Shown here in pieces: positions 1 to 36,227 of a stretch of DNA of 36,227 nucleotides. A program made the position numbers and the translations under genes. How positions within the stretch are numbered: position 1 is the stretch's first letter; each line of letters begins with the position of its first letter. Source of the stretch: Candidatus Heimdallarchaeota archaeon (GTDB taxonomy: Archaea; Asgardarchaeota; Heimdallarchaeia; Heimdallarchaeales; Heimdallarchaeaceae); assembly GCA_023132955.1 (NCBI GenBank), contig JAGLXK010000601.1, positions 1 through 36,227 of the forward strand, written 5' to 3'. The notes beneath the pieces are model-generated. The model ran no database searches, was not told the DNA's origin, and saw only the letters and a program-made list of their open reading frames with translations.

Positions 1-1
1 A

Positions 2-2101
2 TTACCAAAGGCAACTAAACATCCCAAACGTTATGGAAGAGGTTTTAGAAAAGATTTTAATGACCACTCTATTGAACATAAGATTGCTTTTTTGGGTAAT
101 CCTAATGTTGGAAAATCTTCTCTTTTTAATATCTTAAGTGGGTCTCATGTTCACGTTGGTAATTGGCCTGGAAAAACAGTAGAGAAGAAAGAAGGTCATT
201 TTATTTTGTCTGATGAATACTTTTCTTTAGTTGATCTACCCGGTGCATACTCTCTTTCTGCTCGGTCTGAAGAAGAATTGGTTACTCGTAATTTCATTGT
301 TGACGAAAAACCTGATCTCATATGTGTTATTGCTGATGCTACTCGACTGGAACGAACTCTTTTCATAGCCCTTCAAGCGATGGAACTAACTAACAATGTT
401 GCTATTATCATTAATATGAAAGATATAGCAGAAAAGGAATGTATAGAACTTGATATTGATCTTCTTGAAGAAAAACTTGGTGTTCCTGTTCTATATGTTT
501 GTGCTTTTGAGGAAGAGAGTATTATAAGAATCAAGAAATTCATTTATGATTCTTTGCACACCAAAAAATACACCTTTAATCCTGCAATGATGGTTTATTC
601 TCAAAAAATAGAGTATATGATACAGAATATTTCCAATCAAATCAAAGATCGGGAATTACTTCGTGAATATCCTACACGATGGATAGCATTTAGAATTCTT
701 GAAGGCGATCAAATTGTTAAAGATGAACTCGCTAAAGAATATGACTTAGCTGATATTGAAATCAAGATTGAGAAACTATCCAAAGAAGAGCAATTTGACC
801 CAGCAGTTGAAATCTCTAAGAGGAAATATAATGCTTTACATCACATAGTATATTCTGTTGTTTCTGGATATGAAGATTTCAAAGAGACTACAAGTGATAA
901 AATAGATAAAGCTCTTCTACATAAGTTCTGGGGATATCTAATACTTACTGCTATTTTTGCAGCATTTTTCTTAATAACCTTTTACGCTTCATCACCAATA
1001 ATCACTGGAGTTGATTGGATATTTGTACAATTATCTTCTTGGGTATTAACATCCTTAGAGAGTATTAACAGTCCTGCTTTTCTTAACAGTTTATTAGTTA
1101 ATGGAGTAATTGCAGGTATTGCAGCTGTTTTATTGTTTTTACCAATAATTTTCATTTTCTATGCTCTAATAGCAATACTAGAAGATTCAGGCTATCTGGC
1201 ACGATCTGCTTATCTGATGGATAAAGTAATGGGAAAATTTGGAATGCAAGGTTCAGCTTTTCTTAGTCTTATCATGGGTTTTGGTTGTAATGTAGCTGGA
1301 GTTATGGCTACTAGAACTATTAAGAACAAAAGAGAAAGAACAACGATGATTATTGCTAATTCATTTATTCCATGTGCTGCAAGACTAGGGGTAATAGCAT
1401 TTCTAACTGGGATATTCTTTAAACCTTGGCTAGCTGCAATTATCATGCTTCTGTTGTATGGAGTTAGCATTTTATTGGTTCTGATAACTGGTCTCATATT
1501 CAAATTGTTCTATGAACGTGATGATCCACTTCCTTTAATTCTTGAACTTCCTGAATACCGTCGTCCAAGACTTAGAAGTGTAATGAATCTTACTTGGGAA
1601 AGAACTGGTATTTTTCTAAAAAAAGCAGGTGCATTCATCTTTGTCGCCTCCTTGGTAATTTGGTTCCTTAGTAATGTTCCTTATGTTAAACCAACAGAGA
1701 ATACTGTTTTACTTTATGTTGGAATGAGTCCTGTGATAGTTACTAAAATCTCTATAGCTGAATTCCTTGGAAGGGGACTAGAAGTAATAACAATTCCACT
1801 CTTTGGATTTAGTTGGAAGATGGTTGTGCCATTAATATTCGGTATTCCAGCAAAAGAAGTAATTATATCAGCTTTGAGTATTCTTCATCCAGGTGGAATA
1901 ACGAGAGTATTATGGACTATACCCCAAGTTATATCATTCTTGTTGTTCCAATTAACTTATGCTCCTTGTTTTGCAACTATTGCTGTAATAAAATCTGAAA
2001 CTAGAAGTTGGAAACTAACTGCAATTGGTTTCTTCTATCCTTTGATTGTTACATCAATTTTAACAGTAATCGTATTTCAAATATTTTTAGCAATTATGTA
2101 G
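2..2101 (+). CDS. feoB: Ferrous iron transport protein B (FeoB), 5' end outside window
   Basis: Inner-membrane Fe(II) transporter with an N-terminal GTPase domain. Visible G motifs are G1 GNPNVGKSS (from about base 92), G3 DLPGAYSL, G4 NMKD and a G5-like CAFEEE. After a helical linker there are about eight hydrophobic segments, with the Gate-type pieces GFGCNVAGVMATRTI and a second block around FGIPAKEVIIS. The reading frame is open from base 2 with no ATG before the G1 motif (it reads ..RKDFNDHSIEHKIAF..), so the true start lies before the window; a TTG at 92 inside the P-loop strand cannot be the start. FeoA, if present, would be upstream. A small Cys-rich gene follows after 1 bp. Family is certain. 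Confidence 0.95.
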   Translation, partial: LPKATKHPKRYGRGFRKDFNDHSIEHKIAFLGNPNVGKSSLFNILSGSHVHVGNWPGKTVEKKEGHFILSDEYFSLVDLPGAYSLSARSEEELVTRNFIVDEKPDLICVIADATRLERTLFIALQAMELTNNVAIIINMKDIAEKECIELDIDLLEEKLGVPVLYVCAFEEESIIRIKKFIYDSLHTKKYTFNPAMMVYSQKIEYMIQNISNQIKDRELLREYPTRWIAFRILEGDQIVKDELAKEYDLADIEIKIEKLSKEEQFDPAVEISKRKYNALHHIVYSVVSGYEDFKETTSDKIDKALLHKFWGYLILTAIFAAFFLITFYASSPIITGVDWIFVQLSSWVLTSLESINSPAFLNSLLVNGVIAGIAAVLLFLPIIFIFYALIAILEDSGYLARSAYLMDKVMGKFGMQGSAFLSLIMGFGCNVAGVMATRTIKNKRERTTMIIANSFIPCAARLGVIAFLTGIFFKPWLAAIIMLLLYGVSILLVLITGLIFKLFYERDDPLPLILELPEYRRPRLRSVMNLTWERTGIFLKKAGAFIFVASLVIWFLSNVPYVKPTENTVLLYVGMSPVIVTKISIAEFLGRGLEVITIPLFGFSWKMVVPLIFGIPAKEVIISALSILHPGGITRVLWTIPQVISFLLFQLTYAPCFATIAVIKSETRSWKLTAIGFFYPLIVTSILTVIVFQIFLAIM

Positions 2102-2102
2102 G

Positions 2103-2285
2103 ATGGTTTGTATGAGTACTCAAGAACAGAATGTTGTGAATATTTCGTTTTGGATGAAGATCAGAAGACGTCTTACTAGATTCCTTTTGTCTCAAGGGAG
2201 TTGCAGTGGCTCTTGTGATGATTGTGTTGCTTGCCCTTGGATAGATAAAGAAAAATATTCTTTTGAAATAAAAAAAAGAGAGTAG
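2103..2285 (+). CDS. Small Cys-rich FeoB-associated protein
   Basis: A protein of 60 residues (57 if it starts at the ATG at 2112) beginning 1 bp after the feoB stop, so almost certainly co-translated. It has a basic amphipathic middle part (KIRRRLTRFLL) and then a cysteine cluster, CSGSCDDCVACPW, that could bind iron, zinc or an Fe-S cluster. Its position and size resemble the small accessory proteins (FeoC or FeoB-associated Cys-rich types) that follow feoB in bacteria, but I see no clear homology to either. The role as an iron sensor or FeoB partner is inferred from position and the cysteines. Confidence 0.7.
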   Translation: MVCMSTQEQNVVNISFWMKIRRRLTRFLLSQGSCSGSCDDCVACPWIDKEKYSFEIKKRE

Positions 2286-2451
2286 AAAAGAGTGAATGGT
2301 CAGTTTTGCTTGTAAATTTGAAATTCTTAACCCTTTTTGATGAACTATGCTCCCAGTCCCATCATCGATATAGGTTGTCTTAATTTCTTGCTAATATCAA
2401 TGTCACTCAGAAATCTACAATATATGATTAAACGCTTAAGTGTTCTAGTAA

Positions 2452-3447
2452 ATGTTAAATAACTACATTACTTTTTTAAAATATATGAAGAAAAAGAATA
2501 GTATCACATTAATTTTTGTTATTCTCTTATTTTATCCTTGTTTAATTTCTGTTAATTCAGCTTCAGAATCAACTTTTAAAGATGACTTCTCATTCAATCA
2601 TCTTTGTGATGTCAAAGTAGCTTGTTATAATGGTTCGGGTGCTTGGAATTATGGAAAGATTGTCATACAAAGCTTCTTTGATTGGGCAGGTTGTACTTAT
2701 GCTAATGTATCTGGACAAGATATTATTGATGGTTGTTTAGATGCATATGATATTCTTTATTGGCCAGGTGGACATTATCCAGCTTTCTGGGATGAAATGG
2801 GCTTAGAAGGAAAACAGGTTGTACAAGATTTCATTAGAAAAGGTGGAGGATATTTTGGTGTATGTGCAGGAGCATACTATGCATGTGATTACATGGTCTG
2901 GATGGATGATCCTTCATTTCCAGCTCCAGACTACAAAGTAGAAGGAGACGAATTGAATCTAGATCTTATTCCTGCTGTAGCATGGGGTCCTATCTTTGAA
3001 CTTGCTGAGAGACCAGAACCAGGATGGGCAATGGCACAAGTAGACATAGTTACTCACGAACATCCAATATCTCAAAATCTTCCTGATTCAATGCAGATTA
3101 TCTATGGTGGTGGTCCATATTTCGAAATATATGAGGGTGCCGAAGTTACAGTTTTAGGTGTTTATAACTTGACAGAACAAGTTGCAATCACTGCTAATAA
3201 TTATGGAGATGGAAGAATCTTTCTCATTAGTCCACATGCAGAAATAGAAGAAAATAGTGATAGAGATGGACAAGAACCCTTAACTGAATATGATGATGAA
3301 GGTTCAGATTGGCCTTTGCTCTACAAAGCAGTAGAGTGGTTAGCATTTCTTTCTCACGTTGATACTGCCATTTTTCAGGTCTTGATACCCAGTATTATTT
3401 TCTTTGTTACTACAACCATTATTAGAAAAAAGAAGTTGGGGAAATAA
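2452..3447 (+). CDS. Exported, membrane-anchored BPL_N-type glutamine amidotransferase-like protein
   Basis: A 331-residue protein. Residues about 12-37 form a signal or anchor segment (KKK then a hydrophobic run). The body is a class I amidotransferase-like fold of the BPL_N type: DILYWPGGHYPAFW near residue 100, then GGGYFGVCAGAYYAC with the nucleophile-elbow Cys at about 138, and a late ISPHAE that could supply the His. A C-terminal hydrophobic segment is followed by RKKKLGK, so the domain faces outside with both ends tethered. BPL_N domains are named from fungal biotin-protein ligase, but no ligase domain is present. Substrate is unknown. The ATG at 2485 (codon 12) is an alternative start that leaves a cleaner signal sequence. 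Confidence 0.72.
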   Translation: MLNNYITFLKYMKKKNSITLIFVILLFYPCLISVNSASESTFKDDFSFNHLCDVKVACYNGSGAWNYGKIVIQSFFDWAGCTYANVSGQDIIDGCLDAYDILYWPGGHYPAFWDEMGLEGKQVVQDFIRKGGGYFGVCAGAYYACDYMVWMDDPSFPAPDYKVEGDELNLDLIPAVAWGPIFELAERPEPGWAMAQVDIVTHEHPISQNLPDSMQIIYGGGPYFEIYEGAEVTVLGVYNLTEQVAITANNYGDGRIFLISPHAEIEENSDRDGQEPLTEYDDEGSDWPLLYKAVEWLAFLSHVDTAIFQVLIPSIIFFVTTTIIRKKKLGK

Positions 3448-3517
3448 TTCTTGAGAACTGAAAAGAACACTTTTGTAAAACCAGAAATAATTTAACCAAC
3501 AGTATTCTGTTTGATGT

Positions 3518-3853
3518 ATGCATAGAGTGTTTATGATTTTGAGTTCAGCTGATGAAGTTGTTCATCGTGAGCTAAGTTTCCCATATGCTTATAATTCCAA
3601 GAAACAGGACTGGATGGATCAAGTTAGAGTTATTCTCTGGGGACCAACAGAAAAAATAGCTGCTGAGAATAGAGAATTTCAAGAACAGATTCGTTTACTT
3701 ATTGATGCTGATGTAGAAGTTATTGCTTGTAAAGCATGTAGTGATAACTTTGGGGTTAGTAAAGAGTTAGAGAAACTTGGTATTGATATTCAATATGTAG
3801 GAACATTAGTAACTGAAATGCTGAAAGATGGTTGGTATCAACTCACTTTCTGA
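3518..3853 (+). CDS. DsrE-like family protein
   Basis: A 111-residue protein with the alternating beta-alpha pattern of the DsrE/DsrF/TusD fold: an initial strand (HRVFMIL), a hydrophobic strand before a glycine turn (VRVILWGPT), a helix, then DVEVIACKACSDNFGV with Cys residues where DsrE proteins carry the sulfur-accepting cysteine, and a final IQYVGTLVTEMLKDGW. Members relay sulfur or act as small redox or regulatory proteins in the cytoplasm. Nothing nearby identifies a sulfur pathway, so the substrate is open. It converges on the next gene with only 3 bp between stops. Confidence 0.75.
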   Translation: MHRVFMILSSADEVVHRELSFPYAYNSKKQDWMDQVRVILWGPTEKIAAENREFQEQIRLLIDADVEVIACKACSDNFGVSKELEKLGIDIQYVGTLVTEMLKDGWYQLTF

Positions 3854-3856
3854 TTT

Positions 3857-4501
3857 TCAGTCGTAGAGGTGACCTTGTAAGATAGCTAAAGTTGAAGTTG
3901 TATAGACCCCTTTTTGAATCCAATCTTCAATCAATTTTAATGATTTTTCCTCGTCGATCCCTTCTATTGCATCAATTACCAAATAGATTTCTAAATCTCC
4001 AAAATTTAAGAACCCTTCAATTGTTGTTCGAACACAGAAATCTATTGCAACTCCGTAGATGATTACTTTCTTTGGTTTAATTATCCCTATTAAAGGCATT
4101 AAATTAGGGTTTGAAAAAGCACTATGTTCTGTTTTTCTAAACATGATAGGTCCTTTGGCTTCTAGAGCTTCAACTAATTTTTTTTCAGGATATGTAATAG
4201 GATCAATCCAGATAGTTAAATCTGATCTGGTTTCAATTATCTTTTCTTGACCTGGATCATTTTGCAAACAATGTGGTGGAAATGTTTCAGAAAAATCAGG
4301 GTTTTCCTTATCTATCTCAGGGTCTGTATCTGAATGATAATCAACTGAACCAAGAATTCTAATATTGTTTAATCTTGCATATTGAGTGAGTTTTGCTAAG
4401 TTTTCTTTGAGATTTTCTGCGTCTGGAACGTAAAGCTTCCCATCTTGTTCCATAAAATCTCTCTGAGTATCTGCATCCCAGAATATGATTTCCATTGTCA
4501 T
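3857..4501 (-). CDS. Isochorismatase-like cysteine hydrolase, nicotinamidase-type
   Basis: A 214-residue protein of the cysteine hydrolase superfamily. The expected triad is present: Asp11 in WDADTQRDF, Lys123 in MFRKTEHSAF and Cys156 in VAIDFCVRTT. Putative metal ligands follow the nicotinamidase pattern (VDYHSDTD with Asp54 and His56), and FPPHCLQNDPGQE matches the nicotinamidase PxHC segment. The likely reaction is nicotinamide to nicotinate in NAD salvage, though other amidases share these motifs. ATGs at 4501 and 4495 are both possible starts. It lies in the same direction as, and 62 bp after, the TsaC/Sua5 gene. Confidence 0.82.
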   Translation of the reverse strand: MTMEIIFWDADTQRDFMEQDGKLYVPDAENLKENLAKLTQYARLNNIRILGSVDYHSDTDPEIDKENPDFSETFPPHCLQNDPGQEKIIETRSDLTIWIDPITYPEKKLVEALEAKGPIMFRKTEHSAFSNPNLMPLIGIIKPKKVIIYGVAIDFCVRTTIEGFLNFGDLEIYLVIDAIEGIDEEKSLKLIEDWIQKGVYTTSTLAILQGHLYD

Positions 4502-4563
4502 TTATATCAACTTTAACTATTTATTTGGTCATTTAAAAAGATTTTACAGAGTCAGTTTATCAT

Positions 4564-5214
4564 CTATTCCTTTCTTAATCCTCTGATATTCGGCTTTAAC
4601 TCTGCAAATGGTATTGCTCCTTGTCTAACAATTCTAGGAGGTTTTGATGAAATGTCCACAATTGTTGATGATCGACCAATATCTACTTTTCCTCCATCAA
4701 TAATGTAAGGGATTTTACCATCGAAATAGTTTAAAACTTCTTTAGCCTTGGTTGCGCTTGGTTCCTCTGATATGTTTGCACTGGTTGTAGCTAATGGAGT
4801 ATGTGCGATGTTAATTAATTCTTGTACGATTAAGTTATCTGGAACACGAACCCCTACAGTACTTTGTCCAGAAGTTACAATGTCATTTACTGTTGAATTC
4901 TTTTCAACTATTATTGTTAAAGCTCCTGGCCAGAACTTTTCTGCAAGAGTGAAAAACAAAGGTTTAATATTTTTTGCTACATCATATACTTGATCAACAC
5001 TCGATATCAATACATTGATTGGTTTATTAGCTGGTCGTCCTTTTATTTTGTACAATTCCTTAACTGCTTCCTCGTTGAAAACATCGCAACCCATCCCATA
5101 GATTGTATCTGTTGGAAAAGCAACAATTTGACCAGCTGTAATTGCACTAGCTACATCCCTGATTTTGTTCATGTTTAATTGATCAATATTTACAGTAAAA
5201 ACTTCTGTTTCCAT
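4564..5214 (-). CDS. L-threonylcarbamoyladenylate synthase (Sua5/YrdC/TsaC family)
   Basis: Makes threonylcarbamoyl-AMP from threonine, bicarbonate and ATP, the first step of t6A37 tRNA modification. The 216 residues cover a YrdC domain: AFPTDTIYGMGCD, KGRPANKPINVLI (the KxRP signature), FWPGALTIIV, TVGVRVPDN, TTSANISEEPSAT and RIVRQGAIP. There is no long C-terminal Sua5 domain, so it is the short TsaC-like form. The start ATG at 5214 is divergent from the SDR gene across about 100 bp. Confidence 0.93.
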   Translation of the reverse strand: METEVFTVNIDQLNMNKIRDVASAITAGQIVAFPTDTIYGMGCDVFNEEAVKELYKIKGRPANKPINVLISSVDQVYDVAKNIKPLFFTLAEKFWPGALTIIVEKNSTVNDIVTSGQSTVGVRVPDNLIVQELINIAHTPLATTSANISEEPSATKAKEVLNYFDGKIPYIIDGGKVDIGRSSTIVDISSKPPRIVRQGAIPFAELKPNIRGLRKE

Positions 5215-5313
5215 TGTTCATCACTTTAGTTTATGTGTTTACATTTGTCCTCTTCTCCTTAAGTATTTTCCTTACTTTTGATTCACAAAAAAATTTAACA
5301 TCTTGTAAAGTAA

Positions 5314-6099
5314 ATGTATTTGAAGATAATGCCCCAAAATCATCAAAAAACAATTTTAATTGCAGCTCCAGGAAGTGGAATTGGGAAAATTGTAACTGAA
5401 AAACTAGTTAAGGATTACTTTCGAGTAATAGGTATCGGCGGTAAGAATAGCAAAGAATTTATTGAAATTCTTAATCAAAATGGTTATTCTATAGACTTTG
5501 TAGAGTGTGACTACACCTCTGAAAGTAGTGTTATTGAAGCTTTTAATGAAGTAAAAATTCTTACTCCAAAAATCGATGGTTTAATCATTTTCGTAGGAGG
5601 AAGTTTGATTAGTAAACCAATTGAAGATGTAAGTTACAGTGACTTTAGAAAAGTTTTAGCTGTTAATCTAGATTCAACTTTTCTAATAGGTAAAGAGGGT
5701 TATATGTGGATGCAAGAGCAAGGGGGAGGAAATATCCTCTTTTTTGGATCAACCACGGGATTAAAACCTTCCAAGAAGAAAATGCCTTATGGCGTTGCAA
5801 AAGCTGCTGTTCATAACTTGACCTTATCGTTTGCTCAAGAAGGAGCAGAACATAAGATTGTCACAAATGCAATTGCTCCAGGATATGTTATGACTGACAG
5901 ACACATTGATGAGCTCAAAAATAAAGCGTTAGAATCTGGTGATTCATATAAGGACATTTTACTTAAGATTGAAAATAAAAATCCTATGAAACAATCACTA
6001 AAACCTGAAGAAATATACCCTCTCATCAAATTGCTCTTAACTACAGACCATATTCAAGGTCAAGTCATTAGAATAGATTCTGGTCAGGTCTTGGGTTAA
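5314..6099 (+). CDS. Short-chain dehydrogenase/reductase
   Basis: A 261-residue SDR with the complete catalytic set: Ser146 in ILFFGSTTG and Tyr159/Lys163 in YGVAK. The nucleotide-binding turn reads APGSGIG (residues 18-24), lacking the usual leading Thr of TGxxxGxG. AIAPGYVMTD and a C-terminal GQVIRIDSGQVLG match the classical FabG-like end. The substrate cannot be told; the enzyme may be a beta-ketoacyl or alcohol reductase. The ATG at 5329 (codon 6) is an alternative start. It converges on the winged-helix gene with a 3-bp gap. Confidence 0.88.
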   Translation: MYLKIMPQNHQKTILIAAPGSGIGKIVTEKLVKDYFRVIGIGGKNSKEFIEILNQNGYSIDFVECDYTSESSVIEAFNEVKILTPKIDGLIIFVGGSLISKPIEDVSYSDFRKVLAVNLDSTFLIGKEGYMWMQEQGGGNILFFGSTTGLKPSKKKMPYGVAKAAVHNLTLSFAQEGAEHKIVTNAIAPGYVMTDRHIDELKNKALESGDSYKDILLKIENKNPMKQSLKPEEIYPLIKLLLTTDHIQGQVIRIDSGQVLG

Positions 6100-6102
6100 A
6101 AC

Positions 6103-7011
6103 CTAACGCTTGTAATTTTTTGATTTCTCCCCACAAACAGGACAAGCTAAACCATATCTGAAGAAAGTATCATGGTCTTTTTGACATTCCAATAAGTCTT
6201 CTTTGGGGGTTTTTGCTAGAGATTCTGCGATCCGTTCTTCATACTCCTCTCTATTAAGCCATTCACCTTTTCTCATTAGTTCGGTATAAGGAACCCAGAC
6301 TAAATATGTAAAAGAAACAGGTAATATTCCTCTTTCTTCATGTTCATCACTATAACTATCTGTGTAATCTTCTAGAAGAGTAACAATTTGGCCTAGAATT
6401 TTTTCCATATCTTCTTGAGTAAACTTGTAAATAACTCCAGGAGTTACAATATTATTACGCAACCTAAGAGGGTTCATCCAATCAAGATACCAATCCTTAG
6501 ATTCTTCAACTTCTTTTGTTACAAGTACTCTATCTTTGTGTAATAAAGCTGCATAGTGGGACAGTATTCCTCTAATTTTGAGTAAATTAAAGAAAGTAAA
6601 CTTCTTATGAGGTGGCCTGAATCCTTCATGATGAAGTTCGTTCAGAATTTGTCTGAATTCATCATAATAGATTCTCGGTAACTTGTATACTTTCTGTTTA
6701 ACTCTTCTTCCTTTCTCGTTATAGATGATTAATTCATCTGTTTCGAGTAAGTCAAATTCCTCAGATTGAAGAATTTTGAGATTATGATAAACAGAGCTAA
6801 GATGCATATTTAAGCTAGTAGCAATGTCAGCTGCAGTAATCCCTAAAATGGACTTTCCATCTAAACTTTCATATTTTCTGTTTGAGAACTCTGCATCAAG
6901 GATAATGGACCAGACATCTATAGCTGTTGAATATCTCCTGTCTTGGGCTATCTTGAATATTTTTTCTAGATAGACCGTTCCAGTTGATATTGAGTTCTCT
7001 TCGTTTTCCAT
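6103..7011 (-). CDS. Winged-helix DNA-binding protein with C-terminal Cys pair
   Basis: A 302-residue protein I do not recognise as a named family. Residues about 54-115 look like a winged helix: GITAADIATSLNMHLSSVYHNLKILQ, then acidic and charged wing residues (..DLLETDELIIYNEKGRRVKQKVYKL). The remainder is mostly helical and hydrophilic with many Trp/Tyr, and it ends in CPVCGEKSKNYKR, half of a zinc-ribbon motif. No enzyme motif is visible. A palindromic stretch about 40 bp before the start could be its own operator. It is probably a cytoplasmic transcription factor. Confidence 0.7.
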   Translation of the reverse strand: MENEENSISTGTVYLEKIFKIAQDRRYSTAIDVWSIILDAEFSNRKYESLDGKSILGITAADIATSLNMHLSSVYHNLKILQSEEFDLLETDELIIYNEKGRRVKQKVYKLPRIYYDEFRQILNELHHEGFRPPHKKFTFFNLLKIRGILSHYAALLHKDRVLVTKEVEESKDWYLDWMNPLRLRNNIVTPGVIYKFTQEDMEKILGQIVTLLEDYTDSYSDEHEERGILPVSFTYLVWVPYTELMRKGEWLNREEYEERIAESLAKTPKEDLLECQKDHDTFFRYGLACPVCGEKSKNYKR

Positions 7012-7049
7012 TTCTCTTCTTCCATTATTTCGAAGTATATAGCTTTATA

Positions 7050-7070
7050 ATAAACGACTAGTCTATTTAT
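7050..7070. promoter_or_regulatory. Palindromic site upstream of winged-helix gene
   Basis: Contains the perfect 8-bp palindrome GACTAGTC (7056-7063), flanked by ATAAA at 7050-7054 and its complement TTTAT at 7066-7070 (off by one base). It lies 39-59 bp upstream of the ATG at 7011, next to the AT-rich core TTTATTATAA read on the minus strand. Position suits an operator for the downstream DNA-binding protein; no second copy was found. Confidence 0.35.
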
Positions 7071-7140
7071 TGTACGTTGATACCCTTATTAAATTTGCTT
7101 CAATCTGCTTTTTATCCTTAATTCCAAGTTCATCTAATAG

Positions 7141-7284
7141 TTAATTCTCAATCGATCCTTCTTCGACATCTTCTCTTGGTTCTATTGCAGCATACTTGAA
7201 CATCCAAAAGACTATGCAAATAAGTACAACACACACAATAAGAAATACCATCGTACCTAGGACCGCATTCAAGACATTAACCAT
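7141..7284 (-). CDS. 47-residue single-span membrane protein
   Basis: An intact small reading frame in the 389-bp gap between 7011 and 7401. It starts MVNVLNAVLGTMVFLIV, continues as one hydrophobic span of about 25 residues (rich in Val, Ile and Cys), then a short FKYAAIEPRE and an acidic tail DVEEGSIEN. An archaeal TATA box (ATATAAA read on the minus strand, 7312-7319) lies about 31 bp upstream of the ATG, as in the leaderless genes here, which argues that it is real. The pattern of one span plus an acidic cytoplasmic tail is typical of small transporter-associated subunits, but no partner is identified. It is divergent from the thiamine regulator. Confidence 0.6.
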   Translation of the reverse strand: MVNVLNAVLGTMVFLIVCVVLICIVFWMFKYAAIEPREDVEEGSIEN

Positions 7285-7311
7285 TTATTTCAAGCAACAA
7301 AAGTATTAGTT

Positions 7312-7319
7312 GTTTATAT
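7312..7319 (-). promoter_or_regulatory. TATA box of the 47-residue membrane protein gene
   Basis: TTTATATC on the plus strand, ATATAAA-type on the minus strand, centred about 31 bp upstream of the ATG at 7284. This predicts a transcript starting a few bases before, or at, the start codon. Confidence 0.5.
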
Positions 7320-7359
7320 CTGTTATGTAATTTAGTAGCATTTCATGTTTCTTGGAAAC

Positions 7360-7381
7360 TTTAAATAGGGCCCCTTTATAG
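7360..7381 (+). promoter_or_regulatory. TATA box and candidate operator of the ThiR-like gene
   Basis: TTTAAATA at 7360-7367 is a textbook archaeal TATA box about 37 bp before the ATG at 7401. Immediately downstream is GGGCCCC running into CCCCTTTATA (7371-7380). A near-identical CCCCTCTATA occurs before the substrate-binding-protein gene at 8318-8327. A protein bound between TATA box and transcription start would block initiation, so autoregulation by the ThiR-like protein is a reasonable inference. Confidence 0.5.
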
Positions 7382-7400
7382 TACTCATATAGGTGATTAA

Positions 7401-8312
7401 ATGAGATTTCCTTGTGAGTTTATTGCATCATCATTTTTACCAAGTTTAAGAATTAGAGTGGCACATGAGTTGAGAGATAAAGGATTATCTCAAAACAAAA
7501 TAGCAGAAATATTAGGTGTTAAACAACCCGTAATTGTATCCTATTTACAAAAGGATATTTCAAAGATAGGCGATAAAAGAGTCAACCCTCATCTAGAGAC
7601 TCTTTCATCAGTTGTTTCAGAGATGCTCTTTTCAAAACAGTCACTAGATTATGTCATGAGAACAATTTGTACAAAGTGCAAATCTCTAAGGGTTAGTGGT
7701 CCCATTTGCTCTATTCACAAGCAAATGCTTCCAGAAATCAATAATATTCAGAATTGTAGCATATGTTCTGGATTTGATACTCTTCCAACTATTGCCTCAA
7801 GATCAATAATTCTCCAGAGTCTGAACGATACTTTAGAGGAAATGAAAAGTGTTAAAGACCTATATCAATGGATACCTGAAATTGGAGCTCAACTAGCTCA
7901 CTGTGAAAGCGATGCTACTGATTTAGATGATGTAGCTAGCTTTCCAGGAAGAATAATTAAAGTGAAAGAACAGATTACGAATGTTAGTCCTCCTGAGTTC
8001 GGGTGTTCTAAAACTTCATCCCTTCTACTCCTTTGGATAAAAAAAAATCGTCCAGATATTCAATGGATTCTGAGCGTTAAAACAAAAGATGAACTAAAAG
8101 AGATCTTTCTCACAAAAAAGATCAAATTTATTGAAACAGAACATCTAGATATAGAAAAAAATCAAGTTCTTTCAGAGATAGAAAAGACCAATAGAATAAT
8201 AGATGTGCAAGTCTTAATTGATAAAGCAAGTCCAGGCTTTGAATCAATTTCATATTTGTTTGCCCAAGATAAGAAGGAATTATTTGACCTTATTAGCATT
8301 CTACCAAAATAG
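7401..8312 (+). CDS. ThiR-like transcriptional regulator (HTH plus ThiN domain)
   Basis: A 303-residue protein with three parts. Residues about 14-52 are a helix-turn-helix (RVAHELRDKGLSQNKIAEILGV). Residues 90-122 carry Cys90, Cys93, Cys103, His106, Cys119 and Cys122, a probable zinc site. Residues about 140-300 are a ThiN domain: WIPEIGAQL (158-165), VASFPGRI (178-185) and FGCSKT (200-205). Enzymatic ThiN (thiamine-phosphate synthase) has FGxSxH here; this protein has Thr for His and no ThiD partner domain, fitting the regulatory archaeal ThiR group that senses thiamine phosphates. It sits 64 bp upstream of a thiamine-type ABC importer, which supports the call. Its zinc cluster and start context are complete. 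Confidence 0.85.
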   Translation: MRFPCEFIASSFLPSLRIRVAHELRDKGLSQNKIAEILGVKQPVIVSYLQKDISKIGDKRVNPHLETLSSVVSEMLFSKQSLDYVMRTICTKCKSLRVSGPICSIHKQMLPEINNIQNCSICSGFDTLPTIASRSIILQSLNDTLEEMKSVKDLYQWIPEIGAQLAHCESDATDLDDVASFPGRIIKVKEQITNVSPPEFGCSKTSSLLLLWIKKNRPDIQWILSVKTKDELKEIFLTKKIKFIETEHLDIEKNQVLSEIEKTNRIIDVQVLIDKASPGFESISYLFAQDKKELFDLISILPK

Positions 8313-8347
8313 TATAGCCCCTCTATATAGTGACCCTAATATTTAAA
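8313..8347 (+). promoter_or_regulatory. Promoter and candidate operator of the thiamine importer operon
   Basis: TATAG-CCCCT-CTATA (8313-8327) is a perfect inverted repeat of 5-bp arms that contains the CCCCTYTATA core also found before the regulator gene. A TATA-like TATTTAAA follows at 8339-8346, about 34 bp before the ATG at 8377. The site begins right after the regulator's stop codon. The operon therefore appears to have its own promoter under the same control. Confidence 0.5.
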
Positions 8348-8376
8348 TTCTCTCTCACACGTGTTAGTATGATAAT

Positions 8377-9594
8377 ATGAGAAAGATCTTCACACTTTGT
8401 CTAGTTTTTATTATGCTTTTAACGTCTGTTAGCATGGAATCCAAAGCTTTGAATCATGCTGTTGAAGATTATTCCTTAGTTATTTATACCTATGATTCTC
8501 TTCTTGCTGATCCTGGTTATGATTTCATTTCTGGATTCTCAAACTATAGCGGAATTCTTGAAGAGGATATACAAGTTATACTGTTATCTGATGCAAATTC
8601 AATAGTTACTCAAGCTGCTCTGGAAAAGGATAATCCTGTAGCAGATGTTTTGATTGGGATAGATAATGTTCTAATATATACTGCAAAAGAAGAAGAGATT
8701 CTCCAACCTTATGATTCACCAGCACTGTCAAACATATCTCAAATTATTATAGATAATCTTGATTCTGAGAAATATGTCTTGCCTTATGATATGGGCATAA
8801 TAGCCTTATGGCATTCAATAAACAGAATTAATACAACAACTAATCCAGAGTTAGCTGATCTGACATTAGAAGATATATTAGATTATGATTTGGATAAGAA
8901 ACTGGTTGTTCAGAATCCTAATTTTAGTTCACCCGGACTTGGTTTTTTACTATGGACAATAGCTGTATATGGGGATTCTAATATAGGTTTTGAAGGATTA
9001 TTAGGTCAAAATTGGAGAGATTGGTGGAAAGAGGCTAAAAAGGACCTTAGAATAGTTTCAAGCTGGGGAGATGCATTTAGTATTTATTATACCGAAGAGG
9101 AAAATCGGCCAATGATGGTATCATATGGAACTAGTCCAGCTTATGATGTTTGTCACCCCATCTATGGTGTGGGTGAAGGTAACCCCCCACCTTCAGCAGC
9201 AATACTTTCTCATGAACAGAATCTTGAAAATGCTTGGTTACAAATTGAAGGAATAGGATTAGTGAATAATTCACCTCACCCTGATGCTGGTAAACAGTTT
9301 ATTGATTGGTTCTTGAGTAAAGAATTGCAGGATAATATCCCGCTAAATAACTGGATGTATCCAGTTCATGAGAATGCAACAATATCTAGCTGTTTTATAG
9401 ATAATTCAATAAATCCAAATGAAGTTGATATTCTTAATAATCTGATATCTGCAGAACTTTTAAAAGAAAATCTGGAGAGGTGGAAGCGTGATTGGAAGAC
9501 TGAAGTAGCCCCCTTCAGTAATTTCCTGGGAATTGTTCTATCAATATTAACCGCTTCAATTTCTTATGTTATAATTAAAAAACATAGAAACTGA
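8377..9594 (+). CDS. Thiamine-type ABC transporter substrate-binding protein (ThiB/TbpA-like)
   Basis: A 405-residue extracellular binding protein with an N-terminal signal (MRKIFTLCLVFIMLL). Family marks are IYTYDSLL near residue 40, LPYDMGIIALWHS, then NFSSPGLGFLLWTIAVYG and VSYGTSPAYDV, which match TbpA/ThiB proteins that bind thiamine or its phosphates. Instead of a lipobox it has a C-terminal hydrophobic span followed by KKHRN, so it is probably anchored at its C-terminus, as often in archaea. First gene of a tight operon with the permease (15 bp later). Thiamine specificity rests on family resemblance plus the ThiR-like neighbour. Confidence 0.85.
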   Translation: MRKIFTLCLVFIMLLTSVSMESKALNHAVEDYSLVIYTYDSLLADPGYDFISGFSNYSGILEEDIQVILLSDANSIVTQAALEKDNPVADVLIGIDNVLIYTAKEEEILQPYDSPALSNISQIIIDNLDSEKYVLPYDMGIIALWHSINRINTTTNPELADLTLEDILDYDLDKKLVVQNPNFSSPGLGFLLWTIAVYGDSNIGFEGLLGQNWRDWWKEAKKDLRIVSSWGDAFSIYYTEEENRPMMVSYGTSPAYDVCHPIYGVGEGNPPPSAAILSHEQNLENAWLQIEGIGLVNNSPHPDAGKQFIDWFLSKELQDNIPLNNWMYPVHENATISSCFIDNSINPNEVDILNNLISAELLKENLERWKRDWKTEVAPFSNFLGIVLSILTASISYVIIKKHRN

Positions 9595-9609
9595 GAAGGC
9601 GGTAAACAG

Positions 9610-11355
9610 ATGCATAGATTTATTCAAAAGAAAGCTAGAAATTTTGAAGGATTATCAAATAAGTTCATTATTAGCTTGTCAATTATAGCATTAATTTCCT
9701 TTCTTTTAGCCTTCTTTTATATTCCAATAGTTAGAATTTTCCAGACAGCATTAAGTTCAGATTCTGGAAGTGGTTTTAAGGTTTTTTGGGAAACTCTGAG
9801 TGATCCTTTTAATCTAAAATTTCTGGGTTTTACTTTACTCCAAGCGTCTTTATCGACAGTTCTGTGTTTATTAATTGGATTACCTGTTGGCTATTTCTTT
9901 GCCAAATATGAATTCAAGGGAAGAAAACTAATTGTCAATTTGCTCACTATACCTTTCGTTTTACCACCAGTTATTGTATTAATTGGATTTACAGTTACAT
10001 ATGGTCAAGGAGGATGGGTAAATCTGCTCTGGCAGAATATAACGAATTCTAGCAATGTTCTAATCACTATTGACGGAACGGTACAAGGGATAGTTCTCGC
10101 ACATGTTTTTTACAATCTTTCTGTAATTATAAGACTAACAATTCCTGCTTGGCGAAATATAGATAATGAGCAAATTGAAGTTTCATCAACTCTTGGGGTT
10201 GGGAAAGGAAAAACCTTCCAAAAGATAGTTTTTCCACAAATAAAAAATGCAATTATATCCTCATCATTATTAGTATTCATTTATACTTTCAATAGTTTTG
10301 CAATCGTAATGAAGCTAGGAAATTTCAACTTTTATACGCTTGAAGTATTGATTTATGAATCATTTGATCTGTTAAAATTTTCAGAAGGAGCTTCTCTTGC
10401 TGTGATTCAATTAGTTATTAACAGTCTTGTAATAATTCTTTATTTGGTTGTTGAACGTAAGTCAAGAAAAATGGCAGAAGGTAAAGAAAAGGGTCTTAAA
10501 ACAGCAAGACTTTCTTTTAAAGGAAAAGACTGGAAAAGTACAGTTAGTTTATCTCTTGCCATAGTTTTTGTTTTTATTGTGATTCTCTTTTCATTTGCTC
10601 CGATTATAGCTATCATTGTGAAATCATTTATTCCAAAATCTCCTGGTGATTCCCCATTTTGGGGATATTCACAAATTTTTACTCAGCAGAAAATAACTCC
10701 TCTCAATACGAACACGATTAGGCTTTTTGGAAATACCTTACTGTTTGCTACCGTAGCAGCTGTAATAAGCCTGATACTCTCTGTGTTGATAGTATTTGTA
10801 CTTAGAAATAGATATCAAAGTATCAAAAAATACCAAAGATCAATTTCAGAAAGCTTAGTTTCTTATCTCATAATTCTCCCAATGGCAACATCATCGATAA
10901 CTTTGGGTTTAGGACTTTATCTTAATTTTAGCGGATTGAGCTCATATTATAATTCCGTCTGGATTTTCATAATAATGTCTCATGTTCTGATCAGCATACC
11001 GTTCGTAACGAGATCAATTTTAGTTGCATATAATCGAATTGATGTTGAATTATTGAATGTTGCTTCATCATTAGGAGCTTCTAGAGTGATGGTTTTTAGA
11101 AAAATAGAGTTTCCACTGATAAAAAGAGGAATTATTGTAGGAGGAATTTTTTCTTTTGCGATTAGTTTAGGAGAATTTGGTGCCACTTATCTTCTAGCAA
11201 GAGCTAATTATGAAACATTATCAATAGGTATATACAATCTTTTAGGTTCTCAAACACTACAAATTTCAACTGCAATGGCAAGTGTTCTAGTATTGATTAC
11301 AGCTTTATGTTTCTATTTGATAAACAAATTTGGAGATATTGAATTGAAGGTGTAG
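9610..11355 (+). CDS. Thiamine-type ABC transporter permease, two-domain (ThiP-like)
   Basis: A 581-residue protein carrying two fused permease halves, each about six spans, as in ThiP and iron FbpB permeases. Each half has an EAA loop contacting the ATPase: one around SSTLGVGKGKTFQKIVFPQI and one around ASSLGASRVMVFRKIEFPLI. A charged linker (RKSRKMAEGKEKG) joins the halves. Its stop is 2 bp from the ATPase start. Sequence alone would not separate thiamine from iron or molybdate systems; the operon context favours thiamine. Confidence 0.85.
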   Translation: MHRFIQKKARNFEGLSNKFIISLSIIALISFLLAFFYIPIVRIFQTALSSDSGSGFKVFWETLSDPFNLKFLGFTLLQASLSTVLCLLIGLPVGYFFAKYEFKGRKLIVNLLTIPFVLPPVIVLIGFTVTYGQGGWVNLLWQNITNSSNVLITIDGTVQGIVLAHVFYNLSVIIRLTIPAWRNIDNEQIEVSSTLGVGKGKTFQKIVFPQIKNAIISSSLLVFIYTFNSFAIVMKLGNFNFYTLEVLIYESFDLLKFSEGASLAVIQLVINSLVIILYLVVERKSRKMAEGKEKGLKTARLSFKGKDWKSTVSLSLAIVFVFIVILFSFAPIIAIIVKSFIPKSPGDSPFWGYSQIFTQQKITPLNTNTIRLFGNTLLFATVAAVISLILSVLIVFVLRNRYQSIKKYQRSISESLVSYLIILPMATSSITLGLGLYLNFSGLSSYYNSVWIFIIMSHVLISIPFVTRSILVAYNRIDVELLNVASSLGASRVMVFRKIEFPLIKRGIIVGGIFSFAISLGEFGATYLLARANYETLSIGIYNLLGSQTLQISTAMASVLVLITALCFYLINKFGDIELKV

Positions 11356-11357
11356 AG

Positions 11358-12428
11358 ATGGTTAATGTAAAAATAAATAATTTATCTATGAAATACGAAA
11401 AAAAACTAATAATCGAAAATTTTGAACTCGAAATTCTAGATGGAGAATTATTGGTTCTTCTAGGAGCAAGCGGTTGTGGTAAAACGAGTTTATTGAAGAT
11501 TATTGCAGGTATAATAGATCCAGAAGAAGGAACAGTTATTTTTGATAAAGAAGATATCACAAAATATACACCTCAAAAGAGAAAAGTAGGGTATGTTCCC
11601 CAAGCGCAAGTTCTTTTTCCACATATGAAGGTTGAGCAGAATATCTCCTTTGGTTTAGAAGCTCATAAATTGTCTAAAGAAGAGATAAAAGAGAGAATCA
11701 AATGGATCGCAGAGATCACACAAATTCAAGATTTATTGAACAGATTTCCAAGTGAAATTAGTGGAGGACAAAAACAAAGGGTAGCTTTAGCCCGAGCATT
11801 AGCTATTAAACCAAGTTTATTGCTTCTTGATGAACCATTATCAAGTATTGATGCTTCTGGTAGAGAATCCCTAGCTTTAACGATAAGAAGAATACAAAAG
11901 GAGACAGGGATTACAACACTCTATGTTACTCATAATCAGGAAGAGAGTAGATTAATCAGCGATAGAGTGGCTCTAATGTATGACGGAAAGATTCAACAAA
12001 TAGGAAGTGTAATAGAGGTAGATAGAACTCCTAGAAATTATCTAATAGCCAAGATTATGGGCTCTTCAAATGTTTGGCCAGTAGAGTTTCTAGAAACTAA
12101 AAATGGTAATTCCTTGGTTTCAACTCCTGTTGGTTTAATCACCCTTCCTTATGAAATTAAAAGAAAAATAACTGGAATAAGAATCCCTCCTTCTTCTTTT
12201 AAAATTGTATATGATCTTTCTGAAGATGACAAAGTGATAGAATTTATTGGAAGGATTAAATCTATTATAGAAAAGGATGAAGAAAATTTCAGGATTGTAG
12301 TTGATCTTAAGGATGCTCATCTCGAATACTTCAAGGTTGATTGCAAGAAAGAAATGCTTAATATAGAGTCTGCAACAAATAAAGAAATACAACTACATGT
12401 TCTCCCATCTGAGGTTATTCTAATTTGA
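11358..12428 (+). CDS. ABC transporter ATPase of the thiamine-type importer (ThiQ/PotA-like)
   Basis: A 356-residue cytoplasmic ATPase. Walker A is LLGASGCGKTS, the signature is SGGQKQRVALARA, Walker B is LLLLDEPLSS, with the switch His in YVTHNQEE. Residues after about 235 form a TOBE-like regulatory extension, making it longer than bacterial ThiQ and closer to the PotA/FbpC/WtpC type. It powers the double-domain permease just upstream. Its stop codon overlaps the TTG start of the kinase gene, indicating translational coupling. Confidence 0.9.
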   Translation: MVNVKINNLSMKYEKKLIIENFELEILDGELLVLLGASGCGKTSLLKIIAGIIDPEEGTVIFDKEDITKYTPQKRKVGYVPQAQVLFPHMKVEQNISFGLEAHKLSKEEIKERIKWIAEITQIQDLLNRFPSEISGGQKQRVALARALAIKPSLLLLDEPLSSIDASGRESLALTIRRIQKETGITTLYVTHNQEESRLISDRVALMYDGKIQQIGSVIEVDRTPRNYLIAKIMGSSNVWPVEFLETKNGNSLVSTPVGLITLPYEIKRKITGIRIPPSSFKIVYDLSEDDKVIEFIGRIKSIIEKDEENFRIVVDLKDAHLEYFKVDCKKEMLNIESATNKEIQLHVLPSEVILI

Positions 12429-13240
12429 TTTCTGAAAATCTGAAAACTGATATAGAAATAGCAATCATTGAACAGTTTAAGAATTATCAACAGTTCAGCT
12501 GGCAACCTATTGAAAAAGGTTATACGAATGAAAAATATCTGATTTCAGGGAATGAACAAGAGCCTTTAGCTGTCTGCAAAATATTCTCTAAAAATGATAT
12601 TTACCAGTCTGAATCAAGATTTGAACGAGAAAAGCACGCCCTAGAACTATTTGGTGGTGACATTGCTCCAAAGATAATCTGGGAGAATAAATCTGGGATT
12701 TTAGTTTGTGAATATTTATTGGGACAGGAGCTTCACTTAGTCGACTATAACCTAATAGATCCTTCTGAAATAACTAGTGTTATTGAGAAAATTCACCAAA
12801 AATCAAAAGAAAAAAGGAATGCAATTAAAGAAGATGTAATAGAATATTACACAAAAATTGCTAAACTTTTTGAGTCTTCAAAAGATAACTATCCTCCAAA
12901 GCTAGTTGAAAAACTGAAGAAGTTAACCAATCAACAAGTAGAGATTTTAGATGAGTACTCTGAACATTTAACTCACGTTCATGGAGATCTAATACCTCCT
13001 AATTTCATTGTAAATGAAGGCAAAATCAAACTTCTAGATTGGGAATTTTCAAGACCGGAGCTCACATTTTTTGATTTTCAGTATTTCAATTATTATGCTA
13101 AAGCACATGATATCCCAGTTAGGTTGAATACTAAATTTGAGATTAAAAACTTCTATTCTGATATTGTTGATGTTCTTGAACGACTTTGGCGACATGGGTA
13201 TTTAAAGAAGCATAAAAGTACCTTCTATCACATTGATTAA
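12425..13240 (+). CDS. APH-fold small-molecule kinase, probable thiamine kinase
   Basis: A 271-residue kinase of the aminoglycoside/choline phosphotransferase fold: a glycine-containing ATP loop with GYTNEKYLI, the catalytic HGDLIPPNFIV (His-Gly-Asp and Asn) and the metal-binding LLDWEFSRPE. It starts at TTG 12425, overlapping the ATPase stop by 4 bp (TTGA), so it belongs to the importer operon. A kinase made with a thiamine importer most simply phosphorylates incoming thiamine to the monophosphate, the ThiK reaction, trapping it in the cell. Choline or ethanolamine kinases share these motifs, so specificity is inference. Confidence 0.78.
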   Translation: MISENLKTDIEIAIIEQFKNYQQFSWQPIEKGYTNEKYLISGNEQEPLAVCKIFSKNDIYQSESRFEREKHALELFGGDIAPKIIWENKSGILVCEYLLGQELHLVDYNLIDPSEITSVIEKIHQKSKEKRNAIKEDVIEYYTKIAKLFESSKDNYPPKLVEKLKKLTNQQVEILDEYSEHLTHVHGDLIPPNFIVNEGKIKLLDWEFSRPELTFFDFQYFNYYAKAHDIPVRLNTKFEIKNFYSDIVDVLERLWRHGYLKKHKSTFYHID

Positions 13241-13330
13241 CACTAAATCAGCAAATAATAGTGTCTGTAAAGTACTAAGAAGTTGAAGTAGTTTCTGATT
13301 TTATAGGAAATATGTTGTATTTTAGAATAA

Positions 13331-13338
13331 TATATAAA
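13331..13338 (+). promoter_or_regulatory. TATA box of the 13387 gene
   Basis: TATATAAA, followed by GAGAGG at 13375-13380 just before the ATG at 13387. Transcription from this box would start near 13360, downstream of the earlier possible starts at 13312 and 13351, so it decides in favour of 13387. Confidence 0.5.
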
Positions 13339-13386
13339 CAAGGAAATCCTATGTATACAATATTATATCCACTTGAGAGGATTATT

Positions 13387-13950
13387 ATGAGTGATGAAGA
13401 TAGACCAAATAAGCTGGTTTTTCAATTTGATACAAATGATATTCTTGCTATTGTTGGGAAATGGTTTGAATCTAAGATGATTCATTATAGTGATGAGATG
13501 TTCAGCGATTACTATGAACAAGTCAAGCGAAAACTTCTGACAAGTGAAAGCTTCAATGACTATCTCTTACTTAGGGTAAATGAGCTAATATTCAAAATGT
13601 TGGGAGACTACCATGGGAAGAAAAAAGAGACTTACAAAGATGTAGCAGAGGAAGAAGATGAACTGGTCCCTCAATGGTTCTTGACAGAAAGATATAATGA
13701 AATTCAAGAAATGTTTTCATCAAAATTCTTCAAACATTCATTTACAGAAGTCGACATCGAGTATGATAGTGCGATGAAAATATTCAATGCAACCCTTCAT
13801 TTAGAGAAGGAAATTGATAGTAGTAGCTATGAAATTCTTTTGAACGATGTTCGTTCATATCTAAAAAATAGAATAACCTTATTGAATTTCAATCATGGAA
13901 AAGTTCTAGGTCCTAATATTCTAGAGATTACTTTTGGAATTGATTGGTAA
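13387..13950 (+). CDS. Uncharacterized protein, 187 residues
   Basis: Start chosen at MSDEDRPNK because the TATA box at 13331 and the GAGAGG ribosome site both point to it. The protein is hydrophilic, mixed helix and strand, without signal, membrane span or cysteine pairs. Segments LVFQFDTNDILAIVGKWFESKM near the start and a C-terminal strand-rich LGPNILEITFGIDW are its most distinctive parts, with an acidic KDVAEEEDELV loop midway. I do not recognise the family. It follows the thiamine operon by 146 bp but has its own promoter, and ends 5 bp from the convergent exporter gene. Confidence 0.6.
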   Translation: MSDEDRPNKLVFQFDTNDILAIVGKWFESKMIHYSDEMFSDYYEQVKRKLLTSESFNDYLLLRVNELIFKMLGDYHGKKKETYKDVAEEEDELVPQWFLTERYNEIQEMFSSKFFKHSFTEVDIEYDSAMKIFNATLHLEKEIDSSSYEILLNDVRSYLKNRITLLNFNHGKVLGPNILEITFGIDW

Positions 13951-13955
13951 TTTAG

Positions 13956-15017
13956 CTACGTTTCCATGAAGTTATTAGGTTTTTTTTCCGTTTCTTTAGC
14001 GTTGATGAATGATAATGTTGATACTGTGACTAGTAAAATAATAGCTCCTGCACCTTGGAACCAATTAAGAGTTGCTCCTAGGAAGATAAAATTTACTAAA
14101 ATAGCCAACAAAGGAAAAGCTAATTCTGCTAAACCAGCAATAGTTGCTTTTGATCTTCTAAGACCGTAATAATATAAGGCTAAAGGTAATATTCCTCCAG
14201 TAAATATAGTTGAGAAAAGGATACATACAATCATAGGCCATTGCCAACTCCAGGGTCCAAAAACACTTACAGATTGACCGAGCATGCTATAGTAATCTTT
14301 GTTATAAGTAAACAAAGCTATATTGAAGACTAGTAGAAATAGAAATCCTCCGACATAACGGAGCAAGGTCAGATCCCAATAATCTACTTTCTTTGTCAAG
14401 ATTCTACCAAAAACTGTTGAACCTCCCCAAAGGGTTGCTGCTATTAAGGAACACAAAATAGCTATTAGGCCAGTATAATCGAAGGTTTGTGTACTTTTTA
14501 TTATATCTGGAGTTACAATTAGTCCTATTCCAACTAAAGATAAAACTAAAGCTCCCCAAAACCATTTGGTTGGTCTTTCTTTAAGTATAAAATATGCAAA
14601 AATAAAAGTAATCAATGGTTGAGCCTTTTGTAACAAAATAGCTATTGTAGGATTGCCTAAAGCGAATGAAATTAAGAAGAAAAACAAACCAAGTGCTGAT
14701 CCTCCAACTGAGATGAAAATAACAGAAAACCATTCAAGCTTAGTAAAACTCTTTATAGTTTCTTTCAGCTTCCCAAATCCACGTGTGAAGAGTAATATTG
14801 GAAACAAAATAAATAATCCCAAGAAATGCTCTATAAGTGTTACAAATGATGACATTCTTGGGAAAGCCATGGTCCCTTTTATTCCTGTAGTTCCGAGGAA
14901 AGGAGCTCTAAAGAGAACAGGATATCTTACTGGTGCATCAAAAGCTCTAGCTGCATTAGCTAAAGATACCATCGCTGGTCCAAATTTTTTTAATACTGGT
15001 TCATCAGTTTTTGACAT
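13956..15017 (-). CDS. DMT-superfamily (EamA) transporter
   Basis: About 353 residues with ten predicted spans in two EamA repeats. The first repeat ends ALGNPTIAILLQKAQPLITFIFAYFILKERPT, and the second contains LALYYYGLRRSKATIAGLAELAFPLLAILVNFIFLG; these are the paired family signatures. Members export amino acids, metabolites or nucleotide sugars; the substrate is unknown. The start at ATG 15017 is preferred over the TTG at 15032 because a TATA box (15046-15052) lies about 32 bp before it. The N-terminal 65 residues, with many Arg and Pro, form an unusually long cytosolic lead before the first span. Confidence 0.88.
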   Translation of the reverse strand: MSKTDEPVLKKFGPAMVSLANAARAFDAPVRYPVLFRAPFLGTTGIKGTMAFPRMSSFVTLIEHFLGLFILFPILLFTRGFGKLKETIKSFTKLEWFSVIFISVGGSALGLFFFLISFALGNPTIAILLQKAQPLITFIFAYFILKERPTKWFWGALVLSLVGIGLIVTPDIIKSTQTFDYTGLIAILCSLIAATLWGGSTVFGRILTKKVDYWDLTLLRYVGGFLFLLVFNIALFTYNKDYYSMLGQSVSVFGPWSWQWPMIVCILFSTIFTGGILPLALYYYGLRRSKATIAGLAELAFPLLAILVNFIFLGATLNWFQGAGAIILLVTVSTLSFINAKETEKKPNNFMET

Positions 15018-15045
15018 TCGTTTACAGCTCAATTATCAAATAATG

Positions 15046-15052
15046 TATTTAA
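15046..15052 (-). promoter_or_regulatory. TATA box of the EamA transporter gene
   Basis: TTAAATA on the minus strand, centred about 32 bp before the ATG at 15017, giving a nearly leaderless transcript. Confidence 0.45.
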
Positions 15053-15125
15053 GACAAAAAAAGAAACTAGCATCTCATTTTTAAGTTTTGTTTTCCATAT
15101 ATGAGTAGTGAAACCTTGTTTGCTT

Positions 15126-16850
15126 TTATTGAACTATGATTTTCTCATATATTTCCTGATACATAAAAGCTAATGATTCTGTTGTTAGTTCCTTTTCAAA
15201 CATTCTTCGCATCCTATTTTCAGGTTTTCTTCTTTTGATTAGTTTGACAATTCTAACATAGAGAGATTTCCAAAATGGCCAAAGAGTAACAAGTTTAATC
15301 AAGAATAATAGGAATTTAATAAAATATTTACCAAATGCTAGAAAGAATTTCTTGAAACTAAAATCCAGATCTTCTTTGAAACTAAATTCTTTACCTTTTT
15401 GTTTTACTGACTGATATGTTTCTATTAAATTCTCTTTAATTTCAGAATACCTTTTTCCGATGTATTTATGAATCTGAATGGTACCTTTAGAGAAAATAGT
15501 TTTTACCAAAGTAAAAAGCAAGTGTTTAATGTATAGTAAAACAGCTAGAATAATAAGTAGAAAAGGCATTAAAATGGCAAATATAGACACTCCAATAGCT
15601 TTTAAGATAACAACAAATTTTGGCAGAGGTCTGTAGATATCTTCAAGATATTGTTCAGCTCCAAGAGCTAAGGAAATGGCAAGTTTATTGGATTCTATAT
15701 CTGCCATAATTTGATTATATTTTTCTTCTTGCTGCTCAATTCCTTTTAATGCTCCTGTTATAAGAATTGATTTAATAGTTTCTTCTTTAAGTCCCTCTTT
15801 CTTTCTTTTTCTGTTTAGGGTATAGAATGCTTCTTCAGCTTCCTCAACTGTTAACTTATTTCTCATTGCAAATCTTTCTAAAGCTTCATTTCTTCTCCAT
15901 GGGAGAATTGACTCTTCCTTAGCCCAAATTAGTAAAGCGAAGGTTCTGGATGTAGAATCTTTTACTTTCGCTAAATCAAATTCTGTTAAAGGTATATCGA
16001 TTTTCTTGAGAAGTTTTTCAAGCTCTTTTTTTGATCTCTCAGGAACATTTTTAGTATCTAGGGATAACAAACCTTCGACTTTTTCCTTCACTAAATCTAG
16101 CTCTTCTTTAACTTCAAGCTTGAATTCATCAAAAGTTTCACTAGAAATTGGTGGTGAAGCAAGAAAAGAAAAGGAGGATCTTGCTGCATAATAAGGAAGG
16201 GCAAAAATATTTTCTAGATCTTGGTAGATTGAAGCCCATCTGTAAGCTCCCATCTTCAATAGATATTTACTTGAGCTGTGAAAAACAACATAAATAGGTC
16301 CAAATAAGGTTACTACCCAGGAAATTAAGAGCATTAATGTACCTAATAACATAATGCTTACTACGGGAGGTAAATAATTATTAAGATATCCTACCAATCC
16401 TTTTCCCCAGATAATTGTAGGGATTAGAACTAAAATAATAGGCGATATTCCCATGCTCATTGCTTGACCGATAGTTCTACGTAAAGGATAAGCTTTCATA
16501 ACTTTCTGGCCTCTTAATTCAAGTTCATCAAGCTCATTTGCAACTTCGGATATCTCTTTTGATTTCTTGCCTGCCATTATTTCAGATATTGGAAGAGTGA
16601 TTTTTCTCATCATATTGAAGAAAGGAACATATTCTCGTAATGCTTTTGGTATAAAAATATCAAAAATTATCAACGCAAATTTTGCACCAACAGAAATCAA
16701 AGCTATAAAGAAGGCAACAACTGAAAATGAAATCTTTCTGTCTTTAGATTCCTCTTTCACATCCACTTTATCTGCTTCTTTTCCTTTGATAGTTTCTTCT
16801 TGTTCTTCCACACTTTCCTTTGAATCACCCATAATTTCTGAAGAAGCCAT
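15126..16850 (-). CDS. Large membrane protein of unknown family, paralog A
   Basis: A 574-residue protein. An acidic and basic N-terminal 45 residues precede about four hydrophobic spans in the first 200 residues and two to four near the C-terminus, with a long soluble helical middle. Blocks shared with the genes at 16915 and 34798 include PKALREYVP, KAYPLRR, FGPIYVVFH, MGAYRW with LENIFALPYYAARSSFSF, FALLIWAKEE..LPW, ITGALKG and LAISLALGAEQY, plus the C-terminal ELTTES..MYQEIYEK (shared with 16915). I recognise no domain. It lies 64 bp downstream of paralog B in the same direction, with a TATA-like TTTAAAAT about 26 bp before its own ATG. Confidence 0.8.
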   Translation of the reverse strand: MASSEIMGDSKESVEEQEETIKGKEADKVDVKEESKDRKISFSVVAFFIALISVGAKFALIIFDIFIPKALREYVPFFNMMRKITLPISEIMAGKKSKEISEVANELDELELRGQKVMKAYPLRRTIGQAMSMGISPIILVLIPTIIWGKGLVGYLNNYLPPVVSIMLLGTLMLLISWVVTLFGPIYVVFHSSSKYLLKMGAYRWASIYQDLENIFALPYYAARSSFSFLASPPISSETFDEFKLEVKEELDLVKEKVEGLLSLDTKNVPERSKKELEKLLKKIDIPLTEFDLAKVKDSTSRTFALLIWAKEESILPWRRNEALERFAMRNKLTVEEAEEAFYTLNRKRKKEGLKEETIKSILITGALKGIEQQEEKYNQIMADIESNKLAISLALGAEQYLEDIYRPLPKFVVILKAIGVSIFAILMPFLLIILAVLLYIKHLLFTLVKTIFSKGTIQIHKYIGKRYSEIKENLIETYQSVKQKGKEFSFKEDLDFSFKKFFLAFGKYFIKFLLFLIKLVTLWPFWKSLYVRIVKLIKRRKPENRMRRMFEKELTTESLAFMYQEIYEKIIVQ

Positions 16851-16914
16851 TGTTATTACAATAACATATACAAATTTTAAAGTTGTGAAACTATCAATTG
16901 AAAGAAGAATTATT

Positions 16915-18954
16915 CTATTTTGAAAGTAGTAAATCTGTTATTAGTAATTTATCATAGATTTCTTCATACATTGATATCAAAGATTCTGTGGTTAACTCTC
17001 TTTCAAAGTCTCTTCTCTGTTTTTCTTCAATACTTCTTCTTGTCCATATTCGACTGATAAACCTATAAATTCCCTTTAAAAATAACCAGATAATCATTGG
17101 TACGAGTTTAACTAGAAATTTGAAACCTTTTTTAAAGATTTCAAAAAAATCAATATTCAAATCTCTTTTCCAGCTGAATGTTCTCCCTCGTTTCTTAACG
17201 TTATCGTATGTTGTTGTTAATGTTTCAGATATTTCCTTAAATCTTTGAGAAAAGAATCTGATTATTTTTCTTGTACCTATGGAGATAATTGCACTAATTG
17301 AGAATATGATTAAATGTCTTATATATTTATAGAAAATGTAAAAAAGCATTATAAAAGGCATCAAAGGAGCAATAAGAGAAATTCCTATCTTCTTTCCTAA
17401 TCTTTCATACCAAGGTATACTACTAAATTCATCCTTGATATACTGTTGAGCACCTAAAGCTAGCGAAATTGCTAATTTATTATATTCGACATCTGGCATG
17501 ATTTGTTCGTATTTTAGTTGTTGTTTAGCAACTCCTTTAAGTGCACCTGTAATAAGAACAGACGAAAATAGATCATAGCTGATATAACCTTCCTCTATTT
17601 TTGTAAGAATCACTTTGAAAGCTTTTTCAACTTCTTTTCGACTCATATTATTCTTCTTTGCAAATCTTGCTTTAGCTTCTTGTCTCATCCATGGAACAAT
17701 AGAAGATTCTTTTGACCAAATAAGTAATGCAAAAGTCCTTCCTGTTTGCTTAGTTATTTTTGATATATCTAACTCATTTAATGATAATTCTGCTTCATTT
17801 AGTAGCTTCTCTAAGTTATTTTTCGACCTTTCCGGAACATTCCTTTGATCAAGAGAAAGAAGCTGTTGAACTTTCTCTTTCATGGCATCTACTTCCTCCA
17901 TAATTTCTAGTCTAAAGTCCACCATCGTTTCCGTAGATACTGGAGGAGCATCGAAGAAGCTAAAAGATGATTTAGCAGCATGATATGGTAAGGAAAAGAA
18001 GTTTTCAAGTGTTCTGTAAATGTTTGCCCAGCGATAAGCTCCCCATCTCATTAGATATACATTACATTCATGGAATAACGCATATATTGGTCCAAAAATT
18101 GTTGCCACCCAAGAAACGACAAGAAGACCTGTTCCGAAGAGAGTAATTGTCCAGATTGGTTTAAGGTTGAACCAATAATTAAACAAATAAATGAGATCAA
18201 GTTTTTGAAAACCAAAAGCTTTACCTATTATTGTTGGAATTGCAATAATAATTAACGGGGTTCCAATAGCTACATTAATTACCTCACCAAATGCTCTCCT
18301 AATCGGATAAGCTTTTGTCATCTGTCTTTCTTTCTGAACAATTTCATCTATTTCTTGTGAAACCTCTATGATTTCTTTAGATTTTTTCCCAGATAGAAAA
18401 TTCGCAACTGTAAGAACATATTTTCTGTACATTTGAAGCAGGGGGACTAATTCTCTTAAACCTCTTGGAACAATTATGTCAAATAATATCAAACTTAACT
18501 TTCCAAGAGCTGTAACAATAGTGAAAAGAACTGCAAGAATGATAAATGAAAGTTTCATCAACACTGGTATTACTTTGATTTGTACAGTTTGCCAAAGAGC
18601 TTTCAATTTCTTCACAGTATATTTTCTTAGTTTGGGTGGGTAAATTATATGGAAGAATAGTTTAAGAAATTTCAAAATAGGCCAGATAAAAATGTAGTAT
18701 TCAAACAGAAGTAAGAAGCCTATAGGAGTATAATAGTGAAAAACATATTCTTTCAGAAAAATCCAAAACTCCTTACTTTTGATTTTGAACCAAATCCAAA
18801 ATTTTCCAGCCCCTCTCTGTAGTTTCACTTGAACTGAGATGGAAGTTTCTTTTATTTTTTCAACTTGTTTTATTCCAAATTCCTTGAGCCGTGAAGAAAA
18901 ACCTATTTTTTTTCGTTCATCAATCTTAATTATTGGTTTTTCCTTGTTTGACAT
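16915..18954 (-). CDS. Large membrane protein of unknown family, paralog B
   Basis: About 679 residues from ATG 18954; an in-frame TTG at 19008 would add 18 residues but looks less likely, as the ATG follows a purine-rich AGAAAGGG. It has an extra N-terminal part of roughly 100 residues compared with paralog A, containing an aromatic-rich span (YYTPIGFLLLFEYYIFIWPIL), then the shared core: PRGLRELVP, KAYPIRR, FGPIYALFH, MGAYRWxxxY, LENFFSLPYHAAKSSFSF, ITGALKG, LAISLALGAQQY and the C-terminal ELTTES..MYEEIYDK. No enzymatic motif is visible. It begins 55 bp after the methyltransferase stop and may be cotranscribed with it. Confidence 0.8.
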   Translation of the reverse strand: MSNKEKPIIKIDERKKIGFSSRLKEFGIKQVEKIKETSISVQVKLQRGAGKFWIWFKIKSKEFWIFLKEYVFHYYTPIGFLLLFEYYIFIWPILKFLKLFFHIIYPPKLRKYTVKKLKALWQTVQIKVIPVLMKLSFIILAVLFTIVTALGKLSLILFDIIVPRGLRELVPLLQMYRKYVLTVANFLSGKKSKEIIEVSQEIDEIVQKERQMTKAYPIRRAFGEVINVAIGTPLIIIAIPTIIGKAFGFQKLDLIYLFNYWFNLKPIWTITLFGTGLLVVSWVATIFGPIYALFHECNVYLMRWGAYRWANIYRTLENFFSLPYHAAKSSFSFFDAPPVSTETMVDFRLEIMEEVDAMKEKVQQLLSLDQRNVPERSKNNLEKLLNEAELSLNELDISKITKQTGRTFALLIWSKESSIVPWMRQEAKARFAKKNNMSRKEVEKAFKVILTKIEEGYISYDLFSSVLITGALKGVAKQQLKYEQIMPDVEYNKLAISLALGAQQYIKDEFSSIPWYERLGKKIGISLIAPLMPFIMLFYIFYKYIRHLIIFSISAIISIGTRKIIRFFSQRFKEISETLTTTYDNVKKRGRTFSWKRDLNIDFFEIFKKGFKFLVKLVPMIIWLFLKGIYRFISRIWTRRSIEEKQRRDFERELTTESLISMYEEIYDKLLITDLLLSK

Positions 18955-19009
18955 TTCAAAGCCCTTTCTTACCAAATAAATGATTCTTTTGTTAAATTTA
19001 TTACTCAAG

Positions 19010-20965
19010 TTATTTTACAAGATATTGACTTATATGTTTTTTTGCATACTTTCTTTCGTCTTCATTTACTTTAAACAAACCATAAACTATGTTGTCTACT
19101 TCCTCATCCACTGAGGAAATCAATTTTTCTTTCTTTAGTAAGAAGTTCACTTTCAGAATAAGTAACTCATTCTGTTGATTATCAGGAATAATAAAAGGTA
19201 GATCGTGAAGATACATTGGTAGATAATGTAGATATTTTCCAGTTATCTCAGTACTTGAATACATTATAGAATACAAAAAGCTGAACAACTCGGAATTTAA
19301 AAGAGAAAGAATGAGTTCAAGACTAATGTTTAAGTCTAAAGCTTTTTGAGTCAAATGTCCCAGCAAGAAAATATCTTTACAAATATAACCCTCAGTATCT
19401 AGTGTTGCTCTCATCCTTAAAGCATGTTGACATATGATTATCTTCTTTGATGTAAATATATCAATTTCAGGAAAGTTATTTTTCATTCCTTTTGCTTTCT
19501 CATGATCATAATCTAAATAGTAACCTTTCCAGTTAATGCCATATCGTTCAACTTCTCTATTTCCACCAAATGGTTTACCCCCTAGAAATTTCCTAGATTT
19601 AGTACTAACTGGTTTTTCAAATACAAAATGTTCCCGTAATCCTCTCCGATGGAATGAAATTGACCATCTAAATCTAACTAAATCTCCGAGCCTATATTCA
19701 GAATCACTGTAAATCTTCTCTATTATTGAAAGGGAAGTTGAATCTGGCAGAAAAATGGTTTTGTTTGAGGTTTTATAGAAAAAATCCGCAGAAACATATT
19801 TACACTTTGATTTGAAGTTCATTGTTTGTAACTCTTCATAATCAACATTATTAGCGAGTTTGATTGTCTCCTCATTCGTTCTATTCCTATCTAAAATGAG
19901 TATGACAGGATAAACAGCTGGACGAAAGATATTTTGATGTGTTAAATCAACAATTTCTGAAATAAGATTATGTTCAAGTAAATATCCTCTCATTTCTTTT
20001 GAATATCTTGAACTAAGAAATTTGCTGGGGATGATGTATCCAAGTTTTCCATTGGCTTTTAACAGATCAGTACCAAGTTCTAAAAAGCAAGAATAAATAT
20101 CAAAATGACCTCTAGCAGCTTTAGGGTAATTAAGTAAACAAATCTTCTTAGTCAGTTTATCCATCCGTTTTGCTTCAATATAAGGCGGGTTACCAACTAC
20201 AAAATCATACTGTTGATTCTTTGCTTTTTTAACTTCAAAAATATCTTTCTCTCCTTGTTTGTCCAGTGAGTTTGTTAGATAAATGTTAGGAGTGAAGGAT
20301 GTTTCTAAAGTATATCTCTCTTTAAATCGTTCAATTAATATCAGCGATAGATTAAATTTGGTGATATATACTGCTAGCGGGTCAATATCAAATCCAATAA
20401 CGTAGTTTTGAATATAATTAATTATTTCATTTATAGTAAATTTCTCTATATTTTGTTCGATCAGTAAGTCTATTGCTTGCGCTAGAAATAATCCTGAACC
20501 TGATGATAAATCAATAATATTTTGTTTATCTTTTATTGAGTATCTATTAGGAAAACCTACATGATGAAGAATGTATTTTATTATAGAAATTGGAGTAAAA
20601 ACTATTCCTTTTCCTTGCATAGCTATTTTTGTTAAGGTCTTCTGATATAGATTCCCTAAAGGATCCAAACCAACTTCATTACCAAACTTATTTCTTATTT
20701 CAATTATCTTAGGATAGATCTGAGAAAATTGGTCATATATTTCATTATCATATAATGTAGGAAAGGCTCTCGAAATCTTTGAGAGTTTCTTCTTAAAAGA
20801 TAAACTAGGTTCGATCAGGTTGTATTTTTCAGCACAGGATGTCAGGTATAATCCCCCAAAAACCTTGAAGCTACATAACAGCTCATCTTCATCGAAGAGC
20901 TTGTTCTCTAGAATCAAGTTGTTTATTTGAAAAAGTACTTCTTCCAGATGATTAAGAGAACCCAT
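19010..20965 (-). CDS. Solitary N6-adenine-type DNA methyltransferase (Eco57I/TaqI-like)
   Basis: A 651-residue class I methyltransferase with the amino-gamma order of motifs: motif X GKGIVFTP (about 118-125), motif I IIDLSSGSGLFLAQA (150-164), an acidic GFDIDP (191-196) and motif IV NPPY (259-262). The C-terminal half (HRRGLREHFVF.., FLGGKPFGGNREVERYGINWKGYYLD) resembles TaqI/Eco57I target-recognition regions. The N-terminal 110 residues are helical with no PD-ExK nuclease motif, so it modifies without cutting. No restriction gene or BREX component is adjacent. An orphan epigenetic role or remnant of a defence system are both possible. Confidence 0.88.
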   Translation of the reverse strand: MGSLNHLEEVLFQINNLILENKLFDEDELLCSFKVFGGLYLTSCAEKYNLIEPSLSFKKKLSKISRAFPTLYDNEIYDQFSQIYPKIIEIRNKFGNEVGLDPLGNLYQKTLTKIAMQGKGIVFTPISIIKYILHHVGFPNRYSIKDKQNIIDLSSGSGLFLAQAIDLLIEQNIEKFTINEIINYIQNYVIGFDIDPLAVYITKFNLSLILIERFKERYTLETSFTPNIYLTNSLDKQGEKDIFEVKKAKNQQYDFVVGNPPYIEAKRMDKLTKKICLLNYPKAARGHFDIYSCFLELGTDLLKANGKLGYIIPSKFLSSRYSKEMRGYLLEHNLISEIVDLTHQNIFRPAVYPVILILDRNRTNEETIKLANNVDYEELQTMNFKSKCKYVSADFFYKTSNKTIFLPDSTSLSIIEKIYSDSEYRLGDLVRFRWSISFHRRGLREHFVFEKPVSTKSRKFLGGKPFGGNREVERYGINWKGYYLDYDHEKAKGMKNNFPEIDIFTSKKIIICQHALRMRATLDTEGYICKDIFLLGHLTQKALDLNISLELILSLLNSELFSFLYSIMYSSTEITGKYLHYLPMYLHDLPFIIPDNQQNELLILKVNFLLKKEKLISSVDEEVDNIVYGLFKVNEDERKYAKKHISQYLVK

Positions 20966-20972
20966 TAGATTA

Positions 20973-20990
20973 TCCTACATATTCGTAGGA
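20973..20990. promoter_or_regulatory. Inverted repeat in the methyltransferase leader
   Basis: TCCTAC-ATATTC-GTAGGA, a perfect inverted repeat with 6-bp arms and 6-bp spacer, 8-25 bp upstream of the methyltransferase ATG. It could be an operator for a controller protein or the methyltransferase itself, or form a small hairpin in the mRNA leader. Confidence 0.4.
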
Positions 20991-21044
20991 ACAAATAGAG
21001 GGGTTAATTCTAAAAAGTTTTCTGAGAATAGTTATTTAATTTGA

Positions 21045-21536
21045 TTAAATATATCGCATTTTAACCCGTTGAAACTTTGCTGTACATGTGTTACATAAAG
21101 TAGATGGTTTTTGTATAAGAACTTCAAAACTATCAGTTTTTTTCATTAAACAATCTCCATCACATGGTTTCAAACCTAAAACTATCCCAACGTGAAATGC
21201 TACTTCTTTTGCTGTAAGTGTTCTTGTTGCCATTCTAGCTGTTGATACAATTGTTCCTTTGATGGTCTCACCATATCCGAAAACATACTTATTATCAACA
21301 ATTAATGCTTGTTCGATCAACCAAAGAAAAAAGGATAATCCTTCTGATTGAGCGTTGTTTAGAAGCAATTGAGCATCAAAAGCGTTTCTTTCGGTATTCC
21401 AGGCTGTTTGTCGAGGGATTCTAACACCTACAGATCTGAACTGCATTTGATAGGTGTCACTAAGGAACCTCTCAACATGTTCTGAGACTTCATCAGCGAT
21501 TTTTTCACTATAATAAATTTTGAAATCCCTAGGCAA
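21045..21536 (-). CDS. Archaemetzincin-like protein lacking the catalytic zinc site
   Basis: A 163-residue protein that follows archaemetzincin (M54 peptidase) along its length: IPRQTAWNTERNAFDAQLLL, then VFGYGETIKGTIVSTARM, then the motif region. Where the family has HExxHxxGxxHC, this reads FHVGIVLGLKPC: all three zinc-ligand His and the catalytic Glu are gone (F, H, I and P instead), while both Gly and the Cys remain. The second, structural Cys set is retained: CDGDCLM and CNTC, close to the family's CX4CXM and CXXC. The fold is thus likely kept but not proteolysis. Start is TTG at 21536; no in-frame ATG precedes it nearby. No homologous active copy is in the window. Confidence 0.8.
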   Translation of the reverse strand: MPRDFKIYYSEKIADEVSEHVERFLSDTYQMQFRSVGVRIPRQTAWNTERNAFDAQLLLNNAQSEGLSFFLWLIEQALIVDNKYVFGYGETIKGTIVSTARMATRTLTAKEVAFHVGIVLGLKPCDGDCLMKKTDSFEVLIQKPSTLCNTCTAKFQRVKMRYI

Positions 21537-21623
21537 GACTAATCTGTTTACACATGAGTGTTTTTTACTAATAATTGTTATGATACTCTCACTAGAAAAA
21601 AACTAATTTTTGAGTTATTTCTG

Positions 21624-22079
21624 TTATTTTTTACCTGAAAGAGTATATATCCCCTGAGATACAATTTCTTCCCTTAAACCCATTTTGACTTTAATTACGA
21701 GCTGTTTTGCATTCTTTTTGTAAGTAAATTCCTTAATAATTTTCATATTGGGAGGTAGATTATATCCCGATTCGAAATCACTAGTTAGAATAGTCTGTTT
21801 TTTGTTAGATTTTATAATTAAATTGGATGTTTCAATGTAACCTTCAGAATTAAAGCTGATAAGTTTCATCTGTTCCCTAGTTTTATCAAAAAAGAGAAAA
21901 TTCCTTTCAAGTAACTTCTCAGGTTTAACAGAGGATTTTATATGCTTTATTTCTATAATATCTATTCCAAATTTTCTACATTGTAGGTATGATTCAGAAT
22001 CTATACCGTCAGCAGAGAGAGTTCCTCTCCATAAACCATAAATCCAATCAAGATCATCGATAGGGTTTGAAAAATCCAT
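21624..22079 (-). CDS. Small beta-rich protein, possibly nitrobindin/lipocalin-like
   Basis: About 151 residues from ATG 22079, chosen over TTG 22091 because a TATA box (22101-22108) sits about 26 bp upstream. The early LDWIYGLWRGTLSADG resembles the strand-turn GxW opening of nitrobindin/FABP-like beta barrels, and the rest alternates short strands (FLFFDKTREQMKLISF, GYIETSNLIIK, KQTILTSDF) ending GIYTLSGKK. No heme-binding His can be assigned. The family call is weak. It is divergent from RNase III over a 33-bp gap with overlapping promoters. Confidence 0.6.
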   Translation of the reverse strand: MDFSNPIDDLDWIYGLWRGTLSADGIDSESYLQCRKFGIDIIEIKHIKSSVKPEKLLERNFLFFDKTREQMKLISFNSEGYIETSNLIIKSNKKQTILTSDFESGYNLPPNMKIIKEFTYKKNAKQLVIKVKMGLREEIVSQGIYTLSGKK

Positions 22080-22080
22080 A

Positions 22081-22108
22081 CTTAAAAACAAAGGAATGAA
22101 TTTAAAAA
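22081..22108. promoter_or_regulatory. Interlocked divergent TATA boxes between 22079 gene and RNase III
   Basis: CTTAAAAAC at 22081-22089 lies about 28 bp before the plus-strand ATG at 22113. TTTAAAAA at 22101-22108, read on the minus strand as TTTTTAAA, lies about 26 bp before the minus-strand ATG at 22079. The two promoters overlap within 33 bp so that each box sits inside the other's transcription-start side, implying mutually exclusive firing and leaderless mRNAs for both genes. Confidence 0.5.
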
Positions 22109-22112
22109 CTCT

Positions 22113-22856
22113 ATGATAAATGAATTCATGATGAGTAAAGCTAAGAAAATAGATTTAGAGAAAAGCAAAGTTCTAGATTGGGAATTGGATGAATTTTTGT
22201 TGATTGAAGCACTCACACATCCAAATTATCACCCACCAGACCAAATTATTCTGAATTTCGAAAGATTGGAGTTTCTAGGAGATTCGATATTAGATACCCT
22301 AACAGCTGAATGGCTCTATAAAGAAACCAAAGAAGATGTTGGTATTTTGTCTCAATTAAGATCTCTCTTAGTTAGAACCAATACATTAGCTGAAGTAGGA
22401 AAGGAATTAGGAATTGAAAAGAAACTAAGAACTAGTTCTAATTACAAAATAGTTGAAACTGATCTAGAGGATAGTCTAGAAGCTATTTTTGGTGCTTTTT
22501 ATCTCTCTAAAGGTGTAGATGTAACAAGAGAATTTTTCTACAAACTTTTTCTCAAACGACTTAAGCTTTTTAAAAATGAGATAAATGATGAAAAAGGGAG
22601 AGAGAAAATACTTAAACTAACAGTTTGTGAGCATAATCCCATCAATCAACTTCAGGAATTTTTCCAAAAAGAGGGATTAGAACTTCCTGAATATTCCCTT
22701 TTAAGGAAAAAAGGGGAAGATCACGAACCTATTTTCTTTATGCAATGCAAAGCAAAAATAGGTGAAAAGGAATATATAAGCTCTGGAAAAGGATCAAACA
22801 GAAAATCAGCTAAACGTGATGCAGCAGAGAAAATGAGTAAAAAACTGAAAATCTGA
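22113..22856 (+). CDS. rnc: Ribonuclease III
   Basis: A 247-residue double-strand RNA endonuclease. The RNase III domain has the signature ERLEFLGDSILD and the downstream acidic pair in DLEDSLEAIFGAFYLSKG, giving the usual metal-binding Glu/Asp set. A dsRNA-binding domain follows: NPINQLQEFFQKEGLELPEY to GSNRKSAKRDAAEKM. Length and order match bacterial Rnc. ATG 22113 is favoured by a TATA box about 28 bp upstream; ATGs at 22128 and 22131 are alternatives. Most archaea lack this enzyme, so it is either a lineage trait or acquired. Targets would be rRNA precursors, structured RNAs or antisense duplexes. Confidence 0.95.
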   Translation: MINEFMMSKAKKIDLEKSKVLDWELDEFLLIEALTHPNYHPPDQIILNFERLEFLGDSILDTLTAEWLYKETKEDVGILSQLRSLLVRTNTLAEVGKELGIEKKLRTSSNYKIVETDLEDSLEAIFGAFYLSKGVDVTREFFYKLFLKRLKLFKNEINDEKGREKILKLTVCEHNPINQLQEFFQKEGLELPEYSLLRKKGEDHEPIFFMQCKAKIGEKEYISSGKGSNRKSAKRDAAEKMSKKLKI

Positions 22857-22879
22857 AGAAAAACTTTTTCCCAGTTAGG

Positions 22880-22887
22880 TTTAAGTA
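22880..22887 (+). promoter_or_regulatory. TATA box of the toroid protein gene
   Basis: TTTAAGTA centred about 27 bp before the ATG at 22911; predicts a leaderless transcript separate from RNase III. Confidence 0.4.
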
Positions 22888-22910
22888 TTACAATATCTAT
22901 TACTTAGTGG

Positions 22911-23738
22911 ATGAATGAACCTCAAATTGATTCGTCAAAAGCAATAGAATTTATTAGGAATAAAGGAAATGAGGTAGAAAGACTTAAGCTAGCTTTGATG
23001 CTTGGAGAGAAATCTGTAACGAAAGAGATGGTTAAGGAACAACTCAATTTACAAAATTCTGATGGAGGGATACCTTTCAGAATGAGAGAAGATTCACTAA
23101 GCACTATTGGTCCAACTATAACTTTTTTCAAAGACTTTCTAATTCTAGACATGAAAGATGAAATTGAAGATTATCTCATCAAAGCAGCAAACTTCCTACT
23201 AATGAATCAATCTGAAGAGGGATACTTCGAAGAACCTCAAAGTATAAGAAATTTTGAACCCTCACTTTGGGAAACTCCAGGAACAGATCCAAACAGAATT
23301 TATTGCACTGCTATTGTGACTAATTTCCTATTAGGTTTAGGTGATGAGACATATCGAAACTTCATAACTAAAAGCCTAGACTATTTATCAAGAAACTGGA
23401 GAGATGATACTGGTTTCAAAAGCTATCCCCACGCATTGTGGAACGCAATTCCAACATTCATTAAAATAAAAGGAGAAAATGACTATATCTCAAGAAGAGG
23501 ACTAGAAATGCTTCAAACATTTAATTTAGAGAACTATCCTTCCTCATCATTAGTTTGGATGGTTGAAAGCTTCATCAGTGCTGGATTGGAGAATCACAGA
23601 TTTGTCACCCGTTTACTAGATGTTCTTTTACATAGACAGACCAGTGATGGTAAATGGGAATCAGAAGATGGAGAAGAATATGATTCTACTACAACTTTAA
23701 CGGTTTTACTAGTTTTAAAGAAACTAAAATACATTTAG
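22911..23738 (+). CDS. Prenyltransferase/squalene-cyclase-type alpha-alpha toroid repeat protein
   Basis: A 275-residue helical repeat protein. Repeated QxxDGG-like turns mark each helical hairpin: LQNSDGGIPF, NQSEEGYFEEP, DDTGFKSYP and RQTSDGKWESEDG, the pattern of terpenoid cyclase and prenyltransferase beta-subunit toroids. It is shorter than squalene cyclase (over 600 residues), lacks a DxDD cyclase motif and has no partner alpha subunit, so function as a cyclase is unlikely. It may bind a hydrophobic ligand or proteins. Cytoplasmic, no signal peptide. Confidence 0.75.
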   Translation: MNEPQIDSSKAIEFIRNKGNEVERLKLALMLGEKSVTKEMVKEQLNLQNSDGGIPFRMREDSLSTIGPTITFFKDFLILDMKDEIEDYLIKAANFLLMNQSEEGYFEEPQSIRNFEPSLWETPGTDPNRIYCTAIVTNFLLGLGDETYRNFITKSLDYLSRNWRDDTGFKSYPHALWNAIPTFIKIKGENDYISRRGLEMLQTFNLENYPSSSLVWMVESFISAGLENHRFVTRLLDVLLHRQTSDGKWESEDGEEYDSTTTLTVLLVLKKLKYI

Positions 23739-23792
23739 ATTTCATCAGTTTAGAGAGAAAATTTTTAATCGAATAACAAATATTCACATAGT

Positions 23793-24743
23793 ATGATAAT
23801 TGATGGACATACAGATGTACTATGGGCTCTGACTAGAGAAAGAAGAAAATTTTCTGAAGAATCAGATACAGGACATGTTGATCTTCCAAGATTAAGAAAA
23901 GGAAAAGTTCTAGCAGCCTTCTTTGCAGTATTTCCTGCTATGAGTAATTTTGAAATCTATAAAGGTGTTGACCAGTGGTTTTCATTAATCGAAGACCAAG
24001 ATAATGATCTTTTACAAGTAAAGTCAGCAGAGGATATAAATAAATGTAAAATGAATGATAAAATTGGAGCTGTTTTACATTTTGAGGGTTCTGGTGGTAT
24101 AGATAGTGAATTTTTGACTTTGAAGAATTATTACAGAATGGGCTTGAGAAGTATCGGTTTAAGTTGGTCTAACGTGAATAGATTTGCCACAGGTGTTACA
24201 TTTAACATGTTATCAGGAGAAAGTTTTGAACAAGATAGAGGGTTGACAGAAGTTGGTAAGGAATTAGTCAAAGAACTAAATAATTTGGGTATAATTGTTG
24301 ATGTCAGTCATTTGAATGAGAAATCTTTTTGGGATGTAATCGACCAGACTAATAAACCAATAATTGCTTCACATAGCAATGCTTATTCTATTTGTAATCA
24401 TCCAAGAAATTTGAAGGATGAGCAAATACAAGCTATTGCCGAAACTAATGGAACAATAGGGCTTAATTTCTGTGTGTCTTTTCTTTCGGGTGATAAGAAA
24501 AAAGATCAAATTCAATTGGAAGATTTAAAAAAACATATTGATTGCATTGTGGAATTAGTAGGAATCAAACACATTGGCTTCGGGTCAGATTTTGATGGAG
24601 CTACCGTACCCGATGTGTTAAAGGATGTTAGTTACTATCCTGTATTGGTTGATTATTTGGGAAAAAATGGGTATGATAAAGAAGATATACAAAAAATAGA
24701 ATCTCAGAATTTGCTGAGAGTTATGAAAGAAGTCTGGAAATAA
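23793..24743 (+). CDS. Membrane dipeptidase-like M19 zinc peptidase
   Basis: A 316-residue member of the M19 renal-dipeptidase family, an amidohydrolase TIM barrel. Metal ligands are visible: His/Asp in IIDGHTDV, Glu in LHFEGSGGID, His in DVSHLNEKSFWD and His in ASHSNAYSICNHPRN, and a final FGSDFDG. It hydrolyses dipeptides or D-amino-acid/beta-lactam-like amides; the in vivo substrate is unknown. No signal peptide, so cytoplasmic. A TATA-like TTTTTAATC lies about 27 bp before the ATG. Its stop abuts the convergent regulator gene with no spacer. Confidence 0.92.
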   Translation: MIIDGHTDVLWALTRERRKFSEESDTGHVDLPRLRKGKVLAAFFAVFPAMSNFEIYKGVDQWFSLIEDQDNDLLQVKSAEDINKCKMNDKIGAVLHFEGSGGIDSEFLTLKNYYRMGLRSIGLSWSNVNRFATGVTFNMLSGESFEQDRGLTEVGKELVKELNNLGIIVDVSHLNEKSFWDVIDQTNKPIIASHSNAYSICNHPRNLKDEQIQAIAETNGTIGLNFCVSFLSGDKKKDQIQLEDLKKHIDCIVELVGIKHIGFGSDFDGATVPDVLKDVSYYPVLVDYLGKNGYDKEDIQKIESQNLLRVMKEVWK

Positions 24744-25211
24744 TCATTCTTCTTCTTTTTCAATTTTAACAAGCTCTAGTTGTCGTCCATATCCAGAATC
24801 AATTTCAGCTATAATTCCAGATTCAATTAGTTTGTCTACTCTTTCGCGAACAATTCTTCTAGATGCAGATCCTCTCTCTTTTCTCACTTGTTCAGTTAAT
24901 TGTGAGATGTTTAGTCTTTTTTTCCGATCTAAAGCTACAATTATAGCTTTTGAGATTGAATCATATTTTAAATCAGGAAATCTTTGTAAAATAGTATCTT
25001 TTAGCGTTAGAGTCTGTGAAGCTACAGTTAAAGGAGCTTTTGAAATCTGTAAAGTGGAGGTGAGAATTTGTAATAAGTTCATCATCTGTTTTAGTTCTGG
25101 GTTACTGTCTGAAACCTTATGCTGTAGATTAGTTATTTGAAGAATTACATAATTGATTTTTTCTTCAAGTTCTGATATTCTACTATCTAACGCTTTTTCA
25201 TTTTCGGACAT
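24744..25211 (-). CDS. Coiled-coil plus winged-helix regulator
   Basis: A 155-residue protein, last of a three-gene operon. Residues about 8-45 form a coiled coil with heptads (ISELEEKINYVILQITNLQHKV); residues about 75-150 look like a winged helix (KAIIVALDRKKRLNISQLTEQV, then SASRRIVRERVDKLIESGIIAEI and a YGRQLELV wing). This layout is typical of dimeric archaeal transcription factors. It could bind the repeated TGGTCA sites in front of the operon. The family is not recognised by name. Confidence 0.72.
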   Translation of the reverse strand: MSENEKALDSRISELEEKINYVILQITNLQHKVSDSNPELKQMMNLLQILTSTLQISKAPLTVASQTLTLKDTILQRFPDLKYDSISKAIIVALDRKKRLNISQLTEQVRKERGSASRRIVRERVDKLIESGIIAEIDSGYGRQLELVKIEKEEE

Positions 25212-25236
25212 AGACGAAACCTTTCTTACTTGAATC

Positions 25237-25506
25237 TTAACTTACTTCTTTTCTCATTTTCAAAATACTACTAAAACTAAGAAGCTTAGTGAAATCTTTG
25301 TAGGATTCAGCTATTTCTTTTCTTAACAGTTTTGGAATACCACCCTTCTTAAGCTCTTTTTTTAGTGCTCTTTGATTTCTGATTCTCTTTACTGGATTTG
25401 TTATGAAATAATAGAATAGCATCAATGGAAGCACTATGATTAAATAAGAAATATAATTGATAGATACCACAATTGAATATAATTTGTCTGTCAAAGTCGA
25501 CACCAA
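25237..25506 (-). CDS. Small membrane protein, operon middle gene
   Basis: About 89 residues with one or two hydrophobic segments (IVVSINYISYLIIVLPLMLFYYFI) followed by a strongly basic helical tail (KRIRNQRALKKELKKGG..LLRKEIAESYKDF). No ATG is available near its start: the frame begins at TTG 25506 or GTG 25503, 9-12 bp after the upstream gene's stop, consistent with translational coupling. Neither partner is of known function. The basic tail may associate with the membrane surface or with the acidic 114-residue protein. Confidence 0.65.
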   Translation of the reverse strand: MVSTLTDKLYSIVVSINYISYLIIVLPLMLFYYFITNPVKRIRNQRALKKELKKGGIPKLLRKEIAESYKDFTKLLSFSSILKMRKEVS

Positions 25507-25515
25507 CTACTTCTG

Positions 25516-25860
25516 TTAATCATCGTCTGAATTTTTACTGATGCTTGATTTCAGAGTTTTTCCTACTATATCGAAAGATTTAGAGAAATTCATGATTATT
25601 TCTCTAACCATATCTTCAGGCAATCCTTGACCTGTAAGCTGCTCATGAAGAGCAACGATTCCTTTACCATAATTGGTAGCTATTTCAGGATCATAGATTG
25701 CTGAAAAGATATTCTTGATTAGTGCTGGAACCTCTCCAGAAACTGCGCCAAGAATTTCTTTTATCTCAGCAGCATCAGAAATTTCTCTAGTTTTACCTTT
25801 TGATTTAACTTTTTTCTCTATTTCTTCTCCAAGTTTTTCTCCTAATTCATCAAAGTTCAT
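25516..25860 (-). CDS. Uncharacterized small helical protein, operon first gene
   Basis: A 114-residue acidic, all-helical, soluble protein: charged start MNFDELGEKLGEEIEKKVKS, then AAEIKEILGAVSGEVPALIKNIFSAIY and a polar acidic end. The family is not recognised. A good Shine-Dalgarno, AAGGTGAT, lies just before its ATG, a TATA box and a TGGTCA operator lie further upstream, and it is followed by the small membrane protein and the winged-helix gene. It is probably the effector of an operon controlled by the third gene. Confidence 0.68.
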   Translation of the reverse strand: MNFDELGEKLGEEIEKKVKSKGKTREISDAAEIKEILGAVSGEVPALIKNIFSAIYDPEIATNYGKGIVALHEQLTGQGLPEDMVREIIMNFSKSFDIVGKTLKSSISKNSDDD

Positions 25861-25895
25861 TCATATCACCTTAAGTTTTGTATGCTTATATTGAT

Positions 25896-25933
25896 TGGTC
25901 ACAGATATTTAAGCTGCTGGTCACTATTGACCA
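25896..25933 (-). promoter_or_regulatory. Promoter and operator of the three-gene operon
   Basis: TGGTCA-CTAT-TGACCA at 25918-25933 is a perfect inverted repeat with 6-bp arms. A third TGGTCA occurs at 25896-25901, 22 bp (about two helical turns) from the first arm. The TATA core TATTTAA (25906-25912, minus-strand gene) lies between them, about 49 bp before the ATG at 25860. This arrangement fits a repressor dimer covering the promoter. Confidence 0.6.
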
Positions 25934-25958
25934 CTCATTTTTCATATTCTTAAGTTTT

Positions 25959-27329
25959 TCAGATTAAATGCTTTCTTCTTTCAATAATAACTGAAAGAAT
26001 TATCGTCAAAATGAAGGTACAAATTGAGAATCCTAAAGCAAAGCCTAACATTACTGTTAACCCTTTAGACGATTTGTCAGCAGCAAATCCCATTAGCAAG
26101 GTTGCTGAGATCGAGCCTGCGATTCCAAGTGTGTTGAATAGACCAAATGCTGTTGCTCTTCTCATTTTATTTGAGAAAGTTCCAACTAGACCAGTTAGAC
26201 AAATAGTTGAGATCACATATGTTGGGAAACTATAGACTATCAGACCTAGAGTAACATTTAGGGGGAATAATGTCATTAGTAAATAGATGAGTATTTGTAG
26301 AAATGTGAAAAAAATAACAGCTGAAGTAATTTTTCGTATTTTCGCTATTCTTCCTAATAGTATTGATAATACAACTCCAATCGTGGTCGTACCTATTAGA
26401 AAATAGCTGAAATACACTGCAGGTGTTCTTAGAAAATCTATGAAATAGAGAGAAGCATATGACCAAAAACCTCCTGATGTAGCATTTTGAAAGAAAGCAA
26501 CTAACATTAGAACAACAAAAATAAGTTTAAACTCAGTTAGTTTTCCCATTTTCTTTGATTCTTGTTCTTTCGATTTTTTTTTCTCTCTTCTTTCTTCTTT
26601 TGTGAAAAGTATAAAAATTGAAGCAATTGCACAACTGACTATTGCTATGAATAATTGTACTCCTTGAGCTGGACGATTTACTAATTCATCAGAGAAGAAT
26701 TTTGAAAGCATACTTGCAAAGTTTAGAATACCATTTGTAGGTGTTTGAGCATTCAGATTAATAATTGAACTAACGTTTGAAGAAGAATACCAGTTTAAGC
26801 TGAAAGTAGCTGCATTATCGTGAATTAGTGCAGCAACAGGACTGGCGACTAACCAAGCTAAGCAAAAGGTTGCCGCTATTTCCCCCAAAATTACTCCCTT
26901 CTTCTTAGAAGAGGTTAGAGTGGCATAAGAATAGATATTTGATGTTTGTCCTGAAATGAAGATGTAACCCACTAGCATCACAGCTAGAAAAGAATATGGA
27001 TTATCTATGAACATCAAAGTGAAATACATCAAACCTGCAGCAATAAATCCCATAAAAACAAATCTTTTGTTTCCAAATTTATCACTCATTATCCCCCATA
27101 CTGTAGTCCCAATAGCTATCACAAAATAAGGAATTATGGCTACAAAACCAAGAATAGAATACTGCTCTACATTAAAAATTTGAGATAACCAAATTGGCGC
27201 ATATGGTGAAAACATTGCTGTAGATATACCAAGAAAGAAAATTCCTGTAAGAATTAGAATCTCATTCTTCTCCATGAAAAAGAATTTCTTCTTAGTAATT
27301 TCAGTATTCACAGAATTTAAGATTTTCAC
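25959..27329 (-). CDS. MFS transporter, 12 spans
   Basis: A 456-residue major facilitator protein. After a basic start it has about 12 hydrophobic spans, the cytoplasmic loop 2-3 motif WGIMSDKFGNKRFVFMGF (the GxxxDRxGxR equivalent) and a long central loop EERREKKKSKEQESKKMGK between the two halves. The loop between spans near the middle contains a soluble insert (NWYSSSNVSSIINLNAQ..). The substrate is not deducible. It ends 98 bp before the operon at 25860 in the same direction, but the operator in between suggests a separate transcript. Confidence 0.88.
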   Translation of the reverse strand: MKILNSVNTEITKKKFFFMEKNEILILTGIFFLGISTAMFSPYAPIWLSQIFNVEQYSILGFVAIIPYFVIAIGTTVWGIMSDKFGNKRFVFMGFIAAGLMYFTLMFIDNPYSFLAVMLVGYIFISGQTSNIYSYATLTSSKKKGVILGEIAATFCLAWLVASPVAALIHDNAATFSLNWYSSSNVSSIINLNAQTPTNGILNFASMLSKFFSDELVNRPAQGVQLFIAIVSCAIASIFILFTKEERREKKKSKEQESKKMGKLTEFKLIFVVLMLVAFFQNATSGGFWSYASLYFIDFLRTPAVYFSYFLIGTTTIGVVLSILLGRIAKIRKITSAVIFFTFLQILIYLLMTLFPLNVTLGLIVYSFPTYVISTICLTGLVGTFSNKMRRATAFGLFNTLGIAGSISATLLMGFAADKSSKGLTVMLGFALGFSICTFILTIILSVIIERRKHLI

Positions 27330-27428
27330 AATTTTATAAGTCTTATTAAGTATCTTTTAAACTAAACAGAAGCGAAAAGTTGATATTATTATCCATTTAT
27401 AATCCTATGAAAGAGTGTTCGATCAGCA

Positions 27429-28601
27429 ATGAGCGATAATGAACCTATTAGTGTTAAAGAAATATTAATTGAGATAAAAACGCTTGCAGAAATATGCGTT
27501 GACCTATCGTTTGCATCCTTACTTTATTCTGATAAACTAGTAGCTGAACAAGTCCTAATTTTAGAAGAAAAGATAGATAGTTTGTACAAAAATCTATTAG
27601 ACAGACTGTCAGTATCAATAAAGAGCCTCAATCAAGCTGAGCAGCTGAGGATTTATTATATAATCGGTGAGGCTAACAATTTAATATCTGATTCAGCAGC
27701 TGATATGGCTTCATTAGTTCTGTTAGATTACGATATATCGGATGAGCTTAAACATATTCAACAACACATGGACCAAATCGTTGACCTAATCCGTTTAGAT
27801 GAAAAGTCCTGTTTATGTGGAAAGTCAGAGATTGGAGCAGATTTACATGATCTCATCGGAATTGATGTAATAGGTATTATACGCTCTGAAAATGAACTCT
27901 TGCTTCACTATGATGAAGTGATGATGGCAGGGGATCTACTCATCTTTAGAGGTCCTTTAGAAAACGTTAATCAATTCATAGAATTAGCAAGCGGAAGAAT
28001 TAAGTCAGTCGAAGAAGCGAGAGAAAAGATTATTTCTGAAGATTTAGACTATCCAAAAGATGAATTGAAGTATCATCAAGACTTGTTAGTTACAATGAAA
28101 GAATCAGCTGAGTTAATTGTGGATTTAGCTTATCTTTATGCATTAGAAGATTTACCTGAAGTGAAGAATTTAATCATAACAACTGAAGACAAAGTAGACA
28201 AACTACAATTCGAGCTCATTGAAGAAGTTCTACGATTGTATAAGCAAGATTTAATGAATGATAAAACACTCATGGCTTATCTAAGAATGGCAGATTCTTT
28301 TGAGGAAATAGCTGATGCAGCAACAAAAATAGCTTTTGGAGTTACAATGAGACATAAACCTTATTCACTTCTAGAAGATGTTGTAAATGATTCGTCTGAA
28401 GCATTAGATTACATTCATGTTGCGAGAGGTTCTCCCTATATTGGAATGACTGTACGAGAAGCTGAATTAGCAGATGATTTCTTTCAAATATTAGCCTTAA
28501 GAAAGAAAGGGCAATATTTCTTCTTTCCCAAAGATGAAGCAAAGATTCATTTAGGTGATGCTTTACTTATCAAAGAATATTCTAGTCCTGAAGATGAATA
28601 A
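27429..28601 (+). CDS. Tandem PhoU / RCK_C (TrkA-C) regulatory protein
   Basis: A 390-residue cytoplasmic protein built of two repeats: PhoU-like helical domain (about 5-115), RCK_C beta-alpha domain (about 130-190, ending LLIFRGPLENVNQFIEL), a second PhoU-like domain (about 210-320) and a second RCK_C (about 325-388, ALLIKEY). Such proteins usually gate potassium or other ion channels, the RCK_C part binding ligands such as cyclic dinucleotides or nucleotides. No transporter partner is next to it. LCGKSEIGADLHD is a loop without clear metal motif. The stop is 1 bp from the convergent hydrolase. Confidence 0.85.
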   Translation: MSDNEPISVKEILIEIKTLAEICVDLSFASLLYSDKLVAEQVLILEEKIDSLYKNLLDRLSVSIKSLNQAEQLRIYYIIGEANNLISDSAADMASLVLLDYDISDELKHIQQHMDQIVDLIRLDEKSCLCGKSEIGADLHDLIGIDVIGIIRSENELLLHYDEVMMAGDLLIFRGPLENVNQFIELASGRIKSVEEAREKIISEDLDYPKDELKYHQDLLVTMKESAELIVDLAYLYALEDLPEVKNLIITTEDKVDKLQFELIEEVLRLYKQDLMNDKTLMAYLRMADSFEEIADAATKIAFGVTMRHKPYSLLEDVVNDSSEALDYIHVARGSPYIGMTVREAELADDFFQILALRKKGQYFFFPKDEAKIHLGDALLIKEYSSPEDE

Positions 28602-28602
28602 A

Positions 28603-29433
28603 TTAAAGCAGAAGTTTTAACCACTCAACTAGATCAGAAAAAGCTTGATCTCTTTTTTCTTTAGTTTCTGTATACATTTCATGTTTAGAATCGTTATACA
28701 TTTTTACTGTAACATCTGAATTTTCCAAATCATCAATTAACTCGTCCAGATCAACTATCATTGTGTCAAGTTCTCCTTTTTGGATTAGTACTGGAATCTT
28801 TATTGAACTGATTTTATCTTTTACATCTTTGTAGTGATCGATCAAATTCAAACCATAAGCTGCTGAAGCTTGTTTGTAATTGATTAAAGGATCATTAACA
28901 TAATCCTGAACAGATTCTGGATCCGAGGATATTTCTTCAGGTATAATCCCAGCAGGACCTTTAAAAGTTGGAAGAATTTTATTCATAAGCCTTGCAAGAA
29001 TATTAAGAGCTGGAGGTAAAGGTGGAATTCTAGCACCAGATCCTGATAAAACCAATCCAGTTATCTCCTCTTGATGTTTGATTGCATAACGTTGTGCAAC
29101 TAATGATCCCATTGAATGACCTATAACAACAATTGGTACATCTTTATGATTTTTTTCTATAATTTTTGTTAAACTAAAACAATCGACAACATAATCATCA
29201 AGGCTTTTGATATGATTTCTTCTTCCTTCACTCTTTCCATGACCTCTATGATCATTCCCATAAACTGCAAATCCATTGTCTGTAAGGTATTTCACAAGAT
29301 GCTTATACCTTCCTGTGTGTTCAACTCCCCCATGAATTATTTGAATAATTGCTTTAGGTTCCTTATGAATCCAAGCTTGATAGAATATCCTGTGGTTTTT
29401 TCCACCTACAAAATAATCTTCTTTATGCTCCAT
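28603..29433 (-). CDS. Alpha/beta hydrolase, monoacylglycerol lipase-like
   Basis: A 276-residue serine hydrolase of the Hydrolase_4/monoacylglycerol lipase group: oxyanion region IIHGGVEHTGRY, GNDHRGHGKSEG, nucleophile elbow GHSMGSLVAQ, an Asp in KGELDTMIVD and a His in DSKHEMYTE. Probably cleaves glycerol esters or lysophospholipids in the cytosol. Only 40 bp separate its ATG from the tnpB stop and no TATA box is visible there, so transcription may read through from tnpB or start inside it. Confidence 0.88.
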   Translation of the reverse strand: MEHKEDYFVGGKNHRIFYQAWIHKEPKAIIQIIHGGVEHTGRYKHLVKYLTDNGFAVYGNDHRGHGKSEGRRNHIKSLDDYVVDCFSLTKIIEKNHKDVPIVVIGHSMGSLVAQRYAIKHQEEITGLVLSGSGARIPPLPPALNILARLMNKILPTFKGPAGIIPEEISSDPESVQDYVNDPLINYKQASAAYGLNLIDHYKDVKDKISSIKIPVLIQKGELDTMIVDLDELIDDLENSDVTVKMYNDSKHEMYTETKEKRDQAFSDLVEWLKLLL

Positions 29434-29472
29434 GATTTGATTTTGTCATACAGGCATATGAACATTATCATT

Positions 29473-29506
29473 CTTAGAGAGTCATTGCTGGATAGCTCAC
29501 TCTAAG
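29473..29506. repeat. Inverted repeat at the tnpB 3' end
   Basis: CTTAGAG (29473-29479) pairs with CTCTAAG (29500-29506), leaving a 20-nt loop; the structure overlaps the last codons of tnpB. It may be part of the guide RNA scaffold or of the element's right end. Confidence 0.45.
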
Positions 29507-30730
29507 CGGGTAAACCACATACCCTCCTACCCCGCCCACACTTCGAGAGGGAAGTGCTTGCGGATCGCCTTTCAGTAAAATGTTAAATGCAGCATTAACA
29601 TCAGCATTGATCAGAACGTTAGTACTTGAACTGAAGAGTCCTCGTTTAACCCTTTTTCCCTGGTAGCTTACTTGTTTTTGAGGGTGCTCATTATCGAGAA
29701 AACTACATTTGGATGTATAGGACTCTTCCACTAGCTCCACTATTATCCCCTTCTCCTCAGCTTTATACAGAAAGAGGGAAATGAGTTTGACGAAGGGAAC
29801 CATAACAAACAGTTGGGTAGTTTTCTTCCTTAACCTCAATTGTTGTTTCCACAGAGGATTGTAGCCAATGTAAATGGTATGTAATCTTCTCTTGTCGCAC
29901 ACATCGACTAAGAATCTGCTGACCTTATGAAGCCAATCCTGGGTTTTCCATCTCCACTGTTGACGGAGGTGATGAAATCTTTTCCCATATACTAATTTCT
30001 TCTGCTTTTTAAGCTGTTTTCGCTGTTGTTTTGTGTACTGTTGCTGTATTCTTTTTACTTCTTTCAGATAATATTGCGTTATTGATTTTATCCCTTTTCC
30101 CTCGTCCTTGATGACAATCGGTTGTGAACCGATGTTATCCACGAAAGTGACGAGGTTGGTTAACCCTAAATCGATAGCACCCTTTCTAGATGGAGATTTC
30201 TTCTTAAGTTTTGGAAGATATTTGGTGTAAACTACTTCAACGGTATAGCCCACTCCTCGAGGTACAATTCGCACCTCTCGCAGATCATCATGTGCTGTCA
30301 ACCTTGTTTTGATGGTGAACTTTACCTTCTTGGGCAGTTGCAACCACCCATTGACAATTTTTGCCTGTTGATTACTAATGATAGCAACCGTTTCAGCTTT
30401 AGGTCGTCTAAAGTGAGGAGGAAGAGGTTTATTGATAAACTTCCAGGGTTTCTTCTTCCATTCTTGCATCGCTTGAAAAAACGCTTTCCAGTTGCGAGTA
30501 AGGAGTTTGAGTGTGTGTTGAGCGGTATGAGCAGGTAAGACCCTATAGCACTCTTCTCCTTTCAATGTTCGATCAAGATCAACATAGGAGGGAATGCTTC
30601 CCTTAGCTTTCCTCTGCTCTTTTATCAGAAAATTTGCTCGATTATAGAGGTTTTTAGTCAGATGGCAAAGTCTACTTAGCTCCTTATTGAGCTTTACTTC
30701 CATCAATTCAGTTCGTAAGACTTTCACCAT
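29474..30730 (-). CDS. tnpB: RNA-guided endonuclease TnpB, variant active site
   Basis: A 418-residue TnpB. RuvC-I is AIDLGLTNLVTF with Asp187; RuvC-III is INADVNAAFNIL with Asp377. At RuvC-II the usual VxxEDL is replaced by YIGYNPLWKQ with Gly289 where the Glu should be, and Glu335/336 in VEESYTSKC, about 46 residues later, may take over, as reported for rearranged TnpB and Fanzor proteins. The zinc ribbon is missing: only Cys342 of four expected cysteines is present in the TSKCSFLDNE..KRVKRGLF segment. The chain is complete and undisrupted. A TATA box about 26 bp upstream predicts a leaderless mRNA. The guide RNA should come from the 3' end of the gene and the sequence beyond it. Confidence 0.92.
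   Translation of the reverse strand: MVKVLRTELMEVKLNKELSRLCHLTKNLYNRANFLIKEQRKAKGSIPSYVDLDRTLKGEECYRVLPAHTAQHTLKLLTRNWKAFFQAMQEWKKKPWKFINKPLPPHFRRPKAETVAIISNQQAKIVNGWLQLPKKVKFTIKTRLTAHDDLREVRIVPRGVGYTVEVVYTKYLPKLKKKSPSRKGAIDLGLTNLVTFVDNIGSQPIVIKDEGKGIKSITQYYLKEVKRIQQQYTKQQRKQLKKQKKLVYGKRFHHLRQQWRWKTQDWLHKVSRFLVDVCDKRRLHTIYIGYNPLWKQQLRLRKKTTQLFVMVPFVKLISLFLYKAEEKGIIVELVEESYTSKCSFLDNEHPQKQVSYQGKRVKRGLFSSSTNVLINADVNAAFNILLKGDPQALPSRSVGGVGGYVVYPLRVSYPAMTL
29539..29556. repeat. Hairpin within tnpB 3' region
   Basis: CACTTC-GAGAGG-GAAGTG, perfect 6-bp stem with 6-nt loop in the GC-rich last 90 bases of tnpB; a plausible element of the guide RNA scaffold. Confidence 0.4.
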
Positions 30731-30751
30731 TGTTTTCTTGTCTACATTTGC

Positions 30752-30760
30752 TTATATAAA
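30752..30760 (-). promoter_or_regulatory. TATA box of tnpB
   Basis: TTTATATAA on the minus strand, centred 26 bp before the ATG at 30730. Confidence 0.5.
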
Positions 30761-30834
30761 CTCAGAAAAAAAGTTAATATGTCTATATAATAGAAAAATT
30801 TATAAAAAAAATAATAAGAAAGTACTCTTTAAAT

Positions 30835-31734
30835 CTAATTGTCCAATTTAGTTCTTTCTAAAACAAAATTGCTAAGTTTAATTAACATATTCTGAATTTT
30901 TTGAACTTCTTTATCTTCTGAATCGATTTCGAGTACTGATTTCTTTTCAATCATAGCTTCAACAAAAACGGGATTATAGGGTATCTTCTCTATTATCGGA
31001 AATGTTTCTTGAAATTCTTTTTCTATTTTATGTGAAATATCCTCATTTATGTCAGATTGGTTAATAATAATGTATCCTGGGATTTTGAATATTTTCAACA
31101 GCTGTAGTATCCTATCTAAATCATGATAACCTGATAGTGTAGGTTCTGTAACAACTAGTGCAAGATCAGCTCCAACTAATGAACTGACTACTGGACAACC
31201 TATTCCTGGAGAACCATCAATTAGGACTAGTTTACGCTCTTGTTCCTCAGCTGTTTGTTTTGCAACTTTTCTTACTTCTGCAACTAACAAACCTGAGCTT
31301 TCCTCTCCAGGATAGAGTCTTGCGTGAATCATCTTTCCAATTCGAGTGTCAGAAATATAGTATTGACCAGATATGTTGTCTAACATTTCTATTGCTGAAA
31401 CTGGGCACATATGATAACAAGCTGCACATCCTTCACATTTAGTTGGATTTACTATGAAATCTTCAGATATTGAATCAAATCTACAAGTTTCTAAACAAAT
31501 CCCACACTCTGTACATAAGTCTAAATCAATTTTAGCTTTCTTTAATCCTTCAAAATCGAAAGAAACAGTTTTGACTGGCTCAAATATTAGATATAAATCA
31601 GCTGCGTCTACATCAGCATCTGCAAGAATAATCTTATCTTGAAGATTGCTAGCTAAAGCTGCAATAATTGAACTTTTTCCTGTTCCTCCCTTTCCAGAAA
31701 TAACTGTTAATTGTCTGATTTTCTCCTCTTTCAT
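30835..31734 (-). CDS. MinD-like ATPase with inserted two-cluster ferredoxin domain
   Basis: A 299-residue P-loop protein of the MinD/NubA superfamily. Deviant Walker A GKGGTGKSS (14-22), Walker A' region ILADADVD, and Walker B VLIDGSPGIGCPV. Between them two CxxCxxCxxxC sets bind two [4Fe-4S] clusters (Cys74, 77, 80, 84 and Cys100, 103, 106, 110). These proteins occur in pairs beside NifX-like genes and are thought to act in Fe-S or metallocofactor handling. The start ATG overlaps the stop of the preceding paralog by 4 bp (ATGA). The partner gene at 31731 is clearly homologous, so a heterodimer is plausible. Confidence 0.9.
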   Translation of the reverse strand: MKEEKIRQLTVISGKGGTGKSSIIAALASNLQDKIILADADVDAADLYLIFEPVKTVSFDFEGLKKAKIDLDLCTECGICLETCRFDSISEDFIVNPTKCEGCAACYHMCPVSAIEMLDNISGQYYISDTRIGKMIHARLYPGEESSGLLVAEVRKVAKQTAEEQERKLVLIDGSPGIGCPVVSSLVGADLALVVTEPTLSGYHDLDRILQLLKIFKIPGYIIINQSDINEDISHKIEKEFQETFPIIEKIPYNPVFVEAMIEKKSVLEIDSEDKEVQKIQNMLIKLSNFVLERTKLDN

Positions 31735-32567
31735 TGTAAAGCCTCCCTTATATCAACAATCATTTGTTTAAGTTTTGAATCCATTCCAGGTAGAACATTT
31801 AAGAAAGGAATTCCTTTTGAATAGTTTTTAGCTATTTCTAGATTGAAAGGAATTTTGAGAAGAACAGGTATTTCTTCCTTTTGACAGAACAATTCTAATT
31901 CTTCGTTTCCTACTCCTTCTTTGTTTATAACTACTCCAAACTTCTTTTCCAGAATCCTTAACGTTTTTACAACCATTTTCATATCAGAAAGCCCAAATGG
32001 TGTTGGTTCGCTGACTAAAATGACATAATCTGAATCAATAACCGTTTCAACCATTGGACAAGAAGATCCAGGGGGTGAATCAATCACGATAATAGGTTTA
32101 TCTTTAGAGATTAATTGTTTTAACTGAGAAATTACAGGTGTCGATAATTCTTCACCTACTATTAATGCCCCGTAATTAAAGAGAAAATCTTTATTTTCAC
32201 CTTCGTATAGATAACCAATGGTTCTAGGTACTTCAGTGATAGCATTTTCAGGACATATTTTGCTACATAATCCGCACCCATGACACATTTTTTCAAAAAC
32301 AAGAATCTGATCCGGAACTTTCATAAGTGCATTATATTCACAATTTGAACTACACACACCACATAAAGTGCACAAATCGTAATTAATCTCAGGAATAGGA
32401 ATCTTTGCTTCTGCTACTAGCTTAGTTTTTAAGTCTAGAAATAGAGAACAATTAGGTTCATCAACATCTGCATCAAGAAGCTGAACGTTCTCTAATGTCA
32501 TAGCTAAACTAACAGCAAGAGAGGTTTTTCCAGTTCCTCCTTTGCCGGAAACTATTGTTATTTGCAT
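31731..32567 (-). CDS. MinD-like ATPase with inserted ferredoxin domain, second copy
   Basis: A 278-residue paralog of the gene at 30835: Walker A GKGGTGKTS (8-16), DADVDEPNC, Walker B IVIDSPPGSSCP, and two cluster-binding sets (Cys66, 69, 72, 76 and Cys95, 98, 101, 105). The first gene of the ATPase pair, it starts 17 bp after the 118-residue NifX-like gene with AAGGA as ribosome site. Same proposed function in Fe-S cluster or cofactor assembly; the electron role of the ferredoxin part is not known. Confidence 0.9.
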   Translation of the reverse strand: MQITIVSGKGGTGKTSLAVSLAMTLENVQLLDADVDEPNCSLFLDLKTKLVAEAKIPIPEINYDLCTLCGVCSSNCEYNALMKVPDQILVFEKMCHGCGLCSKICPENAITEVPRTIGYLYEGENKDFLFNYGALIVGEELSTPVISQLKQLISKDKPIIVIDSPPGSSCPMVETVIDSDYVILVSEPTPFGLSDMKMVVKTLRILEKKFGVVINKEGVGNEELELFCQKEEIPVLLKIPFNLEIAKNYSKGIPFLNVLPGMDSKLKQMIVDIREALQ

Positions 32568-32584
32568 TAGTTGTTTCCTTCAGT

Positions 32585-32932
32585 TTAGTGTTTACATCCG
32601 TCGTCATGTGTAGCTTTGTGCAATTTGCCTTCCTTAAAGAAATCAATAGTTTCTTTGAGTGTCCCCACTGCACCCATATACACTTGTAATCCAAGCTGTG
32701 CTCCTAAAGCAACTGCTCTAGCACCAGCTCCTTTACAAAATACTCCATTACATTTGTCAGCTAAAAACTCCATTGGAAGCCCAACACCACCTTTGTGATC
32801 GCTTCTGTTTTCAATCATATTTATTGTGTCTGTTTCTTCATCCCATATAGCAAAATAGGGAACATGTCCAAAGTGTTGGCCTACAATAGAATTCCAATGA
32901 TCATTGTTATCTAAAGGTACTGCATATTTCAT
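32585..32932 (-). CDS. NifX/NifB-type (dinitrogenase FeMo-cofactor family) protein, 115 residues
   Basis: A small alpha/beta protein of the Nitro_FeMo-Co family: MKYAVPLDNNDHWNSIVGQHFGHVPYFAIWDEET at the front with the conserved HFG, then GVGLPMEFLADKCNGVFCKGAGARAV and a His/Cys-rich tail DDGCKH. Start at ATG 32932 is preferred over GTG 32941 because AGGTGA lies 6 bp before it. These proteins carry or bind iron-sulfur or metal cofactors. No nitrogenase genes are here, so the cofactor is not FeMo. Extra Cys and His residues at its end could bind metal. Confidence 0.85.
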   Translation of the reverse strand: MKYAVPLDNNDHWNSIVGQHFGHVPYFAIWDEETDTINMIENRSDHKGGVGLPMEFLADKCNGVFCKGAGARAVALGAQLGLQVYMGAVGTLKETIDFFKEGKLHKATHDDGCKH

Positions 32933-32941
32933 TTTTTTCAC

Positions 32942-33280
32942 CTATAATTTTCTTAATTCATCTTTTTTCCATTTATCTATTAAATTTTTGACAGGAATTG
33001 GTTCTCCCTGAAAAATTGTTATTTGCGCTGCTCGAAGTGCACCGTCTGCATTGGGTCCCAATTGAGGGACTATCACAGATTGAATTTGCTTACTACTAAG
33101 AAACTCAACAGCTCTCGGACCTGCTCCGCCTCGTGCTCCAACTGCTGGGTTAGCAACCACAACAGATGAATCATTTTCTGTATCAAAAATGCAGAAGTAG
33201 CTAGCTCGTCCAAATCTTTCAAACATTATTGGATTATCAATTTTCGATGATACTGGTATAGCAATTTTCAAATTATTCAT
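32942..33280 (-). CDS. NifX/NifB-type (dinitrogenase FeMo-cofactor family) protein, 112 residues
   Basis: A second member of the family: MNNLKIAIPVSSKIDNPIMFERFGRASYFCIFDTEND, then GGAGPRAVEFLSSKQIQSVIVPQLGPNADGALRAAQI. ATG 33280 is the natural start, overlapping the DUF134 stop by 8 bp, so translation is coupled. Longer upstream readings overlap the previous gene and are not needed. Pairs of NifX-like genes beside a DUF134 gene and MinD-like ATPases recur in archaea and anaerobic bacteria. Confidence 0.85.
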   Translation of the reverse strand: MNNLKIAIPVSSKIDNPIMFERFGRASYFCIFDTENDSSVVVANPAVGARGGAGPRAVEFLSSKQIQSVIVPQLGPNADGALRAAQITIFQGEPIPVKNLIDKWKKDELRKL

Positions 33281-33569
33281 CTTCCTTTTCTTCAGGCTCT
33301 TCAAACAAAATAGCTTTTGTTTTGAAAAATGCATCAGCAATTTTAGAATGAGCAGAAGCTAAATCCCGACTGAAAGAAGCCTGAGATATACCCATCTTTT
33401 GAGCAGCAGAATTCTGTTTAATAGAGAGAAAATCAGAATAATAAAGAGCTGTGATTTCCTCTTTGGTTAAAGTAATCTGTTCTAAATCTTTCATGGGTAC
33501 AGCTAAAGGCTTAAAGACAAGTCCTTCATAACTAATGCAACGTCGCTCTATTTTGCGATTCTGAACCAT
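33273..33569 (-). CDS. DUF134-family DNA-binding protein
   Basis: A 98-residue protein. It has the family start RKIERRCISYEGLVFKP, then ITLTKEEITALYYSDFLSIKQNSAAQKMGISQASFSRDLASAHSKIADAFFKTKAILF, a helix-turn-helix resembling sigma-4-like domains. It is the first gene of the NifX/MinD operon and a plausible regulator of it. A TATA box lies about 28 bp before its ATG, and a 16-bp palindrome lies just upstream of that. The acidic tail EEPEEKEDE is unusual only in length. Confidence 0.88.
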   Translation of the reverse strand: MVQNRKIERRCISYEGLVFKPLAVPMKDLEQITLTKEEITALYYSDFLSIKQNSAAQKMGISQASFSRDLASAHSKIADAFFKTKAILFEEPEEKEDE

Positions 33570-33593
33570 GATTAAGGTTTTATCTAATTAACT

Positions 33594-33625
33594 ATATAAA
33601 TTTGTAGGTATGAATAATTATTCAT
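33594..33625 (-). promoter_or_regulatory. Promoter and palindromic operator of the DUF134 operon
   Basis: TATATAAAT at 33594-33602 (minus-strand gene) is centred about 28 bp before the ATG at 33569. Immediately upstream, ATGAATAATTATTCAT at 33610-33625 is a perfect 16-bp palindrome, and its right half (ATTCATG) recurs at 33635-33641, 15 bp away. The divergent permease gene shares the region. Confidence 0.55.
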
Positions 33626-33663
33626 GGGATTTGATTCATGACAATTAGAAAGATTTATCATAA

Positions 33664-34731
33664 TTGCTAGAAAGAAACAAAAAGGAACGAGAATTCAAAA
33701 AAGAATCTAAGCAGTGTGATGGTTTGTCATTAAAAGGGTACATAATTAGAAGAGTGATATATATTATACCGGTTATGATTGGAATTACTTTGATGAATTT
33801 CACTCTAATAAACGTCAGCCCAGGAGATCCAGTTATAGTTAGACTGGGATTGATTCAATGTAATAATCCAGAGTGTTATAATAATGCATACAATCGAGAA
33901 GCAATAGAAATGGGATTGATGAACAGCGATTTGTACACAATTCCGTGGTTCACAAGATACGTGGATTATATTAGTGATTTAATGCGTTTAGACTTTGGAA
34001 GGTCTTGGTATAATACACAAGCAGGGCAGGGGATACCTATATCGAAAATAATAGCGGACCACGCAGGATATACAGTGATATTAAACGTTATTTCGTTTAT
34101 ATTATCATTATTATTATCTACAGCAATAGGGGTAGTTTCAGCAACAAGAAGAAACAGTTTCTGGGATAGATCATTAACTGTAGCGATGTTATTGGGGTAC
34201 TCGATGCCTCTGTTCTGGCTAGCTAAACTCTTGATGCTATTATCGTTTCAATTATTCAATTTTACAGGAGTAACAAATAAGGACGCGTTTGTGAAACCAA
34301 TTTTGCTTAACCCAAAATTCTACAAATATCTGATATTACCAACACTAGCATTGACTTTGGGGCATCTGGTTTTTATGGCAAGATTGATTAGATCACAATT
34401 GCTGGAAATATTAAGGCAAGATTACATAACAACAGCAAGAGCGAAAGGAGTTAAAGACAGAGGAGTAATTTACAAACACGCATTCAGAAATGGATTGCTA
34501 CCAATAGTAACAATAGTAGGAAATTCATTACCAGGACTTCTAGCTGGGTCTGTGATGATAGAAAGTGTGTTTGGGTGGCCAGGTTTAGGCACCTATTTCC
34601 TTGAAGGAGCGCTTTTCAGAGATTATCCGATGATGATGGCTACGAATACGATTTTTCCATTTTTATTTTTAGTGGCTCGTTTAATTACGGATATCACGTA
34701 CGTTTTCATCGACCCAAGGATTAAATACTAA
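33664..34731 (+). CDS. DppB/OppB-type ABC permease, orphan
   Basis: A 355-residue oligopeptide/dipeptide or sugar permease with six spans: IIRRVIYIIPVMIGITLMNFTLINVSPGDP at the N-terminus and an EAA loop TTARAKGVKDRGVIYKHAFRNGLLP followed by ESVFGWPGLG, all typical of the DppB group. It starts at TTG 33664, directly after a stop; an in-frame TTG at 33724 is an alternative that begins at the usual place. The usual dppC, ATPase and binding-protein genes are absent on both sides. It might pair with components elsewhere or be a transferred fragment. Confidence 0.88.
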   Translation: MLERNKKEREFKKESKQCDGLSLKGYIIRRVIYIIPVMIGITLMNFTLINVSPGDPVIVRLGLIQCNNPECYNNAYNREAIEMGLMNSDLYTIPWFTRYVDYISDLMRLDFGRSWYNTQAGQGIPISKIIADHAGYTVILNVISFILSLLLSTAIGVVSATRRNSFWDRSLTVAMLLGYSMPLFWLAKLLMLLSFQLFNFTGVTNKDAFVKPILLNPKFYKYLILPTLALTLGHLVFMARLIRSQLLEILRQDYITTARAKGVKDRGVIYKHAFRNGLLPIVTIVGNSLPGLLAGSVMIESVFGWPGLGTYFLEGALFRDYPMMMATNTIFPFLFLVARLITDITYVFIDPRIKY

Positions 34732-34797
34732 TCCTCTTTTCTTCAATTTTTAGTATCACAAAATTAAAAATATAGTTCATGCTACGCTTTATTGTAC

Positions 34798-36227
34798 ATG
34801 AAAAAATTCCTTAACAATATCCTCACAGCTTTCCTTACTCCTTTTCTTTGGGTACTTGGTCTTCTTCTCTATTTTATTGTAGTTCTTGTTAAGATCATGT
34901 ATTTTATTTACGAGCTTCTCATTCCTCGAGGTCTTCGAGAATTAGTCCCTATACTCAACCTCTGGAGGAAGTATTTAATTTATATTTCTAACCTCTTCTC
35001 TAATCCTGAAAAAATGGAATTAGTTAAATTGGAGGAAGATATTGATGAAGTTGTTATGAAAGAAGATAGGATTAACAAAGCTTATCCTATTCAAAGGGGT
35101 GTGGGAGAAACTTATGATCATCTCTTAATTATTGTTTTAATTGTTGCAGCTTCCGTTGTTTTGATTGGTAGCCAAACCATCAGTTTTGATGCCCTTATTG
35201 ATGGGATTATCAGTAGAAGTGAATGGTTGGACTCACTTGGTGATAAAGCTCTTTGGGTAGTTATCACTTTGATTGGAGTTGTTTGCTCAACTGTTATGGG
35301 TATGCTTTCTTTTGTTGCTACAATCTTTGGTCCTATCTATGCTATTTTTCATCGTTCCAGTTTAAGATTAGTTCAAATGGGTGCATATAGTTGGGGTTCT
35401 TTCTATCAACGACTTGAAAATCTATTTTCCCTGCCTTATCTTGCTTCTAAAGCTAGTTTTTCCTTTTTTGAAGCTCCTCCTGTTGATGCTTCTACTTATG
35501 AGGAATTCAAACTTGATCTTGTAGGTGATTTAACAACTTTACGAAAAAGATTTACAAACATTGTTAGTGTTTCTTCTTTTTCTTTACATGAAAAGACCAA
35601 GAAACTTTATGAGGAATTTCTCTCTTCAGAAACTGAAGACAGACTTGATATGAATAAAATTGAGGATTCCATCTCTCGAATCTTCTCATTACTTCTTTGG
35701 CAGAAAGAAACCAATGTGCTTCCTTGGACAAAAGAACCTGGTTTAGCTAGTTTTGCTGAGAATAATTCCATGAAGTACCGAGAAGCTAAGCAAACTTTCA
35801 GTTTCGTGAGAAAAAAATTAGATGAGCAATTTGTTTCAAAAGAGTTTTTCAGTTCTATTCTTCTTATCGGTTCATTGAAAGGAATAATGAAAGTTGAAGA
35901 AAAATATAATCTCCCCTTTAGTGATTTAGAATATAATCAATTAGCATTTTCTATAGCTTTAGGCGGACAAAGATATTTTCTAGACCATCTTTCTAAGGAG
36001 AAATTGTTCAAACGAGCTCTAAAGAAGTCCAGAAATATGGTGGTTGGTTTCTTCATGCCATTTGTTGAATTCTTCCTGATATTCTACCATTATGGAAAAC
36101 ACATTGGAAATCAATTCAAGATGATGTTCTCTAAAAACTGGTCAAAGAGATCAGCTGTATATCTTGGATCTAAATTTATCGAAATCCAAAAAGGATTAAA
36201 CTCATTACTACTAGCTGATGAACCTCA
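34798..36227 (+). CDS. Large membrane protein of unknown family, paralog C, 3' end outside window
   Basis: An open frame of 476 codons from ATG 34798 to the window edge, with no stop. It belongs to the family of the genes at 15126 and 16915: PRGLRELVP, INKAYPIQR, TIFGPIYAIFH, MGAYSW, LENLFSLPYLASKASFSF, LLLWQKE..VLPW, LIGSLKG and LAFSIALGGQRY. The N-terminal hydrophobic start replaces the soluble or extended start of the other two. It is more diverged from both than they are from each other. The predicted layout is two N-terminal spans, two before the FGPIY block, a soluble middle and C-terminal spans. Confidence 0.8.
   Translation, partial: MKKFLNNILTAFLTPFLWVLGLLLYFIVVLVKIMYFIYELLIPRGLRELVPILNLWRKYLIYISNLFSNPEKMELVKLEEDIDEVVMKEDRINKAYPIQRGVGETYDHLLIIVLIVAASVVLIGSQTISFDALIDGIISRSEWLDSLGDKALWVVITLIGVVCSTVMGMLSFVATIFGPIYAIFHRSSLRLVQMGAYSWGSFYQRLENLFSLPYLASKASFSFFEAPPVDASTYEEFKLDLVGDLTTLRKRFTNIVSVSSFSLHEKTKKLYEEFLSSETEDRLDMNKIEDSISRIFSLLLWQKETNVLPWTKEPGLASFAENNSMKYREAKQTFSFVRKKLDEQFVSKEFFSSILLIGSLKGIMKVEEKYNLPFSDLEYNQLAFSIALGGQRYFLDHLSKEKLFKRALKKSRNMVVGFFMPFVEFFLIFYHYGKHIGNQFKMMFSKNWSKRSAVYLGSKFIEIQKGLNSLLLADEP

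What the first reader, a model, noticed from the sequence alone, without database searches (positions are those of the whole stretch)
21045..21536. Archaemetzincin relative that has lost its whole catalytic zinc site
The protein keeps the archaemetzincin layout, including both motif glycines and the structural CxxxCxM..CxxC set, but the HExxHxxGxxH residues read F-H-I-P at the His, Glu, His and His positions. Loss of all four while the fold-stabilising cysteines persist suggests a protein kept for binding rather than proteolysis, for example a regulator, scaffold or inhibitor of an active archaemetzincin elsewhere in the genome. I know of no described zinc-site-less archaemetzincin, though I cannot search.
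Basis: partly seen in the sequence, partly recalled or inferred. Interest (0 to 1): 0.7.

Follow-up and report, generated by a model that had tools for sequence, protein, structure and literature searches.

The report
Archaemetzincin lacking its catalytic zinc site
In one family of Heimdall-type archaea, a second copy of an archaeal zinc-protease gene has lost every residue that holds the catalytic zinc yet is kept intact by selection, so it probably works by binding partners rather than by cutting proteins.

Summary
The 163-aa ORF at 21045-21536 (-) is an archaemetzincin (M54) homologue in which H-E-H-H of HExxHxxGxxH read F-H-I-P, while the Cys4 set, Met-turn and both glycines remain. It is no sequencing or pseudogene artefact. 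Orthologues occur in 19 of 23 genomes held of this family. All 19 are 163 aa, start with TTG, lack all four catalytic residues and keep the structural ones. dN/dS is 0.08-0.25 in 27 pairs with dS<1. They form one clade (100/100) on a long stem, next to a paralogue with an intact site; 13 genomes hold both. Non-proteolytic archaemetzincins are known (CarG of Myxococcus: Glu to Gln, zinc ligands kept), and complete zinc-site loss is known in other metzincins (ADAMs). Best reading: a binding pseudoenzyme stapled by the Cys4 zinc. A weakly supported partner is the adjacent, co-occurring nitrobindin-like barrel, itself without a conserved His. No usable structure model was obtained.

The parts
21045..21536 (-). 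ORF of the zinc-site-less archaemetzincin homologue ('A'), 163 aa plus stop, TTG start
   Evidence: TTG and length of 163 aa identical in 19 of 19 orthologues
21165..21197 (-). Erased HExxHxxGxxH segment (residues 114-124, FHVGIVLGLKP)
   Evidence: none of H/E/H/H kept in 19 of 19; both Gly invariant; only 3 of 163 columns are more variable than the third-His column
21084..21164 (-). Retained structural part: Cys125, Cys129, Met131 (Met-turn), Cys148, Cys151
   Evidence: invariant in 19 of 19; the corresponding cysteines form the Cys4 zinc site of AfAmzA (PMC3427221)
21537..21623 (-). Upstream intergenic region with an AT-rich stretch alike among many of the orthologues, about 30 nt before the TTG
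   Evidence: compared by eye only; promoter role inferred
21624..22091 (-). Neighbour upstream, 155 aa as an ORF (likely start ATG at 22079): nitrobindin / THAP4_heme-bd-like barrel family without a conserved His; candidate partner
   Evidence: PF08768 in 13 of 18 members, best E 4.4e-8 (the window's own member does not match it)
19010..20965 (-). Downstream neighbour: Eco57I-like N6 DNA methyltransferase with TaqI_C domain; follows A on the same strand in 19 of 19 loci (in 4 with another gene between); membership in a unit not shown

Best explanation
It is a pseudopeptidase: an archaemetzincin paralogue that arose by duplication in an ancestor of this Heimdall-group family, lost its catalytic zinc site and other residues conserved in the active paralogue, and was then fixed as a small binding protein. 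Shown here: the loss, its spread over two genera, purifying selection, retention of the Cys4 set, Met-turn and glycines, loss of further residues that intact homologues keep, new lineage-specific invariants, and persistence where the intact paralogue is absent. Inferred: the fold is still the archaemetzincin fold, held by one zinc on the four cysteines, with the first-His position filled by an aromatic residue (F/Y); the new invariants (such as FR.VG...P at 33-41, E90/K93 by the former edge strand, the C-terminal RY) form a surface for another protein. The most likely partner, weakly supported (about 0.3), is the product of the adjacent nitrobindin-like gene. In manner it would resemble CarG of Myxococcus, an archaemetzincin relative that acts through a partner.
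For: 19 of 19 orthologues lack all four catalytic residues, keep Cys4/CxM/both Gly, and align without a gap. dN/dS 0.08-0.25 in the 27 pairs with dS<1; 0.10-0.23 in 12 such pairs of the intact paralogue (pairs are not independent). One clade, 100/100, next to paralogue B at 99/88, stem 1.54 changes per site. Profile match to solved archaemetzincins, E=1e-12, and to intact homologues, probability 99.8. Residues kept in 17-18 of 18 intact homologues of alignment A2 but in at most 2 of its 12 A rows also include positions 50, 52, 77, 81, 83 and 84. Candidate partner adjacent and co-occurring in 19 of 19, both without a match in the single-contig genome G022.
Against: No experiment and no usable model. 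Pairs with dS of 1-1.5 give dN/dS up to 0.44, all the highest involving G021 and near saturation. Co-occurrence with the neighbour is largely linkage: gene order is conserved for several other genes too, and in three of the four genomes without A the region is not assembled. Invariants could serve folding rather than a partner. Residual metal binding at the old site is not formally excluded, though no metal-binding residue is constant there.
Confidence: 0.82

Rival explanations
1. A regulator, decoy or inhibitor of the active archaemetzincin B of the same cell, for example by heterodimerising with it or by holding its substrate.
For: 13 of 19 A genomes also carry B with an intact site; the B clade is next to A in the tree.
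Against: In G004, G007, G010 and G015 the genes on both sides of the B locus are there but B is missing (94-106 bp between the flanking matches), and A remains, with dN/dS 0.09-0.19 in the 10 pairs among these four and G018. A and B lie in different neighbourhoods. It is not excluded for the 13 genomes with both.
Confidence: 0.1
2. A still acts as an enzyme, of another kind, using a rebuilt active site in the old cleft.
For: Residue 115 is H or Q in 15 of 19, and E90 and K93 near the former edge strand are invariant.
Against: Residue 115 is F in 4 of 19; no His, Asp, Glu or Cys is invariant at the former ligand positions. Nothing suggests a known catalytic set.
Confidence: 0.06
3. A decaying duplicate or annotation artefact.
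For: Weak TTG start codon; loss of the active site.
Against: 19 intact ORFs of identical length down to 44% identity with the window's, TTG kept in 19 of 19, dN/dS well below 1.
Confidence: 0.02

Closest known systems
Archaemetzincin AmzA (peptidase family M54; AfAmzA 3zvs/4axq, MkAmzA 2x7m)
   Same: Profile match over nearly the whole protein; Cys4 set, Met-turn and the two glycines
   Different: All three zinc-ligand His and the catalytic Glu are gone, as are other residues that intact homologues keep; invariant C-terminal RY
CarG of Myxococcus xanthus (taken by me to be the protein behind NCBIfam NF033824, Myxo_non_zincin, from the model's name)
   Same: Archaemetzincin relative without protease activity that works through a protein partner; 16 of 19 A members match NF033824 at E<=1, best 9.6e-7
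   Different: CarG reads HQx2Hx2Ex2HC and coordinates two zinc atoms (PMC8156234, passage); A keeps no ligand of the catalytic site. The CarD domain family PF02559 has no match in 19 of 19 A genomes. The window protein scores 18.4 bits against a cut-off of 250.
AMZ1 of vertebrates
   Same: Archaemetzincin with an impaired catalytic zinc site: third His replaced by Asn, Ser or Thr (PMC3427221 introduction)
   Different: Only one ligand is lost there, and aminopeptidase activity has been claimed for it (same passage)
Pseudopeptidase ADAMs (M12 metzincins, e.g. ADAM2, ADAM18, ADAM32)
   Same: A metzincin domain with the zinc motif erased and the Met-turn kept (PMC11266112, table and passages)
   Different: Another metzincin family, animal membrane proteins of several domains; A is a stand-alone archaeal protein with a Cys4 set

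Membership tests
Archaemetzincin, peptidase family M54 | HExxHxxGxxH catalytic zinc motif | tested here: not met
   0 of 19 keep any of the four residues
Archaemetzincin, peptidase family M54 | C...C.M ... CxxC structural set | tested here: met
   19 of 19
Archaemetzincin, peptidase family M54 | Family profile above curated cut-off | tested here: inconclusive
   PF07998 28.7 bits vs 24.4, met, C-terminal part only; NF033823 60.3 vs 145, not met. Homologue of the family, not a member of the peptidase subfamily.
Archaemetzincin, peptidase family M54 | Metzincin fold with Cys4 zinc site | tested here: inconclusive
   Profile match to 4axq at 1e-12; structure model failed, pLDDT 37.7
Archaemetzincin, peptidase family M54 | Zinc-dependent proteolysis | not testable with these tools
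   needs purified protein
CarG / Myxo_non_zincin (NF033824) | Score above cut-off 250 bits | tested here: not met
   18.4 bits
CarG / Myxo_non_zincin (NF033824) | Glu to Gln with His zinc ligands kept | tested here: not met
   all ligands lost; CarG motif from PMC8156234
CarG / Myxo_non_zincin (NF033824) | Paired with CarD (CarD_TRCF domain) | tested here: not met
   PF02559 in 0 of 19 A genomes, 10 of 14 control genomes positive; the 19 are incomplete assemblies

The most novel reading that the evidence does not exclude
A two-protein module confined to this archaeal family in which both parts are cofactor proteins stripped of their cofactor site: a metzincin without its catalytic zinc and, one gene upstream, a nitrobindin-type barrel without a conserved heme-ligating His. 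The two would bind each other, or a shared ligand, as a regulatory pair analogous to CarD-CarG but with an unrelated partner.
Probability: 0.2. Interest if true: 0.65.

Novelty: new variant of a known kind. Interest (0 to 1): 0.48.

Why it matters
Archaemetzincins have no settled cellular role; MkAmzA and AfAmzA showed no proteolysis in the assays reported (PMC3427221), while AMZ-tk degraded casein (PMC4681839, passages). A conserved version without any catalytic site, kept where the intact copy is gone, would argue that the scaffold has a binding job of its own. It also gives a natural control for separating the Cys4 zinc from the catalytic zinc. It adds an archaeal case to the pseudopeptidases; the review of which I saw passages (PMC11266112) has no occurrence of 'M54' or of words beginning 'archae' in its main text.

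Tried and rejected
Regulator of the intact paralogue as the general role: set aside as above. CarG-type partnership with CarD: no CarD_TRCF match in 19 of 19 genomes. Viral relatives: two scans of viral contigs found none. Structure: one AlphaFold job on the window protein plus five close orthologues from the search for related loci gave pLDDT 37.7; no fold search was made on it. Solved structure for the nitrobindin-like neighbour: no PDB match at E<=10. Absence of A in G002, G009 and G013 is uninformative: in G002 and G009 the likely orthologue of the methyltransferase that follows A starts at or within about 140 bases of a contig end, G013 has no close match to it, and RNase III of the locus was found in none of the three. 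G018 lacks the B-locus anchor and was not counted in the 4 of 4.

My own errors: the first motif pattern was one base short, so one search is void and was repeated correctly. One search was a script with wrong file names. In one search I chose the start of the B genes by looking for a Met, so their ATG starts are no finding and are not used.

Full report
What is there. The ORF at 21045-21536 on the minus strand encodes 163 aa. It passes Pfam's M54 cut-off (28.7 vs 24.4 bits) with residues 109-157 only, and matches NCBIfam's archaemetzincin model over residues 6-154 but well below the curated cut-off (60.3 vs 145). A profile of its orthologues finds the solved archaemetzincins 4axq (E=1e-12), 3zvs, 2x7m and 3lmc. 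Where M54 has H-E-H-H, this protein has F-H-I-P at residues 114, 115, 118 and 124. Gly117, Gly121, Cys125, Cys129, Met131, Cys148 and Cys151 are in place. In AfAmzA the four cysteines bind a second, structural zinc beside the Met-turn (PMC3427221; introduction and first part of the results read).

Not an error, not decay. Whole-genome searches found orthologues in 19 of the 23 genomes held of the same family: 18 of 21 of the same genus, including the window's own, and one of a sister genus. Five loci with record titles are named Candidatus Heimdallarchaeota archaeon; 'Asgard' for the wider group is recalled. All 19 are 163 aa long counted from a TTG, align without gaps and lack all four catalytic residues. 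In G010 the reading frame opens at that TTG, directly after a stop codon. In the neighbouring barrel gene an ATG-coded Met is invariant in 18 of 18. In the 19 A proteins the first-His position is F or Y (13, 6), the Glu position H, Q or F (11, 4, 4), the second His I, K, L, T, R or F, and the third His any of nine residues; only 3 of 163 columns are more variable than that last one. The glycines, cysteines and Met never vary. Nei-Gojobori dN/dS for the 27 pairs with dS<1 is 0.08-0.25. For the intact paralogue it is 0.10-0.23 in 12 such pairs (12 of the 15 genes compared, pairs of unequal length skipped). A pairs with dS of 1-1.5 reach 0.44, the highest with G021 and near saturation. Pairs share ancestry and are not independent.

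Origin. A second M54 gene, here called B, with HExxHxxGxxHC intact, is present in 15 of the 23 family genomes, 13 of which also hold A. A tree was made of 89 rows: 19 A, 15 B, 5 from other families of the class, and 50 others of the phylum, one of them of the same class and two being the same gene. A is one clade (100/100), B is one clade (98/92), and together they are one side of a branch (99/88). A's stem is 1.54 changes per site; the root is at the midpoint, for drawing only. So A most likely came from a duplication before the two genera split, followed by rapid change and then constraint.

How unusual it is in the phylum. The NCBIfam model matched 141 of 227 genomes of the phylum, and 101 of 227 have an exact DNA match to the full motif (at least one of these, in G187 contig 84, lies outside the listed M54 hits). 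Of 50 rows read outside the family (the 30 loci returned for best-scoring matches and 20 that I picked, mostly weaker or second copies; 49 distinct genes, not all matches), 49 keep HExxH; one reads HELGQ, and two others have lost the third His (to A and to R). The five further class members keep the motif. One copy in G045, cut by a contig end, has Gln for the catalytic Glu. No row that I read outside A had lost all four. An A-profile scan of the 227 genomes found scores above 250 bits only in the 19 known genomes; the next best, 115 bits, is a B copy.

What else was lost and gained. Against the 18 intact homologues in alignment A2 (which holds 12 of the 19 A rows and 18 of the 20 intact rows), positions 10, 50, 52, 77, 81, 83, 84, 139 and 140 carry a residue kept in 17 or 18 of 18 that at most 2 of the 12 A rows retain. 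Fifteen residues are invariant in all 19 A and present in at most 3 of the 18: K6, E11, D15, F33, R34, V36, G37, P41, E90, K93, L107, F137, L140, R161, Y162. By my reading of the alignment, positions 81-84 come just before, and E90 next to, Ala85 of AfAmzA, which the paper places in the edge strand bordering the cleft. That the new invariants make a partner surface is inference.

Does it serve the active enzyme? B usually sits before a small protein of 84-92 aa, a NifS-type cysteine desulfurase (14 of 15 loci) and an IscU-type scaffold (12 of 15; some stretches end too early to tell); these names are my reading of the sequences, from no call. With that desulfurase as anchor, the B locus was found in G004, G007, G010 and G015, all of which hold A and no B. 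In each, homologues of the genes on both sides are there, the matches to them are 94-106 bp apart, and no M54 motif lies in the fetched stretch; the same expressions find the motifs in two control loci. In G000 and G018 only remote matches to the anchor were found, so nothing can be said. A therefore persists without B, which speaks against regulation of B as its general function. It does not exclude such a role in the 13 genomes with both.

Neighbourhood. The order RNase III (divergent), 155-aa gene, A, Eco57I-like methyltransferase is found in all 19 loci as far as contigs reach. In 4 of 19 a gene on the other strand lies between A and the methyltransferase, so those two are no fixed operon. 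The 155-aa gene is next to A in 18 of 18 loci read (73-98 bp apart after its stop codon), and as a fragment at the contig end in G008. It was found in the same 19 of 56 genomes as A's orthologues. The single-contig genome G022 shows no match to A, B or the 155-aa gene but has homologues (about 42% identity) of the methyltransferase and RNase III at separate places. The 155-aa family matches THAP4_heme-bd / nitrobindin in 13 of 18 members at E<=1, best 4.4e-8, not including the window's own member; the next family by number of members, TnpB_IS66, reaches only 0.0062. Of eight members scanned singly, four pass the Pfam cut-off. Nitrobindins hold heme by a proximal His (PMC10094804, passages). 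Here no column has His in more than 5 of 18, so a heme site is unlikely.

Known relatives. CarG of Myxococcus is a non-proteolytic archaemetzincin relative that forms a tight complex with CarD and binds two zincs through HQx2Hx2Ex2HC and the cysteines (PMC8156234 and PMC4374960, passages; PMC3427221 introduction). A goes further, losing every ligand of the catalytic site, and no CarD-type domain was found (0 of 19). Vertebrate AMZ1 lacks the third His. Among other metzincins several ADAMs have erased motifs (PMC11266112, table and passages). Searches of the held library for archaemetzincin alone (24 papers listed), with pseudopeptidase (0), with Asgard (0), for pseudoprotease with metzincin (9) and for inactive HExxH terms (4) showed no report of an archaemetzincin without any zinc ligand in the listings. 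That library lacks most subscription papers.

Verdict. A real, conserved and selected pseudo-archaemetzincin; confidence 0.82 for a non-catalytic binding role, about 0.3 that its partner is the adjacent barrel. New variant of a known kind.

Noticed in passing
window 21624-22091 (-): Nitrobindin / THAP4-like barrel family without a conserved His, directly upstream of A in every locus read; probably a heme-free nitrobindin.
   Followed up: partly
window 21534-21536 (-) and orthologues: TTG start codon invariant in 19 of 19 orthologues down to 44% identity, with a similar AT-rich stretch upstream in many; suggests a kept weak start.
   Followed up: partly
L037-L051: The intact archaemetzincin of these archaea lies shortly before a NifS/IscU-type Fe-S assembly gene pair in most loci (names by my reading), a possible hint at the unknown role of archaemetzincins.
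   Followed up: no
L108, L107, L113, L026: Other M54 copies of the phylum with partial losses: HELGQ; third His to Ala; third His to Arg; catalytic Glu to Gln.
   Followed up: no
L110-L112, L115-L120: Long (open frames of 250-285 aa) M54 paralogues of another family of the phylum, with one residue inserted in the motif (HExxHxxxGxxH in most), forming one clade on a long stem.
   Followed up: no
L063-L066 (G017, G014, G003, G006): A gene of about 400 aa on the opposite strand lies between A and the methyltransferase in 4 of 19 loci.
   Followed up: no
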